Shown: positions 1-64,000, numbered from the stretch's first letter. The stretch: DNA of 64,000 nt from Kiloniella litopenaei (GCF_000982415.1 NZ_LANI01000001.1:124001-188000); one strand, 5' to 3'. The notes: generated from the sequence alone by a model not told the origin. Made by a program: numbers and translations.

Positions 1-315
1 GCGCAACAGATATACAAAAAATGTAATTATTTATCGAGTGAAGAGATAAAAAAACTCAACACTGATATCTCAATAATTACTAAAGGTCTGGAGTTGGAAA
101 TACCACGTTCAACAATCTACCTTGTACTAAAAAGAGATGTCGAAACGTCACAATATTTAGAAGAAATAACTTCAATAGTTACCAATAGAGTTAAGACCCA
201 TCACTCTTACAAATGCTCAAGAAAAATGCTTGAAACTCTCAATATTGCGAAAGAAAATGCGAGAGTGTGGAGCCAAGTTATATTAAAAACATGGAATAAC
301 GATACAGTCGGTTAA
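1..315 (+). CDS. Partial hypothetical protein, C-terminal part
   Basis: An open frame enters from the left edge without a stop and ends at the TAA at 313-315, giving about 104 residues. The visible protein is rich in Lys, Ile, Asn and Thr and is predicted to be mostly helical. I do not recognise a domain. Its base composition is clearly more AT-rich than the terminase genes that follow, which suggests different ancestry, perhaps prophage cargo. It converges on the terminase large-subunit gene with a gap of only 7 bases. The true start lies outside the window. Confidence 0.45.
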   Translation, partial: AQQIYKKCNYLSSEEIKKLNTDISIITKGLELEIPRSTIYLVLKRDVETSQYLEEITSIVTNRVKTHHSYKCSRKMLETLNIAKENARVWSQVILKTWNNDTVG

Positions 316-322
316 CCCTCCC

Positions 323-1798
323 TCATCCCCCCGGCTCATAGTCCGAGATAGCGACCTCCATATCGCCGTAATAATCCTCTGACCACTTCACGATACCCTC
401 GGCAAAGGTAAGCGCCAATGCGTCTGCCACGTCCGGCGAATGCAATCCTCGCTTTTTCATATCTTCCTTGCGCTCTAGCTGTAGCCTGTTCTTGGCGTCA
501 AAGCCGTATTCAATAGCAGTAAGGTCCGTTTCAAGTTCCTGATCATCAGCGGGGATATCACCGCCCTTGAGCCAGTCGCGCATCTTGCCCCACATTTCGG
601 CGCGCTTGTTCATATAGGTCTTCTGGTCCTGCGCTCTGGCCCCGGCGTTTACATCGATGCAGTCGTGACCCAGTTGCTTCAGGCGATCGACAACACCGCC
701 CCCAACACCCACACCGTCAACCAGTACACCATCAGGATTCCATTTACGGATTATCTCGATCACATGACCGACCAGTGTCATGGTATCTATGCGATACTTG
801 GTAATCTCCAGCACCTTTCGGCCCTGCCGCACCAAAATCACCGATTGATCGTCCCCAAAACGGGCCACATCAACACCGATGACAATGGTATCCCCCGGGT
901 GTGCCGAAAGCTGTCGTTTTTGGGCCTCTTCAACAATGGTACCACTGATAAACTGCGTCGATCCGGCCCGAGGGAACACCCCCCGGACACGGACGCGAAC
1001 AAAATCGCTGTCTTCGCCGTAATCCTCCACCCATTGCTGCATCAGCTTCTGGTTGGTTCCCCTGACCGAACGGCTGTCAATCTGGCGGGTTTTCCAGCGA
1101 TGGCGCAAACGGTTGAAGCACTCAAAAAAACGCCCGGAATTTCGTGTCGGGTTGCCAAAGACAAAGCGCATGGGTTCGCCATCGGTCAGACCGCCGTCAG
1201 AAACCTCCCAGATCTTATCGGGCACGGCGCTGGCTTCATCAAAGAGATAAAAGGGCGTCGAATTTGCAGCATGCAATCCGGCAAAGCTCTCGGAATTTTC
1301 CTCGCGACAGGTCTGCGCATCACACCGCCAGCTTTCAGGGTGGCGTTTATGGACCAGCGCCATATTCCCCTTGCTGGCACTATAGCTAAACCAATGTCCG
1401 GTCAGACAGCGTTTGTGCCATTTCCCCAACTCGGCCCAGGTTTTCGTGCGCAGCTGATCACTGGTATTCGATGTCACGACCCCCTTGGCAAAGGGCCGCG
1501 TTGACATGATAAAGAGGATAAGCCACGCCGACATTGCCGACTTGCCAATACCGTGGCCGGATGCCGTTGCCATATCCATGGGGGCAACGGGGTGCAGCCC
1601 GTCAAACCCGCGCTCTGTGATCTGTGCGCCCAGATCTTCCAGATAGGCCAACTGCCAGTCGCGTGGACCTTTGAAATCGGCCAACTCACCCTGCCCCCAG
1701 TCAAAGGCCCACAGCACAAACCCCAGCGGATCCGCATAGAACTTTGCACAGTCCTCGGCCAGATCCAGATCAACCCCGTGGGTCATCAGATACCTCAA
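323..1798 (-). CDS. Phage terminase large subunit
   Basis: ATP-driven DNA-packaging motor and endonuclease of a tailed phage. The 491-residue protein has an N-terminal ATPase with a Walker A-like SGHGIGKSA (about residues 79-88) and a Walker B region YLFDEAS (about 184-190). The C-terminal RNase H-like nuclease shows acidic clusters in GVDVARFGDD (about 302-312), VDGVGVGGG (about 360) and SPDVADALAL (about 454). The length is normal for TerL. It lies downstream of the small subunit on the same strand, the usual order. No portal or capsid gene is in the window; these would be expected to the left, but the next ORF there is on the opposite strand, so the prophage may be rearranged or decayed. 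The gene itself shows no damage. Confidence 0.92.
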   Translation of the reverse strand: MRYLMTHGVDLDLAEDCAKFYADPLGFVLWAFDWGQGELADFKGPRDWQLAYLEDLGAQITERGFDGLHPVAPMDMATASGHGIGKSAMSAWLILFIMSTRPFAKGVVTSNTSDQLRTKTWAELGKWHKRCLTGHWFSYSASKGNMALVHKRHPESWRCDAQTCREENSESFAGLHAANSTPFYLFDEASAVPDKIWEVSDGGLTDGEPMRFVFGNPTRNSGRFFECFNRLRHRWKTRQIDSRSVRGTNQKLMQQWVEDYGEDSDFVRVRVRGVFPRAGSTQFISGTIVEEAQKRQLSAHPGDTIVIGVDVARFGDDQSVILVRQGRKVLEITKYRIDTMTLVGHVIEIIRKWNPDGVLVDGVGVGGGVVDRLKQLGHDCIDVNAGARAQDQKTYMNKRAEMWGKMRDWLKGGDIPADDQELETDLTAIEYGFDAKNRLQLERKEDMKKRGLHSPDVADALALTFAEGIVKWSEDYYGDMEVAISDYEPGG

Positions 1799-1853
1799 TT
1801 AATCAGATAGGAAAAATGGTGACAAGAAAATAGATGGGTTTAATTAAACTCAC

Positions 1854-2324
1854 TCATTTGTCCGGTTTGTCTTCCGGTTTATATTTCAGGCGCTTACGCC
1901 CCCGCATCAGGCGATCAACCAGCTCATTTTCAATCGACATTTCAACCTTTTCCTTAAAGGCCTGAACCGATACATGACGCCCGATAATCTCCAGCGCCTT
2001 TCCCGCGCCCGTGTGCTGGAATTTGTATTCCCCGTCGGCATCCGCAACCGGGCTGCGTTGCATACAGCGTTCAAAAAGCTCGACGGCCCCCTTTAGCACA
2101 TAATCCGCATCAATTTGCAATCGTTGGGATCGGTCGGCTTTTGCTTGCTCAATGGCTTCCTGGACCAAAGGATTGTTGAGCGTTCGACTGGCGCTCTGCT
2201 TAATCGAATTTGGGCTATATCCCGCCCGAAGTGCCGCCTGCGTGGCATTAAAATCAATCAGATACTCTTCGACAAACCTCTTTTGCCGTTCGGTCAATTG
2301 CTGCTTTAAATCCGGATCACTCAT
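1854..2324 (-). CDS. Phage terminase small subunit
   Basis: DNA-recognition subunit of the terminase, which binds the packaging site and recruits TerL. The N-terminal region (residues about 10-60) has the Terminase_2 signature: LTERQKRFVEEYL, then NATQAALRAGYS and a helix-turn-helix followed by TLNNPLVQEAIE. The C-terminal part is charged and helical, fitting an oligomerisation and TerL-binding region. The length of 156 residues is typical. The start is well supported by GGGAGG five bases before the ATG. It is followed on the same strand by TerL after 55 bases. Confidence 0.9.
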   Translation of the reverse strand: MSDPDLKQQLTERQKRFVEEYLIDFNATQAALRAGYSPNSIKQSASRTLNNPLVQEAIEQAKADRSQRLQIDADYVLKGAVELFERCMQRSPVADADGEYKFQHTGAGKALEIIGRHVSVQAFKEKVEMSIENELVDRLMRGRKRLKYKPEDKPDK

Positions 2325-2552
2325 TTTTCCTCCCGCCAGAGATAAAACAGAAACGGGGAAGTGATCTATTCATGCCTAAAGCAGAAACTACACCCACGTC
2401 CCCGCCCCTATTTTATAACTGACCAACAAACCAAACAATTCATCAGGAACTGTATGAGGGAAAATCCTATACTTCATTCTCAGCAAGCAATTTTTTCAAA
2501 AGAGAGACTTTATCCCGCCCCCCTCTTTACGGTAAAAGCATAACAAAATTGA

Positions 2553-5500
2553 GTGACGGTAAAGGGTTTCAGATTGTCCACCATTATTATTACGGAAAAA
2601 ACCTCGCAAAAGCGCGATGTTCAAGCGGCAATCGGCAGTAATTACGGACAAATCCTTCCAGCAGAAGGTCATTTGTTAAGCCTGCAGGAACCCCAACAGA
2701 TCCAGAGCAGTTGGGGGCGCTGGTCCTTTGACCTGCTCAAGCCCGATGATTTCTATCCGACCTGTCCTGCACCGGACGCCTCCCCATCGGCAAAAAACAA
2801 GCTGGAAGCCATCGCAAAGGCGCTTAAAACGGCCGAACGTGTCATCATCGCCACCGACTGTGACCGCGAGGGACAGCTTATTGGCGAAGAGATTTTGCGG
2901 CACTATAAATTCGCCGGGCAAGTACAGCGCGCCATGTTCACGGCCCAGGATGAAAAGACCCTGCGACAGGCGTTCGAAAATCTGGAACCCAATGATAAAT
3001 ATTATAATCTGGGCCAAGCCGCCGTTGTCAGGCAGCAGGCTGATCAGGTTTATAATCTATCCCTGACCCGTGCCGCTACTGTGGCCCTTAAACAGCCCGG
3101 GCAGTACGGCGCAATCGGCATTGGGCGGGTAAAAACCCCGACCATGGCAATCGTCTGTATGCGCGAGCTGGAAATTCTGGATTTTACGCCTCAGGATTAT
3201 TACCACCTTGTCGCCACCGCCAAAGCCGAAAGCGGCGAACTGGATCTTCGTCATGCCCCGAAAGAGCGAATTCTTGACCTGGAAAGAGCTGAAAAGCTGC
3301 GCGCTGCTGTCGAAGGATACGAAGGTCCGCTTAAAACAGAAAAGAAGATCAAGAAAACCAAACCACCGCGTCTTCTTGATTTGCCTGAATTACAAAAGAT
3401 ATGCGCGCGCCGCTGGGGGTGGAGTGCCGACAAAACACTCAATATTGCCCAAGAGCTATACGATGGCGAAGGTAAGAAAATCCAGACCTACCCCCGTGCT
3501 GAATCCCGCTACCTCGCAGAAAACCAGATCGAAGACATCGGTGAAATTATTCAGGGGCTCACCAAGCTCCAGCAATATCAGGGCATTGATCTATCCTCAC
3601 CGGAAGTACGCAAGGGAAAGTCCGGCCATTTTTCTGATGCCGGATTGAAGGGCGTATCTCACCACGCGATTGTTCCCAACAAAAACACGATGGACCGTGT
3701 AGAGGTAATTTATGCCCGCCTGACCCAGGATGAACAACGTATGTTCGATCTGGTTGCCAGTTCCTATCTTGCGATCCTCATGCCCGATTACGTCTATGAA
3801 TCAACCGTTGTTTCCATGGATGTTCCCATTACCCTTGCCGATGCAGAAACGGGCGACGAAAAAGAGAGCATCCTCGACTTCAAAGTGACGGGTAATATCC
3901 CCAAGGAACAGGGGTGGAAAGCCGTCTATACCGATGTCATGGAAAAGAAGGAAGATCACGCGGGTGAGCTTCCCCCAATTCAGGACGGTGACATTGCCGT
4001 GCTGTCCCCCGTGACAACAGATACAAAAAAAACCAAAGCCCCTCCGCGCTATAACGAGGGAACCTTGATCGATGCCATGCAAAATGCCTGGCGCTTTGTT
4101 GAAAACAAGGATCTGAAAGAACGCCTGAAAGAAGCCAAAGGCATCGGCACACCGGCGACACGCGCTGCTGTGATCACGGGCCTTAAGCTCCAAAACTTTC
4201 TTGCCCAGAGCGGAAAACACATCGTCCCCACCGATGCGGGACTGACCTTGTTCAAAACCTTGAAAACAGCTGCACCTGAGCTGGTTGATCCCGGCGTTAC
4301 CGCCATGTGGGAAATGAACCTTGATGACGTTCTAGAGGGCAAACAGACCGCCCGACAGGTCTGGGACGATATCGGCAATGACACCGCACGTCTTATCGGC
4401 ATCCTCAAAACCAATGCCGCAACAGCGCCGAAAATCAACACAGGCGTCGCCATGCCTAAAAATGCTGGCAAGGGCAAGCCCACCGATAAAATGAAAGAAA
4501 CGGCAAAGTCCGTTGCGCAAAACAAGGGCCTCAAACTTCCCAAAGGCTATACATCCGATTTTAATATCTGCCGCGAATTTCTCGATGAACATCTCGGGGG
4601 CAAAGGACCAAGCCCGGAAAAGGTACTTGCGAACCTTGAAAAGCAACTCTCTGACGGAATGATCAAGGGTCTTGGCGCCAAAGCCGCAAAGCAACTGGTT
4701 GAAAGCTTTGGCCCTGATGCCCTGAAAACAATCGTTACAGCCCCCGAAAAGCTTGCAAGTGAAACATCCCTGCCAAAGGGGAAGATCAAGCTTCTGGAAA
4801 AATGGTCCGAAGACAGAAAAGCGCTTTCAGAAATTGCAGCGTTCCTGCACAACCACAGTGTTGATCCTGCCCGATCTTACCGCCTTTTCGAAACCTTTGG
4901 AAACGACACCATCTCAAAGCTAAAGGACAATCCCTATTGTATTGTCCGAAATGCGAAATCTATTCCTTTTGATGTTCCCGATTGTATAGCGCATAAACTT
5001 GGTCGGGAAGCGCACTGTCTAGAACGGGCAGGTGCTGCGCTCTATTACGCCCTTTTACAAGCCAATGATGCTCGGGAAAAAAACACTCTTCTGGCTTTAC
5101 TGAATAAACGTCTGGAAATCCCCACTGATATTCTAGAACGAGCACTCACAAAAGAAATCGATGACAAACACATACATAGCTACAAAGAGAAAGACACGAC
5201 AGAAAGCCCTCAAGATTTCTTGATCCTGAAGCAGGACTGGCAGGCCAATACAAAAATCAAAAAACGCCTCATCGCATTATCAGAAGGCATTGTCCCCTGG
5301 GGGGAAATTGATGCGGAAAAAGCAATAGAGTGGGTCATCAGCCGCGATAAACTTGATTTGTCCGACCATCAAAAAGGGGCTGTTACCAGACTGCTGAAAA
5401 ACAAATTTACCGTACTCGAAGGCGTTCCCGGGACGGGCAAAGAAGACATCGTCAAAGCCTTTGCCGGGATTGTTACAGCTAAAAACATATCAACATCAAT

Positions 5501-6551
5501 CGCTGTTGCTTCCTCGACTGAAACAAAAAAAGCCAGCTCAGCACTGGATATCGAAATCGTTACGGTTACCAAGATTCTTGAATATAATTCCAAGTCAAAA
5601 ACATTTAAGCGTACCGCCAGAAAGCAATTGGATTGTCAGCTTTTGATAGTTGATCAGGCTGATTTACTGGACCGAACAACCTTTCTTGCTTTGCTGGATG
5701 CCCTGCCAGAAAGTGCTGGACTGGTCTTAATACGAAATATCACCTCAATCCCTTTTCCCGGTTCTGGTCGTTTGTCTGATAGTTTGCTTGATATTGGCAA
5801 TGACAACCATCTTTTGCTCAATCAACTCTTACCCAGGGGCCAAAACAATAAGCTGGCGGGAAATCTGCTTGGTTTAAACAGCAATCAGGGTTTTGATTAT
5901 ACCTCTGACACGCAAAGTCCCGGTACATTCTATTTTGTTGAATCAGAAAACGAACAGGATACCCAGCGTAAACTGGCCGAAGTCATAAAGAACCGTTTAC
6001 CCAAAAGCTTTAAATACAATGCCATAAAAGATGTTCAGGTTATCAGTATGGCAAAGGGCATGCTCGGTCCCGTAAACTTGACTCAGCAATTGCAAAGCTT
6101 GCTTAACGACACACATACAGGTTTAACCCTGCAAAAATTTGGTACCCGATACAAAACAGGTGACAAGGTCATCTTGATGCAAAATGATCCTGACCGGGAT
6201 TTAATCACAGGTGACATCGGCTTTATCAAAGACATAACAAGGGATGAAATACCTCAACCTGGTGACAGTACATCCTTTATGGATGATGGACGGATCAGCA
6301 TCGAATTCAGCGGCAAAAACCATGATTTTTCATTCGGTGAATTGGACTGTTTGAATCTTGGCTACGCCCTTCCTCCAAACAAAAACCGGGATAATCTCTC
6401 TCCCGCGGCGGTTATCTTGCTTCCATTAACAGACACAGACGACAGCACGACAAACCCGGGAAATCTGGATAATTCTATCTTTAGAAACAATCTATTAAAA
6501 AGCTTATCCTCTGCCAGTGAACGTGTTGTTCTGATCGGCAGAAAGCCCTAA
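2553..6551 (+). CDS. Type IA topoisomerase fused to a degenerate RecD2-like helicase
   Basis: Residues 1 to about 640 are a TopB-like type IA topoisomerase: Toprim glutamate in ITEKTSQKRD (about 14), DxDxE in DCDREGQ (about 101), IGRVKTPT (about 190), and the active-site Tyr313 in TYPRAESRYL. Residues about 685-850 carry the helix-hairpin-helix array and linker of RecD2. Residues about 945-1332 follow the RecD2 helicase order, but the motifs are changed: Walker A is GVPGTGKED (GKT lost), Walker B is LIVDQAD (DE lost), motif III has RNITSI for GDxxQL, the FRQ motif is LPRGQ, and the final HKSQGSE-type motif reads PPNKNRDN. Non-catalytic blocks such as FYFVES and TGDKVILMQND persist. So a working topoisomerase with a non-hydrolysing helicase scaffold is likely. 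The start could be GTG 2553 or, better aligned with an AAAGGG site, TTG 2574. Confidence 0.88.
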   Translation: MTVKGFRLSTIIITEKTSQKRDVQAAIGSNYGQILPAEGHLLSLQEPQQIQSSWGRWSFDLLKPDDFYPTCPAPDASPSAKNKLEAIAKALKTAERVIIATDCDREGQLIGEEILRHYKFAGQVQRAMFTAQDEKTLRQAFENLEPNDKYYNLGQAAVVRQQADQVYNLSLTRAATVALKQPGQYGAIGIGRVKTPTMAIVCMRELEILDFTPQDYYHLVATAKAESGELDLRHAPKERILDLERAEKLRAAVEGYEGPLKTEKKIKKTKPPRLLDLPELQKICARRWGWSADKTLNIAQELYDGEGKKIQTYPRAESRYLAENQIEDIGEIIQGLTKLQQYQGIDLSSPEVRKGKSGHFSDAGLKGVSHHAIVPNKNTMDRVEVIYARLTQDEQRMFDLVASSYLAILMPDYVYESTVVSMDVPITLADAETGDEKESILDFKVTGNIPKEQGWKAVYTDVMEKKEDHAGELPPIQDGDIAVLSPVTTDTKKTKAPPRYNEGTLIDAMQNAWRFVENKDLKERLKEAKGIGTPATRAAVITGLKLQNFLAQSGKHIVPTDAGLTLFKTLKTAAPELVDPGVTAMWEMNLDDVLEGKQTARQVWDDIGNDTARLIGILKTNAATAPKINTGVAMPKNAGKGKPTDKMKETAKSVAQNKGLKLPKGYTSDFNICREFLDEHLGGKGPSPEKVLANLEKQLSDGMIKGLGAKAAKQLVESFGPDALKTIVTAPEKLASETSLPKGKIKLLEKWSEDRKALSEIAAFLHNHSVDPARSYRLFETFGNDTISKLKDNPYCIVRNAKSIPFDVPDCIAHKLGREAHCLERAGAALYYALLQANDAREKNTLLALLNKRLEIPTDILERALTKEIDDKHIHSYKEKDTTESPQDFLILKQDWQANTKIKKRLIALSEGIVPWGEIDAEKAIEWVISRDKLDLSDHQKGAVTRLLKNKFTVLEGVPGTGKEDIVKAFAGIVTAKNISTSIAVASSTETKKASSALDIEIVTVTKILEYNSKSKTFKRTARKQLDCQLLIVDQADLLDRTTFLALLDALPESAGLVLIRNITSIPFPGSGRLSDSLLDIGNDNHLLLNQLLPRGQNNKLAGNLLGLNSNQGFDYTSDTQSPGTFYFVESENEQDTQRKLAEVIKNRLPKSFKYNAIKDVQVISMAKGMLGPVNLTQQLQSLLNDTHTGLTLQKFGTRYKTGDKVILMQNDPDRDLITGDIGFIKDITRDEIPQPGDSTSFMDDGRISIEFSGKNHDFSFGELDCLNLGYALPPNKNRDNLSPAAVILLPLTDTDDSTTNPGNLDNSIFRNNLLKSLSSASERVVLIGRKP

Positions 6552-6608
6552 ATGAGAAGCCAAACACTGGAACCTAGCTAAGACAAAGCCTTGCGACGCC
6601 GCCTATGA

Positions 6609-8510
6609 TTAGCCACGAACACGCTCGGATGGGAAAATCAAGGTAACACTGGTTCCTTGCCCTGGCTCAGAGACGATTTCGATTGTACCGTTATGCATTT
6701 CCATCATGCGCTTTGCCAGGGGTAATCCAAGGCCTGTCCCTTTGGTATTATCGTTATAGGCACTCCTAATCATGCCAAAGGGCGTTAAGGCAGTTTCAAC
6801 ACCTTCTTCATCCATTCCAACACCCGTATCGGTAATATCCAGTCGATATTCACCGTCCTGCATCAACTTATCACTAATACAAATAGTGCCGCCTTTTGGG
6901 GTAAATTTCACGGCATTGACCAACAGATTCAAGATAATTTGCCGTATCAATCTTTCATCAGCAAAAACAACCAGATGAGTGCTTGTAGCAACATTCTCCA
7001 GCCCGACATTCTGTTCTTTGGCTTGTAGCTGAACCATATGCAAAGCCTCATTTACAGCTGTTGAAAGAATGAACTCCTCTTCATTTATTTTGAATGTACC
7101 GGATTCAATTGCGGAAACATCCAGAATATCATTTATTATATCCAACAAATGTGCACCAGATCTTTGGATATCCTGACTATATTCCAGATATTTATCATTC
7201 CCCAGCGGACCAAATGCCTGCATTTTCATCATATCGGAAAACCCGATTATCGCATTTAAAGGTGTTCTCAGTTCATGGCTCATTGATGCCAGAAAATTAT
7301 CTTTCGACTGACTGGCAGCTTCTGCCCGGCGACGTAGCGCACCCAAGGCCTCAACCTGTTTTGACACGGCCTTAAAGATCAACCAGATTACAATAAGAAA
7401 AACCAAACCTCCCCATAAGCTGATAAGCGATACAGTAATCCAGGTTTTGGACAGGTTCTTATTTGACTTTAATACAAATGTTTCATTCCACTGTTCGGTA
7501 ATCTTGGTAAAAGCGTTCCAGTCCTGATCCAATTGTAAGACCTGTCGATTTAATTCAGCGCGGAGCTCTTTATTCTCTTGCTGTAATTTCAGGGATTTTT
7601 TGACAATGGCATAGAGACTTTCCACCCCTGTCCCTGTTAATACACCAGCTTGCGTGTTGTTCTTTTCCTGTCCCAATAGAATGGCTTTAAGAACCGTCAA
7701 CTCGCTTTCCAGATCTCTGTTGACTTTTTCGCCCAAATCAATTGAACGAACGGCTCTCTCCAAACGCTCCAGGTTGGGAACGACCCGGTTGTCTCTTAAA
7801 TCAGATATACGATCATAATTTTTTTCACCCGCCAGTACTTCGACCAACCGCTGCATATCAGCCAGTTCTGTCAGAAGGTTACCAACATTCCTACTTAAAA
7901 GCTTTTTGTGTTCCCCAACAATCCTGTCGACATCATGCTTTTGAAGACTGTTTTGATTGTCTCTTTCATATTTTTTAAGAGACAACACCATTTCCAACCG
8001 TAACTTTCCAATCACATCGTTGATGACCACCTGAATTTTGGTCAGCTGTTCCCGAACCTTGTTCAGGGTAATATCGTTATCAATGTCATCAAAAATCCGG
8101 TCATTTCTTCCCCGCCAATCTGCTGATTTGAAAAGAATTTCCAACAGATGATTAGCCTTTTCAATCAATGACACCTTCAACTGATGACGGCGTTCATCAT
8201 CGTTAACGGGTAGCTTGTGAAAAGTTTCTTCCAGCCCCCGAATGGCAATAATCCCCTTAACAGGCTCTATTCGTTCAGATGTTTCCAGCAAACGTTCAAT
8301 TTCAAAAATTCCGGTTCTAATTTTTTCATTAACATTTGAAACATTGTTATTGAAATCCTGTTCCTGTGCCAGCAAACGGTCTTTTTGTTCTTGCTGATTA
8401 ATCACCCCCCATCCCAAGAATAAATTAACCACAACAGGTATAACAATACCTAGACCAATCAAGGCCCAAAGCATTCGTTTTATTCTGATTACATGACTAT
8501 CTTCTATCAT
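6609..8510 (-). CDS. Membrane sensor histidine kinase
   Basis: Two-component sensor kinase of 633 residues. A transmembrane helix lies at about 13-34 and a second at about 365-386. Between them is a long, almost purely helical periplasmic region with heptad-like character. The kinase core follows: HisKA with His412 in [12 protein letters not shown], then the ATPase domain with NLLVNAVKFTP (N box), DTGVGMDEEG (G1) and GTGLGLPLAKR (G2). No HAMP or receiver domain is evident, so a separate response regulator is needed. It starts 9 bases after the stop of a Peripla_BP_6 binding protein in the same direction. The binding protein probably presents ligand to the periplasmic helical region; this is an inference from gene order. 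Confidence 0.9.
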   Translation of the reverse strand: MIEDSHVIRIKRMLWALIGLGIVIPVVVNLFLGWGVINQQEQKDRLLAQEQDFNNNVSNVNEKIRTGIFEIERLLETSERIEPVKGIIAIRGLEETFHKLPVNDDERRHQLKVSLIEKANHLLEILFKSADWRGRNDRIFDDIDNDITLNKVREQLTKIQVVINDVIGKLRLEMVLSLKKYERDNQNSLQKHDVDRIVGEHKKLLSRNVGNLLTELADMQRLVEVLAGEKNYDRISDLRDNRVVPNLERLERAVRSIDLGEKVNRDLESELTVLKAILLGQEKNNTQAGVLTGTGVESLYAIVKKSLKLQQENKELRAELNRQVLQLDQDWNAFTKITEQWNETFVLKSNKNLSKTWITVSLISLWGGLVFLIVIWLIFKAVSKQVEALGALRRRAEAASQSKDNFLASMSHELRTPLNAIIGFSDMMKMQAFGPLGNDKYLEYSQDIQRSGAHLLDIINDILDVSAIESGTFKINEEEFILSTAVNEALHMVQLQAKEQNVGLENVATSTHLVVFADERLIRQIILNLLVNAVKFTPKGGTICISDKLMQDGEYRLDITDTGVGMDEEGVETALTPFGMIRSAYNDNTKGTGLGLPLAKRMMEMHNGTIEIVSEPGQGTSVTLIFPSERVRG

Positions 8511-8519
8511 GATTATACT

Positions 8520-9776
8520 CTAGGGGACCAAAACCGACGGCATATTTTGCCAATCAAAGGGAACGAACTTGCCTTGTCTCAGGCTCGTCGGCCAGACCCT
8601 GTGGCTTGCCTGATGATCTTGCCGGTCATAATAGAGTTTTTGCCCCAAACCGATGTCAAATTCCCCAAGGTTTTCAAGTGCATCAATGATGTTCTCTCGA
8701 TTGGGTTCATCCGGGATATTATGCAGAGCTTTGATCATAATCTCCATTGCGATATATCCTTCCAGACTTCCAAACGAAACCTCTTTGTTCCCGCCATAGT
8801 TATCCATGTCATTATGATAGTCGCGAACAATTGGAAGGGATAAATCCTCTGGATAGGGAACAACCTGGGTCACAATTACACCCTTTACATTCGTCCCCAA
8901 TTCTTTAGCCAACGGTGCGCTCCCGACAAATGATACGTTGAGAAAAAGAGCATCCAGACCGGATTTTCGGGCAAGTTTTATAAACTTGGCAGACGGTGCA
9001 TAGGCCCCGACCATAATTATTGCCTTGGGAACGGGTTCAGCTAACAGAATATCTGCTAATGCACTTTCAACAACCAATGTATTGCGTTCATAACGACTGT
9101 GAACAATCTCGGTTTCAGACGTCAAACCATGTCGTTTTAATGCATTCATACCACCTGTAAACCCTGCATCACCATAGCTATCTCTTTGGGTAAAAAAAGC
9201 CACCTCTTCGGGTTTCAGTCCCCCTTGTTCGATCAGAGCATTTACCATGGCGGATGTTTCTTCTGCGTAACTGGCGCGATAGTTAATGACATAACGATCA
9301 GGCGGATTTTTCCTCAGAACGCCAGCCCCCGTAAACGGCGCAAATAGTAACGTCTTTTCTTCATTTACAATGGGAATAGTGGATATTGCCGTAGGGGTCC
9401 CGACATTTCCAATAATCGCAAGTGCCTCTTCCTGATTAATCAAGTTCCTGATATTGGGTATCGTTCTTTCTGGCTCATACCCGTCATCCCAGGCAATTAA
9501 TCTGATTTTACGCCCTTTGATCCCACCGTTAACATTCTCTCTTTCCAACCGAATTTGAATGCCAAGGCGCATATTTTTACCAAGCTCAGCTGCCGGACCA
9601 GTCAGGGCAGTTGACATCCCGAAGATCAGCTCGTTATTTGTCCCGGAATTATTTATTATTGAACCTGTTTGTGAAAAAACTGGCTCTGTTATCATCATAA
9701 TTGATAAACAAAAGCTCGCCAAAAATGGTTTTGACACCCATGTATGCTCAAAAGCAGCGAAAGCCCTAAGTGACAT
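8520..9776 (-). CDS. Periplasmic binding protein, branched-chain amino-acid type (Peripla_BP_6)
   Basis: A 418-residue LivJ/Peripla_BP_6-type protein. A signal peptide with hydrophobic core FLASFCLSIMMI ends near VFSQT (about residue 35). The type I binding fold begins with LIFGMSTALTGPAAELG, typical of this family, and continues with GGIKGRKIRLIAWDDGYEP and a hinge-linked second lobe. No permease or ATPase gene accompanies it; its only operon partner is the histidine kinase immediately downstream. That makes a sensory role more likely than transport. The ligand cannot be read from the sequence. The ATG at 9776 has only a weak ribosome-binding site. Confidence 0.88.
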   Translation of the reverse strand: MSLRAFAAFEHTWVSKPFLASFCLSIMMITEPVFSQTGSIINNSGTNNELIFGMSTALTGPAAELGKNMRLGIQIRLERENVNGGIKGRKIRLIAWDDGYEPERTIPNIRNLINQEEALAIIGNVGTPTAISTIPIVNEEKTLLFAPFTGAGVLRKNPPDRYVINYRASYAEETSAMVNALIEQGGLKPEEVAFFTQRDSYGDAGFTGGMNALKRHGLTSETEIVHSRYERNTLVVESALADILLAEPVPKAIIMVGAYAPSAKFIKLARKSGLDALFLNVSFVGSAPLAKELGTNVKGVIVTQVVPYPEDLSLPIVRDYHNDMDNYGGNKEVSFGSLEGYIAMEIMIKALHNIPDEPNRENIIDALENLGEFDIGLGQKLYYDRQDHQASHRVWPTSLRQGKFVPFDWQNMPSVLVP

Positions 9777-10033
9777 TGATAATGCCTTATTATTATTGAG
9801 ATTTTATCACGGATTAACCTCACTTGATTACCATAATAAACTACGGGCCTTTATAGGGTGTTAATGTAGAATCTACCAAATTCAGATCATAGGTTGCGTA
9901 TTAATGAATTAGAAATCCCTAGATTGTATTATAGGGCAATTACGAAATCACGCTATCATAACTCAGGCTATCACTAGGCTGCCTAAAAATCAGCCTTCAA
10001 GGGTCGATCCACAAGGATAATCGGGGAACCTTA

Positions 10034-12277
10034 ATGGAAGCAGGTGGTAAAAAAAAAGGACCGAAAAAAGTTCGTCTCCATCACCTGCTATTTATCGGGT
10101 TTACCCTAATATCGACCATACCAGTTTTTTTCCTGGCTGCCTGGACTCAAAAAACAGCCATTGAAAAAGAATTTCTCGCAACAGAAGACAAACATCTTTT
10201 GTTGGCAAAAAATTTAACCGGTACCTTGGACCGATTTGCAAGGGATGCCGAACAGATTTTCCGTGTTTCAGCTCAATATCTTGAGGCACAAAAGCCCCCT
10301 AAACAGATTGCTGACCTGATGAAAATAGTGCGGTTCAATCGACTTTACATGATGGATAAGGAAGGCCAGGTATTTTGCCTTGAATCAACATTACAGGGAC
10401 AAACCTCGGTCAAGGACAATATCCAGCTTTCAGCTGATCTGTTATCTAAATTGTCATTGGATATCGAACGGGCGAAGCTGGTTCCAGACCAGGTATTTTT
10501 CTCAGCCGCAATCCATAATTCCCAAGGAAAACCAACTATTTACCTGATTAAATTCGGGCCGAATGATTCTTTGGTTATCGGCGGGTTAGAAACTGATTAC
10601 ATCGTTGATATCGGACAGAAAATTTCTTTTGGTAAACTAGGACACGCAACCATTGTTGATCATAAAGGACAGGTTCTGTCTCATCCCAATTCTGACTGGC
10701 GGAACGAAATAAAGGACATATCTCACATTAGGCCAGTATCTCTAATGATGGCAGCCCAAACAGGGGTAACCACTTTTTATTCCCCGGCAATTGAAACCGA
10801 CATGATCGCTGGCTTTACCTTCCTGCCCAAAATAGGCTGGGGCGTTATGATTCCCCAACCTTTATCCGAGCTGGAAGAACGTGCCAGTGGAATTAGAACA
10901 GCCGTAATCATCATAACCCTCCTTGGAATATTAACGGCAGCCCTGATTAGTTGGTGGCTGGCTCGTTATCTTTCCATGCCCATGCAAGCGGTGGTTCAAG
11001 CAGCGGGCGATGTAGCAAATGGACGTCTCAACGCAAGAATACCAACTTTCCGGACCTTTATTCTTAAAGAAGCAAATGATCTTGTCGTTTCGTTTAATTC
11101 TATGGTCAATGAATTGGAAAAGGTCGAACACCGCCTGAGAACAAGCGAAGAAAGATTCAGAGAGTTTGCATCAACAGCTTCGGACTGGTTATGGGAAACC
11201 GATGAGAAAGGTCGTATTGTTTGGGAGTCAGCCAGTAAGAAACAAGGTTACCGAGGCAGAACGTTCACAGAAATACAGGGAATGACCCGTCAAGAGCTCG
11301 CTGGCGATATTATGGCGCAAGAGGATTGGACTGCCTATCAAAAAGCCATAGACAATCATGAAGAAATTAAAGATTTCCACTATAAATACCCTGGTGGCAA
11401 CGGACAGATATATCATGCCCTGATTAATGGCATCCCCCTTTATGATGATAACGGTAATTACATAGGGCACAGAGGATCTGCCTCAGATATCACAAAACGT
11501 AAACAAGCAGAGCATGAGCTGAAAAAAGCCCGTGACGAAGCCGAACAGGCCAATAAATCCAAATCAGATTTTTTGGCGAACATGAGCCATGATCTTCGAA
11601 CACCTTTAACTGCCATTATCGGTTTTAGTGATATTATGCGGCACAAAACCTTTGGGAAATTAGGCCACCCCAGATATGAAGAATATGTGCGTGATATCCA
11701 TAATAGCGGAACCCTCTTAATCGGTCTGATTAATGATATCCTAGACCTTTCCAAAATAGAGGCTGGTAAATACGAGCTCACCAATGAACCTCTTCAAATT
11801 GAAGAGCTCGTTGGCTTATCATTTCGTCAATTGGAATTGATGGCGGAAAGTTCTCATCAATCTCTCAAGATGGAAATTTCCCCGGATCTACCCAGCTTAA
11901 AGGGGGATAAACGTGCCATCATTCAAATTTTAAATAACCTTATATCCAACGCCATTAAATATTCGACAGAACAGGGCACCATCATCGTTGGCGCAACAAC
12001 CAACCCCGACAACGGGATCGAAGTATCTGTAGAAGATTCCGGAATGGGAATGTCTGATCAGGATGTGGCATGCGCTATGGAAGCTTTTGACCAAACAGAT
12101 CGATTACATCCCAGGAAACACGAAGGAACCGGATTGGGCTTGTTCCTTTGCCATAGCTTTATGAATCTTCTGGGTGGAAAGTTAAAAATTGACAGTAAAG
12201 TCAATATCGGAACCAAGGTAACCCTGATCTTTCCTCCGTCCCGGACCATAACAGTACAAAAAGAAAAAAATCCTTGA
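10034..12277 (+). CDS. Cache-HAMP-PAS sensor histidine kinase
   Basis: Sensor kinase of 747 residues. Transmembrane helix one is at about 16-38. A Cache-like periplasmic domain occupies about 40-285, helix two is at about 290-310, HAMP at about 311-365 and a PAS domain at about 372-490 (FREFASTASDWLWETDEKG). HisKA has His519 in ANMSHDLRTPLTA. The ATPase domain has NLISNAIKYS, DSGMGMSD and GTGLGLFLCHS. GGGGAACC lies just upstream of the ATG. The REC-GGDEF-EAL gene starts about 70 bases after its stop, so phosphotransfer to that protein is the obvious hypothesis. It is divergent from the binding-protein/kinase pair, with a 257-base AT-rich region holding both promoters. Confidence 0.92.
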   Translation: MEAGGKKKGPKKVRLHHLLFIGFTLISTIPVFFLAAWTQKTAIEKEFLATEDKHLLLAKNLTGTLDRFARDAEQIFRVSAQYLEAQKPPKQIADLMKIVRFNRLYMMDKEGQVFCLESTLQGQTSVKDNIQLSADLLSKLSLDIERAKLVPDQVFFSAAIHNSQGKPTIYLIKFGPNDSLVIGGLETDYIVDIGQKISFGKLGHATIVDHKGQVLSHPNSDWRNEIKDISHIRPVSLMMAAQTGVTTFYSPAIETDMIAGFTFLPKIGWGVMIPQPLSELEERASGIRTAVIIITLLGILTAALISWWLARYLSMPMQAVVQAAGDVANGRLNARIPTFRTFILKEANDLVVSFNSMVNELEKVEHRLRTSEERFREFASTASDWLWETDEKGRIVWESASKKQGYRGRTFTEIQGMTRQELAGDIMAQEDWTAYQKAIDNHEEIKDFHYKYPGGNGQIYHALINGIPLYDDNGNYIGHRGSASDITKRKQAEHELKKARDEAEQANKSKSDFLANMSHDLRTPLTAIIGFSDIMRHKTFGKLGHPRYEEYVRDIHNSGTLLIGLINDILDLSKIEAGKYELTNEPLQIEELVGLSFRQLELMAESSHQSLKMEISPDLPSLKGDKRAIIQILNNLISNAIKYSTEQGTIIVGATTNPDNGIEVSVEDSGMGMSDQDVACAMEAFDQTDRLHPRKHEGTGLGLFLCHSFMNLLGGKLKIDSKVNIGTKVTLIFPPSRTITVQKEKNP

Positions 12278-12350
12278 TGACGGCATTATGAAAATCGAAA
12301 CAGCTACAATAAAACAAGAATATAAACGACAAAACACAGGAAAACCCAGC

Positions 12351-14057
12351 ATGGAAGAGCAAATCAACATCTTGCTCCTAGAGGACGAACAGGAAGAAAA
12401 CAAGCTGGTTAAAAGCTACCTTAAACAAGCTTTTCAAAACAGCTATCGATACGATAAAGTCACCAGTCTGATCACCGGAACGGAAAAAATCAGGCTACAA
12501 AATTACGATCTTGTACTCTTGGATTACTCTTCAACTGGCCCCGATGGTATCGACTTTGTTTACCACATCGTAAACGAGCTTAAGATTATGATCCCCATAA
12601 TCTTCCTATCCGAAGAAAACAACCGCGAAGCTGATCTGAAAGCAATGGAAGCAGGTGCCCAGGATTTCTTATTGAAACAAGAACTAACGCCCTATTCTTT
12701 TGAGATGGCAATCCGCTATTCGTTAAAGCATAAAAAAGCAGAAGAACACATCCAGTACCTTGCCTACCACGATGCATTAACAGGACTACCCAATAAAAAC
12801 CTGCTGCTTGACCGACTTGACCGCACTTTGATCAGGTTTTCCAGAACTCAACGCCATAGCGTTTTATTATTCCTTGATTTGGATAGTTTTAAAATAATCA
12901 ATGACTCACTTGGGCATAGAGTTGGTGACGATCTGCTCATCGAAGTTTCCAAACGACTTAGTTCCATCTTGAGCGAAACAGATTCCGTTGCGCGCCCAGG
13001 GGGCGATGAATTCATTATACTTCTGCCGGAAATATCCAAAGAAAAAGAAGAAGCAGCATTAAAAGCTCAGCAGATTGCGGATGATATTATAAACGCCCTA
13101 CGCCGCCCCATAGAACTCGGGGACCATCAACTTCATATAGGTATTTCAATCGGCGCAACTTTGTTTTCAGGCAAGGATACAACCTGTGCCGATACTGTGT
13201 TGAAACATGCTGATACAGCAATGTACGCTGCAAAATCGTCAGGGCGCAACACAATCAGTTTTTTTCAGGAAGAAATGGAAAAGTCAGTAAAATATAAACT
13301 GGCGCTGGAAAATGATCTGCGAAAAGCAATCCCCAAAAAGGAATTTGAACTCTATTATCAGCCGCAAGTCTGCGTCAATTCAGGTACAATTCTCGGGGCT
13401 GAGGCTCTGGTGCGTTGGATCCATCCGGAAAAAGGCTTGATATCACCCCTTGATTTTATCCCCTCTGCAGAACAAAGCGGTCTAATCCATCCATTGGGCG
13501 CGTTGATTTTTAAAACCGCCTGCGAACAAATTGACAGCTTCAAGGGAATTCCCAGGATTTCTGTTAATATAAGCGCAAAGCAATTTCATGCGCCAAACTT
13601 TGTTGAAACAATTGAAAACATTACAAAAGAAACCAACGTAAGCCCGAAACAGCTGGAATTAGAGCTGACAGAAAGTACCATGTTGGCCGATATAGAAGAA
13701 ACCGCCGTAAAAATGCGCCAGTTGAAAGACATGGGTTTTTCTTTTGCTTTGGACGATTTTGGAACGGGTTATTCTTCTCTGACCTATTTAAAACGCTTAC
13801 CCTTTGATGTATTGAAAATTGATCGTTCTTTCATTGCAAATATTATGGATGATCCAGAACATGCGGGCATCGCAACAGCCGTGATTTATCTTGGTAAAGC
13901 ACTAAACTTGCACATCGTTGGTGAAGGCGTAGAAACCGAAGATCATCTTGATTTTCTGAGACGTCAGGGTGCCCACTCTGCACAGGGCTATTATATTAGC
14001 CGTCCTATTCCTGCTGATGAACTTATCACCTGGATGAACCAGCGCCTGACGGCTTAG
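12351..14057 (+). CDS. Response regulator with GGDEF and EAL domains (c-di-GMP turnover)
   Basis: A 568-residue protein: receiver domain at 1 to about 125 with Asp58 in LVLLDYSS and acidic pair LEDE; GGDEF domain at about 140-300 with an intact GGDEF at 217-221; EAL domain at about 315-560 with EAL at 351-353, ELTEST and DDFGTGYSS. Both synthase and phosphodiesterase signatures are present, so it could make or break cyclic di-GMP depending on phosphorylation. The product-inhibition site usually found five residues before GGDEF (RxxD) reads SETD, so feedback inhibition is probably absent. The start was placed at 12351 because AGGA precedes it by nine bases and the receiver fold begins there; an in-frame ATG at 12288 is the alternative. 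Confidence 0.93.
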   Translation: MEEQINILLLEDEQEENKLVKSYLKQAFQNSYRYDKVTSLITGTEKIRLQNYDLVLLDYSSTGPDGIDFVYHIVNELKIMIPIIFLSEENNREADLKAMEAGAQDFLLKQELTPYSFEMAIRYSLKHKKAEEHIQYLAYHDALTGLPNKNLLLDRLDRTLIRFSRTQRHSVLLFLDLDSFKIINDSLGHRVGDDLLIEVSKRLSSILSETDSVARPGGDEFIILLPEISKEKEEAALKAQQIADDIINALRRPIELGDHQLHIGISIGATLFSGKDTTCADTVLKHADTAMYAAKSSGRNTISFFQEEMEKSVKYKLALENDLRKAIPKKEFELYYQPQVCVNSGTILGAEALVRWIHPEKGLISPLDFIPSAEQSGLIHPLGALIFKTACEQIDSFKGIPRISVNISAKQFHAPNFVETIENITKETNVSPKQLELELTESTMLADIEETAVKMRQLKDMGFSFALDDFGTGYSSLTYLKRLPFDVLKIDRSFIANIMDDPEHAGIATAVIYLGKALNLHIVGEGVETEDHLDFLRRQGAHSAQGYYISRPIPADELITWMNQRLTA

Positions 14058-14197
14058 TTTTATTTACGCCTCACATATCCCAATAATTCTATGATCCGGT
14101 AATTTTCAGTCTCCGTGATTGCGGCCTGAACACAATGGTGCAATGATGCCTCTTGTTCAATATCCACTCCATTACGAATAACTATTCGGACAACACC

Positions 14198-14650
14198 ATG
14201 ATAATCCCCAATCTTCTGGTCACGGACATCAAGACATCGCTTCGTTTTTACAAGGACATATTAGGCATGGAACTTGTTGTTCTTGTTTCCCCCGACAAGG
14301 ATGTTTCCTTTGAAGGAAATGGTGAAGGCGCGGCTTTTGCCACATTGGAATGGAAACCGGAAACATCGCAAGAGGGGACGGAAAAACAATTAGGGGGGCA
14401 AATCATGCTGCAAACAGCACAAAGTTTGTCCGAAGAACTATCACTCTACTCTGCAAATAGTGCCCCAACCCCGTCAGGAACAATATACTTTCGCGGACTA
14501 GACCCTGAAGAAATACAAAAAAGAGCCCCACAAGATATTGTTGTAAAAGGTCCCATACAGCAATGGTACGGCATGAACGAACTTTATCTGAAAGATCCAG
14601 ACGGATATATCATCTGTGTGGGAGTACCAGCAGGAAATGCACCACAATAA
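14198..14650 (+). CDS. VOC/glyoxalase-family protein
   Basis: A 150-residue protein with a single vicinal-oxygen-chelate fold. It begins PNLLVTDIKTSLRFYKDILG, the classic first beta-alpha unit, and ends with NELYLKDPDGYIICVG, the classic last beta unit with the metal-ligand glutamate or aspartate region. VOC proteins include glyoxalases, dioxygenases and antibiotic-binding proteins, so the reaction cannot be assigned. The ATG at 14198 was preferred over a TTG 45 bases upstream because the domain begins immediately after it. It stands between the c-di-GMP protein and the DUF3088 gene on the same strand, with gaps that do not show an operon. Confidence 0.85.
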   Translation: MIIPNLLVTDIKTSLRFYKDILGMELVVLVSPDKDVSFEGNGEGAAFATLEWKPETSQEGTEKQLGGQIMLQTAQSLSEELSLYSANSAPTPSGTIYFRGLDPEEIQKRAPQDIVVKGPIQQWYGMNELYLKDPDGYIICVGVPAGNAPQ

Positions 14651-14729
14651 TTTTCATCTTTACCCCATAATTTTCACCTTACCCAAGAGCATTTGCCGTT
14701 AAATCAAATTGAACTTAATCGTCAAAACA

Positions 14730-15047
14730 ATGAAAAAACCTGTCCTCTTTGTTCTCAAAATGCCTTTCCAAGACCACGAAATGCCTTCGATATCCAACGA
14801 CGGTTGGTTTTGCACCCATTGTGCCATGATCGAAGGTGCACTCGCGATCAACACCCATTGGGAAAACCATATAGAAGTAAGACGTATTTCCCACAAAAAA
14901 CCAAGAAAAGAAGTCATTGAATATTTAGGCGAGCAAAATCAATGGCTTCCGGTTCTGATTATAAATGACAGAGAACACATCACAGACCCGATTGAAATTA
15001 CAGCATACCTGGCAAAATGCTTTGGCGGGGCAGCGCCACACCCATAG
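14730..15047 (+). CDS. DUF3088 family protein
   Basis: A small protein of 105 residues with a thioredoxin-like outline. It starts LFVLKMPFQD, has a CxxC in DGWFCTHCAMIEGAL (about residues 27-41), and then QWLPVLIIND near the middle, all typical of the DUF3088 family. It may be a thiol-disulfide or metal-binding protein; no function is established. The start ATG at 14730 was chosen over a TTG 21 bases upstream because the strand MKKPVLFVLK opens the domain. No signal peptide is present, so it is cytoplasmic. Confidence 0.8.
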   Translation: MKKPVLFVLKMPFQDHEMPSISNDGWFCTHCAMIEGALAINTHWENHIEVRRISHKKPRKEVIEYLGEQNQWLPVLIINDREHITDPIEITAYLAKCFGGAAPHP

Positions 15048-15221
15048 TATATAAAAACAATCCATATTGACGACCCTCTCTCTACATGGCATAAATTTTG
15101 TGGCTTTTCTTAAGCCTCCATGTTCGCGGAAAGGGCTGCGCCCAAAAGCAAGTTTATGTTTTATATAAACGATTTCCTAACCTGATTGGCGGACACAGGT
15201 TCTTATTCAAAGGATAATCGT

Positions 15222-16520
15222 ATGAATACCACACCAGAATCAGATCTGGCGTCCCCTGCCTTCCCGCGAACAATGTTTCATGGTGCGCTGAATTACGAAC
15301 AGCAAAAAAAACGCGCCAAAGAACTTCTTAAAGCATTCAAGAAACAAGACCCGATAGCGCTGGACAGGATTAAGAATTTTCATCCCCGATTTTCACAAAA
15401 ATCATCTTCGCCAAGCTCCTTCACCCTTGCAGACTGCCAACTCTGTATTGCGCGGGAAAGTGGCTTTGCATCTTGGTTAAAACTCAAAGCCCATTGCGAT
15501 CAACTTAAAATCAAACAGGCACAGATTAATGCAGGACACATCCCTGATCTGGATGATGGGAACACCCTGCATATTCGCTGTGGTTCCGATATCCGACATA
15601 GCTTGAAAATTGCGGGATTCACGGGTGACTTTCACGAATTTAACGATCCTTTTTGCCAGGGGCCAATCCCCAAGGGAAGCAAGACAACACTGCTGGAAAA
15701 ACGAGCAGAATTTATCGCTTCGGCCTATGGTATTCCGATAAAAGAAGTTATCGCAAACCAAAAGATTGCCTATGACAAGCTGGATCAGCTTTGGGATTAT
15801 GATTGTGTTGTTTTGTGGTTTGAGCACGATAGTTACGACCAACTCATTCTTGCTTTTTTACTTGATCATCTATCCTCTCTTGTATCCAGACCAAGGTTGG
15901 AACTAATTTGTATTGATCAGGTTCCCGGCGTTCCTGACTTCGTCGGGCTTGGACAACTTGCCCCTGAAATGCTGATATGGCTTTGGGAAAACCAACGTAT
16001 GTCCATTACCGATGACCAGCTTTCTTTAGGTGGGAAAATATGGGAAGCCTTAAGACAGGAAACTCCAGATCAATTAAACGCAATTATTACAGCTGGAACC
16101 CCACAACTTCCGGTCATGAAAAATGCCCTGAAAAGGCACCTGAAAGAATTACCGTCTCCAAACAACGGCCTCGGCCTCACACAGGAACTTACCCTGCAGA
16201 TCTTGGCTGACAAAGGTCCCTTAAAGGGCAAAGAACTCTTTGCAATTTTGACAAAGGAATATGAACCACTCCCCTATCTTGGTGATTTGATGTATTGGTA
16301 CGAACTAAGCCAGTTCATGAAGTCTGAACCAACACCTATCCAATATGAAAAACCCCATGATCAGAAAACCGAAAACGCAAAGCCCCCCCAACCCTGGCCA
16401 GAGCGTATAATTCACATTACTGATACGGGTAAAAAATTATTGGCAGGGAAAGAAAATTATTTAAAATTAACGCCAGTCTTCCGGTACGTAGGGGGCGCTA
16501 TCGTCCCTCCCTTATCATAA
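15222..16520 (+). CDS. DUF1835 domain-containing protein
   Basis: A 432-residue cytoplasmic protein. Residues about 12-105 resemble an ankyrin-like helical leader seen in some family members (AKELLKAFKKQDPIALDRI and ARESGFASWLKLKAH). The DUF1835 domain starts at about 113 with LHIRCGSDIRHSLKIAG and contains NDPFCQGPIP; the remainder includes WFEHDSYDQLI and a helical C-terminal DUF3658-like region. No enzymatic function is known. AAAGGATAATCGT directly precedes the ATG at 15222, which is better than an upstream TTG. It is flanked by gaps of about 175-190 bases and is likely transcribed alone. Confidence 0.8.
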   Translation: MNTTPESDLASPAFPRTMFHGALNYEQQKKRAKELLKAFKKQDPIALDRIKNFHPRFSQKSSSPSSFTLADCQLCIARESGFASWLKLKAHCDQLKIKQAQINAGHIPDLDDGNTLHIRCGSDIRHSLKIAGFTGDFHEFNDPFCQGPIPKGSKTTLLEKRAEFIASAYGIPIKEVIANQKIAYDKLDQLWDYDCVVLWFEHDSYDQLILAFLLDHLSSLVSRPRLELICIDQVPGVPDFVGLGQLAPEMLIWLWENQRMSITDDQLSLGGKIWEALRQETPDQLNAIITAGTPQLPVMKNALKRHLKELPSPNNGLGLTQELTLQILADKGPLKGKELFAILTKEYEPLPYLGDLMYWYELSQFMKSEPTPIQYEKPHDQKTENAKPPQPWPERIIHITDTGKKLLAGKENYLKLTPVFRYVGGAIVPPLS

Positions 16521-16709
16521 AATCTAATTCCCTTACAGGCACCAACCATCAAATCGATCAAACCAAAAGCTGAAACTCTGATCCTATTAGCCCCTTGTTA
16601 ACCGATGTTATTGTAAAAAGGGGAATAACTGTAAATCAGGTGGCATATTAAAACCACAGGCATGCAATCTGTTTCGTAATAAAAATATAAGCTCTATGAG
16701 GGTTCAGTT

Positions 16710-17804
16710 TTGCCATTTTTTGCTCGTATTACCATAGGAAGTCAGCAATTTATCAAACTGGTCGTTGCAATATATATTCTGCTAGCGTCCATTTTGGGTC
16801 TTAGCGTAATTTCACAAGCAAAAGCCCAGGAACAAAACTTGGCAAAAACAGGTGACACCAAAAGAGTTGTCGTTATCGAAACGATGGCTCTTCCTGTTCT
16901 TCAGGATGCAACAAAATGGTTCCGCAAGGGTATGGCCGAACTCGGTTACGTCGAAGGACAAAATATTGAATATGTCGTGCTCAACGCCCAAGGTGATCCG
17001 GAAACGTCATACAACTTGCTGAGCACAGAACTAAAAAACCAAAAACCAGACATGGTCGTTTCTGTTGCCACCCTCGCGACAAGAGAGTCTTATAAAATCA
17101 TGAGAGACCAGGAAACACCTCTGGTTTTTATGTTAGTCTCCTACCCCGAGAAAGAAGGTTTTGTAAGTGCAATTGGGGAAGCAAGTGGCACAAACATTAC
17201 AGGCAAAACACACATTGTCCCACCAGCGGCAAAAATAGAGGTCATTAAACAAGCCCTTAAACCGCTTACGGAAAAAAAACCAATGAGGATAGGAATTCTC
17301 AATTCAACCTATCCTTCCGCCCTAAGCGAAGCAGCACAAATCATGGAGATAGACAAGACCGTAGAGGAACTGAACTTTATTGACCTCAATTTTCAATACA
17401 TTCCCGGTCAGGAAAACCGTGAAAAGCTTCGTAATAATGCCTTGGAAGTCATCGAGAAGAACCGCTCAAAGTTTGATGCACTCTGGTTGGCAACTGGTCC
17501 TATGGGAAATGATGTCAAGATCTTGAAAATTCTCAAAGAACAGAAAATTCCCGTTATTTTCGCCAACAATATAGAAGCGGTCAGATCTGGCGTTCTTTTG
17601 TCCATGATATCGAACTCTGAAGTAAATGGCATCGCGGCTGCTGAAATCGCAGACCAGATCTTCAAGGGCAAAAACGCAGGGGAAATCCCCATAACAAGAC
17701 CGAAAAGTTATCTCGTCAGTATTAATATTACAACAGCGACCGAGCTGGGGACTGTTATTCCTTCCAGCTTACTCAAGCTCGCTGGCAAAAACATTTATCG
17801 GTAG
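16710..17804 (+). CDS. ABC_sub_bind family periplasmic binding protein
   Basis: A 364-residue secreted binding protein of the PF04392 (ABC_sub_bind) type. An N-terminal signal region with hydrophobic core LVVAIYILLASILGLSVI ends near AKAQEQ (about residue 44). The mature part has KWFRKGMAELGYVEGQNIEY, SVATLATRES and NITGKTHIVP, which are characteristic of the family. The start is TTG, nine bases after GAGGG. It lies nine bases before a hybrid histidine kinase and has no permease or ATPase partners. Like the binding protein at 8520-9776 it is therefore probably a ligand receptor for the kinase. The ligand is unknown. Confidence 0.86.
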   Translation: MPFFARITIGSQQFIKLVVAIYILLASILGLSVISQAKAQEQNLAKTGDTKRVVVIETMALPVLQDATKWFRKGMAELGYVEGQNIEYVVLNAQGDPETSYNLLSTELKNQKPDMVVSVATLATRESYKIMRDQETPLVFMLVSYPEKEGFVSAIGEASGTNITGKTHIVPPAAKIEVIKQALKPLTEKKPMRIGILNSTYPSALSEAAQIMEIDKTVEELNFIDLNFQYIPGQENREKLRNNALEVIEKNRSKFDALWLATGPMGNDVKILKILKEQKIPVIFANNIEAVRSGVLLSMISNSEVNGIAAAEIADQIFKGKNAGEIPITRPKSYLVSINITTATELGTVIPSSLLKLAGKNIYR

Positions 17805-17813
17805 AGCCCTGAC

Positions 17814-19727
17814 ATGCGATTATATCAAAAATATTTTTTGACCATGTTACCAATCATTTTGATTTGTGTTGGTTCCCTCGGGTTTTGGTCCTTTACCCAC
17901 TCTCGAAATGCGCTCTATGAAAGCGAAGAAGAGAATATGAAACTGCTTCTGAACGAGGCCGTACACCATATTATTTCATCGCGTTATGACCTTTTGGAAC
18001 AAGCTGGTCTTACCGATATTCCCGCCTTTGTTGAATCATACCAAGAAGAAGTATTCAATGAATTAGACAACTTAGCTACTGTCACCAAACGCCGTTACTT
18101 CGTAATAGCCCAGGATGGTACCCCAATCTACTGTAGCGATAGCAAAGACCCCAAAGTTCTCAGCCAATGGAGTGAACTTGCCCAATCTCTAAAAGGGCAA
18201 AACTTTGGGACCTTTCAGGCACAAAACGATATCAACACGCTTTATGCCTCTGCTGTTTTTAACAAAACCAACTGGAATTGGGTCGTTTTTGTTTCCCGCC
18301 CTGAAGAAGAAGTCACTCAACAGGTTTCAATCATTCAGCTTGTTACAATCGGTGTGTCTCTTATCTCTATCTTGTTGATGGGTGGCTTACTTACCTTGGT
18401 AACCCGGCGTCTGTTGATCCAGCCAATCAACCACTTGCAAAAGGCAGCATCGCACATTTCACAACAAGAACCCATTGATCGCATTGATGTCACATCAAAT
18501 GATGAGCTAGGAGATCTCGCACGCGATATGGAGGGCATGTCCAAAGCCATCAAAAACAAGATCGAAGAAGTTCAAGTTGCGAACAAAGCCAAATCCATGT
18601 TCTTGGCGCATATGAGCCACGAATTAAGGTCCCCCTTGAACTCTATTCTTGGCTACGCCGATCTTGCGCTCGGCAACAAAGACATTCAGGCCCTTCCCAA
18701 GGAAACCCAGAACTACATTAAAACCATTTCCAGTTCAGGCAACCACCTGATGGATTTGATCGGGGATATTCTGGATTTCTCTAAAATCGAGGCCGGTGAA
18801 CTAGTATTGGAAAAAAGTGCCATGAGCCTGGCCGAACTTGTCGAAGAAACCAGTAGTATGATGGTTCTCGCCGCAAGGGAAAAAAACAATAGTCTGGATG
18901 TCACCTTCCCCGATAACGTTCATCGTTGGGTACTTGGGGACAGTGTCAGACTGCGCCAAATCCTGATGAACTTCCTCTCAAATGCAGTAAAATTTACCAC
19001 GGATGGTACCATCACGCTCAGTGTTGCACTTAAATCCGAAGATGAATTTACCCAGAGATTACGATTTGAAGTATCTGATCAGGGTATCGGTATCCCCAAA
19101 TCAAAACAGTCTTCCCTTTTCAGCGCCTTTTCCCAGGCGGACGTGTCAACCACCCGAAATTATGGTGGGACAGGCCTTGGGCTGGCGATAAACAAACAGC
19201 TTGTTTTGGCAATGGATGGCGAAATCGGCGTTGATAGTGAAGAAGATAAAGGCAGCACCTTCTGGTTCGAAGTTACCTTAGACAAAACCAAAGCACTCTA
19301 TCGCCCCCAAGCAGAGGTTCCAGAACACGATCTGACAAACCTTAATCTTTTGCTTGTTGAAGATATCAAGGTAAATCAGATCATGGCCAAGGCACTACTT
19401 GAAAAAAGTGGCCAGTCTGTTGACACAGCGGATAACGGCTTTCAGGCCGTCGAAAAAGCAAGCAAGAACGATTATGATATTATTCTGATGGATATTCACA
19501 TGCCTGAAATGGATGGCGTAGAGGCAACCAAACAAATACGAGCCCTTTCCGACAGTACAAAATCAACGATTCCTATTGTTGCCCTGACTGCTGATATAGA
19601 AACCAGTAATCTGAAAGAGTATGTCGCCTGCGGCATGAATGCGACCTGCGCTAAGCCATTAAACATGGATGATCTTCTTAAAACCCTCAAACGACTTATC
19701 CATGAAAGATCTGCAAATGCAGCCTAG
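17814..19727 (+). CDS. Hybrid sensor histidine kinase with receiver domain
   Basis: A 637-residue hybrid kinase. Transmembrane helices are at about 7-29 and 172-196, flanking a periplasmic sensor of about 140 residues. HAMP follows at about 197-250, then HisKA with His269 in [13 protein letters not shown], the ATPase domain ([30 protein letters not shown]) and a C-terminal receiver domain at about 510-630 with Asp560 in [13 protein letters not shown]. It is cotranscribed with the binding protein 9 bases upstream. A histidine phosphotransfer protein would be needed for onward relay and none is in the window. The gene is complete. Confidence 0.93.
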
Positions 19728-19855
19728 GAAAGGGATTAGCTGATTTTTGCCGTCAGAGAAAAATGGTACTCTCTGCCTGAACAGCAACCTTCTGATAACA
19801 GAGAGGACAATCAACCTGTCACACATCTTACCCATGCACGAGTAAGGTGAATGAC

Positions 19856-20290
19856 TTAGTTCCCTTTGGACAGAGCCTTCCTCATAGCCGCAAAGTGTTC
19901 GTCCCACCCTGCATCAAAAGACAGAATAAGGTCCATCGCTGCTTCACCTGCCGCAGCCTCGACACCTTCGTGTTTCAACGTTAATCTGGTTCCGCAGAGA
20001 ACCTCTTCCAGAACCCAGGTCACGGTTGTCAATGACCCGTTTAACGGGTTCACAGTAAAGGTCCAAATCATCTTCTCAGGGCGGTGCATTTCCAAAACAC
20101 GTCCCCAACAAACCTTCGCCTTTTCACCATTGTCCCGGGTTAAAATCAATTCATAGTCTTTACCCTCGGCCAGATCTTCTTTCGGTGGGTGAAACCACAG
20201 GCCGATTTTTTCCCGCTCTGTCAAAAAAGACCAAACCGTTTCCCTTGTCGCATTAAAGAATACGGTCTTCGTGATTATTGATGTCGCCAT
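19856..20290 (-). CDS. SRPBCC/AHSA1-family protein
   Basis: A 144-residue protein with an AHSA1-type START fold: FNATRETVWSFLTEREKIGLWF at the N-terminus, the central strands ending in TVTWVLEE, and the C-terminal helix WDEHFAAMRKAL. Proteins of this class bind hydrophobic small molecules, and many sit, as here, directly behind an ArsR-type regulator. The regulator stop and this ATG are separated by only 3 bases, so the two genes form one transcription unit. The ligand is unknown. It converges on the hybrid kinase gene. Confidence 0.88.
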   Translation of the reverse strand: MATSIITKTVFFNATRETVWSFLTEREKIGLWFHPPKEDLAEGKDYELILTRDNGEKAKVCWGRVLEMHRPEKMIWTFTVNPLNGSLTTVTWVLEEVLCGTRLTLKHEGVEAAAGEAAMDLILSFDAGWDEHFAAMRKALSKGN

Positions 20291-20293
20291 AAC

Positions 20294-20641
20294 CTACACC
20301 TTTCCCTTGATAGATTTTCGTTTCGCATTCTCGGCATCTTCCACTGCGTTTTTCAAAGCATCCAGACGCTGATCCCAGAATTGATCAAAATACCCGATCC
20401 AGTCTGAAACAGCTGATAGTCCCTGTGCTTCAAGCCGATTAATACGCTCGCGCCCCTGAACATGAACTGAAATGAGTTGCCCCTCTTCCAGAATATTCAA
20501 ATGTTTCTTTACTGCCGCTCGCGTTATTTCAAATTTGTCGGTCACTTCGCCGATGGTCATTTCCCGTCGGCTGAGATGCATCAAAATCTCTCGCCGCGTT
20601 GGATCAGCAAGTGCCCTGAATGTTTCTTGTATGCGCATCAT
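20294..20641 (-). CDS. ArsR-family transcriptional regulator
   Basis: A 115-residue winged-helix regulator. It opens QETFRALADPTRREILMHL, the hallmark of the ArsR/SdpR branch, followed by the recognition helix in ITRAAVKKHLNILEE and the wing. No metal-binding cysteines of the classical ArsR type are visible, so sensing probably involves another signal or its SRPBCC partner. GAGG stands five bases before the ATG at 20641, with a second ATG directly following. A direct and inverted repeat lies immediately upstream and is probably its own operator. Confidence 0.9.
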   Translation of the reverse strand: MMRIQETFRALADPTRREILMHLSRREMTIGEVTDKFEITRAAVKKHLNILEEGQLISVHVQGRERINRLEAQGLSAVSDWIGYFDQFWDQRLDALKNAVEDAENAKRKSIKGKV

Positions 20642-20657
20642 TAAACCTCGACATAAC

Positions 20658-20700
20658 ACCTTTTGGTATCACTTAAAATAGTACCTTTTGGTATTATGTC
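20658..20700 (-). promoter_or_regulatory. Probable ArsR autoregulatory operator
   Basis: ACCTTTTGGTAT occurs at 20658-20669 and again at 20683-20694, a spacing of 25 bases. The second copy is inside a short dyad TACC-TTTT-GGTA, and the first is a close match. The outer flanks TAA/TTATGTC are also symmetric (GACATAA on the other side). The site is 17 to 60 bases before the regulator start, a normal place for an autorepressor operator. This is inferred from symmetry and position. Confidence 0.6.
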
Positions 20701-20822
20701 AAGATATATTATCTCTAACCCATTTCAACGAATTTATATTTTCATTAAACTACGCAGAGGCTGATTTATTAAACGATGTCATATGCCTCAAGTCACCCAA
20801 GAACTAATTAATTTACGCCCTG

Positions 20823-22817
20823 TCATGATGCTGTTCTGATTTGGGCCAGGAAGTTTTCAACCTCTTGTTTTAATCGATCAGAATTTGATCCAAGTTCATC
20901 CGCGGCAGATAAAACCTGATTGGAAACTTTACCAACTTCACCAGAAGCTTCGGTAACACCACCAATATTGGCCGAAACTTCCTGCGTTCCCGCCGCCGCC
21001 TGATCAACATTTCGCGCTATTTCCTGTGTTGCGGCGGTTTGCTCTTCGACAGCTGCTGCTACAGACGCAGCAATTTGATCAATTTGTTGAATAGTTTCAC
21101 TTATATTATCGATGGAATCAGCAGCAAGTCGGGTAGAAGACTGAATTCCCTCTACCTGTCCACGGATTTCTTCGGTTGCTTTTCCTGTTTGATTGGCCAG
21201 ATTTTTAACCTCACTGGCAACAACGGCGAAGCCTTTGCCTGCATCGCCCGCTCTTGCAGCTTCGATCGTCGCATTCAAAGCCAATAAATTTGTCTGTTCG
21301 GCAATATCTGTAATTAAGCTAATCACAGCACCAATTTTTTCAGCGGCATCAATCAGCTCACTAATATTGTTCTTGGAATGTGTTGCCTGATCAACGGCTT
21401 CACGGGCAACGGTTGCGGATTGGGAAACCTGTTGGCTAATCTCGTTACTGGACGATGTTAATTCTTCCGTCGCCGCGGCAACAGTCTGAACATTAGAAGA
21501 TGCTTCACTCGAAGCCTTTGCAACAGTAGATGCCTGGGCTCTTGTTTGCTCCGAGATCGCAGACATTGATTGAGCCGTTTGCTTAAGGTCCGCAGCAGCA
21601 TTGGAAACAAAATCAACAACAGACCCGACACTGTTCTCAAAATCTTCTGCCATTTTAGACATCAGCTTGCGTTTTTCTTCTTCGTTTCTTTGTGCCGCTC
21701 CTTTTTGCTCATTCTCCAGTTTGGTATTTTGAATGATACCAAGCCTGAAAACTTCAACCGCACGTGCAATTGCCCCGATTTCATCCCTACCTTCCTGGGC
21801 AGGGACTTCAACATCAGTATTACCTTGGGTCAACTGTCCAACAACGTCCGTTATTTTATTGATTGGCGATGAAATTTGACGCGCAATCAGGAAAACAACA
21901 AACATGGCACCGGCAAGAATAACCAATACAATAAGGCCAATTTCTTTCATTGATTGGGTGATGTCGCCAAAGACTTCGACCGCAGGTACCTCAACAATAA
22001 CAAAGGATTGAATAGAAGGTATCCATGATGCACCAACGATCATGTCACCATTGCTTCCGGTATAGCTGGCGAAATTAACCGCATTTTCATCAGCATCAGA
22101 AGACACGTTCAAAAGAGTGTCTGCTACGTTTGAAATGCCAACCGACTTTGTTATGTTTTCATTACCAATAAGTTCAGCATTTCGATGTAGTTTGATTGTA
22201 CCATCGGCTGTTGTCAGATATACGAACCCAGATTTTCCCACTTTAATATTGGCGATATCTTTTGCCAGTTCTTCTGCCCCGACACCAAGCCCTACCGACG
22301 CCAGTTTTCCGTTCACATCGACCCGGACATTTGTGAACATTTTCCATTCATTGCCTGTTGTTTCATTTTTATCCAGAACCATTTCATAGGGTTGATTACT
22401 ATCTATAAACGCATCAAACCAAAATTTAATCGCCCCGCTCGCGCTTTCGTTATAACCGTTCTGATCATAATATTTTCGAGAAACATTCGACACCAAAGAC
22501 ACATTAAATGCCTTTGTTCGCTGCTGTATTTTCGATGCGTACTTTTGCCAACCTTCAAGCCCTTCAACAGGCTCTCCCTGGGCAAACCAGTCAAGAACAA
22601 AGGTATTATCTGCGACAGCAAACGAGGTCGTTAAATAAACATTCAGCTTTTTTTCGATGTTGTTGCGGATCGATAGAACTGTTGCTGGTAATTCATTATT
22701 ATAAAGCCGTTTGGAAACGAGATCGGTGGTCTGAAAGTAACTAATTGTTCCCGCGATCAGAACCGTAACACTCAACAGTATTGAAATCAGAAGCATTAGC
22801 TTATTACGTATCGTCAT
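20823..22817 (-). CDS. Methyl-accepting chemotaxis protein with Cache-type sensor
   Basis: A 664-residue transmembrane chemoreceptor. Helix one is at about 7-27, a dCache-like periplasmic ligand domain at about 33-280, helix two at about 286-310, HAMP at about 311-365, and the cytoplasmic signalling domain at about 400-660. The hairpin tip is unmistakable ([19 protein letters not shown]). There is no C-terminal pentapeptide for CheR docking. AGGGGATC precedes the ATG by five bases. No che genes are nearby, so the receptor is an orphan feeding chemotaxis genes elsewhere. The ligand is not predictable. Confidence 0.94.
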
Positions 22818-23080
22818 TTATCGATCCCCTGAGCAAACTCTTAAAATCGACTTCTGGCCTAATGACACATAAACGACCACACACATCGTATCACCAGACT
22901 CATCAAATCTTCAGGCACGATTACACCACAGTATTTGATAAAGCCTTTCGTCACAGAACAACTCTAACATGATATGAAAAAAACTGCTCATGACTTTGAT
23001 AAAAATAGAAAATCATTTTCAATCAAGAATGTTAATGAAACATCAACTTGAGCAAATTAGACAATTTCGCAAAACGATTA

Positions 23081-24406
23081 TTAGTCGTGAACACCATAAA
23101 GTTTTACTGGCTGGCTTTGCCCCCGAATAGTTGCTTCGCCATGCAAAGACAACGACGATGTTTCTAGCTTTGCAAATGTATGCCCGGACACCAATAGAGA
23201 CTGATTTTTTTCTTTTGCCAAGGCTTCCAAACGGGCAGCCAAATTCACCGCGTCACCATAAACGGTATAGCTTTGACGACCGCCCCCTCCGACATTTCCA
23301 GCAACAACAGATCCGGTATTAATGCCGATACGGATGGAAAGCTTTTCCCCGGAAAAGTGTCCCTCTTCCACACGCCTTAACATTGCCTTTGCTGCCTGCA
23401 AGGCATGTTCTGCATGCTTTGTATCCTCGAGCGGTACGTTGAAAATCGCAAGTATAGCATCGCCATGAAAGGTCGCGACAATGCCACCGTTTTCCATGAT
23501 GACATTCGTCATCTCGTCAAAATAGCTATTCAGTACACCAACTGTTTTAGCCGGCCCCAAACGTTCTGTCAGGCTGGTAAAGCCAACAACATCGGCAAAG
23601 AGAATGGTTGCCTCTCTTTCCAATGGGGCCAGAAGTCCTTGATCGTTAATCATTGCTTCGACAATAGGTTCCGGTACAAATCGTCCGAATATCCCCGTGA
23701 TGGATTGGCGATCGCGTTCAGCTGCCAGTTTATCCCGCATGGTATTTTGTGCCCGTTTCATCACTATCGCGATCAAGACAGCAACAACCACAAGAATAAT
23801 TGCTTCCTGAATACGACTGCCCGTGCCACCAAACATAGGGTTCAGAATAACCCTTATGGCGTCATCAGCTGTTGGGCTGCTGGGAACGTCTCCCCAATCA
23901 AGAACATTTCCATCCGTATGCACCACCCATGCATAAGCACCAAGCCACCCGGCCGCACCAATGCCCCCGGCCCATAAAACAAGTCTGGGCGAAAAGCTAA
24001 AGGCCACAACGGCAAGAATAATAAAATAATAGGTAAGCAACGGGCTGCGGAAAACCATCACCTGGGGCAAATCAGCCGTTTCGTATAGGGGTTGCGTTGC
24101 AATCAAGACCGAAAGAATAGCGACATCAATGGCCACAAAAAAATACTTAACCCAAAACTTGTCCCACCGCGTTCCGATAATACGGTGATGAACCAACCCC
24201 AGAGAAATAAGCAGTAAAACCAGTATACCAAACTTTAAAGAGACACCGGGAAGCGCCAAACGAGACAAAATCAGCCAAATACCCAAAATCAAGAGCGCAA
24301 TCGTACGCCCTGCAATAGCAAGCTTTAACCCTGCACTTTGAGCCTGATTGAAAGTCTGATCCAGATCAGATGCCAGATCGGGATTATGATGCGAAGACCG
24401 GGCCAT
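23081..24406 (-). CDS. Membrane adenylate/guanylate cyclase
   Basis: A 441-residue class III nucleotide cyclase. The N-terminal half has about six or seven hydrophobic helices (about 28-215). A linker with FGRFVPEPIVEAMI follows, then the catalytic domain from about 258. Metal-binding aspartates lie in ILFADVVGFTSL (about 266) and in FHGDAILAIFN, and YGDAVNLAARLEAL is the usual C-terminal signature. It most likely makes cAMP. AAGAGAATTATAA precedes the ATG. The gap of 263 bases to the chemoreceptor downstream contains no further gene that I can support. Confidence 0.92.
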   Translation of the reverse strand: MARSSHHNPDLASDLDQTFNQAQSAGLKLAIAGRTIALLILGIWLILSRLALPGVSLKFGILVLLLISLGLVHHRIIGTRWDKFWVKYFFVAIDVAILSVLIATQPLYETADLPQVMVFRSPLLTYYFIILAVVAFSFSPRLVLWAGGIGAAGWLGAYAWVVHTDGNVLDWGDVPSSPTADDAIRVILNPMFGGTGSRIQEAIILVVVAVLIAIVMKRAQNTMRDKLAAERDRQSITGIFGRFVPEPIVEAMINDQGLLAPLEREATILFADVVGFTSLTERLGPAKTVGVLNSYFDEMTNVIMENGGIVATFHGDAILAIFNVPLEDTKHAEHALQAAKAMLRRVEEGHFSGEKLSIRIGINTGSVVAGNVGGGGRQSYTVYGDAVNLAARLEALAKEKNQSLLVSGHTFAKLETSSLSLHGEATIRGQSQPVKLYGVHD

Positions 24407-24535
24407 TTATAAATTCTCTTTTCAAGTTTTGTCTTCTTCACTTAATACTTGCATGATAAACAGGAAGAGCTTCGTATAAATTGCATCCAGAAAACCAATT
24501 TATAAAATAAACAGTTTTTATCATCAGGGGTAATT

Positions 24536-25033
24536 ATGAAAAAACTCTTTCCTGCTTTTTCATTTATTTTTTCTTTGATCGTTCTTCCTGTACAGGCCGA
24601 AACGTCATCAACAGAAAAAACAGCCATCATCAATGAGTTACTTGAAATTACACAGGCAGAAAATACAGCCAAGTTAATGGGAAAAGCTGTTGTTCAAAAC
24701 ATTTACGCTGGTCTCAAACAGGCCAATCCTAATATACCACCTCGTACATTAAAAATAATCGAAGAAGTTACAATTGAAATGGTAGAGGAGGATATTAATA
24801 GCCCGAGTTTCAGAGAAGATATTCAGAGAATTTACAGCAAACACTTTACGACAGACGAATTGAAGGAAATCGTTATCTTTTACAAAACACCCGTCGGTCA
24901 AAAAGCCATATCAAAAATGCCCCTGATTATTCAGGAAAGTACCGCAAACAGTCAAAACAAGCTTCAAAAAATCATGCCAAAGATCATGTTAAGGCTTGCG
25001 AAACGCTTCAAAGAAGAAGGAATAGAGCTTTAA
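24536..25033 (+). CDS. DUF2059 secreted protein
   Basis: A 165-residue protein with a signal peptide (KKLFPAFSFIFSLIVLPVQA, cleavage after about residue 22) and the DUF2059 C-terminal helical domain, recognised from FTTDELKEIVIFYKTPVGQK and the following KMPLI. The family is periplasmic and of unknown role. AGGGG lies nine bases before the ATG. It converges with the beta-helix gene and shares a hairpin terminator with it. Confidence 0.86.
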   Translation: MKKLFPAFSFIFSLIVLPVQAETSSTEKTAIINELLEITQAENTAKLMGKAVVQNIYAGLKQANPNIPPRTLKIIEEVTIEMVEEDINSPSFREDIQRIYSKHFTTDELKEIVIFYKTPVGQKAISKMPLIIQESTANSQNKLQKIMPKIMLRLAKRFKEEGIEL

Positions 25034-25052
25034 CCTCTATTCCTTCTCGATA
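25015..25052 (+). terminator. Convergent hairpin terminator
   Basis: AGAAGGAATAGAG at 25015-25027 pairs with CTCTATTCCTTCT at 25035-25047, leaving a short loop that contains the stop codon of the DUF2059 gene. An A-rich stretch follows at 25050-25056. It lies between two converging genes and may act in both directions, though the flanking T/A tracts are weak. Confidence 0.6.
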
Positions 25053-25072
25053 AAAATATAACGGTCCAACCT

Positions 25073-26182
25073 TTACTTGGCCATAACGGGACCGCGGTAA
25101 AGGGCTTTAACATCCAGTGATTCTTCCGGTACACCCTGTCCATTTATGGTCAAGGTGGTCCCGTTTTGTCGTATCCAGTTATTGTTGCTGGCTTTGGTTC
25201 TTGCGCCACCCCAGAAAAGGTTATAAGCGTTAAGTTCAGGCAGGTTATAAGACGATTTTTTTACATAGGTCATTAAACCAAAAAGCGCTGCGTCCTTGAT
25301 CTCAGTTTCCATAATATCAACAACGCTTCCATCTTTCGAAGCCACGCCAACGCCAACAGATTTAATTACGCCGCCCATGACACTTACCACAGAATTTTCG
25401 CCGACTGAAATTCCCTTGTCATGCACGTCAGAAATATTAGGATTTTCAACCCACCCCCTTGTTTCTGAAAAATCTATCCCATCCCCCCCAATATCCGTAA
25501 AAACGCCGTCTTTTATAACGCCATTAGAATAATCGCTATCGACGGCATCAGACCGCATATTATCAAACCGCGTGTTCACCATTTCAAATTCTGATAAAAT
25601 GATGTTCAAGCCATCCTCTGCTTGAGAGTTCTTAAACAAAGACTCTTTGATCGAAGCATTGGACCGGTAAAAGGTTACGCCCCCTGTCAGTTCCAAACGA
25701 TCATTTTTGAGAGCATCAGTATCTGTAACAACAACATTTCTCAGTTTGGACAGGCTTGTTGCTTCGTGAACATAAATTCCTTTCCAGGACTGATTGTCTT
25801 TGCCCTGAAAAACAATCGGCATCTGAGCTGTTCCCACAGCTTTAAGCGGACCATTTACGATCAAATAACTATCCTGCGAAAAATTGAGAACAGTCCCTGG
25901 TTCAACCGTCAGTTCACCGTCAAGTACAAGTGGTTCGGAAATATCCCAGTTCCCTGCTTTAATATGAAGCGTGTCCGAATTTTCCGTAAACATTGCATTC
26001 CTGTCTGCCACAAACCACGATGGCTTCTGCAAGACAAATCCTGATAAAAAATACCCTTTGGTAATATCTGTATAGGCCACAAGTGCCGAGTACCTGATTT
26101 CCTCAAATTTAACCCACCCCAAAAGAGCCATCGGGATAATAGACAAAGATAGAAAGGTTTTTAAATTCTGTTTTCTTAACAT
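25073..26182 (-). CDS. Right-handed parallel beta-helix repeat protein
   Basis: About 369 residues. The N-terminus (FLSLSIIPMALLGW, about 8-21) is a signal anchor or signal peptide. From about 75 onward short strand-turn repeats follow, with GTVLNFSQDSYLIVNGPLKA and repeated asparagine/glycine turns, the pattern of a right-handed beta helix. Such proteins bind or modify extracellular polysaccharide, but no catalytic motif was found. The ATG at 26182 was preferred because the signal sequence starts there. An upstream in-frame ATG at 26275 would add 31 residues encoding an in-frame duplication. It is divergent from the two-component pair, which may control it. Confidence 0.75.
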   Translation of the reverse strand: MLRKQNLKTFLSLSIIPMALLGWVKFEEIRYSALVAYTDITKGYFLSGFVLQKPSWFVADRNAMFTENSDTLHIKAGNWDISEPLVLDGELTVEPGTVLNFSQDSYLIVNGPLKAVGTAQMPIVFQGKDNQSWKGIYVHEATSLSKLRNVVVTDTDALKNDRLELTGGVTFYRSNASIKESLFKNSQAEDGLNIILSEFEMVNTRFDNMRSDAVDSDYSNGVIKDGVFTDIGGDGIDFSETRGWVENPNISDVHDKGISVGENSVVSVMGGVIKSVGVGVASKDGSVVDIMETEIKDAALFGLMTYVKKSSYNLPELNAYNLFWGGARTKASNNNWIRQNGTTLTINGQGVPEESLDVKALYRGPVMAK

Positions 26183-26203
26183 ACTTAAAGCTCTGCTTTC
26201 ATT

Positions 26204-26233
26204 GACAAAACCAACGGGGACAAAACCAACGGG
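26204..26233. repeat. Perfect 15-bp tandem duplication
   Basis: GACAAAACCAACGGG occurs twice without a gap at 26204-26218 and 26219-26233. It lies just upstream of the beta-helix protein start at 26182. If the longer start at 26275 were used, it would encode a duplicated VGFVP/VGFVN peptide. It may alter spacing of a promoter or leader element. Confidence 0.85.
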
Positions 26234-26454
26234 AAAACTATTTCCTGAGGTAGTTTGTATTTTCGGGCAGAACAAAACTAAGGCTTGCTAGTTATCATCA
26301 GCGTGTCTGAATTCTAAATTTTTGTTCATGTTATTTATTTCCCCCTTTAACGTGTTAGTATCAGCACCAGACAAGGCGAAACACCCCAATCCAGACCTTA
26401 AAATCAAGCCCACATAGGCACCAACACAGCGAGTATCAGGATCAAATAATTTAG

Positions 26455-27129
26455 ATGCGGGCATTAATAATCGAAGACGACCACGAGGTTGCCAGCTTTG
26501 TAGCTCAAGCCCTGAAAGAAGCGGGGTTCATAACAGATAGCGCACACGATGGACGCGATGGTCTTTTTATGGCCGCGAACGAAAACTATGACATCATCAT
26601 TCTTGACCGTATGCTCCCCACGAAAGACGGCTTGTCCGTTTTGAAAACCTTGCGGGCAACTGATATCACAACGCCGGTACTTATTCTGTCCGCTCTGGGT
26701 GATGTTCGACACCGAATTGACGGTCTGAAATCCGGTGCTGATGACTATATGGTCAAACCCTTTTCCGTTGCAGAGCTTTTGGCGCGCGTACAGGTCCTAC
26801 TTAAACGGACAATACCTTCAAACACAGAATCCCAACTGACAGTCGGCGACCTAAAAATCGACCTATTGTCCAGAAAGGCGACCCGCGCCGGGACTGAAAT
26901 TGACCTGAAACCAAAAGAATACAAATTGCTGGAATTCATGATGCGTCACGCCGGGCAAGTGGTCACCCGCACCATACTTCTGGAACAGGTCTGGGATTAT
27001 AACTTTGCCCCGCAGACCAATGTAATCGACGTTCACATGTCGAGATTACGCAACAAAATAGACAGGGACTATCCAAACGAGTTGTTACACACAATTCGTG
27101 GCGCAGGATACTGCCTGCGCGAAGACTGA
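26455..27129 (+). CDS. OmpR/PhoB-family response regulator
   Basis: A 224-residue DNA-binding regulator. The receiver domain (1-118) has acidic residues EDD at 8-10, the phospho-acceptor Asp51 in IIILDRMLPTKDG, Ser/Thr in ILSA and Lys in YMVKPF. The C-terminal winged helix (about 128-222) shows LKPKEYKLLEFMMRHAGQVV and VWDYNF. Its closest style is the QseB/CusR-type regulators paired with HAMP kinases. The kinase gene begins 29 bases downstream. The divergent beta-helix gene is a possible target; the 270-base gap between them carries the promoters. Confidence 0.94.
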   Translation: MRALIIEDDHEVASFVAQALKEAGFITDSAHDGRDGLFMAANENYDIIILDRMLPTKDGLSVLKTLRATDITTPVLILSALGDVRHRIDGLKSGADDYMVKPFSVAELLARVQVLLKRTIPSNTESQLTVGDLKIDLLSRKATRAGTEIDLKPKEYKLLEFMMRHAGQVVTRTILLEQVWDYNFAPQTNVIDVHMSRLRNKIDRDYPNELLHTIRGAGYCLRED

Positions 27130-27158
27130 CCCCAAACCAAGCCGACCGGATTGATGTT

Positions 27159-28574
27159 TTGAAAACCAAGGCCCCACACCTTTCTCTTTCCTTGAAATTC
27201 GCCCTGAGCTTTGGCGCGATCTTTATTATCAGTACCCTCGTCTTCGAAGCAGTTGTTTCAGAGACATCCGAATATTTCATGGAAAAAGAAATAGACAGCA
27301 AACTCCAGACGAAAATAAGTGACATGCGGGGCGTCTATGAACTTGGGGGTATTGATCTACTGACCAAGTTAATTGAAAAACGTTCCGCACAATCAGATGC
27401 AGAAACAAGAATTTACCTGCTTGCAGATGCAGATTTTCAAAAACTATCCGGAAATATAAATCATTGGCCAGCTGGCGTCCCCAGAATAGCAGGCTGGACA
27501 GAGCTTGAAGACACGGATGAAAACCCCAATGAATACAGATTTCTGGCCTTAAATCTTGATGATAAATATTATCTTTTATTGGGGCTTGATACCATTAAGG
27601 AAGAAGAGCTGGAAGACTATGTCTTTTTGATTTTTCTGGGGGCTGTTCTCTTTAGCATCACCGGGGGCTGTGCCGCAGGGTTCTTTTTGCACCATAACCT
27701 TAAAAACCGTCTCGATCTGATTTCAAATACTTGCACCGACATCATGCAGGGCCATTTTTCGCATCGCATTCCTGTATCACACACAAGCGATGAAATCGAT
27801 GTAATGGCCCACACATTAAATGCAATGCTTGATCGTATCGAAACCCTGATGGACGGTATTCGACATGTGACGGACAACATAGCCCATGACCTGCGGACCC
27901 CCCTGACCCGCGTTCATGGCCGGCTGGAAAGCCTGTTGGTTCTGACAAAAGGGGATAAAAATCGTCAACTGGTTGAATCAACCATAGCAGAGGTTGATCA
28001 ACTCTTGATGACCTTTACCGCCCTGCTCAGTATATCCCGCCTGGAAACAGGTGAACTGGAAACGAATTTCAAACCAATACGACTGCCCCATCTGGTCAAG
28101 GACACCATCGAAATTTACGAACCCCTTGCCGAAGATAAGGGGCAACAGATTATCCTTAACGACGCTTTGATGAGCCAGCATACTGACAACTCTCGTTCAT
28201 CCGGGGATAAGCCATTAATATCAGGCGATTGTGATCTCATCGCCCAATGTGTTTCAAATCTATTGGACAACGCCATTAAATATGGCCCAGAGAACAGTGT
28301 CATAACCATCCGTATAGATAATTCGGACACCCATGTGACATTGTCCATCCACGACCAGGGCAATGGCATTCCCGAAGCAGAACACAAAAAAGTTCTGGAA
28401 CGATTTTACCGTGTGGAATCAAGCCGAAATTTACCGGGCAACGGCTTGGGGCTTGCTCTCGTTTCTGCGGTTATCCATCTTCATAATGGCAACATGAAAT
28501 TCAGGAATGAAAAAGGCTTTCAGGTTGAGGTCTCATTACCAATTGCAACGCCTTTACGAACGACAAAAATATAA
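27159..28574 (+). CDS. Sensor histidine kinase, HAMP type
   Basis: A 471-residue kinase, partner of the regulator just upstream. Transmembrane helices at about 13-35 and 152-174 flank a periplasmic sensor of about 115 residues. HAMP lies at about 178-230. HisKA has His243 in DNIAHDLRTPLTRV, and the ATPase domain has NLLDNAIKYGP, DQGNGIPEAE and GNGLGLALVS. Transcription unit with the regulator is supported by the 29-base spacing. The start is a TTG; no ATG lies near the domain boundary. Confidence 0.92.
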   Translation: MKTKAPHLSLSLKFALSFGAIFIISTLVFEAVVSETSEYFMEKEIDSKLQTKISDMRGVYELGGIDLLTKLIEKRSAQSDAETRIYLLADADFQKLSGNINHWPAGVPRIAGWTELEDTDENPNEYRFLALNLDDKYYLLLGLDTIKEEELEDYVFLIFLGAVLFSITGGCAAGFFLHHNLKNRLDLISNTCTDIMQGHFSHRIPVSHTSDEIDVMAHTLNAMLDRIETLMDGIRHVTDNIAHDLRTPLTRVHGRLESLLVLTKGDKNRQLVESTIAEVDQLLMTFTALLSISRLETGELETNFKPIRLPHLVKDTIEIYEPLAEDKGQQIILNDALMSQHTDNSRSSGDKPLISGDCDLIAQCVSNLLDNAIKYGPENSVITIRIDNSDTHVTLSIHDQGNGIPEAEHKKVLERFYRVESSRNLPGNGLGLALVSAVIHLHNGNMKFRNEKGFQVEVSLPIATPLRTTKI

Positions 28575-28638
28575 ACAAAATACCTTCGGCTAAATTAAAT
28601 CGCTCTTACCTTTTCTTTGCAACACAGTACATTTTTCA

Positions 28639-29157
28639 ATGAATTCAAAAAACACTCAGACAGGTAAAGTTATCATTTTAAATGGGACATCCAGTGCAGG
28701 AAAAACAACATTAGCCAAAGAAATCCAAGCAAGATTCAAATCGGTTTATCTGCATTGTTCCAGTGATATGTTCTGGAATATGACGCCCCGGCGTATTCCC
28801 GCCAGTTCGATCAATTTCCCAAACTTGAAGTTGGCGATGGCCCAATCAATAAAATGCCTCGCTTTGACGGGACACAATGTTGTTGTCGATACAATATTTC
28901 CAGGACGGCAATCACAAGACGATATAATCAAGACGCTCGGTGATATAGAAAGCATTACAGTTAAAATAGAATGTTCTCTCGCCGAGCTAAATAGAAGAGA
29001 ACAAGTGCGTGGAGATAGAAAACCCGGGTTAGCAGCTTCACAAATAACAACGGCACATACAGATATCATTTACGACTTAACGATCAAGACAGATGAAAAT
29101 TCACCACATGAGTGTGTCCAGAAACTAAAAAGAGCGTTCCCTCATTTTGATAGCTGA
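28639..29157 (+). CDS. Chloramphenicol phosphotransferase-like P-loop kinase
   Basis: A 172-residue P-loop protein of the CPT family (PF07931). The Walker A is LNGTSSAGKTTLAKE (about 11-25). VVVDTIFPGRQ lies near the middle, and REQVRGDRKPGLAASQ, the family lid segment, near 118-135, with the downstream YDLTIKTD. The family includes Streptomyces chloramphenicol 3-O-phosphotransferase, but most members phosphorylate unknown small molecules, so antibiotic resistance should not be assumed. The gene stands alone, more AT-rich than the SelO gene downstream. Confidence 0.82.
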   Translation: MNSKNTQTGKVIILNGTSSAGKTTLAKEIQARFKSVYLHCSSDMFWNMTPRRIPASSINFPNLKLAMAQSIKCLALTGHNVVVDTIFPGRQSQDDIIKTLGDIESITVKIECSLAELNRREQVRGDRKPGLAASQITTAHTDIIYDLTIKTDENSPHECVQKLKRAFPHFDS

Positions 29158-29309
29158 TTTTTCCAAAGCACCCTTTTCGTTCAGCATACTTTTATGACAA
29201 GCTCGCACCCCACCGCTGCAAATCAAAAAGACAAAACATCTTTCCCATTGTTCATAAGCCCGACTATCCCTATTTTTAAAACACGATCCGCTCTCGAAAA
29301 TTGGTGCCA

Positions 29310-30836
29310 ATGACCTCTACTGTAACCATTCCCTTTGACAACAGCTTTTCCCGGCTGCCCGAACAGTTCTATACCCGTCAAGATCCTGTTCCAGTGGCCG
29401 CGCCCAAACTTATTAAGGTGAATGAAGATCTTGCCACGCTTATGGGTATTGATCCTGCTGAACTGAAATCCGATGACGGTGTTCAGATGCTCGCAGGGAA
29501 TAGTGTCCCCGACGGTTCCTCACCACTGGCTATGGTTTATGCCGGTCATCAGTTTGGCGGGTGGTCACCACGTCTTGGGGACGGGCGCGCGATTTTATTG
29601 GGTGAAACCCTTGGGACAGATGGTGTTCGCCGGGATATTCACCTCAAGGGATCGGGGCGCACCCCCTATTCCCGTGGTGGTGACGGGCGGGCATGGTTGG
29701 GTCCTGTTCTGCGCGAATATATCATCAGTGAAGCAATGGCAGCATTGAATATCCCAACAACACGTGCTTTGGCTGCTGTAGAGACGGGCAACAAGGTTCT
29801 CCGCGAAGAAGGCCCCCTGCCCGGGGCCATTATCACCCGCGTCGCCCAAAGCCATATCAGGGTCGGCACCTTTCAATATCACTATTCCCGCGGTGACCAA
29901 GACGCGCTGCGCACACTGGCGAACTATGTCATAGATCGTCATTACCCCGATGCCAAACAGGCTCAAAACCCCTATCGCGCGTTGATCGAGATGGTCATGG
30001 ACCGACAGGCCAGATTAATAGCCAAGTGGATGCAGGTTGGCTTTATCCACGGTGTTATGAACACCGATAACATGTCAGTGGCCGGCGAGACCATTGACTT
30101 TGGCCCCTGCGCCTTTATGGATACCTACCACCCCGGCACTGTTTTTAGCTCTATTGATCATGCAGGCCGTTATGCATGGGCAAAACAACCCGGTATCGCA
30201 CACTGGAACCTTTCCCAGTTTGCCCAGTCCCTGCTGCCGACTTTACACGAAGAAGCGCAAGTCGCCGTTGGCATCGGTCAGGAAACTATTGATGAATTTC
30301 AGGATATTTTCAGTGGTTATTACTTCGAAGGTTTTGGCAAAAAGCTTGGCCTTACGACATTGCAACACGGGGATCCTGATTTCATTGGCGACACCCTGAA
30401 ACTCTTGTCAGACAACGAGGTTGATTTCACCCTCTTCTTCCGCCATCTCACGGGCTTCGCCCGATCTGATATGGGGCAAGACCAAGACACCCCAAAACAA
30501 GAACAGGCACAAGACCATAAACAAAAAATGCAAAACCTGTTCAAAGATCCTGAGGCCTTCAATAACTGGCTCTCGCAATGGCAAACGCGACAGGATCAGG
30601 AAAAAGCATCCCCTAAAGAACGCCTTGAGATCATGCGCAAATCAAACCCGATCTACATCCCCCGAAACCATCAGGTCGAAGCGATGATCCAAGCCGCCGT
30701 TTCGGGTGACTACGGCCCCTTTGAACAACTCCACAGCGTCCTGTCAGATCCTTTCACCGAACAACCCGACAACGCCCGCTACGAAGAACCTCCCAAGCCA
30801 GAAGAAGTTGTTCATGCTACTTTCTGTGGGACATAA
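29310..30836 (+). CDS. selO: SelO (YdiU) family protein AMPylase
   Basis: A pseudokinase-fold protein that transfers AMP to protein Ser/Thr/Tyr residues and is linked to redox stress. Family blocks are clear: YAGHQFGGWSPRLGDGRA, the Lys in HLKGSGRTPYSRGGDGRA, then VGTFQYHYSRGD, HGVMNTDNMSVAGET with the metal and catalytic residues, and DFGPCAFMD. The C-terminus ends FCGT; this Cys near the end corresponds to the selenocysteine of eukaryotic SelO. At 508 residues it is slightly longer than E. coli YdiU, mainly because of a charged helical insert at about 390-445. An in-frame TTG at 29301 is an alternative start. Confidence 0.94.
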   Translation: MTSTVTIPFDNSFSRLPEQFYTRQDPVPVAAPKLIKVNEDLATLMGIDPAELKSDDGVQMLAGNSVPDGSSPLAMVYAGHQFGGWSPRLGDGRAILLGETLGTDGVRRDIHLKGSGRTPYSRGGDGRAWLGPVLREYIISEAMAALNIPTTRALAAVETGNKVLREEGPLPGAIITRVAQSHIRVGTFQYHYSRGDQDALRTLANYVIDRHYPDAKQAQNPYRALIEMVMDRQARLIAKWMQVGFIHGVMNTDNMSVAGETIDFGPCAFMDTYHPGTVFSSIDHAGRYAWAKQPGIAHWNLSQFAQSLLPTLHEEAQVAVGIGQETIDEFQDIFSGYYFEGFGKKLGLTTLQHGDPDFIGDTLKLLSDNEVDFTLFFRHLTGFARSDMGQDQDTPKQEQAQDHKQKMQNLFKDPEAFNNWLSQWQTRQDQEKASPKERLEIMRKSNPIYIPRNHQVEAMIQAAVSGDYGPFEQLHSVLSDPFTEQPDNARYEEPPKPEEVVHATFCGT

Positions 30837-30857
30837 ATCGCTCGATGCTTCAATCAT

Positions 30858-31139
30858 ATGATCAGATTACGCCGATACTGGTTCACATTTCCCCGTTCAT
30901 CATTTAAGGAACTTCCTCAAGGAATACGCATAGGCTGTGGCATTACTGCTTATAATCAAGAAGACGCCATTAACATATTACAGACATCCGTATTTAAAAG
31001 CCCTGAAATGCCGGAATTTGAAACCATAACCCAAGATGTTGATATATCCACCTTAGACGGAAGCCATATTCTTCCTAACATGGACGATGTCACATTAAGA
31101 GGCATATGGTTTCCACTAGGGTATCCATTACCGAAGTGA
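30858..31139 (+). CDS. Conserved hypothetical protein
   Basis: A 93-residue protein, MIRLRRYWFTF at the start and LRGIWFPLGYP near the end. It has the look of a small conserved family with RIGCGITAYNQEDA and STLDGSHILPNMDD blocks, but I cannot attach a function. No signal peptide or membrane helix is present. It begins 21 bases after SelO and overlaps the next gene by 34 bases. Confidence 0.7.
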   Translation: MIRLRRYWFTFPRSSFKELPQGIRIGCGITAYNQEDAINILQTSVFKSPEMPEFETITQDVDISTLDGSHILPNMDDVTLRGIWFPLGYPLPK

Positions 31140-31642
31140 ATACAACAATGCATTATTTCACTGCAAAAACAGATAAAATAAAGCTAATCCAAAGTCATTT
31201 TCAAAATTTGATTAGTCACGAAATTACAGGCTATGGATTACCTCAATGTATGTTTGCAGAGAGCCATGAATGGGAAGATTGGATGGATTTGCCCCTAAGG
31301 CTCGTTTTTGGGTCACATACACTTTCAATTTCATGGATGAGGTGTGGAGATTTAGCTATTGCATCAGGAAACTATCGTCCATCACGCCTTGGCACGTCAA
31401 AAGTTCGCTGGGTAAACGATGGAATTGAAAGTCTCTCTCCTATTTTAGGCATGAAACTAAAATCAGTAGCTTTAGGTTACAAAAAAGATGAAATTTACGA
31501 CGACGGCACTCCTTCATGGCAACATTTAATTTTGACATCAGATCAAAACTTAAGTTTTGATCTCTATGCTGCAGGAGATGAAAATGCCTTTAAGATCTAT
31601 ACAGAGAAACCTGATATAAAAACTTGTATCTGCTGCAGTTAA
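31106..31642 (+). CDS. Hypothetical protein, partner of the preceding small gene
   Basis: A 178-residue protein of unknown family, AT-rich compared with its neighbours. Recognisable elements are only local: LIQSHFQNLISHEITGYGLP, HEWEDWMDLPLRLVFG and a Cys-rich end CICCS. The ATG at 31106 overlaps the upstream gene and has AGAGG close by; a second ATG at 31148 is possible. The overlap suggests translational coupling with the 93-residue protein. No secretion signal is visible. Confidence 0.65.
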   Translation: MVSTRVSITEVNTTMHYFTAKTDKIKLIQSHFQNLISHEITGYGLPQCMFAESHEWEDWMDLPLRLVFGSHTLSISWMRCGDLAIASGNYRPSRLGTSKVRWVNDGIESLSPILGMKLKSVALGYKKDEIYDDGTPSWQHLILTSDQNLSFDLYAAGDENAFKIYTEKPDIKTCICCS

Positions 31643-31684
31643 TCAGAACCTAATAGCCCTTCTTAAATTCAACCTTCGATTAAG

Positions 31685-32044
31685 TTACTCGTCAATAAAG
31701 CTCCAGGTATCGGCGCCGTCGAACTTGCGGATTTTGATGCCTTCGATATCGTGGCGTTCGAACAGGCGGGCATTTACTGCGATACGGGGTTCAGGGTATT
31801 TGTCTGTTGCAACCCAATGGGTGACACAGCCACAGTTTTCACAGTGATGGAAAGCTTTTGTTTCCTTGCCAAATTTATAGGCTTTGGTTTCGCCGCCAGA
31901 ACATTCGACCTTTATCTGGTCCGGTGTTGAATAGGTCCAAAGCGCACCATAACGGTGACAGATTGAACAGTTACAGCTCAAAAGAAATTCTGGTTTGTAA
32001 TTGATTGTCAGACGAACGGACTGGCAATGACACGTTGCTTCCAC
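31685..32044 (-). CDS. GFA family (CENP-V-like) zinc protein
   Basis: A 119-residue member of the glutathione-dependent formaldehyde-activating family. The zinc ligands are visible: CHCQSVRL, then CNCSICHRYGALWTY and HHCENCGCVTHW. The family is named for Gfa of Paracoccus, but most members are of uncertain function. It stands alone between an unrelated small gene and the DEAD-box helicase unit. The start ATG follows GTCTAACCAGTGGAAGCA with GGAAG in the right place. Confidence 0.88.
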   Translation of the reverse strand: MEATCHCQSVRLTINYKPEFLLSCNCSICHRYGALWTYSTPDQIKVECSGGETKAYKFGKETKAFHHCENCGCVTHWVATDKYPEPRIAVNARLFERHDIEGIKIRKFDGADTWSFIDE

Positions 32045-32181
32045 TGGTTAGACCCCTGTTTTGATTTTTTTATTTGGATAAAATTTTGGTATCTTGAGAA
32101 TTCTTGTTATTAATATAGTCCCTTTTACCATCAAATACATCCTGAAAGCGGAAATAAGGGTTATTTCACAGGACAGAAGAA

Positions 32182-32433
32182 TTGTTTCGTTTCTGTCTGC
32201 TTTACTTTTTTGGCAACACAACGTACAAGAGCGCCAGCTTTCAAGTATTTTACGATAAAGTATGTACGGTGGCCCCCTCTGATCCGAAAGACAAAAAGAT
32301 TGAGGTCCCCATTCACGTTATACCTGCCGCGCCTGTTCGTTCGCTATCGGAATTGATGGCCCTTGCCGCGCAGCCAGAACATTGCCCAGAATATCCATAT
32401 GGGATATTACGGCTAAATAATCAGAAAGATTAA
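32182..32433 (+). CDS. Possible small protein ahead of the DEAD-box gene
   Basis: An open frame of up to 83 codons ends 2 bases before the DEAD-box ATG. The C-terminal part (SLSELMALAAQPEHCPEYPYG) has protein-like composition, while the N-terminal part looks less so, and GTG near 32271 may be the real start. I recognise no family. It could be a small coupled gene or just leader sequence. Confidence 0.35.
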   Translation: MFRFCLLYFFGNTTYKSASFQVFYDKVCTVAPSDPKDKKIEVPIHVIPAAPVRSLSELMALAAQPEHCPEYPYGILRLNNQKD

Positions 32434-32435
32434 AG

Positions 32436-34805
32436 ATGTCCAATTCGGATACCCCCGTCAACGACACCCCAAAAGACCTTACAGAAGACCCAAAAGACGC
32501 TACAGAAGACATTGTAGAAGGTGCCTCCGTTGATACATCCGTAGAAACCAGCGCCGAACCAGAACAAGCTGATCCCCCAGAACAAGTTGATCCCTTTGCG
32601 GGCGTGGCCGCACCCTTGGCAAAAGCCTTGGCAAAAAAAGGCTATGCCAAACTGACCCCCGTTCAAAAAGCTGTTCTTGATCCGGAACTGGCCGATGCAG
32701 ATGCGTTGGTTTCCGCTCAGACCGGTTCTGGTAAAACCGTTGCCTTTGGTATTGCCCTCGCCCCCACACTGCTAGAGGGGCAAGACCATTTCAAACGCGC
32801 CGATGCGCCCTTTGCCCTGATCATCACCCCAACCCGTGAACTGGCTCTACAGGTCATGCGCGAGCTAGAGTGGCTCTATGGCGATACAGGTGCCAGAACG
32901 GCCACCTGCGTTGGTGGTATGGATATGCGCAGCGAACGTCGGGCGCTGGAACGGGGCGCACATATCGTTGTTGGCACGCCCGGACGTCTTCGCGACCATA
33001 TCGAACGCGGCTCGCTTAACATCAGCGCCCTTCGGGCCGTCGTTCTGGACGAGGCTGATGAAATGCTCGATCTCGGGTTCCGGGATGATCTGGAATACAT
33101 GCTGGACACCACACCGAAAGAACGCCGCACCCTGATGTTCTCGGCCACCGTCCCCCGCAGCATTGCCATGCTTGCCAAACGTTATCAGCGTGACGCGGTG
33201 CGCATTACAACCAAGGCCGAGGAAAAGCAGCACAGCGATATTGAATACCGCGCCCTGACCGTTGCCCCCAACGACAAGGAAAACGCGATCATCAATCTGG
33301 TTCGCTACTACGAACCCAAAAATGCCATTGTTTTCTGTGCGACCCGTGCCACGGTCAACCACATGACCAGCCGCTTTTCCAATCGCGGTTTTTCAGTTGT
33401 GGCACTATCCGGTGAGTTAAGCCAAAACCTGCGCAGCCATGCCATTCAGGCCCTGCGTGATGGCCGGGCACAAATCTGTATTGCCACCGATGTCGCCGCC
33501 CGTGGTATTGACTTGCCAGATCTGGAGCTTGTTGTTCATGCCGATATCCCCAAAAGCCGTGAACCACTGTTACACAGATCAGGCAGAACAGGTCGCGCAG
33601 GCCGCAAAGGTGTTTCCGCCCTTATTGTTCCTTATAACTGGCGCAAGCGCACCGAACGCCTTTTGGAAAGTGCCAGGGTTGAAGCAACATGGGCCAAACC
33701 CCCATCTGTCGAAGAAATCCTGCAACGTGATCGCGAGCGGTTCCTTGCCAACCCGACCTTGACCGAACCTGTGAAAGAAGAAGAGCAGGCTTTCGTCAAA
33801 GAGCTTATTGAACAGCACGGCGCGGAACAGATTGCGGCCGCGTTGATACGGACCCAAAGTGCTGGCCGCCCCGCCCCCGAAGAACTGCTGGACCGTCCTG
33901 AAAGGCCAGCACGGGAAAGAGACCGCGATAGAAATCGCCGAGATCGTGACGGGGATGATGGGTATGAATACGGCAATGGCGGCAGACGCAATAACGCCCC
34001 TGGCACCCGTAAAGAACGTGTGGATTTCGAAGACGGTGTCTGGATTTCCATGACAGTTGGGCGCAAGCACACTGCCGACCCCAAATGGCTATTGCCAATG
34101 GTGTGTCGCGCGGGTTGTATTACAAAAAAAGACATCGGTGCCATTCGTATCCACATGGCTGAAACCCATGTCGAGCTAACCCCAAAGGGTGCTGAAAAGT
34201 TCTTTGAGACCCTTGGTGGCAGCAACCGGATAGAGAAAACCATCACGGTCAAACGTCTGGAAGGCATTCCGGATCTCCCCGAAGATACACTTGATGAAGA
34301 TGGTCCCGGATACCACCGCAAACCACGAACCATGAATCGGAGCGAAGGCAGAAAGGGAGAGAGTAAAAAGCACAAGCAAAAGCCTTTCCGCGATAACTTC
34401 AACCGTAGTGATCGCAGCAAGGAATACAGCCGCCGCGCAGCCGAAGAGAAAGACGCCAAGGGCCGGGATCACGCAAAAAAAGATTACAGTTCCAAAACAA
34501 AGGGCAAGTTCAAAGCTAAATTTGGGGCTGATGGCAAGTTCCAGGAACCACAGGATGGCAAAGGCAAAAAGCCGTGGTTTGACGACAGCTCTGAAACCGG
34601 ACGTTCCGAAAATGCAGGAAACAAACGCGGTAAGGCAGACAAAAAACCATTTGGCAAAAAAACATTTGGTAAAAAGCCTTTTCGCGAGAATGCCCAAAAG
34701 TCAAAATCAGGCGCAAAACCTTTCAAGGGCAGAGGTGGCAAAGCAGCTAGCGACAAAACCGGCGCTTCTACGCTGAAACGAAAAAAAGGCCAAAAGAAAG
34801 ATTAG
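32436..34805 (+). CDS. DEAD-box RNA helicase with DbpA-type RNA-binding domain
   Basis: A 789-residue CsdA/DeaD-like RNA helicase for ribosome assembly and cold growth. An acidic leader of about 55 residues precedes the core. Motifs are intact: Q motif region PVQ, SAQTGSGKT (I), PTREL (Ia), VLDEADEMLD (II), FSATVP (III), ATDVAARGID (V) and HRSGRTGRAGRKG (VI). A DbpA/GUCT-like RNA-binding domain at about 530-600 (ISMTVGRKHTADPKWLLPMV) is followed by a long Lys/Arg/Gly-rich tail from about 620 to the end, probably disordered and RNA-binding. A strong hairpin terminator follows. Confidence 0.95.
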   Translation: MSNSDTPVNDTPKDLTEDPKDATEDIVEGASVDTSVETSAEPEQADPPEQVDPFAGVAAPLAKALAKKGYAKLTPVQKAVLDPELADADALVSAQTGSGKTVAFGIALAPTLLEGQDHFKRADAPFALIITPTRELALQVMRELEWLYGDTGARTATCVGGMDMRSERRALERGAHIVVGTPGRLRDHIERGSLNISALRAVVLDEADEMLDLGFRDDLEYMLDTTPKERRTLMFSATVPRSIAMLAKRYQRDAVRITTKAEEKQHSDIEYRALTVAPNDKENAIINLVRYYEPKNAIVFCATRATVNHMTSRFSNRGFSVVALSGELSQNLRSHAIQALRDGRAQICIATDVAARGIDLPDLELVVHADIPKSREPLLHRSGRTGRAGRKGVSALIVPYNWRKRTERLLESARVEATWAKPPSVEEILQRDRERFLANPTLTEPVKEEEQAFVKELIEQHGAEQIAAALIRTQSAGRPAPEELLDRPERPARERDRDRNRRDRDGDDGYEYGNGGRRNNAPGTRKERVDFEDGVWISMTVGRKHTADPKWLLPMVCRAGCITKKDIGAIRIHMAETHVELTPKGAEKFFETLGGSNRIEKTITVKRLEGIPDLPEDTLDEDGPGYHRKPRTMNRSEGRKGESKKHKQKPFRDNFNRSDRSKEYSRRAAEEKDAKGRDHAKKDYSSKTKGKFKAKFGADGKFQEPQDGKGKKPWFDDSSETGRSENAGNKRGKADKKPFGKKTFGKKPFRENAQKSKSGAKPFKGRGGKAASDKTGASTLKRKKGQKKD

Positions 34806-34880
34806 CCTCTCCCAGATTGGTGAGTATTAGGGAAAATCATAGGCCTCGGACTTCAATAAAACGTCAATCAAAGCAGTTCA

Positions 34881-34910
34881 GGAGCCGCAATTTTTGTTGC
34901 GGCTCCTTTT
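34881..34910 (+). terminator. Rho-independent terminator of the DEAD-box gene
   Basis: GGAGCCGCAA at 34881-34890 and TTGCGGCTCC at 34897-34906 form a ten-pair stem around a TTTTTG loop, followed by TTTT. It is the expected stop signal about 75 bases after the helicase stop codon. Confidence 0.9.
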
Positions 34911-35014
34911 CATATCAGGACTTTTCATTCACACTAAAACCACAACCTATAACTACACAATACATTAAAATAAAAACCCTTAAGAGCAGTCTTCATTTAT
35001 AAGGAATATAAGAC

Positions 35015-35500
35015 GTGAGCATTCAAACTGGCCGCACAGCCATTCTTGTCCCGATGTCAGAGACCGAGTATCCGGCCTGGCGTGATCATGGCATAAAGGC
35101 CTATGCGGAAGACAAGGCACAATCAGGTTACAGCCTAGAGAATGCCCTGAAACTTGCAAAAAAATCATATGAAAACGGCCTGCCGCAAGGGCTTAACACG
35201 CCGGATAACTATATTTTCACCATCCTGAATGCCACAGAACAACCCGTCGGTGCACTCTGGTTTGCCGTCAAGGAACACTACGGGAAAAAGTCAGCCTTTA
35301 TCTATGACATAGAAATTAACCCGGCAGAACGTGGTAAGGGGCTTGGCAAAGCAACCATGCTGTCACTGGAAGAAGAGGTTAAAAAACTCGGCGTCAACAA
35401 AATCGGTCTGCATGTCTTTGCTTTTAACAAAACAGCACACGCCCTCTATGCCTCGCTTGGTTACAAAACCACCGATATCACAATGGAAAAGACAATCTAG
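35015..35500 (+). CDS. GNAT N-acetyltransferase
   Basis: A 161-residue acyltransferase. The acetyl-CoA-binding motif A is clear: YDIEINPAERGKGLGKATMLSLEEE (R/QxxGxG/A loop). The following strand LGVNKIGLHVFAFNKTAHALYASLGY is typical of motif B. The N-terminal region differs from ribosomal RimI-type enzymes, and the substrate is unknown. The start is GTG with AAGGA eight to ten bases upstream. It converges on the MocR gene. Confidence 0.9.
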   Translation: MSIQTGRTAILVPMSETEYPAWRDHGIKAYAEDKAQSGYSLENALKLAKKSYENGLPQGLNTPDNYIFTILNATEQPVGALWFAVKEHYGKKSAFIYDIEINPAERGKGLGKATMLSLEEEVKKLGVNKIGLHVFAFNKTAHALYASLGYKTTDITMEKTI

Positions 35501-35521
35501 ATCACGGACCAAGGAGCGGTA

Positions 35522-36907
35522 TTATCGCAATAGATCTTCAAGGACCCCAAATATTCTGGGGTTCTGAGATTGGGCAGCATTAAATCGGATATAGTTATCA
35601 GCGGACTGTGTGATACTGAAAACACTGCCGGGGGCCAGAATAACATCACGGGCCAAGGCACGTTGCGCCAAATCAGACGCATTCACACCCTGTGGCAGTT
35701 CGCACCAAAGAAACATCCCCCCACGCGGTTCGATCCACGGCTTGATCCCAAGCTTGTTTAGACGAGCGGCCGTCGTCCCCATGGTATCCGCCAACTTTGT
35801 TTTCAGGGCGTCCAAATGTTTGCGATAGCTACCGTCCTTCAATACCGACAAAACAAGTTCGGCGGAAAAGTGTCCGGCCCCGAAAGACGTTGCAATACGT
35901 AAATCCGCCAGACCATCAATCCAGTCTGGTCGGGCGATAATATATCCACAACGCACCGAAGCAGACAGGGTTTTAGAGAAACTACCGATATGAACGACCC
36001 GCTCTAAGCCGTCAAATGCGGCATAGCGCGGGGCATGTTCATGTTCCAGATCGGCAAAGATATCATCTTCGATAATTGTCAGGTTGTGTTGTTCGGCAAG
36101 CTTTAAAACCCGATGCGCCACAACCGGTGACAGCGTTGCGCCAGTTGGGTTATGCAGACCAGAATTGGTGATATAAAGCTTTGGCTTGTGTTCAATCAAT
36201 GCCTGTTCAAAAGCCCTAATATCGGGTCCGTTGGGGGTAAAGGGAACGGAAACAACCTTTGCCCGATGCGCCCTTAAAAGCGCGTGAAAATTAAAATAAC
36301 AGGGATCATCAACAACCACACAATGCCCCGGTTCCAGCAAAAAACGACAGAGTTGATCAATGGCCTGTGTACCAGATCCGGTAAGGATAATCTGGTCAGG
36401 GCTGGCGTCGATACCATAGCCCGCGGCGCGTCTGGCCAGAAACTGGCGCAGTTCTGACAACCCCAAGGGCGAACCGTATTCGGTCAAAATGGTATCATTC
36501 GCCCGTGACAGAGATCGCAATGCTTTGCGGATAGATGTTTCCGGCATCCACGATGCTGGCATCCAGCCACAGCCGGGTTTTAGAAAATCGCCCCCGGCCT
36601 CTAGCGACTGACGCGACACCCAAAGGGGATCAACTTCGCGATCCAGTTTTGGACCAATCTCTGCCAATGACAAAGGCGCCAACTGTCCCGCCACATAAAA
36701 ACCCGATCCCGGACGTGAAATAATAATTCCCTCGGCAGAAAGACGGTCATAGGCCTCAACAACAGTTGACTTTGAAACCTGCATATCCTCGGCAAAGCGA
36801 CGGATAGAGGGCAACTTGGCCCCCGGCACAAGGGTCCTGCCCGCAATCCGTTGCCTGATCGCCTCCATGGCCCTCTCGACCAGTGTCATCTCTTCTGTCA
36901 AAACCAT
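35522..36907 (-). CDS. MocR-type regulator (GntR helix-turn-helix plus aminotransferase domain)
   Basis: A 461-residue PdxR/MocR-type regulator. The N-terminal GntR winged helix is at about 8-75 (GAKLPSIRRFAEDMQVSKST). The rest is a class I PLP aminotransferase-like domain that senses a ligand through PLP, with NPTGATLSP and the PLP lysine in HIGSFSKTLSASVRCGYI. The domain order and length are standard. AGGTACAG precedes the ATG at 36907, a better start than an ATG 48 bases upstream. It is divergent from an EamA exporter, with repeated CTGTAC elements between them. Confidence 0.93.
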   Translation of the reverse strand: MVLTEEMTLVERAMEAIRQRIAGRTLVPGAKLPSIRRFAEDMQVSKSTVVEAYDRLSAEGIIISRPGSGFYVAGQLAPLSLAEIGPKLDREVDPLWVSRQSLEAGGDFLKPGCGWMPASWMPETSIRKALRSLSRANDTILTEYGSPLGLSELRQFLARRAAGYGIDASPDQIILTGSGTQAIDQLCRFLLEPGHCVVVDDPCYFNFHALLRAHRAKVVSVPFTPNGPDIRAFEQALIEHKPKLYITNSGLHNPTGATLSPVVAHRVLKLAEQHNLTIIEDDIFADLEHEHAPRYAAFDGLERVVHIGSFSKTLSASVRCGYIIARPDWIDGLADLRIATSFGAGHFSAELVLSVLKDGSYRKHLDALKTKLADTMGTTAARLNKLGIKPWIEPRGGMFLWCELPQGVNASDLAQRALARDVILAPGSVFSITQSADNYIRFNAAQSQNPRIFGVLEDLLR

Positions 36908-36909
36908 AT

Positions 36910-36970
36910 CTGTACCTATTCTGTAACCAGTACAGTTTAGCAAAACTGTACCCAACTGTATCTGGAACAG
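36910..36970. promoter_or_regulatory. CTGTA-repeat operator cluster between mocR-type gene and exporter
   Basis: CTGTA occurs at 36910, 36921, 36946 and 36956, and the copies at 36921-36935 (CTGTA-ACCAG-TACAG) and 36956-36970 (CTGTA-TCTGG-AACAG) are dyads. MocR proteins usually bind direct and inverted repeats in the gap to a divergent target. The spacing of 10, 11 and 25 bases puts copies on related faces of the helix. This is inferred from sequence. Confidence 0.6.
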
Positions 36971-37094
36971 TTTCCTTTCGCAACCTACAAAGACACTGAG
37001 GTTCGGGTAACAACTAGATGGTTTGACCGCCCGTGGCCCTTATTATTTTTTCAGACCCCACACGGGGTTTCAAAATAGACAGAAAGTCAGAAAC

Positions 37095-38015
37095 ATGAAG
37101 ACCATAAACAAAGGCTGGATATACGGCTTTATCGGCATGACTATTTTCAGTGCTTCCCTGCCTGCTACACGTGCTGCTGTTGGTTCTTTTGACCCTATCT
37201 TTCTGACATTGGCCCGGGGAAGTATTGCCGGGTTACTCGGCCTCTCCCTTCTTTTACTGTTCGGGGAAAAACGACCTCAGGTAAGGGACCTGCATTCACT
37301 TTTAATTGTTGCCCTTGGGGTTGTTATTGGCTTTCCGCTCCTCACCGCCTATGCCTTGGAACATGTTACAGCGGCACATTCGACCGTATTTATCGGCCTG
37401 CTCCCACTTGCCACAGCTATATTTGGCGTTCTACGCGGGAATGAGAAACCACAGGCTGTTTTCTGGTTTTTTTCCTTGTTGGGATCGGCATTGGTCGCCG
37501 GGTACGCCCTGATAGAAAGCGCAGGATCGTTCAGCCTTTGGGATTTTCTAATGTTCACGGCAATTGTGCTTTGCGGGCTTGCGTACGCCGAAGGGGCCAA
37601 ACTCTCACGACGTCTTGGCGGTTGGCAAGTGATCTCTTGGGCACTTGTTCTCTCGCTTCCAGTGATGATCCCGGTTACCTTCTACACCATGCCCGCCAGC
37701 TTTAATGATGTCACAATATCTGCCTGGGTTGGTTTGGCCTATGTTTCTCTCTTTAGCATGCTGATTGGTTTTATCTTCTGGTACCGCGGTCTGGCCGAAG
37801 GCGGTATCGCCTCTGTGGGGCAGCTGCAACTGCTTCAACCTTTTTTCAGCCTGATACTGGCGGCACTTCTTCTGAACGAAATCGTGAATTCAACAATGAT
37901 GATTGTAACACTGGCTGTCGTTCTTTGTGTTGCCGGGGCGAAACGTTTTGGGCAAAGGAAAATTTCAACGACACGCCCCTTACCCAAACTGTCCAATATG
38001 CCTAACCCGGAATAG
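37095..38015 (+). CDS. EamA/DMT-family transporter
   Basis: A 306-residue inner-membrane permease with about ten hydrophobic helices arranged as two EamA repeats, the first about 5-140 and the second about 150-290. Members export amino acids, nucleobases or similar metabolites. The start was placed at 37095 because the first helix (WIYGFIGMTIFSASLPATRA) begins there; an ATG or TTG further upstream would add a hydrophilic leader. It is divergent from and probably regulated by the MocR gene. A LysE exporter follows in the same direction. Confidence 0.88.
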   Translation: MKTINKGWIYGFIGMTIFSASLPATRAAVGSFDPIFLTLARGSIAGLLGLSLLLLFGEKRPQVRDLHSLLIVALGVVIGFPLLTAYALEHVTAAHSTVFIGLLPLATAIFGVLRGNEKPQAVFWFFSLLGSALVAGYALIESAGSFSLWDFLMFTAIVLCGLAYAEGAKLSRRLGGWQVISWALVLSLPVMIPVTFYTMPASFNDVTISAWVGLAYVSLFSMLIGFIFWYRGLAEGGIASVGQLQLLQPFFSLILAALLLNEIVNSTMMIVTLAVVLCVAGAKRFGQRKISTTRPLPKLSNMPNPE

Positions 38016-38068
38016 CGTTCACGGCATTTAACAATGCAAAGCCCCCCCCTTAAACAAGAGTTTATCCA

Positions 38069-38713
38069 ATGTTATTTATACAGGACCTAGGTCCTTATCT
38101 TTCAACAATTGCTGTTTCCTTTGCCGCCTATCTCGTCGCAACGCTCAGCCCCGGGCCTGCCAATCTGGCAATTATGTCAACCTCCATGCGCGAAGGACGT
38201 ACCCCGGGGCTCATGATGGCAATGGGCGTCATTATGGGGTCAATGACATGGGGCCTTTTGGCTGCAACTGGTCTTTCGACCCTAATGTCATCTTTCGGCT
38301 GGCTAATGACCGCCTTTCGTATCATAGGCGGGCTCTATCTGTTATGGTTGGGGTATAAATCATTAAAATCCGCCCTTGGGTCACAGGAACCCAAAGCTAA
38401 AAGGAGCAGTAAAAACAGAACCAGAACACAGTACTTTCTTATTGGGTTGGGCATTCATCTGACAAACCCCAAGTCAATCTTTGCCTGGCTATCAATCATA
38501 ACAATCGGGATCACCCCCGCTGCCCCCACCGGTATTACCTATATCATTGTTGGCGGATGCCTGTTCCTGGGTATTTTGGTTTTTGGGGGCTATGCCCTGG
38601 CCTTTTCGACCCAAAGAATGATTGATCTCTATCGTTCGTTCAGACGCTGGATAGAAGGCACAGCCGCATTAATATTTGGCTTTGCAGGCTTTAAACTTTT
38701 GACACTGAAATAA
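38069..38713 (+). CDS. LysE/RhtB-family amino-acid exporter
   Basis: A 214-residue permease of six hydrophobic segments. The N-terminal LysE signature [21 protein letters not shown] is present and [16 protein letters not shown] is the usual central motif. The substrate is likely an amino acid or homoserine lactone-like compound, but it cannot be told from the sequence. It follows the EamA gene by 53 bases, and a MocR target pair of exporters is a reasonable reading. AAGAG precedes the ATG. Confidence 0.9.
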
Positions 38714-38806
38714 ACCCCGATCGAATTAAAGTTGCTATACAAAACAATATCTGCTTGAAGCAACTATTCCCCCATGCGATGACGGATCAGTTCGTCATAC
38801 ACAGCT

Positions 38807-38843
38807 TGCTATACACATTTTGCTATACACATTTTGCTATACA
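38807..38843. repeat. 14-bp tandem repeat upstream of sugE
   Basis: TGCTATACACATTT is repeated at 38807-38820 and 38821-38834 with a partial third copy TGCTATACA at 38835-38843. A fourth TTGCTATACA stands at 38732-38741, outside the array. The array lies immediately before the ribosome-binding site of sugE and could hold overlapping promoter elements or affect the leader RNA. Confidence 0.8.
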
Positions 38844-38859
38844 GGGGAGTACAACAGAA

Positions 38860-39180
38860 ATGCCTTGGGTTTATTTAATTTTGGCGGGTATTTTTGAATG
38901 TGGTTGGGCCATAGGTCTTAAATATGCCGACGGCTGGACCAAGCTTGTTCCCTCACTTCTAACCATTGCCGCCATGGCATTAAGTTTCTGGCTTTTATCC
39001 ACTGCCATGAAAACTATTCCCGTTGGAACAGCCTATGCCGTTTGGACAGGTATTGGTACCGTCGGTGTTGCCGTTTTAGGCATGCTTCTTTTTGGTGAAA
39101 GTCACGACATCATGCGTATTATCTGTCTGCTTTTGATTGTGTCTGGCATTGTCGGATTAAAGGTCTTTTCGCCAGCATAA
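38860..39180 (+). CDS. sugE: SugE/Gdx small multidrug-resistance type guanidinium exporter
   Basis: A 106-residue four-helix membrane protein that works as a dual-topology dimer. It resembles the Gdx branch: the conserved Glu13 in [17 protein letters not shown], and [14 protein letters not shown] in helix three. Gdx proteins export guanidinium by proton exchange; several were first called SugE and linked to quaternary ammonium resistance. AGGGGAG is ten bases before the ATG at 38860; the longer upstream frame is not supported. No guanidine riboswitch of the known types was recognised. A bidirectional terminator follows. Confidence 0.9.
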
Positions 39181-39194
39181 TCCCTCACCCAAGA

Positions 39195-39238
39195 CAAAAA
39201 CAGGCCATACCCTATTTCTATTCTTTGGCCTGTTTTTG
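39195..39238. terminator. Bidirectional terminator between sugE and rhodanese gene
   Basis: CAAAAACAGGCCA at 39195-39207 pairs exactly with TGGCCTGTTTTTG at 39226-39238 around an 18-base loop. T runs on each side make it usable in both directions, as fits two converging genes. Confidence 0.88.
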
Positions 39239-39280
39239 ATAGCAGAACATTTAAAGTGCCCAAGGAAGCAGCTTTACACC

Positions 39281-39664
39281 TTATTCAACCGTTTCCGTCT
39301 CGCCCCCGGCATCTACCCAATCCTTGATCGCGCCCAGATTGCGCACATTATCATACCCCATATCCATCAGGACTTTGCCGCTAAGGGCAGAGCGCCCGCC
39401 TGATGCGCAATAGAGAACGACCATCTTATCGCGTGTCAATTCCTTCTCATGCATCGGGGTCGTTGGGTCAGCCTTGAATTCCAGCATACCACGGGAAATA
39501 TTAATCGCCCCGGGCACAATACCTGTTGCTTTCAATTCCTGCGCATCTCTGACGTCAATAACAACAACGTTGCTTTGCCCCAATACTTCCATTAACCCGG
39601 CGGGACTGATAGTTGGCACTTCGGCTTTTGCTTTCGCCACAATCTCCACTACGGACTTAATCAT
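39281..39664 (-). CDS. Rhodanese-like domain protein
   Basis: A 127-residue single-domain sulfurtransferase-like protein. The active-site loop is CASGGRSALSG (about 93-103) and the N-terminal VVVIDVRDAQELKATGIVPGA is the typical first half. The role is sulfane transfer, or cyanide or redox metabolism; the sulfur donor is not known. The ATG at 39664 has GAGGAG about nine bases upstream and starts the domain better than an ATG at 39697. No signal peptide is visible, so it is cytoplasmic. Confidence 0.9.
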   Translation of the reverse strand: MIKSVVEIVAKAKAEVPTISPAGLMEVLGQSNVVVIDVRDAQELKATGIVPGAINISRGMLEFKADPTTPMHEKELTRDKMVVLYCASGGRSALSGKVLMDMGYDNVRNLGAIKDWVDAGGETETVE

Positions 39665-40067
39665 AACCAGTTTCTCCTCTAATCCTCTCTTACCCAAGAA
39701 TAGTCACACGACTTGTCAATTAAACTTACACGACGGCTCAATAGATTTACGTGAAAATTTTATGTCAGGCTATAATTCTAAAAAACGAAACTTTCATTAT
39801 TCTTAATTGATGCAAAGAATAAACGCCACAACAATTCCACGTAATTTACAAGGCAAAATCAAATAGAGATTGCAGTATATTCAAGACAAAGAACACACAA
39901 CTACAGACTTTAAAATAAACCAAACTCCATTGCCAAAATTTAAGTAATGATTCTTTAAGTAAAAAATAGTATTATTCTTTTCATTGCTGGGGTTGAAGAC
40001 AGTTGTTCCCCCACTTTTTCACAAGCATGCGTAGTTGTCTTTTAATCCGTTTAGAAGAGGTCCTTTC
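39665..40067. other. Intergenic region without a gene
   Basis: About 400 AT-rich bases between the divergent rhodanese and chemoreceptor genes. I see no credible coding frame or RNA gene. It carries the ribosome-binding sites of both neighbours and presumably their promoters, though no clear sigma-70 or sigma-28 boxes were recognised. Confidence 0.7.
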
Positions 40068-42041
40068 ATGTCTTTGTCAAAGCTGTCTCTCCGTAATGTA
40101 AAGCTGGCATATCAAGTCAATTTAACAGGCATAATTGCTTTAATCGGCTTTATCATTATTGGGGGCATATTGTTCACAAGCTCACAAACTGTTCTTTCTT
40201 CACAGGAAACACAAACGCGGTCATCCAATGCAATGGAATTGGTCGCCAGTGTTAAGTATGAATTTCTCAACGCCCGCCGTCGGGAAAAAGATTTTCTGAT
40301 CAGACTGGACGAAAAATACATTGGACAGCATGCAGAGGTCATAACCAAAGCAAGTAACGAATTAACCGAGCTAAAAGGACTGGTTCGTGCCCCTGAGATA
40401 TTGGAAGCCATCGACAAGACCCAAGAAGGCATTCAAAAATATCAAGCCCAATTCGCAACAGTTGTCCATGACTGGCAAAAGATGGGACTTGACGAAGAAG
40501 AAGAACTGCGTGGCAAGCTAAGAAGTTCGGTACACAATGCTGAAACCAAGTTACAGGAATTCAAAAACGACCGTTTGCTTGTCACCATGTTAATGATGCG
40601 ACGTCACGAAAAAGATTTCCTGTTACGTCTGCAAGATAAATATATTGGCCGTATGGATACACGCCAGGAAGAATTCAACGCAGATCTGGCGAAATCTGAC
40701 ATCCCTGCGGCGGCGCAAAAGGAATTAAGCGCGCTCATATCCTCGTACATCACAGACTTTAAGACATTGGCTGAAACAAGGTTGCAAACGCAAGCTGACG
40801 TCAAGGTGTTAAGCGCTATTTTTGCAGAAATGGCACCCCATTTTGACGCCGTCTTTAACTACACCCAGGATAACTTTCATCAAGCCGTGAAAGAGGGAAC
40901 AACCGCAATTTCCGACAGCCAAAACCTGACGCTGAGCATGATTGTCGTCATCACCTTGATTGTTTTTGCTGTGGGCATGATCATCGGCAAGGGAATTACA
41001 ACGCCGCTGCACCTTTTAACTGACAGCATGACCAGGTTGGCTGGCGGGGATAAAGAAACAGATGTCCCCATAACGGACAGAGCAAACGAGTTGGGAGAAA
41101 TGGGCCGTGCCGTTCTTATTTTCAAAGAGAATATGATCAAGGCCGAAGAGCTTGCAATTGCCCAAGCCGCCGATCAGGCAGAGCGACTGAAACGATCAAA
41201 CAGTATCAATCAGCTGACAGAAGATTTTGAAGCCCAGATCAAGGAAATACTGGGATCTGTCGATGGGGCCGTTCATCAAATGGAAGATACAGCAAGCTCT
41301 ATGAACAATTCCGCAGACCAAGTCAGTCAACAGTCAGCAGCCGTCGCCAATGCTGCCAACGAAGCATCCGCAAATGTCCAGACGGTTGCTTCGGCATCAG
41401 AACAGCTGGCCGCATCTATCAAGGAAATTGGCTTACAGGTCAGCAAGTCAACCCAGGTTGCCTCTGACGCCGTTACGCAAGCAAATGAGACCAATACTGT
41501 TATTCAGGGATTGGACCAGTCAGCCCAAAAAATTGGCGAAGTTCTCTCCCTTATTAACGATATAGCAGAACAAACCAACCTGCTGGCTTTGAATGCCACA
41601 ATCGAAGCTGCGCGTGCAGGGGAAGCCGGGAAAGGCTTTGCCGTTGTTGCATCCGAAGTGAAAAATCTTGCCAGCCAGACATCTAGGGCAACAGACGAGA
41701 TTGGCAATCAGATTACAGGCATTCAAAATGCAACCAGCGACGCTGTAGAAGCCATTGGTTCAATCGGAAGAACCATTGGAAATATGGATGAAATTGCCTC
41801 GGCCATTGCCGCAGCGGTTGAACAGCAAATGGCCGCGACCCAGGAAATTGCACGCAATGTAGAACGTGCCGCCAATGGAACCGAGTCTGTTACCCACAAT
41901 ATCAACAATGTGAGTAACACCGCCAAAGAAAGTGAAGCCGCCGCCAATCAGGTTAAACAGGCATCGGTTGAGCTGTCGGGTGAATCAGGTAAGCTTAATT
42001 CCTATGTATCAAGCTTTATTGATCAGGTAAAAGCCGCCTGA
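40068..42041 (+). CDS. Methyl-accepting chemotaxis protein with HBM sensor
   Basis: A 657-residue chemoreceptor. The periplasmic region at about 40-285 is all-helical and carries two [17 protein letters not shown] motifs at about 70 and 178, the hallmark of the helical bimodular (HBM) sensor known from organic-acid receptors. Transmembrane helices lie at about 15-36 and 287-310, HAMP at about 312-365 and the signalling domain at about 400-650 with [19 protein letters not shown] at its tip. AGAAGAGG lies eight bases before the ATG at 40068, preferred to an upstream start at 40035. A strong terminator follows. No che operon is near. Confidence 0.94.
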
Positions 42042-42058
42042 TAACAGCCTTTTCCACT

Positions 42059-42105
42059 ATGGCCGCCATATGTACCCATATGTACAGTGTGTGGCGGCCA
42101 TTTTT
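42059..42105 (+). terminator. Rho-independent terminator after the HBM chemoreceptor
   Basis: ATGGCCGCCA at 42059-42068 pairs with TGGCGGCCAT at 42092-42101, with a 23-base loop that itself contains CATATG-type dyads, and TTTTT follows from 42101. It lies 18 bases after the receptor stop codon. Confidence 0.85.
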
Positions 42106-42202
42106 CTTTGTAGAGAAAACATAAAGACTGGCCTTAACTTAAACCAGACTTTTTAAAGGACGCAAAGCTGTCAAAAGCCAAGCGTTGCAATGACAAGAAC
42201 GC

Positions 42203-42529
42203 CTAATGAAAGGCAGTATTCAGATTGGTAAATTCCCCAATCTTCCTTTCTTTGATCGTCAAACCTTCGCATTCCTGATCAAGCGCACTGTATTCCTGTC
42301 CAAAGACTTTCTTGAATTCATGAAAATCTTCTTCTCTATTCCAATAATCAACCGTCAAATAACGCTGAGGGTCTGATTGATCCTGAACCAGATCTGACCT
42401 GATATAGCCTGCCCCCATCGTGAATAGCTGCACCCAGTCACCTTCAGCACCGTAAATGTCTTCAAAATGATTATTCTCGCCTTCTTTGACGATGAATTCC
42501 CATATAAAGCAATATGACTGTTCGGGCAT
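42203..42529 (-). CDS. Putative antibiotic-biosynthesis-monooxygenase-like (ABM) protein
   Basis: A 108-residue protein, apparently a dimeric ferredoxin-like fold. YCFIWEFIVKEGENNHFEDIY at the start and YLTVDYWNREEDFHEFKKVF in the second half match the ABM pattern of strand-helix and aromatic residues. Such proteins range from small monooxygenases to heme degraders; no reaction can be assigned. AAGGGGG is seven bases before the ATG at 42529, better than the GTG at 42544. It lies 35 bases downstream of purC on the same strand. Confidence 0.7.
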   Translation of the reverse strand: MPEQSYCFIWEFIVKEGENNHFEDIYGAEGDWVQLFTMGAGYIRSDLVQDQSDPQRYLTVDYWNREEDFHEFKKVFGQEYSALDQECEGLTIKERKIGEFTNLNTAFH

Positions 42530-42564
42530 GACGGCCCCCTTCACGAATAGATAGTGCTTTTATC

Positions 42565-43554
42565 CTAAAAGTACTCGGGTAAAATCGCGGCCAGATTATT
42601 ACGAATGCGATCTTTCAATGGCTGATCGAAGCTTTCACGCTTGAAGGTTTCTCCCGTCACCCGTTCAAACAGGTTGATGTATTTTTCGCTAAAAATTTCC
42701 AGTGTTTCATCTGGAATATCCGGAATATCATCTTTGTAGGGATCACACCGCTGACTGACCCATAGCCGCAGGAACTCTTTGTCCAGACTTTCGGGCTCCA
42801 ACCCTTTATCCATCCGGTCCTGATAGCTTTCCGCAATCCAGTATCGGCTTGAATCTGGTGTATGGATTTCATCGGCCAAGGTAATACGCCCATCCTGATC
42901 AACCCCAAATTCATATTTGGTATCCACCAGAATAAGCCCGTTTTTCGCGGCAACTTCACGACCACGGGCAAAGATGGCCAGCGACAGGCGCGCAAGCTCT
43001 TCCCAGGTTTCTTTGGACAAAATACCCTGTTCAACAATTTGCGCCGCCGTAATGGGTGCGTCGTGATCACCCTGTGCCGCCTTGGTGGTCGGGGTAATAA
43101 TTGTTTCCGGCAGTTTCTGGTTCTTTTTAAGCCCTTCAGGAAAGTCATGCCCATAAAGCTTACGTTCGCCACGTTGATACATCGGCCAGATGGACGTTTC
43201 AGTTGATCCCGTCATGTAATCACGAACGACCATTTCAATTGGCAACATCTCAAGATTGCGACCAATCACAACATTGGGATCTGGAAAGCTGATAACATGG
43301 TTCGGGCAAATATCTTCGGTTTGTTCAAACCAAAAGCGCGCCGTTTGATTAAGAACCTGACCTTTATGGGGAACAGCCGCAAGGATACGATCAAATGCAG
43401 ACTGTCTGTCCGTTGCAATCATAATTCGACGGCCGTCAGGAAGGTCATAAGCATCACGCACCTTGCCCTGATAGTGCTTTGGAAGCTCAGGGTAAGTCGC
43501 GTCCGTAAGTCTGTTTACTAGCGCCTGTTGAAAGTCCTGCTTTGTGTCGCCCAT
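42565..43554 (-). CDS. purC: SAICAR synthase (PurC)
   Basis: Phosphoribosylaminoimidazole-succinocarboxamide synthase, which joins CAIR and aspartate with ATP in purine synthesis. The opening YQGKVRDAYDLPDGRRIMIATDRQSAFD is diagnostic, and MVVRDYMTGSTETSIW and LVDTKYEFGVDQDG are further family blocks. At 329 residues it is the longer form found in many alphaproteobacteria and eukaryotes, with extra C-terminal helices rather than the 240-residue E. coli type. The ATG is followed by GDTKQDFQQALV. The ABM gene follows closely. No PurR or riboswitch element was recognised. Confidence 0.96.
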   Translation of the reverse strand: MGDTKQDFQQALVNRLTDATYPELPKHYQGKVRDAYDLPDGRRIMIATDRQSAFDRILAAVPHKGQVLNQTARFWFEQTEDICPNHVISFPDPNVVIGRNLEMLPIEMVVRDYMTGSTETSIWPMYQRGERKLYGHDFPEGLKKNQKLPETIITPTTKAAQGDHDAPITAAQIVEQGILSKETWEELARLSLAIFARGREVAAKNGLILVDTKYEFGVDQDGRITLADEIHTPDSSRYWIAESYQDRMDKGLEPESLDKEFLRLWVSQRCDPYKDDIPDIPDETLEIFSEKYINLFERVTGETFKRESFDQPLKDRIRNNLAAILPEYF

Positions 43555-43764
43555 CGCGATGGTATCCCTACAGCTTGTATTCTTGCATTGGGTATGCGCA
43601 TCAATGCTTCAAACCCCGGTTATGATTTGGCTTAAATATCACCCCTATTGCCTGATCACAAGTTCTTGTATGCCTCTCAGACAAACAGAATTTCCAATTC
43701 TATTCATTTATGTCATTATCATGCATTACAGTTATTGTTACTGTACTTAATATTCAGGATACAG

Positions 43765-44211
43765 ATGCTAGAGTTTTCTTACCCCGAGCACCAACAGCTG
43801 TACGATTACTGGGATTCAAAACGGGGCGATCGCTTTGCCCCATGCAGGGGCGATATTGACCCCATCGACTTTCCTCATCTTTTGCCCAACCTCTGCCTTT
43901 ATAAAGTTCACAGAAACCCATTGCGGTATGAAGCCACGTTAATGGGGACCAGGGTTGTTGAGATATGGGGAATAGATTACACGGGAAAATTTGTCGAAGA
44001 TATCGTACTTGGCCCCGTTTATGATCAGGTAACAGAACAGTTCAAATATGTTGTCACACATAAAGAACCGACCCTGAATGATCTGGATGCCAGTTGGCTG
44101 GACAAGGATTACGTAAAGTATTCGCGCTTGATGCTACCCTTGTCAGAAAATGGAACCGACGTCGATCGCCTTTTTGTCAGTGTTGTTCTTTTAACCAGGG
44201 AAACAACCTAA
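43765..44211 (+). CDS. PAS_5-family protein
   Basis: A 148-residue protein of the PAS_5 (DUF family) type, common in Rhodospirillales. It begins HQQLYDYWDSKRGDRFAPCRGDID, continues with FPHLLPNLCLYKV, RYEATLMGTRVVEIWG and ends LPLSENGTDVDRLFVSVVLL, the typical strands of this minimal PAS. It may bind a small ligand or act as a localised sensor; no output domain is attached. GGAT precedes the ATG at 43765 by eight bases. It is divergent from purC and lies opposite the GntR gene. Two more PAS_5 proteins lie at 51.8-53.1 kb. Confidence 0.85.
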   Translation: MLEFSYPEHQQLYDYWDSKRGDRFAPCRGDIDPIDFPHLLPNLCLYKVHRNPLRYEATLMGTRVVEIWGIDYTGKFVEDIVLGPVYDQVTEQFKYVVTHKEPTLNDLDASWLDKDYVKYSRLMLPLSENGTDVDRLFVSVVLLTRETT

Positions 44212-44228
44212 CCCTGTCGGCACAAAAT

Positions 44229-44897
44229 TCATCCTTTTGATTGTTTTCCCAGATAATCCATCAAGACACGATAAGACCCAAGAATGTGTTCTCTGGTTCT
44301 TTTTGCTGCCAAGACACCATCCCTCTGTAAACACGCCGCCAGTATTTCATTGTGTTCGCGTCTGGCGATCGCCATCCCGTTTGTTAATACCAATTGCGCG
44401 CGTAGATAGGAATCAACCCGGTCAATGGCCTCACCAACCAGCTTTAGATGATAGGGACGTTCCGCATCCCTGTACAAAGTTTCATGGAACAGGCGGTTCC
44501 ACTCCCCCCATTTTGACGCCTCTGTTTCGGACGAGAAACTTTCACAATATTCCTTGGCTTCTTCCAGTGTCTCATCGCTCATATTTGCAACGGACTTTTC
44601 AATGACAATTGGTTCCAAATTGGCCCGGATCTCATATATCTCTTCCATTTCAGCGTGGGATAACGGGGATACGACATATCCTTTATACCGAAGGGATTGA
44701 ACCAGTCCCTGTGCTTCCAATCGCTTCAAGGCTTCCCTAACCGGAATTCGGGATACATTGAACAGCTCGGCAATGTGCGCCTGTCGCATCGACTCCCCAG
44801 CCTGAATCTGGCCGCTAATGATGGAATCCCGCAAGGCATCAAAAATAATATCCGACGAAGAAGCCGTTTTTGCCAGATCCGTCGCAATAACTTTCAT
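44229..44897 (-). CDS. GntR-family regulator with FCD ligand domain
   Basis: A 222-residue FadR/VanR-type repressor. The winged helix is at about 10-78 (VSRIPVREALKRLEAQGLVQ), and the FCD all-helical domain at about 88-215 contains metal-ligand candidates in EWNRLFHETLYRD and ARREHNEIL. Such regulators respond to organic acids or amino acids. GAGGAAAAAAAG directly precedes the ATG. It is divergent from the ABC transporter/lyase operon and is very probably its regulator: a symmetric operator lies in that gap. Confidence 0.93.
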   Translation of the reverse strand: MKVIATDLAKTASSSDIIFDALRDSIISGQIQAGESMRQAHIAELFNVSRIPVREALKRLEAQGLVQSLRYKGYVVSPLSHAEMEEIYEIRANLEPIVIEKSVANMSDETLEEAKEYCESFSSETEASKWGEWNRLFHETLYRDAERPYHLKLVGEAIDRVDSYLRAQLVLTNGMAIARREHNEILAACLQRDGVLAAKRTREHILGSYRVLMDYLGKQSKG

Positions 44898-45245
44898 CTT
44901 TTTTTCCTCACCTGAAATATTTTTTCGTTATGCCAAAAAACTATTTTTTAGCAAAAGCATAGCTCTTTTCTCTTCACCTTTTTTCGCCAAATCGGAACCT
45001 GAAAAAGGCTCGATTTGAAAGAATAAATAGAACCATGTAAAAATTTATATTGAATATTGTATACAATCTGCATTATACAATAGGCAGGCCACGAAAACCA
45101 GACAAAAAGATCTGGATCAGGCCGCTCCCTTATTTTGGCTCCGTCCTTTCTAAGGCAGTCACCCATAGGTATTGAGGCCTTTAAGTCGGATTTAAAAGGC
45201 CCGGATTGAAACGAAAAGAAGCAAACTCAACAGTTGGAGAAAGAA
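44898..45245. promoter_or_regulatory. Divergent control region of the GntR gene and amino-acid ABC operon
   Basis: This 348-base gap has no coding frame I can support. A promoter facing the operon can be read as TTGAAT at 45050-45055 and TATACA or TTATAC at about 45073-45079, a spacer of 17-18 bases. Inside that spacer the perfect palindrome ATTGTATACAAT at 45056-45067 matches the usual form of FCD-type GntR sites. A related half-site ATTATACAAT lies at 45072-45081, overlapping the -10 box. Binding here would block the promoter until ligand releases the regulator. Confidence 0.65.
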
Positions 45246-46061
45246 ATGATCAAAAGCATGATTAAGACACTTGCGCTCGGCGGTTGCCTGGCTGCATTTG
45301 TCGCACAACCCGCAGCATACGCAGACAAACTGGATGACGTAATTGACGAAGGCGTTCTTCGTTGCGGCGTTGTTCTGGACTTTCCACCCATCGGATACCG
45401 CGACGCCAATAACGAACCAGCAGGCTTCGATGTTGAATACTGCAAAGACCTAGCTGCTGCATTAGAAGTTGAGCACGAGATCCTGCCCGTAACCTGGGCA
45501 GAACGCTTGCCTGTTATCGTGACCAACTCTGCAGATGTTGTTTTCGGCGGAACCTCTGATTCCCTCGCCCGCGCCAAGACTGTTGGTTTTTCCATTCCCT
45601 ATGCAATTTATTATGCACAGGCAGTTGTTGGTAAAGACACAGGCATCAAAACCTTTGAAGACATGAAGGGCAAACGTGTGGCAGCTGCGGTTGGCACCGT
45701 TCCGGAACAGGAATTCCTCAAGATAGCAAAAGAATGGGGAACCGAAGATCTTTACCAAGGCTATCAAAGCGAAAACGAAGTGTTTCTTGCAGTCGCCCAA
45801 GGTAAAGCGGACGTTGGTATTACAACCAACACCGCGGTTAAACCCATTGTCGAAAAATACGACACCATAACTGCTGGCCCACGTATGCCATGGACCACGG
45901 ATTACACATCTGTCGTTGGCCCCCGCAAAGATGTTACGTGGCTGAATTACCTGAACCTGTTTGTGACACACCAAGTACGTTCAGGCCGCTATCAGGAACT
46001 GTGGAATACCTATGTCGGTGGCGAAGCACCAGAACTACGTATTCCGGGTGTTCTGTACTAA
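45246..46061 (+). CDS. Polar amino-acid ABC transporter, periplasmic binding protein
   Basis: A 271-residue class 3 solute-binding protein. A signal peptide (core LALGGCLAAFVAQPAAYA) is cleaved near residue 25. The mature protein has EGVLRCGVVLDFPPIGYRD, FDVEYCKDLAAALE and SDSLARAKTVGFSIPYAI, in which the Arg in ARA is the usual carboxylate ligand of amino-acid binding proteins. GGAGAAAG precedes the ATG at 45246. It leads the operon of two permeases, ATPase and DHDPS-like lyase. A long hairpin separates it from the first permease, consistent with high expression of the binding protein. Confidence 0.93.
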   Translation: MIKSMIKTLALGGCLAAFVAQPAAYADKLDDVIDEGVLRCGVVLDFPPIGYRDANNEPAGFDVEYCKDLAAALEVEHEILPVTWAERLPVIVTNSADVVFGGTSDSLARAKTVGFSIPYAIYYAQAVVGKDTGIKTFEDMKGKRVAAAVGTVPEQEFLKIAKEWGTEDLYQGYQSENEVFLAVAQGKADVGITTNTAVKPIVEKYDTITAGPRMPWTTDYTSVVGPRKDVTWLNYLNLFVTHQVRSGRYQELWNTYVGGEAPELRIPGVLY

Positions 46062-46163
46062 GGCTAAGCCTCTTTACACCTGACATATGTGAACGAAAAG
46101 GGATGTACGATTAACATGACAATATACGATTGTTCGCTCAACATCTCTTTTCACGGCCTTTTT

Positions 46164-46208
46164 CTCGGTAAGGTACCATTTCATAAAATGGGTCAATACC
46201 TTACCGAG
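46164..46208 (+). promoter_or_regulatory. Large intercistronic hairpin
   Basis: CTCGGTAAGGTACCATTT at 46164-46181 pairs with AAATGG and TACCTTACCGAG at 46185-46208 with only a 5-base bulge and a 4-base loop. It lies in the 202-base gap between the binding protein and the first permease. No T run follows, so it is more likely an mRNA-stabilising or attenuating structure than a full terminator, as in other binding-protein operons. Confidence 0.75.
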
Positions 46209-46263
46209 GTTAATCCCCAAACCTGCCCCACGGTTCGTCACGGGATTAGTCGGAGTAATAGTT

Positions 46264-46923
46264 GTGGATTATAATTTTCACTGGCGCCCCGTATTCAGAA
46301 AGCTACCTGAATTGCTGGAAGCTGGGCTCTTAACGCTGGAAGTTGCAGTTCTGTCCATGTTGCTCGGCATCACGATCGGGCTTGGGCTTGCGTTGCTTCG
46401 CATGAAAGGCCCAACACCATTGCGCCAAATTGCAACAACATGGGTTGAGATCGCCAGAAACACACCCGCCCTTTTCCAACTGTTCTTTTTTGGTTTTGGT
46501 TTGGGGGCCTTTGGCCTACACCTTTCCCCCTATCTGATTGTGTTGGCGGGATTGACCTTTAACAACGCAGGGTATTTGGCTGAAAACTTTCGCGGTGGTT
46601 TCCTTGCTGTACCAGATACACAGGTCCGCGCCGCCAGATCACTGGGCATGACGGCAATACAGACCTATGTGCGTATCATTATCCCGCAGGTGCTGAAAAT
46701 TGTTTATCACCCCATGACCAACCAAATGGTTTGGGCCGTATTGATGAGCTCTCTGGGCATGTTGGTTGGCTTTCGCGAACTATCCGGGGAAACCCAGTTC
46801 TTTGCCTCTAAGACCTATCGGATTTTCGAATACTTCGCCGTGACTGCTGTCATTTATTACGTCATCGTTAAAATCATTCTTCTGGCATCAAATCTTGTTG
46901 CCCGACGTCTGTTCAGATACTGA
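46264..46923 (+). CDS. Amino-acid ABC transporter permease 1
   Basis: A 219-residue permease of the HisMQ type with about five transmembrane helices. The EAA loop that docks the ATPase is visible as [22 protein letters not shown]. The family opening ELLEAGLLTLEVAVLSMLLG and ARNTPALFQLFFFGFG are typical. The start is GTG with GGAG ten bases upstream. It follows the hairpin and precedes the second permease by 14 bases, so translation is likely independent but transcription shared. Confidence 0.9.
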   Translation: MDYNFHWRPVFRKLPELLEAGLLTLEVAVLSMLLGITIGLGLALLRMKGPTPLRQIATTWVEIARNTPALFQLFFFGFGLGAFGLHLSPYLIVLAGLTFNNAGYLAENFRGGFLAVPDTQVRAARSLGMTAIQTYVRIIIPQVLKIVYHPMTNQMVWAVLMSSLGMLVGFRELSGETQFFASKTYRIFEYFAVTAVIYYVIVKIILLASNLVARRLFRY

Positions 46924-46937
46924 GAAAGGACAAATAG

Positions 46938-47600
46938 ATGAGTAACTCTGCATCCTTTTTCACTGATTTCCAGTTTTCTGACCTGATGTTTTTGGGTGAA
47001 GCAGCTGGTCGAACTTTGGGTATTTCCATAGTTTCCATCACCATTGGCACCATACTGGGATGCGTTTTTGGTTGGGCCTTACAGGCATCAAGATGGTTTG
47101 CCCAGGCAACAATTGGTACAATTCTGGATGTATTCCGATCTGTTCCTTTGATCATTCAATTGATCCTGTTTTACAATTTCTTTCCCATCATTGGATGGAA
47201 AATGGGCCCCTTTGCGGCGGGTGCCTTTGTATTGAGCATCTATACCGCAGCCTTGGTCGCGAATGTTGTTCGCGGGGGGATTGATGCGGTTGGCACCCCA
47301 ATGCGTCGTGCCGCCAGATCATTGGGAATGTCCTATTGGCAGGACCTGCGATATGTGGTCTGGCCGATCGGTTTGCGGGCCGTGTTCCCATCCTGGGTAG
47401 GTGTGGCATTAAGTGTCATCAAAGACAGCGCGCTGGTATCTGTTCTGGGATATCTGGAATTGCTAAGAGCATCCCAGATCCTGATCACCAGAACACAGGA
47501 ACCCTTTATAATTCTGGCCTGCGCGGGGGCGTTCTACTTTGCCCTGTCCTATCCCCTATCCAAATACTCCAAAAAGCTCGAAGAAGGTTGGGCCTCATGA
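46938..47600 (+). CDS. Amino-acid ABC transporter permease 2
   Basis: A 220-residue HisMQ-type permease, the heterodimer partner of the previous gene. The EAA loop reads [21 protein letters not shown], and [18 protein letters not shown] is the other diagnostic segment. Five transmembrane helices are expected. AGAAAGGACAAATAG precedes the ATG. Its TGA overlaps the ATG of the ATPase gene (ATGA), showing translational coupling. Confidence 0.9.
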
Positions 47601-48319
47601 TAGAGATCAAACAACTCCATAAATATTTCGGGGCTCTCCATGTCCTGCAAGGGATCGACCTGAATGTCAGCAAGGGCGAAGTTCTAAGCATTATCGGCTC
47701 TTCCGGGTCTGGCAAATCAACGTTGCTTTATTGCATCAATGGACTGGAAGAAATTCAGCAAGGCGAGGTTGTCGTTGACGGAACCACTGTTCATGACAAG
47801 AAAACCGACATTAACAAGCTGCGTCAACGCTTGGGCATGGTCTTTCAGCAATGGAATTCATTCCCGCACCTCACCGCGCTGGAAAATGTTGCTCTGGCCC
47901 CCAAGATTGTCAAAAAGGTATCAAAAGACCAAGCAAAGTCCATCGCGGAAAAGCAGCTTAAGCATGTTGGTTTGGGCGACAAGCTGGATGTTTACCCCTC
48001 TGCTTTATCTGGCGGGCAACAGCAACGTCTGGCCATTGCCCGTGCCTTGGCTATGGAACCGGAATACATGCTTTTTGACGAAGCAACTTCAGCACTGGAC
48101 CCGGAATTGGTGGGCGAAGTGCTGGATACAATGCGACTTTTGGCCGAAGAAGGCATGACCATGATCTGTGTTACCCACGAAATGGGCTTTGCCCGTGATG
48201 TGTCAGATCGTGTTGCCTATTTTCATCAGGGCGTCATGGAAGAAGTGGGTCCACCAGAACAGATTTTTGGTGCCCCCCAGTCGGTTCATACACAAAAGTT
48301 TTTAGCAAACGTCCGATAA
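47597..48319 (+). CDS. Amino-acid ABC transporter ATP-binding protein
   Basis: A 240-residue GlnQ/HisP-type ATPase. Walker A is GSSGSGKST (about 34-42), the Q-loop is near [10 protein letters not shown], the signature is LSGGQQQR (about 137), Walker B is [12 protein letters not shown] (about 157) and the H-loop is in [11 protein letters not shown]. The start was set at 47597, overlapping the permease stop by four bases, because the domain begins at [12 protein letters not shown]; a longer frame upstream lies within the permease. It is complete and standard for the family. Confidence 0.94.
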
Positions 48320-48390
48320 GAAGTATTCTTCTTTCGGATATCACACACGACCCCTTAACAGTTTTTTATAATCAGTACAGGAATAAGACC

Positions 48391-49287
48391 ATGTGGAAAG
48401 GCGTTATCCCAGCCGTCACGACCAAATTCGATGAAAACGACAATCTGGATCATACAGAAATGAAACGCTGTTTTGATTATCAGATGGACGCAGGTTGTGA
48501 TGGCCTGATCGTCGCAGGTTCTCTTGGCGAAGGTTCTATGCTTTCCAAGGAAGAGAAAATTGCTGTTCTTAAAACAGCAAAAGCGGCCACAGGTGACAAG
48601 CCTGCCATCATGACCATTAACGAAGCCGCAACCCGCGACGCCTGTGCCATGGCCCAGGCATCACAGGAAGCGGGCGCAGATGGAATCATGCTTGTCCCTA
48701 GCCCGATCTACCACACAGATCCGCGTGAGACTGTCGCCAGTATGCGTCAAGTTGCCGAAGCAAGTGATCTACCGATCATGATCTATTCAAACCGTGTAGC
48801 TTATCGTGTAGATGTCACACCGGAAATCATGGAAGAACTTGCCGACGAAAAGCGTTTTGTTGCGATCAAGGAAAGCTCTGATGATATTCGTCGCACGACT
48901 GAGATCATCAACAAATTCGGTGATCGTTTTGACGTTTTCACTGGCGTTGACAACCTGGGTTACGAAGCACTCAGCGTTGGTGCTATCGGTTGGGTCGCGG
49001 GCCTTGTCGTTGCTTTCCCGAAAGAAACCGTTGCCATCTATCGCCTGATGCAGGCTGGTCGTAACCAGGAAGCGCTTGAAATCTATCGTTGGTTCCGTCC
49101 TCTGCTTGATCTGGATGTTTCCACGTACCTTGTTCAGAACATCAAACTGGCTGAACAGATTGAAATCGGTTCCAACGATCGTTGCCGTATGCCGCGTATG
49201 CCATTGATCGGTGCCCAGCGTGAAAGAGCAGAAAAGATTATCCGCGACGCAATCGCTTGTCGTCCGGAACTTCCTGTTCTCGGGTAA
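48391..49287 (+). CDS. DHDPS/NAL-family lyase
   Basis: A 298-residue class I aldolase-type TIM barrel. The Schiff-base lysine is Lys160 in FVAIKESSDDIRR; GSLGEGSMLSKEEK corresponds to the usual GTTGE motif, and Tyr in IMIYSNRVAYR is the proton relay (the common YNNP motif is altered). This branch includes dihydrodipicolinate synthase, N-acetylneuraminate lyase and 2-keto-3-deoxy acid and pyrroline-hydroxycarboxylate enzymes, so the substrate is open. It is the last gene before a strong terminator, downstream of the transporter, and probably acts on the imported compound or its keto product. Confidence 0.88.
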   Translation: MWKGVIPAVTTKFDENDNLDHTEMKRCFDYQMDAGCDGLIVAGSLGEGSMLSKEEKIAVLKTAKAATGDKPAIMTINEAATRDACAMAQASQEAGADGIMLVPSPIYHTDPRETVASMRQVAEASDLPIMIYSNRVAYRVDVTPEIMEELADEKRFVAIKESSDDIRRTTEIINKFGDRFDVFTGVDNLGYEALSVGAIGWVAGLVVAFPKETVAIYRLMQAGRNQEALEIYRWFRPLLDLDVSTYLVQNIKLAEQIEIGSNDRCRMPRMPLIGAQRERAEKIIRDAIACRPELPVLG

Positions 49288-49346
49288 AAATCTCTTACTC
49301 TCCGGGTTCTCCCTATCACTTGAAATACCTTGGTGAGAGTAACTTG

Positions 49347-49382
49347 GCTGGGCGAGTTCTGCTGGCCCGCCCAGCTCTTTTT
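49347..49382 (+). terminator. Rho-independent terminator after the ABC/lyase operon
   Basis: GCTGGGCG at 49347-49354 pairs with CGCCCAGC at 49368-49375 around a 13-base loop, followed by TCTTTTT. It lies about 60 bases after the lyase stop and separates this operon from the serine dehydratase gene. Confidence 0.9.
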
Positions 49383-49571
49383 ATACATAAACGACAAAAC
49401 CAAAACTGGAATAAGATCATACAAAATGATCATATAAAATAACCGCTATTTTTGCCCAGACTTTAAAGAAACTTCTGATTTTGAAGAAATTAAAGTCGCA
49501 ACAAAATACAACCCAAATGTTTTGGGACAAATAATGGGCAACACAGGATCAGGTCAGAGACAGGTAATACC

Positions 49572-51136
49572 ATGGATAACTATTTCCCCTCTATTCTCAA
49601 TGATGCCATTGGCCCTGTAATGCGTGGTGCGTCCAGCTCGCATGTGGCCGCGGCCTATCGAATTGGCCGACTGGGCCGCGATTATATGGGGCTTGATCAT
49701 AAAGGCGGCAATTTATCCAGAGTTCTCATTGAATACGATCCCAATGGATCGCTAGAACCCACCCATGACAGTCAAGGTTCAGACATGGGGCTTTTTACCG
49801 GTTTAATGGGGTGGGACATCACAGATGACCGTATGGTTGATGCCAGAAAACATCTTGAAGCTAACGGTACAGATGTTCAAATCGCCATAACAGACTATGG
49901 CGCGATACACCCGAACACTTATAAACTTACCCTGACGAGTGACACGGAAAGTTGCTGTATTCTGGCTATTTCAATTGGCGGCGGTATCGTCGAAATTATC
50001 GCGATTGACGACATCAAACCTCCCTCTTTGGCGATTACCACGAGACCTTTATCTGGAACGACGATCCCACCCTTGATCAACATCTTAAAGAACTTCCCTG
50101 CGTCGATAGCCTTCACGTGCATCACGGACTACAGGGGCGCGTCCTGCAAATAAAGGGACAAAAGAGACTATCGGCACAGGATCTGCCCGTCGGCATAGAT
50201 ATAAAGGCCTTTAAAAATCTCAAACCTGTTCTACCTGTTGGTAGCTCTACTAAAATGGATCTCCCCTTCACAATTAGTGAAGAGATGATGTCATATAACA
50301 AAGATAAAAATCTGTTGCTTTGGGAACTAGCCCTGAAATACGAAAGCGCCCGGGGCAACATCTCTGAAAAAGAGGTCCTCGAGAAAATGCGCGATATTGT
50401 ACGTATACTCGAAAAATCAATTTCGGACGGCATCAAGGGCACGCAATACATGGATCGGATTTATCCGGCACAGGCCCCTGCCTTCAAAGAAAAACAAACG
50501 GGTAACAGTTTCCTTAATATGGGACTGTACAACGATGCAATTCTTGCCGTGACGGCCCTGATGGATGTCAAAAGCTCTATGGGTGTTATTGTTGCGGCAC
50601 CAACCGCGGGTTCTTGTGGCACGCTTCCGGGAACTTGCCTTGGTGTCGCCACCGCCCTCAATATGACCGAAGATCAAAAGATCAAGGCCATGTTAGCCGC
50701 CGGGCTCATTGGCGTTTTCATTGCCCGCATGGCCACCTTTTCTGCGGAAATAGGCGGATGTCAGGCTGAAACAGGTTCCGGGTCTGGTATGGCAGCGGCC
50801 GGGCTGGTAACCTTACTGGATGGATCGCTGGATCAATGTATTGCCGCTGCGTCCATGGCCTTGCAAAACACCTTTGGCCTTATTTGTGATCCTGTTGCCA
50901 ATCGCGTAGAAGCCCCATGCCTTGGCAAAAATGTAATGATGGCTGGCAACGCCCTGTCTGCTGCCAACATGGCACTGGTAGGCTTTGATCACCTTATCCC
51001 CCTTGATGAAGTCATCATCGCAATGCACAAGGTCGGGCAATCCCTTCCCTGTGAACTTCGCTGTACAGGCAAAGGCGGTTTGGCAATGACACCCACAGCA
51101 AAAGCGCTGGAACAGAAATTAACATCCCAGCCATAA
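49572..51136 (+). pseudogene. L-serine dehydratase, iron-sulfur type, frameshifted
   Basis: A single-chain serine/threonine deaminase of the SdaA type, about 521 residues once joined. The N-terminal beta part has RGASSSHVAAAYRIGRLGRD and ends at GGGIVEIIAIDDIK. The alpha part has PTAGSCGTLPGTC and the three 4Fe-4S cysteines near genomic 50760 (GGCQAE), 50885 (ICDPVAN) and 50918 (APCLGKN). The frame changes at about 50016-50018: adding one A to the AAA run restores IKTSLFGDYHET, which is typical for the family. As written, the first frame ends at 50153 and the second starts later. This is either a recent mutation or a homopolymer sequencing error. It follows the lyase operon and may complete the pathway to pyruvate and ammonia. 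Confidence 0.85.
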
Positions 51137-51167
51137 GGGAATGGTGTCTTTAGTAACTTATAAAAGG

Positions 51168-51575
51168 CTAAACCTTAATGTTCCTTTTGTGCCATTCCTT
51201 ATCCTCAAAATTCTGGATTTCAATTTTATACCCATGCGGGCTTTCGAACAGAGAACTATAGACCGAAAATTTTTCTGAATGCCCCGGGTTCTTGATGTAC
51301 TTTACGCCCTTGGAAGTCAGAAATTCATACCAACCATCCACATCACTGGATACGATGGTGATCATCACCCCCACCTGTGATCGAGGCCGATCGGGCAAAC
51401 AGCAGACCCCCAGAAAGCTCAAATCTGTCAGGCGATAGATATGGCAAGCCCCCTGATCGACAACAAACTCCAATTCCATGGTTTCGCGAAAAAACCTCGA
51501 CGCAAGATCAAGATCGTCGCAGTAGGTAAAAACAATGGATTGATTGATCTCGGGGCGCGTAGGTGTCTTTTTCAT
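51168..51575 (-). CDS. VOC/glyoxalase-family protein
   Basis: A 135-residue VOC protein. It starts SIVFTYCDDLDLASRFFRE and ends FSVYSSLFESPHGYKIEIQNF, the first and last units of the vicinal-oxygen-chelate fold, with the segment GVMITIVSSDVDGWYEFL in between. Substrate unknown. The ATG at 51575 fits the domain better than an ATG at 51704, which would add 43 residues with no VOC character. The nearest gene on its strand, a PAS_5 protein, lies 238 bases away. It converges on the serine dehydratase gene. Confidence 0.83.
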   Translation of the reverse strand: MKKTPTRPEINQSIVFTYCDDLDLASRFFRETMELEFVVDQGACHIYRLTDLSFLGVCCLPDRPRSQVGVMITIVSSDVDGWYEFLTSKGVKYIKNPGHSEKFSVYSSLFESPHGYKIEIQNFEDKEWHKRNIKV

Positions 51576-51813
51576 TTTGTTGGCTTCTCGCTTTTTATCA
51601 ATTTTTTTAATCATTTTTATCTGCTGGCAAACAAATTCTGTCAAACCTGTGATTAGCTTTACACCATCTGCGATTATAAACCTATAATCATCGACCAGAA
51701 ACACGATGGCGCCTTAAACATAATTGAGAAAAAACAATAAATGCAAAGATTTGGGGTAAAATCAGTTCATCTGATCGTCACAAAAACTATCGAATAGTAA
51801 ATTTGATTATCCA

Positions 51814-52335
51814 TCACGCAATCTGGCTTCGGGATTTAATCTCCCAATGATGTCCTCTGAATTCCTGATCTATCCGATCTGCCCCTGAAAGACGTGATAA
51901 CGCCCCGAAGATAAACTTAACATCCCCCTCATCATCAACCATCGGCAGATGAATAGCCTCTATCAATATTCTCTTCTGGCTGGACGAGTGAACTTCCTCT
52001 TGCGAGACATAGGCCATTCGTTTGGTCGCGGCCTCTTCATAATTGGCAAGAATAGTTGCAGCACTATCGCCAAAAGTACTTTCGTCAACGTATTTATCTG
52101 TAAAATGTTGCCCCAGCGAATAGTTCAAATAGGTTCCCTGTAAACGAACCAACGCAGAAAAAGGATTATATTCCAGCTGGACGAGAAAGATATGGGGTAA
52201 AAATTCTGACGGAATTCCAATAGGGTCAAGCGCTGATTTCATGGGCAATCCCTTACACTGGGGTAAAGATCGCCAATAGTCATAGATACCTTTAACAGGA
52301 TCAGTCAGCTTGATTGGATTATTGGAACTTTCCAC
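51814..52335 (-). CDS. PAS_5-family protein, tandem copy B
   Basis: A 173-residue PAS_5 protein. It shows GIYDYWRSLPQCKGLPMKSALDP, LPHIFLVQLEYNPFSALVRL and the C-terminal AIHLPMVDDEGDVKFIFGALSRLSG. It is clearly related to the gene at 52572-53111, and less closely to the protein at 43765-44211. No output domain is present. The start is GTG with AGGA in place. A 13-base inverted repeat lies just upstream. Confidence 0.83.
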   Translation of the reverse strand: MESSNNPIKLTDPVKGIYDYWRSLPQCKGLPMKSALDPIGIPSEFLPHIFLVQLEYNPFSALVRLQGTYLNYSLGQHFTDKYVDESTFGDSAATILANYEEAATKRMAYVSQEEVHSSSQKRILIEAIHLPMVDDEGDVKFIFGALSRLSGADRIDQEFRGHHWEIKSRSQIA

Positions 52336-52360
52336 GACGCAACATCCTATAATCGCTTTC

Positions 52361-52394
52361 TATCTCAAAGTATGGAACACGATACTTTGAGATA
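52361..52394. repeat. Perfect 13-bp inverted repeat between the PAS_5 genes
   Basis: TATCTCAAAGTAT at 52361-52373 pairs exactly with ATACTTTGAGATA at 52382-52394 around an 8-base loop. It stands 26 bases before the start of PAS_5 copy B. No T run follows, so it looks like an operator or a structured leader rather than a terminator. Confidence 0.85.
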
Positions 52395-52571
52395 TGATTA
52401 ACTATAAATCACATCCCATAATAATGAAAATTCCGTTACAAAAAAAACAGTGAATAAATACCTATCGCACATTCACTTTACAAATGGGAAGCACAGCCAC
52501 AGCCCTCAACGCTATCACGCGTGACCACAACAACCTGATACCACGCCCAAAACGGCTGAATTTCATTCGGA

Positions 52572-53111
52572 TTAAGCTATATTGCTAACCGCCTTTACAT
52601 CCCAACGACGGCCTCTGAATTCATGGTCATGATTTGTCGCCCCGGAAATTCGCGACAGGGCACCAAGGAAATAATTAACATTACCCTCTTCATCTACCAT
52701 CGGCAAATGAATGGCTTCGACAAGCATTATTTGCCCTGATATGCCATAGACCTCTTCATGGGAAACATAGGCAACGCGTTTCTGTGCAGCCTCTTCGTAG
52801 CCCGCAAGAATAGCCGTCGCGCTTTCCCCAAAGGTACTTTCATCAATATATTTATTCGTAAAATATTCACCAATAGAATGATTGATATAGGTCCCCTGCA
52901 ACCGGATCAAAGCCGCAAAGGGATTTTCCTCCAACTGCACAAGAAAAACATGGGGCAGATGCTCGGTAGGTATATCAACGGGATCAAGAGAAGATTTTAA
53001 CGGCAACCCCGCGCACTTCGGCAAAGTAAGCCAGTATTTATATACCCCCAGAACCGGAGGTGACAGATTATCCAGATCTGCATATTGTTCCACAATGAAA
53101 CCCCATACCAC
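52572..53111 (-). CDS. PAS_5-family protein, tandem copy A
   Basis: A 179-residue PAS_5 protein, a tandem paralogue of the gene at 51814-52335: VYKYWLTLPKCAGLPLKSSL, LPHVFLVQLEENPFAALIRL and AIHLPMVDEEGNVNYFLGAL align block for block. The first codons (MVWGFIVEQY) are a GTG-initiated extension and a start at the GTG seven codons later is possible. It is separated by 236 bases from copy B. Its ligand is unknown. Confidence 0.83.
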   Translation of the reverse strand: MVWGFIVEQYADLDNLSPPVLGVYKYWLTLPKCAGLPLKSSLDPVDIPTEHLPHVFLVQLEENPFAALIRLQGTYINHSIGEYFTNKYIDESTFGESATAILAGYEEAAQKRVAYVSHEEVYGISGQIMLVEAIHLPMVDEEGNVNYFLGALSRISGATNHDHEFRGRRWDVKAVSNIA

Positions 53112-53235
53112 CCAAAAATAGAATCACCATGAGAGTAATATAGGTAATAATTGGATTTTATAAAAGTTAAAATTCAACTATAGCGATACATACTTATTTA
53201 TTGAAAAGACCTGTACTTCCGAACCAGACCTGATC

Positions 53236-53961
53236 CTAAATGATGTTTTGCAGTATTACCTTACGAACATCGTCTCTTTGCTGATCATCCGGGGAAATGT
53301 TTGGATCTTTACCACCTGCCAGGTTTTTATCATTCAATTCGCGTCCAAGATTGAGGTTCGCCTGTAGCTGATTGTTATCACCATTTTCGACATCAGTTTC
53401 ATTTGCAGGGGTAAAGTTTTCTGCAACAGAATTCTTTACATTTTCATCGATTAACTTGGCGATTTTTTCTTCTATTTTTTTACGATCTTCCGGCGACATG
53501 TTTTTAAGATCTTCTTCGGTCAACCCAAGAGATCTCAATACCTGGGCGCGCATTCTCTCGCCCGGTGTCTGCCCGATAATATCCTTGAAAGCCGCAACAG
53601 ATTTATCATATGCACCCTCTTCAGGTTCTACCGGGTTTAGATATTGACTAACGTCTGCGTCCGGTACCGCCGTAGCAATCTGTTGCGCGTAGAAAAGCGT
53701 TTGTGAGGTCTGTGTTCGCGCAAGGCTAATCGCGTCTGTTGTCGTCGAAACCGGATCGTTGGTGCCGTCGGCAATATTTTGAACGGTTAAGTCTTTATAG
53801 GATTCAGCAACGCTTTTTGCCGCACTCTCATTTGAAGAGTAGGCAGTTTTTGCCAGATTGTAATCTCTGGCCGCCTGCACCTTGGTCAGCTTCAGTTGCT
53901 CTTCAACCTGGCTAACCCGGCGGTTTGCTTCTATCACAGCGTTTGTTCGACTTACTAACAT
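53236..53961 (-). CDS. Hypothetical coiled-coil protein
   Basis: A 241-residue protein. The N-terminal region (about 5-60) is helical and heptad-like with VEEQLKLTKVQAARDYNLAK. A Pro-rich linker follows (about 105-120) and then MRAQVLRSLGLTEEDLKNMSPEDRKKIEEKI (about 130-165), a motif I have seen recur in alphaproteobacterial proteins of unknown role. The C-terminal part is acidic and probably disordered. There is no signal peptide. I cannot assign a function. Confidence 0.7.
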   Translation of the reverse strand: MLVSRTNAVIEANRRVSQVEEQLKLTKVQAARDYNLAKTAYSSNESAAKSVAESYKDLTVQNIADGTNDPVSTTTDAISLARTQTSQTLFYAQQIATAVPDADVSQYLNPVEPEEGAYDKSVAAFKDIIGQTPGERMRAQVLRSLGLTEEDLKNMSPEDRKKIEEKIAKLIDENVKNSVAENFTPANETDVENGDNNQLQANLNLGRELNDKNLAGGKDPNISPDDQQRDDVRKVILQNII

Positions 53962-54338
53962 TGCTCTTATCCATCAGAATGAACAGAATACACAGGAATT
54001 AACAAGCAATTTATATGCCAATACATCAACCCAAGCAGTGTCAGTCGGCAAGCAAAAGCACAACATCTGGTGGAAACGGATCGATCAAAGGAGAAATATA
54101 GCCCTGAACATTCAGCAGAATAACCTTCAAACCAAAGGCCACCAGTACCCAGACTGGTGGCTAAACCAGTCGCCAAACTAGCTATGGTTAGATATCTTCT
54201 TTTTCATGAATGAACTTATCTCAAATTTCAGGTGCTTTGATCTATTTTATCCTTGCAACCTCGGCTGTAGATCCTAAATTGGCAGACATAAATAACAATA
54301 AATAACTCTTAGCTTAAAATTTTGCGGAATTTCGTTTC
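53962..54338. promoter_or_regulatory. Divergent gap with alternative hairpins
   Basis: A 377-base gap between the coiled-coil gene and ygiB with no supported gene. Around 54138-54170 three segments read ACCAGT, ACTGGT and ACCAGT (54141-54146, 54153-54158 and 54165-54170), so the middle can pair with either flank. The left pairing extends to GCCACCAGT/ACTGGTGGC (54138-54146 and 54153-54161). Such mutually exclusive stems are a feature of attenuators, but no leader peptide or T run was found. Confidence 0.55.
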
Positions 54339-54887
54339 ATGAAAAGATCAAAATCCCTGAAGCTTGCCCTGATGGGTGCAAGCGTTCTAGCCCTTAGTGC
54401 TTGTGAAGAACCCCAGGACGTGGCCATCTTTGAGAATGTGGATCAATGCTCTCAACAGGATGGTTTTGATCGAAATGCCTGTGAAGAAAACATGAAACTG
54501 GCCCAGCAAGAACATCTGAGAGTTTCCCCCAAATACACATCCGTCGAAGATTGCGAAGCTGACTTTGGATCAACGCAATGCGAAATTGCCCCTGTGCAAA
54601 CATCTAGCGGCGGATCAGTTTTCATGCCCTTGATGATGGGGTATATGATGGGGAATATGCTGAGCGGCGGGTCACGTGTTGCGACACAGCCCCTGTATAG
54701 ATCTTCGGATGATCCCAAAAACTTTAGAACTGGTGACAACCAAAAAGTTGCTGGAAAAACTGGTATTTCCAAAGTTCCGGCCAACGTTGCCAAGGCCCCG
54801 ACGACAAAAACCAGCACCATTCGACGGGGCGGTTTCGGGGCAAGTGCGCCAAAGATGTCATCATCGCGTCGCAGCTTTGGCGGATAA
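54339..54887 (+). CDS. DUF1190 lipoprotein-like protein (YgiB family)
   Basis: A 182-residue secreted protein. The signal sequence LALMGASVLALSAC ends in a lipobox-like LSAC, so it may be a lipoprotein. DUF1190 features follow: IFENVDQCSQQDGFDRNACEE, then YTSVEDCEADFG and the methionine-rich FMPLMMGYMMGNMLSGG. The tail is basic with Arg/Gly/Ser. E. coli YgiB is encoded next to YgiC, and here a YgiC-like gene follows by 60 bases. Confidence 0.88.
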   Translation: MKRSKSLKLALMGASVLALSACEEPQDVAIFENVDQCSQQDGFDRNACEENMKLAQQEHLRVSPKYTSVEDCEADFGSTQCEIAPVQTSSGGSVFMPLMMGYMMGNMLSGGSRVATQPLYRSSDDPKNFRTGDNQKVAGKTGISKVPANVAKAPTTKTSTIRRGGFGASAPKMSSSRRSFGG

Positions 54888-54947
54888 TCGCTCGTTCACG
54901 ACAAACCTTATCCCCCAAATAAGACACTCCATTCAGACAGAGAATAA

Positions 54948-56117
54948 ATGCAACGGATTTCACTGGAACAACGGGATGACTGGAAAGCACAGGCAGAAAG
55001 CATGGGCTTTAACTTTCACACAATTGATGATGCCCCCTATTGGGATGAAAGTGCCTGTTACCGTTTCAGCCTGGATCAAATCGAAAATGACATCGAAGAT
55101 CCCAGTGAAGAGATTGAAAATCTGTGTTTCGAAGTCGTACAAAGGGCAATCAACTCTGAAGAGATCCTGACAAAACTCGCCATCCCCGAAGATTTTTGGG
55201 ACTATATACGGGCAAGCTGGTTCAATCAGGAGAAGAACCTCTATGGACGTCTTGATTTTTCCTATGACGGACAAAGCCCGGCCAAACTGCTGGAATACAA
55301 TGCCGACACACCGACATCACTTTATGAAAGCTCGGCCTTTCAGTGGTTATGGCTGGAACAGGCCATGGAACGCGACCTGATCCCCAAAGGATGTGATCAA
55401 TTTAACTCCATTCACGAACGGCTTGTAGAAGCCTTTCAGAATATGCGCGTCAACAAAGACATTGATGGCAAGCTACATCTTGCATCATGTCAGAATACCC
55501 CCGAAGATGAAGGAACGGTCAGATACCTTGAAGAATGTGCCGTCCAGGCCGGATTGGAAACAAGCTTCCTTTATATGGAAGAAATTGGCATAGATGAAAA
55601 CGGCCATTTCACCGATCTTGACGATATGGGCATTCGCACCCTGTTCAAACTCTATCCATGGGAATGGATCATGACGGACGAGTTTGGAAAATCAGTTCCC
55701 AAAAGTGGTGTGACCTTTATCGAACCGGCGTGGAAATCAATTCTTTCCAACAAAGGGCTTTTGCCTCTTTTATGGGAAATGTTCGAAGGGCACCCCAATC
55801 TTTTACCATCCTTTTTTGCCAATGATCCACGCGCTGCCGATCTTGATGGTGGTTACGTAAAAAAACCACTATTTTCCCGTGAAGGCAGCAATATTGAAAT
55901 GGTCCGCGAAGGGGAACAGCCCCTTAAAATCGATGGTCCCTATGGGGAAGAAGGACACATTGTCCAGGCGTTACACCCCCTACCCGTTTTCGAAGGCAAC
56001 CACACGGTCATCGGGTCATGGCTGGTCGCCAGCAAACCCTGTGGCATGGGCATACGTGAAGATAACTCGCCCATTACCAAAGACAGCTCTCGATTTTTGC
56101 CGCACGTTATCTATTGA
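54948..56117 (+). CDS. Glutathionylspermidine-synthase-like protein (YgiC family)
   Basis: A 389-residue ATP-grasp ligase of the glutathionylspermidine synthase family without the amidase domain. Family blocks include YNADTPTSLYESSAFQW (about 115-131) and FIEPAWKSILSNKGLLPLLW (about 262-281), followed by FEGHPNLLPSFF and PLFSREGSNIEM. E. coli YgiC is thought to be an ATP-dependent ligase of unknown substrate. The gene follows ygiB as in the E. coli locus. AGAGAATAA precedes the ATG. Confidence 0.9.
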   Translation: MQRISLEQRDDWKAQAESMGFNFHTIDDAPYWDESACYRFSLDQIENDIEDPSEEIENLCFEVVQRAINSEEILTKLAIPEDFWDYIRASWFNQEKNLYGRLDFSYDGQSPAKLLEYNADTPTSLYESSAFQWLWLEQAMERDLIPKGCDQFNSIHERLVEAFQNMRVNKDIDGKLHLASCQNTPEDEGTVRYLEECAVQAGLETSFLYMEEIGIDENGHFTDLDDMGIRTLFKLYPWEWIMTDEFGKSVPKSGVTFIEPAWKSILSNKGLLPLLWEMFEGHPNLLPSFFANDPRAADLDGGYVKKPLFSREGSNIEMVREGEQPLKIDGPYGEEGHIVQALHPLPVFEGNHTVIGSWLVASKPCGMGIREDNSPITKDSSRFLPHVIY

Positions 56118-56208
56118 ATTTAGCCTGCCCCCCTAAAATCCAATAAACCTGTCACCTTTTGAACAGGCAATTTTACTAATCGACTTTATTAATTGATTGC
56201 GCCGTTTC

Positions 56209-56988
56209 TTACCCAAGCCGCCCATAAAATGTCATCCGTGCCGCTTCGGAAAGGGCTATTCCAGGCTCTGAATTATAGGCAAGAACCACTAACATTCGGG
56301 TCCGCTTACCTTTTACAGGGGCAACCCGATGAATAGCATTTCGACCACGGAAAAGAACAAGAGCCCCCGCCCCCATAGAAAGCTGATTAACCGCGGTTTC
56401 GCCATCAAGGACCTTGCCCACACCATCAAAATTCATATCCCCGCGATCAGCATCGCGTAAATCCCCCACATACTCAAAAGTACCACCAGCTTCGGGTTCT
56501 TGTATCATTAATGTCGTTGCAAAAGACGAATTATCGAAATGCCACCCCAATTCCTGCCCGGTCCGCGCATAATGCAAGTTAATTGACGAGAGGGGATCAG
56601 CATATTCATACAACGCCTTCTCGTTTAAGACAGCACACAAAAACTTTTGGAATTCCGCATCATGGTAAAGTGTCTGCAAAGGAGAATTTTGGGGAATTTG
56701 ATCATCCGTAATACACCCTTTTGACGAAGTAACAAGACGGTTCAGAGGATGATCATCTGCTAAATCCGGATCTTTGGGGCTCAGGTAAACGGTATGTTTT
56801 TGCTCACAAAAATAAGCATGGGTTTCCTGTGCCTCTCCTTCGGCCTTGATTTGCTCCACGGCTTCAGGTGACAAAAAACCCTCTAGTACCAAGGCTCCAT
56901 CCCAATCAAGTGTTTGCTGACAGGATTTCACAAAAGCTTGATCCGAAATCGGGTGTTTCTGTAAATCAATAATACTGACTAAACTCAT
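56209..56988 (-). CDS. 2OG-Fe(II) oxygenase (HalD/ArpA-like)
   Basis: A 259-residue double-stranded beta-helix oxygenase. The iron ligands are visible as HFD in LGWHFDNSSFATT and the later His in NAIHRVAPVKGKRTR, with the 2-oxoglutarate-binding Arg in the same strand. It resembles the HalD/ArpA-like group. The C-terminal strand is LVVLAYNSEPG. It lies opposite the YgiC gene, on the other strand, and shares no operon. AGGAGTTAGAGG precedes the ATG. The substrate is unknown. Confidence 0.8.
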   Translation of the reverse strand: MSLVSIIDLQKHPISDQAFVKSCQQTLDWDGALVLEGFLSPEAVEQIKAEGEAQETHAYFCEQKHTVYLSPKDPDLADDHPLNRLVTSSKGCITDDQIPQNSPLQTLYHDAEFQKFLCAVLNEKALYEYADPLSSINLHYARTGQELGWHFDNSSFATTLMIQEPEAGGTFEYVGDLRDADRGDMNFDGVGKVLDGETAVNQLSMGAGALVLFRGRNAIHRVAPVKGKRTRMLVVLAYNSEPGIALSEAARMTFYGRLG

Positions 56989-57097
56989 CCTCTAACTCCT
57001 GCTTATGCTACTCCGTCACTGTACTGCACATCATGCAAAGAACAAATTACGGTAGGCAAAAAATAGTTCCAGTAAATATATCAAACGCACAGAGACA

Positions 57098-57127
57098 TTT
57101 GAATGAATACAATAGCATTCATTCAAA
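57098..57127. repeat. Perfect 11-bp inverted repeat upstream of the oxygenase gene
   Basis: TTTGAATGAAT at 57098-57108 pairs with ATTCATTCAAA at 57117-57127 around an 8-base loop. It lies 110 bases upstream of the oxygenase start and in the 292-base AT-rich gap to the next gene. No T run follows. It may be an operator. Confidence 0.8.
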
Positions 57128-57280
57128 CAAACAAATAAAAAATAATATTATTGATAATTCTTACTACATGATCTATGAGGATCACAGATAAAAACAAATA
57201 AAAAACACATAAATTATTTACGAATATCTGGATCACGTATCATCACCACATCTATACAAATACATTAATTACGGAAAATC

Positions 57281-57856
57281 ATGGTAAACATTCAACGCTA
57301 CATCCCGTTTTTGCCTGCTATCTTTTTTGGCATCGCAACTATTGGCAATGCCACGACTTCAAATGCAAACGAACTGTCGCCATCAGACTGTCCGGTGCAG
57401 ATAGATACCCAGTTTATCGATAAAAAATCGCGTCAATCCTGTAAAAAACACACGGCGAATGATAATAAAAGCAACTATTACCTCAGCTCTTGGGTTTCAA
57501 AGGAAGAGGCCCTTTTTAGTAGCATTTATTATCAGCCTATCGGCGGTTATCAATATTGGGCCAAAAGGCCAAAAATTGAAAAAAAACATGTAAAGAAATG
57601 GACAATTTTTGAGAAAGTTGAACTAAAGGATATCACGGAAGTATCTTGTAAAGATCACACCTGTTTTTCGTTTGAAATGCCCGACGATTTTGCCGAATGT
57701 CTATGGTTTGACAGAAATTTGAACAAAACGGGTCGGCTGTCAGGTCATGGAAATAAAAATGGCGTCCTGCGCGGCTTTATTTGCCGAAGCAAAACAGACA
57801 GCCTTTATACGACAGAAGAAGCAATGAAATTTCTAACAGCTATTTCTGCCAAATAA
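57281..57856 (+). CDS. Secreted hypothetical protein
   Basis: A 191-residue protein with a signal peptide (FLPAIFFGIATIGNA) cleaved near residue 28. The mature part has several cysteines (SDCPVQ, QSCKKH, VSCKDHTCFSF, ECLWFD, FICRSK), probably disulfide-bonded in the periplasm. No domain is recognised. GGAAAATC precedes the ATG. It is followed by a hairpin terminator. Confidence 0.72.
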   Translation: MVNIQRYIPFLPAIFFGIATIGNATTSNANELSPSDCPVQIDTQFIDKKSRQSCKKHTANDNKSNYYLSSWVSKEEALFSSIYYQPIGGYQYWAKRPKIEKKHVKKWTIFEKVELKDITEVSCKDHTCFSFEMPDDFAECLWFDRNLNKTGRLSGHGNKNGVLRGFICRSKTDSLYTTEEAMKFLTAISAK

Positions 57857-57864
57857 TCTATTCA

Positions 57865-57912
57865 AAAGTGAGAAGGTTTCAGGTCGTCACTATCCCGTCA
57901 TCTTCTCACTTT
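57865..57912 (+). terminator. Terminator-like hairpin
   Basis: AAAGTGAGAAG at 57865-57875 pairs exactly with CTTCTCACTTT at 57902-57912. The loop of 26 bases is long and only TTT closes it. It lies just after the secreted-protein stop and between converging genes, where a terminator is expected. Confidence 0.6.
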
Positions 57913-57997
57913 GCCGTATTCTCTTGAATGTGACCAACGTAATTAACTCAGGATCTCTCGCTCAACTGTCTTATTCCGGCATGACACAGCACAAAAA

Positions 57998-59596
57998 TTA
58001 CATGGTATTTGGCTTTGGCACTATTCTTTCAGCTGGAAAGGTTACTGTTGCAACTGTCCCTTTGTCGGGTTCACTTTCCAACTTGAATTTCCCGTTATGA
58101 TTGGCAACCAGCGCCTTTACAATTGACAGGCCCAACCCCGTACCTTCGTGGTTTCGTGTCATGCTGCCAGCAACCTGTCCAAAGGCTTCCTGAACTCGTT
58201 CAATATATTCCGGGGAAATACCAATCCCCCTGTCCTCGACTTGCACACAAAAACCATCCTGCACACTTTCCAGGCGAACAAACACCTTTCCACCGGGGTC
58301 AGTAAATTTTATGGCATTGGTCAAAAGGTTCAACAATATTTGCTTGAATTGCCGACTATCCAGCAAGGCATATAAATCAGTTGTGTTATTCTCTGTAACG
58401 ATATCAATTTTCCCTGCCTCTGCCCGATCTTTGACAAGGAAAAGAACCGTCTCGATAGCTTTTTCGACTTGAATTACCTCTTCATCGGTTTCCAGCTCAC
58501 CCGCTTCAATCCGTGAAATATCAAGAATGTCATTAATTAATTCCAGCAAGAATTTTCCGGACTTCTGTATATCAGCCACATATTCAGCATTTTTTTTGCT
58601 TCCCAACGGTCCGAAAACCTCGTGGCTCAGTGTCTCTGAAAAACCGATAATTGAATTAAGGGGCGTTCGCAGCTCGTGACTCATATTAGCCAGAAATTCC
58701 GACTTGGCCCGGCTGGCCATTTCGGCACGATCCTTTTCCAGCATAAGTTCTTCTGTGCGCTCTTCAACACGAGCTTCCAGGTTTTTGTTTATCTCTCGCA
58801 AAGCTTGGGCAGAGATATCCCGTTGAATGCTAACAGCAACAGCAGAACGAAGCGTCAGGAAAACAACAAACAATAACCCAAGAGCAACACACCCCAAAAC
58901 GAACGCTGATAACAGAATAAGTCGATCAATCTCGGTCATTCGGTTGGTGACGTCATAATAGATTTCAAAGGCCCCCCAAAAATGCCCTGGATCATCAGCC
59001 CGCATCAAGGGGACATAAGTCTCAACAACATCCTGCGCAACAATCTCATTTTCCAAGCTCAGCTTATCTTTGCGCACAAGCTTGGTAAAAACTCGACCTT
59101 TAGCCACAATGTCGTGAAAATAATCGTTATCATTAACTTTCCCAATGTCCGTCGCATCTGTCGAATAGACCGTTGTCCCATCCGGGGCGAACAGTTTAAG
59201 CTTGATCAGCCCTAACCTCTTTACAAAAGACGCAGCCCCCCGGCGCATATCTTCGGACAGGGAATCTTCGGTTAAATCCTCGTTATTCTGTATAATCAGA
59301 TCTTCGACCAGATGGTTCGCAGCACGAACGGCTTCTTCTTCGGTATGTTGAACAACAAATTTGGAAAATAGTGGCAGGACAAGAAAGTATTCGGCCAGCG
59401 GAAAAATGACCGCGATTAACAAAGAAACAATAAAGATTCCTCGCAGATACCCAGTCCTGAAAACTGTCTGTATCTGAGACCTCAGTCCGCCGGACTTATT
59501 GTTGTTAGCACCGGACGTGTTGTAAGCTATTGTATCAGGCTTGGCTGTATCATGCCGGGCAATATGTTGCTTGGATGTATTACTTTTTTCTGCCAA
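57998..59596 (-). CDS. Sensor histidine kinase
   Basis: A 532-residue kinase. Transmembrane helices at about 50-75 and 232-256 flank a periplasmic sensor with [15 protein letters not shown]-like segments of a single Cache domain. A coiled linker follows. HisKA has His307 in [15 protein letters not shown] and the ATPase domain has [20 protein letters not shown] and [11 protein letters not shown]. No receiver domain is attached and no regulator is adjacent. The start codon is TTG with GGAG nine bases upstream. It is a standalone kinase of the same type as those at 6.6-20 kb. Confidence 0.92.
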
Positions 59597-59731
59597 AAAG
59601 CTGTTCTCCGATATTTACTCTTGCCCCCTCGAGAAAACACAGAACACACTTAATAAATTTTATGACCAAGGACTTTAAAAAAGATGAAGAAACGCCCGTA
59701 AAATTATCTGGCTAAAAAAAATCCCCCCTTA

Positions 59732-61147
59732 TTATCCTGCCAAATCCTTGTACATCGACAGTGCCTTTTCCCTTGAAGCCTTCAGACTTGTAATTGGCTC
59801 TGGGTAATCCCGGCCCAGTTTTAAACCAACTGATTCAAGCACCTCGACAGGTGCTTCCCAAGGGGCATAAATATACCGTGTCGGCAGCTTCGCAAGTTCA
59901 GGAACGTAGGTACAGATGTAATCCGCATTCTCGTCAAATCGCTTGCTTTGTGTCACCGGATTGAAAATTCTAAAATAAGGGGCCGCATCTGCACCAGAAC
60001 CAGCAACCCATTGCCAACTGGCACTATTACTGGCCAAATCCGCATCAACCAAAGTATCCCAAAACCATCTGGCCCCTTCGCGCCAGTGAACGCCAAGGTT
60101 CTTGGTTAGAAAAGAGGCAACAATCATTCTTACCCGGTTATGCATGTACCCAGTTTGCCAAAGTTCACGCATGCCTGCATCGACGATGGGAACACCGGTC
60201 ATGCCCCGTTGCCATGTCTTTAGGTCCGCTTGTGACCCAAACCAGTTAAACCCATCAAATTTGGGTTGAAAGTTTTCATCAGGTAGCTTGGGAAAATGGT
60301 AAAGCAAATAATATGAAAACTCTCGCCAGGCGAGTTCAGAATAAAAATGATCCCTGTTTTCACCCGCGCTTTGTTCCAGGATCTTATCCAAAACAAAATT
60401 GGGTGATATCTCTCCAAAATGCAAATGAGGCGATAACCTTGAAACACTTTTTTCCGACGGATAATCACGCCCCTTTTTGTATCTGTCCAATCCGTTAGAA
60501 ATAAAATCACTTAACGCATGCTGCGCGGCTTTTTCGCCCACATCCCAATGGGAATGCATCTGAGCCACCCATTTTTTCTGTTTGGGTAGCAGCCCCATAT
60601 CTTCAAGTGACAAAGCCTCGTCATCTTTTAAAGCTGTGATCTCTTTTGGAACGGGAACTGGTTTTGCGGGCAATGTTCCGGCGCGACATGCGCGAAAATA
60701 AGGTGTAAAAACCTTATAGGGCGTTGCGTCTTTCTTTAAAACTTCCCACGGTTCCCACAATAGCGATCCATTGAAACTTTTTACGACAACATTGGCATCA
60801 TTAAGGGTCTTCTTGATATTGGTATCACGCCCTATACGCCAAGGTTCATAACATCTGTTCCAATAAACAGCCCCAGCACCAAGACGTGCCGCAAGCGCGG
60901 GCAGTATTTTTTCAGCATTCCCCCTGTAGAGCGACAGTTTACCTGCCAATGAATGATTAAGCTTATCCAGCGAGGAGTTCAACCATACCCGACTGGCAGC
61001 CCCCATTGCCCAGTCACCGGCATTTTCATCATCCAGGATATAAACAGGGTAAAACTGCCCTGATTTGACCGCAGCACACAGTGCCGGATTATCTTCCAGT
61101 CTGAGATCCTGTCGAAACCATAGAATAGAAACAGTGTCTGAGGGCAT
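59732..61147 (-). CDS. phrB: Deoxyribodipyrimidine photolyase (class I)
   Basis: A 471-residue DNA photolyase that repairs cyclobutane pyrimidine dimers with blue light. The N-terminal antenna domain starts ILWFRQDLRLEDNPAL. The C-terminal FAD domain shows SRLSPHLHFGEISP, WREFSYYLLYHFP, the tryptophan-rich segment WQTGYMHNRVRMIVASF, and LVDADLASNSASWQWVAGSG with FNPVTQSKRFD. The ATG at 61147 fits the usual start; an ATG at 61183 would add 12 residues. No other repair gene is near. Confidence 0.94.
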   Translation of the reverse strand: MPSDTVSILWFRQDLRLEDNPALCAAVKSGQFYPVYILDDENAGDWAMGAASRVWLNSSLDKLNHSLAGKLSLYRGNAEKILPALAARLGAGAVYWNRCYEPWRIGRDTNIKKTLNDANVVVKSFNGSLLWEPWEVLKKDATPYKVFTPYFRACRAGTLPAKPVPVPKEITALKDDEALSLEDMGLLPKQKKWVAQMHSHWDVGEKAAQHALSDFISNGLDRYKKGRDYPSEKSVSRLSPHLHFGEISPNFVLDKILEQSAGENRDHFYSELAWREFSYYLLYHFPKLPDENFQPKFDGFNWFGSQADLKTWQRGMTGVPIVDAGMRELWQTGYMHNRVRMIVASFLTKNLGVHWREGARWFWDTLVDADLASNSASWQWVAGSGADAAPYFRIFNPVTQSKRFDENADYICTYVPELAKLPTRYIYAPWEAPVEVLESVGLKLGRDYPEPITSLKASREKALSMYKDLAG

Positions 61148-61342
61148 GTTCTTTAAACTCTTGATCCATTTTTCGTACCCCATTCTTATAGCATTGGAAC
61201 GAAGGCCTCAATCCTTACCCGGAGCCTTTCCAGACAAGGCAGAACGTGTCCTCTTTTCCCACACGCCATTATCCCAACTGCTTTTGACATACTCTGACTA
61301 ATGTTCCATCCAGATGGCGGCCTGTAACCCGAACATAAAAAA

Positions 61343-61366
61343 GGGGAGAGAAATATTCTCTCCCCC
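61343..61366 (-). terminator. Rho-independent terminator of the small secreted protein gene
   Basis: GGGGAGAGAA at 61343-61352 pairs with TTCTCTCCCC at 61356-61365 on the plus strand. The run of A at 61337-61342 becomes a T tract on the minus strand. It lies about 40 bases after the stop of the gene at 61405-61686. Confidence 0.85.
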
Positions 61367-61404
61367 CATTACAAGTCTGAAATAACCTGATTTCTATAGC
61401 TGCC

Positions 61405-61686
61405 TTATTGCTTTTCAGCCCAGGCAATAAATTCATCATATAGTGTACAGGCTTTATCTGTATCTCCACTACTCAACGCAGTACCGGCTTCATTCAGCTT
61501 ACCGGACTCTGCTGTAAATTCATCCGGATCAACGCCATTACCAATCTTTGATGCAACCTGTTCCATCAGGGATGAAACCTTTTGCGTTTTCTCGGTTAGT
61601 TCATCTGTAGAACAACCAGCATAGGCATAGCTTGATGTCATACCAAGAAAGGCAACAGTTGATAGTACCGTGATAAACTTTTTCAT
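61405..61686 (-). CDS. Small secreted hypothetical protein
   Basis: A 93-residue protein with a signal peptide (VLSTVAFLGMTSSYAYA, cleavage near residue 23). The mature helical part has two cysteines (AGCSTDEL and KACTLYDEF), probably one disulfide. It has the look of small four-helix periplasmic proteins, but no family is assigned. AGGAATTGAGTA precedes the ATG. It is followed by a terminator. Confidence 0.75.
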   Translation of the reverse strand: MKKFITVLSTVAFLGMTSSYAYAGCSTDELTEKTQKVSSLMEQVASKIGNGVDPDEFTAESGKLNEAGTALSSGDTDKACTLYDEFIAWAEKQ

Positions 61687-61878
61687 TACTCAATTCCTGT
61701 TTATAAGTTGAGTTATCTAAAATGGATTAATTTGCGCCATCTGTTGATGGCTGTATCTTCAGTCCTGTTTGACCTGTAATATTCTCATTCCCCAATACTG
61801 TTTTCTGGTACCAATACAGTTCTTTGGGGGTTTCAGAAAACTGCACACCGGAATACAAAATAAAATCAGGATAAAGGA

Positions 61879-62298
61879 CTAGAGAAAGAAAGTACTGGCT
61901 ACAAATCCCCAAATCCCCAGCGCGATTGCGGCAAACCCCAGATTAATCTGGTGACCAACCAGTTTGTCGCGCAGAACATTCGCTTTGGACTGAAGTTCCG
62001 GATTTGACCCCGTCACATATTTGTTGATCAGGCCAAAACCCAAAAGGAACCCCAGGATTGCCGTAATTACAGAAACCGCTATCCAGGTCATCCACCAGAT
62101 CGGAAAGGACGTCAGCAAGCCCATATTCAAAAGTGCCTGAATAATTCCCCAGATACCCCAGATACCAAAAATAACGCCGATAAAACCCTGAAAGGGAACA
62201 ATCCGGTCCAGTATCTGTTGTGCTGCGGGTTGTTTTCTGACAACAACCGGATAGGCAGCAAGCGCGCCTAAAATAATCAAACCAATGGCATAAAACAT
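61879..62298 (-). CDS. Small integral membrane protein
   Basis: A 139-residue protein with about four hydrophobic segments (around 1-18, 38-62, 66-93 and 118-138). IFGIWGIWGIIQALLNMG lies in the second, and a charged loop (NPELQSKANVLRDKLVGHQ) before the last. I do not recognise the family. It shares strand with the 154-residue membrane protein 165 bases upstream but the gap does not prove an operon. Confidence 0.7.
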   Translation of the reverse strand: MFYAIGLIILGALAAYPVVVRKQPAAQQILDRIVPFQGFIGVIFGIWGIWGIIQALLNMGLLTSFPIWWMTWIAVSVITAILGFLLGFGLINKYVTGSNPELQSKANVLRDKLVGHQINLGFAAIALGIWGFVASTFFL

Positions 62299-62462
62299 AT
62301 GATACGAACTCTCTTATCTGTTACAAAATCACAGTCATTGACGCTTGTGGGACGTTCCAGAAGAAATGTACCCGAACGAAATGCCTGAAATGTTCGCGAA
62401 GATACTAAAATCACAGCGATAAAAGGCGCATACCCCAAAGGGGGTACAGATCGTTTTTTAGC

Positions 62463-62927
62463 TTAATTTTTTTTCATCGATCCGAATACCAAGGAAGAAA
62501 CTACCAGAATCAACAATCCCCCAAGGCTGGCAAAAATCAGAATATATCCCCCTCCGCCAATCAGATAGGAAACCAGAAAACCCTGTTCATCAAATGGAAA
62601 AGGATAGATAAAAATCCCCCTGATTTTATGGACCATGTAGATCAGAAAATAGCCACAGCCAAAAACCGTGGCACCAGTACCGAAAGCTCTTTTTCTTGAG
62701 CACGGAAAGGTCAAATATTTTGGGAAGACAAAAAAGCCAGAGAATAGCAAAATTGGAACAAACCAAAGATCCCAAATCGAAAAGAGATCAAGAAATCCCC
62801 GCTGCAAAGTGCTGTCCATACTTTGGATAAACGCTCGTTGTGATAAATATTCTGGAATATGGACAAGGGCATAAATCCCGCCACCACCAAACAGCGTAAT
62901 CAGGCTCAGATATAATCGGGACATCAT
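62463..62927 (-). CDS. Small membrane protein
   Basis: A 154-residue protein with about four hydrophobic segments. Segments include LYLSLITLFGGGGIYALVHI at the start and YILIFASLGGLLILVVSSLV near the end. No family is recognised. The start is an ATG pair at 62927. Its upstream region holds an (AG)15(AC)6 microsatellite that ends 52 bases before the start, which might alter promoter spacing. Confidence 0.68.
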   Translation of the reverse strand: MMSRLYLSLITLFGGGGIYALVHIPEYLSQRAFIQSMDSTLQRGFLDLFSIWDLWFVPILLFSGFFVFPKYLTFPCSRKRAFGTGATVFGCGYFLIYMVHKIRGIFIYPFPFDEQGFLVSYLIGGGGYILIFASLGGLLILVVSSLVFGSMKKN

Positions 62928-62974
62928 CAGAAAGTCTTTATTATAACTCCAGACACAACACCGTCCTTACACAA

Positions 62975-63020
<46 letters not shown>

Positions 63021-63094
63021 AACAACAAGTCTCTCCCCCGGTTCCCTGTAAGTAACACCACCTGCTATCTATAGGTAATACAGATAATAATCCC

Positions 63095-64000
63095 TCACGA
63101 AGGGTCAGTAACAAGCGCCTGCTGATCAAGAAGATTATTGATAATCTGGATATCAGACAAACTTCCCCCCTGTGTCAGATCAATACCCTGAAGCAAAATC
63201 TCTTTATCCGTTCCACTGCCATCGCCATCTACATCTATTTCAATGCGGGTATCAGCCCCCGATTGGGTAAAATGCAAATAGTGATCAAGATTCTCACTAT
63301 TCTCGGCTGACAACAGTTCGCCAAGGTGAAGGATATCGCCCTGATCAACAGAAAAATCAGCAATGATATCATTATCGGTTTCACCACTTCGAAAGATAAA
63401 GACATCGGCACCTGCCCCGCCGTTAAGGGTATCATTGCCACGGCCACCTTCGATAAGGTCATCGGCTTCGGTACCTGCCAGAATGTCATCGTCCAAAGTA
63501 CCAATAACGTTCAGCCCCGGCGCGGTTCCGATAACAGAAACAGTCGTAGAGATAGCATCACTCTCATCGGTTCCATCATTGACTGTTACGTTGATCGTAC
63601 GACTTGATTGAAGACCACCGAGGTCAGGGTTATCCAGTATGCTGTGATAATTTATATGCTCAAGAACAGCTTCATATTCAGACGGGCTGGCTGCACCAGT
63701 CAGCATTAAAACACCATTGGAACTGTCATAGCTCATATTCAGACCTGCTGGCAGGCTATAGCCCCCAAGATCAAGTACATCCCCAACCACAAAGTCAGTT
63801 ATGGTCACGGTCGCCGAGATAATACTGTCCGCTGTATCAACATCTTCAAGATCAAGATCACTGAAAAGCGCGACCGGATCGCCCCCCTCGGTAAAGGCAT
63901 AGTAAGTCAAACCATCTTCGGTATTATAGTACGAACGAAGAGACCCATCAGCGTTATAGGTTTTGCTGACGATGTCGGTTCCCCTTGTCATTGTTACAAC
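63095..64000 (-). CDS. C-terminal part of a large RTX/type I secreted protein
   Basis: The frame runs off the right edge with no start in the window; at least 302 residues are visible. It has cadherin-like or bacterial Ig-like text (TINVTVNDGTDESDA) followed by calcium-binding nonapeptide-type repeats (GTLDDDILAGTEADDLIEGG and GRGNDTLNGGAGADVFIF), then IADFSVDQGDILHL and an acidic region with DVDGDGSGTDKEILL, all typical of the type I secretion C-terminal target. It is probably a surface adhesin or biofilm protein; the export ABC genes would be elsewhere. Confidence 0.85.
   Translation of the reverse strand, partial: VVTMTRGTDIVSKTYNADGSLRSYYNTEDGLTYYAFTEGGDPVALFSDLDLEDVDTADSIISATVTITDFVVGDVLDLGGYSLPAGLNMSYDSSNGVLMLTGAASPSEYEAVLEHINYHSILDNPDLGGLQSSRTINVTVNDGTDESDAISTTVSVIGTAPGLNVIGTLDDDILAGTEADDLIEGGRGNDTLNGGAGADVFIFRSGETDNDIIADFSVDQGDILHLGELLSAENSENLDHYLHFTQSGADTRIEIDVDGDGSGTDKEILLQGIDLTQGGSLSDIQIINNLLDQQALVTDPS

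Follow-up and report, generated by a model that had tools for sequence, protein, structure and literature searches.

A TopB–RecD2 fusion with a degenerate helicase motor in Kiloniella litopenaei

Kiloniella litopenaei carries a gene in which a TopB-like type IA topoisomerase and a RecD2-like helicase with degenerate motor motifs are fused in one intact reading frame. The gene lies on contig 1 of the 4.3-Mb genome, within the 64,000-nucleotide stretch of DNA analysed here (the window); it starts with GTG and codes for a protein of 1332 amino acids, residues 1–683 constituting the topoisomerase half and residues from about 693 to 1332 the RecD2-like half. The product is probably a topoisomerase III in which the former RecD2 has become a non-motor C-terminal domain, a platform for docking on DNA or on a partner protein. 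No publication on a topoisomerase–RecD2 fusion was found in the open-access PMC literature. The same host has a second, ordinary type I topoisomerase frame of 895 aa and a separate RecD2-like helicase of 739 aa with intact motifs (L050 1414–3630, minus strand, in G000:C13). The gene of the latter adjoins one resembling a restriction–modification methylase.

The architecture, originally predicted from the sequence alone, was confirmed by Pfam and NCBIfam profile searches (Table 1), the topB profile reaching up to about residue 658 and the RecD2 profile covering residues 693–1273 against model positions 73–643. The chance that two separate working proteins, or a product of a frameshift, a mis-join or pseudogene formation, are being taken for a fusion is very slight, since nothing beyond the unusual architecture speaks for it, and the same single frame recurs in independently assembled genomes from Kiloniella, from Sneathiella, and from Aestuariispira. 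An assembly artefact or pseudogene was ruled out by this intact frame together with purifying selection, dN/dS being well below 1.

Table 1. Position of the fusion gene and of its domains and motifs in the window
Feature	Position	Strand	Basis or remark
Fusion gene, TopB-like topoisomerase and RecD2-like pseudo-helicase, 1332 aa	2553..6551	+	Frame intact in 12 full-length homologues
Toprim domain, residues 10–119, with E15, D102, D104, E106	2580..2909	+	Pfam PF01751; residues invariant
Type IA topoisomerase core, residues 149–603	2997..4361	+	Pfam PF01131 E 3.9e-87; E. coli Topo III structures E 2.9e-67
Catalytic Tyr313 within TYPRAES	3489..3491	+	Invariant; aligns with TYPRSD of E. coli Topo III
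Topoisomerase C-terminal motif KPTDKM...FLDEHLGG, residues 643–683; fusion joint immediately after	4479..4601	+	Azospirillum plasmid topoisomerase ends at the same motif, FLDQHAK
First helix-hairpin-helix, residues 699–720, kept	4647..4712	+	Alignment of fusions with active RecD2
RecD2 helical/HHH domain, residues 756–838, hairpin GIG lost	4818..5066	+	Pfam PF14490 (HHH_RecD2)
RecA-like domain 1 of the pseudo-helicase, residues 930–1070	5340..5762	+	Pfam AAA_19 (940–1060); model and Foldseek
Degenerate Walker A GVPGTGKE, residues 957–964	5421..5444	+	Alignment with stand-alone RecD2s
Degenerate Walker B LLIVDQAD, residues 1030–1037	5640..5663	+	Alignment with stand-alone RecD2s
Degenerate motif III IRNITSIPFPGSG, residues 1060–1072	5730..5768	+	Alignment with stand-alone RecD2s
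Degenerate motif IV LNQLLPR vs LTEVFRQ, residues 1089–1095	5817..5837	+	Alignment with stand-alone RecD2s
SH3-like domain, residues 1178–1232, fairly well preserved	6084..6248	+	Pfam PF18335 (SH3_13), match under the Pfam cut-off
Degenerate motif V YALPPNKNRDNLSPAAVI, residues 1271–1288	6363..6416	+	Alignment with stand-alone RecD2s
Degenerate motif VI RNNLLKSLSSASERVVLIG, residues 1311–1329	6483..6539	+	Alignment with stand-alone RecD2s

The topoisomerase half is apparently complete and working. It displays the features of type IA membership, i.e. the Toprim and core domains, the Toprim acids, and the active-site tyrosine, and the catalytic residues E15, D102, D104, E106, and Y313, already reported as kept in the original prediction, are invariant in all 11 aligned fusions, among which this half is 76–96% identical. 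Its score of 405.3 bits lies below the NCBIfam topB cut-off of 515.75 bits, which is a threshold for assigning names and no functional criterion, and topB-type models are still its best matches. The closest stand-alone relatives are plasmid enzymes of alphaproteobacteria (Azospirillum, Sulfitobacter, and Bradyrhizobium) with about 51–53% identity. The Azospirillum enzyme stops at FLDQHAK and the fusion joint lies just behind FLDEHLGG, so the RecD2 part appears to have been appended to a complete topoisomerase. Plasmid p2 of Paracoccus sp. TOH, whose record is given as circular, has an annotated protelomerase family gene (L113 7735–8904) near its topB relative.

The RecD2-like half is predicted to keep the RecD2 domain order and the SF1B fold. 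Its profile matches the RecD2 structure 3e1s with an E-value of 2.5e-38, and AlphaFold models of this half from two distant members, the window copy and a Sneathiella copy, both built from 11-sequence alignments, reach a pLDDT of 84 and 82, respectively. The best solved matches of both models found by Foldseek are the RecD2 structures 3gp8, 3gpl, and 3e1s, with top-match E-values of 6.5e-27 and 1.9e-31 and TM-scores by target of up to 0.74 and 0.75. The RecD2 N-terminal domain, comprising about 70–100 aa ahead of the first helix-hairpin-helix (HhH), is absent, the profile match beginning only at model position 73, and the score of 289 bits does not reach the RecD2 NCBIfam cut-off of 500 bits. 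Of the HhH array, taken at first to be kept as a whole, the first motif is intact, while every Kiloniella copy has a degenerate second motif, and SIPF replaces GIGF at the third hairpin.

On alignment to 27 stand-alone RecD2s, seven helicase motifs (I, Ia, II, III, IV, V, and VI) proved degenerate, rather than the five originally listed, and the losses recur in all 12 full-length fusions and in none of the 27 relatives. In the window copy Walker A reads GVPGTGKED, with the lysine still there, in place of GGPGVGKTT of the intact RecD2s, Walker B reads VDQAD in place of VDETS, and further along the chain IRNITS stands for VGDIDQ, LNQLLPR for LTEVFRQ (motif IV), and PPNKNRDN for TIHKSQGSE; motifs Ia and VI (LSSAS for VTRGK) are gone as well. 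Of the motor residues, Glu of Walker B, Arg of motif IV, and Gly of motif V are each found in none of the 12 full-length fusions and in all 27 stand-alone alphaproteobacterial RecD2s. These 27 come from the same class and were selected for intact Walker A and Walker B patterns; every candidate locus had both, so that none was excluded. Surviving residues are scattered (GKT in Kiloniella sp. EL199, the Walker A lysine in the window copy, GDADQ in 46_93_T64), and a complete set of working motor residues is present in none of the 12. A search for a homologue with both GKT and DE intact yielded none, the GKT of Kiloniella sp. EL199 being accompanied by DR, and no active homologue was found in the same position in the host's own order, class, and phylum or in the orders of the other carriers. 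ATP hydrolysis, translocation, and 5'–3' unwinding by the RecD2-like half are therefore predicted to be absent, and the silencing of the helicase, as first suggested for the window copy, extends to every full-length homologue, with the SF1B fold retained in the models.

A nucleotide-binding switch, in which ATP is bound without being hydrolysed and its binding changes the shape of the domain, is improbable: the GKE or GKD of the window copy and its nearest relatives, with the Walker A lysine kept and accompanied by DQ (a Glu-to-Gln exchange in Walker B), does resemble a hydrolysis-dead state, but the lysine is gone in all four full-length members from outside Kiloniella and the Walker B aspartate in six of the 12, and therefore nucleotide binding is not the shared function.

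The dead half is under purifying selection and not in free decay. In within-genus pairs with usable dS, which is near saturation in most pairs, dN/dS (Nei–Gojobori) is 0.02–0.06 for the topoisomerase half and 0.08–0.28 for the dead half (0.08–0.14 in Kiloniella pairs without K. laminariae and 0.28 with it); close pairs of active RecD2 give 0.06–0.09. The dN of the dead half is 4–24 times, mostly 4–12 times, that of the topoisomerase half, and its identity between Kiloniella and the other members is about 25–37%. The copies of K. laminariae (L038 and L042) are 1480–1504 aa long owing to long Ala/Pro/Ser/Thr-rich insertions in the pseudo-helicase, within its SH3/RecA2 part.

The distribution of the constraint has also shifted. 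The best-conserved parts of active RecD2 are the motor blocks, whereas in the fusions conservation is highest in the first HhH and in the SH3-like part and lowest in the motor blocks; the respective conservation values for HhH1, SH3, RecA1, and the motif IV region are 0.44, 0.40, 0.30, and 0.15 in the fusions and 0.50, 0.53, 0.58, and 0.51 in active RecD2, the fusion counts being non-independent since eight of the 12 full-length copies come from one genus. Active RecD2 has 147 conserved columns, of which the fusions retain 31 and have lost 69; at 14 columns conservation is restricted to the fusions, including R841, K843, R853, K1024, N1147, K1226, and K1255, several of them basic. The net charge of the RecD2-like half is not clearly positive and its composition gives no evident sign of DNA binding. 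The conservation pattern agrees with an altered function rather than with none, even if part of it could be due simply to the need for a stable fold.

Accordingly, the selection for a non-hydrolysing scaffold put forward originally stands as regards purifying selection, while the word scaffold is an interpretation to which weak constraint or slow decay is a real rival. According to this rival, which is rather unlikely on balance, the fused RecD2 lost its function early and is a slowly decaying relic, kept only because its truncation or misfolding would harm the topoisomerase. The topoisomerase is complete alone, judging by its stand-alone relatives, so truncation should have been easy, and the frame is nonetheless intact in 12 of 12 full-length copies from three orders. 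The high dN of the dead half, the K. laminariae insertions, and the failure of Pfam to detect the AAA domain any longer in genome G228 agree with decay, but dN/dS in several pairs is near that of active RecD2. Likewise, purifying selection may merely prevent misfolding of the tail, yet the constraint has moved to HhH and SH3, and basic residues not conserved in active RecD2 have become conserved.

Thirteen fusions were found in marine bacteria, 12 of them full length. They occur in eight of nine Kiloniella genomes (the ninth being partial), in four genomes of the Sneathiella order (in one as two fragments), and in Aestuariispira insulae, and nowhere else among roughly 850 searched genomes, including 385 from the class and 399 from the phylum. 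In the trees of both halves the fusions form one clade (SH-aLRT 100) with matching main branching, and therefore one fusion event is enough; the patchy occurrence across three orders is compatible with horizontal transfer as well as with repeated loss. The whole fusion was found in no plasmid or phage record, and the one plasmid match covering both halves, from Aneurinibacillus, was rejected as it contains separate genes. The two matches in IMG/VR, one identical to the window gene (100%) and the other related to it at 83%, lie at contig ends in predicted proviruses, in keeping with their derivation from Kiloniella chromosomes.

A phage-like region found throughout the genus Kiloniella (window 323–2324, minus strand, and G000:C1:92000–126600, L125 and L126), whose terminase genes lie back to back with the fusion gene, comprises genes for the large and small terminase subunits, a head–tail connector (PF12236), a major head protein, a protease, and tail fibre proteins. 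The terminase is 82–95% identical and occupies the same site beside the fusion gene in all eight adequately complete Kiloniella genomes, with a dN/dS of 0.02–0.04, and the connector is 84–97% identical in seven of them. The region is a fixed element, possibly a domesticated prophage or one resembling a gene-transfer agent. At its edge, a 73-aa ORF (window 94–315, plus strand) looks by eye like a transposase fragment. The flanks examined in the carriers outside Kiloniella lack the phage-like region, and therefore this context is inessential to the fusion.

As to its likely history, a plasmid-type topB ending in FLDxH would have been joined to a recD2 without its N-terminal domain, with motor decay coming after the fusion and the unit now being patchy in three orders. 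An origin from an adjacent topB and recD2 operon is suggested by a single case showing that the two genes can be neighbours: in genome G141 (L101 3952–8940) a topB of 788 aa, closely related to the plasmid-type topB, a gene for a 130-aa protein without a Pfam match, and an intact recD2 of 760 aa lie on the same strand downstream of an integrase-like ORF, the trio possibly being a mobile cassette. It resembles the fusion in that relatives of both halves lie together, and differs in that the genes are separate and the RecD2 is intact. It is the only alphaproteobacterial topB–recD2 neighbour pair seen, recD2 being absent near the plasmid topB relatives in the neighbourhoods examined.

In the probable role as a topoisomerase III with a docking platform, the topoisomerase half would use Tyr313 and Mg bound by Toprim to cut one strand, and would pass a strand or a duplex, while the pseudo-RecD2, with its predicted SF1B fold, first HhH, and SH3-like part kept and with no expected ATP hydrolysis or translocation, would tether it to forks, junctions, or ssDNA, or else to a partner protein. 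Topoisomerase activity, an absent ATPase, and binding of DNA or a partner are what may be inferred for the protein. Such docking can be likened to the role of other type IA C-terminal domains, which are highly variable and contact nucleic acids or partner proteins (PMC10969213). A more tentative and rather doubtful proposal, made by analogy, is that the dead RecD2 acts as a single-strand guide: its old ssDNA track, with ATP no longer as the driving force, would hold or scan a strand and pass it on to the gate of the topoisomerase, in the way that RecC/AddB serve a nuclease. If true, an inactivated helicase would have become a DNA guide independently, here in a topoisomerase. Topoisomerase III enzymes commonly pair with a separate active helicase, and the fusion offers a natural test of whether the topoisomerase needs helicase unwinding or only a platform shaped for DNA or a partner.

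The fusion shares with TopB and plasmid-type topoisomerase III the whole N-terminal half, the catalytic residues, and the C-terminal FLDxH motif, and differs from them by about 650 additional C-terminal residues derived from RecD2. With RecD2 itself (SF1B, TIGR01448; D. radiodurans 3GP8/3E1S) it has in common the domain order, the predicted fold, and the HHH_RecD2 and SH3 parts, but all its motor motifs are degenerate, the N-terminal domain is missing, and the remainder is joined to a topoisomerase. The parallel with reverse gyrase, drawn in the original prediction, turned out to be superficial, as nothing is shared beyond the joining of a helicase fold to a type IA topoisomerase in a single polypeptide. 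The helicase part of reverse gyrase is N-terminal, whereas that of the fusion is C-terminal, belongs to SF1B, and is dead, leaving no ATPase to drive positive supercoiling; the reverse gyrase helicase is an SF2 enzyme whose ATP hydrolysis is required for that reaction (PMC8185306, PMC10969213). RecC and AddB, with inactivated SF1 helicase domains serving as non-motor DNA-handling parts (PMC4824097), are the closer analogues. They resemble the fusion in having an SF1 fold without motor motifs retained inside a larger enzyme, a likeness in the manner of working and not a homologous membership. The helicase domains of RecC and AddB are UvrD-like, in contrast to the RecD2-like one described here, the fusion is of independent origin, their partner is a nuclease–helicase and not a topoisomerase, and sequence scanning is known for the RecC/AddB side only. 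The fusion would be a second natural and independent case, beside RecC/AddB, of an SF1 motor converted to a non-motor role, and its intact stand-alone relatives are available to compare it with.
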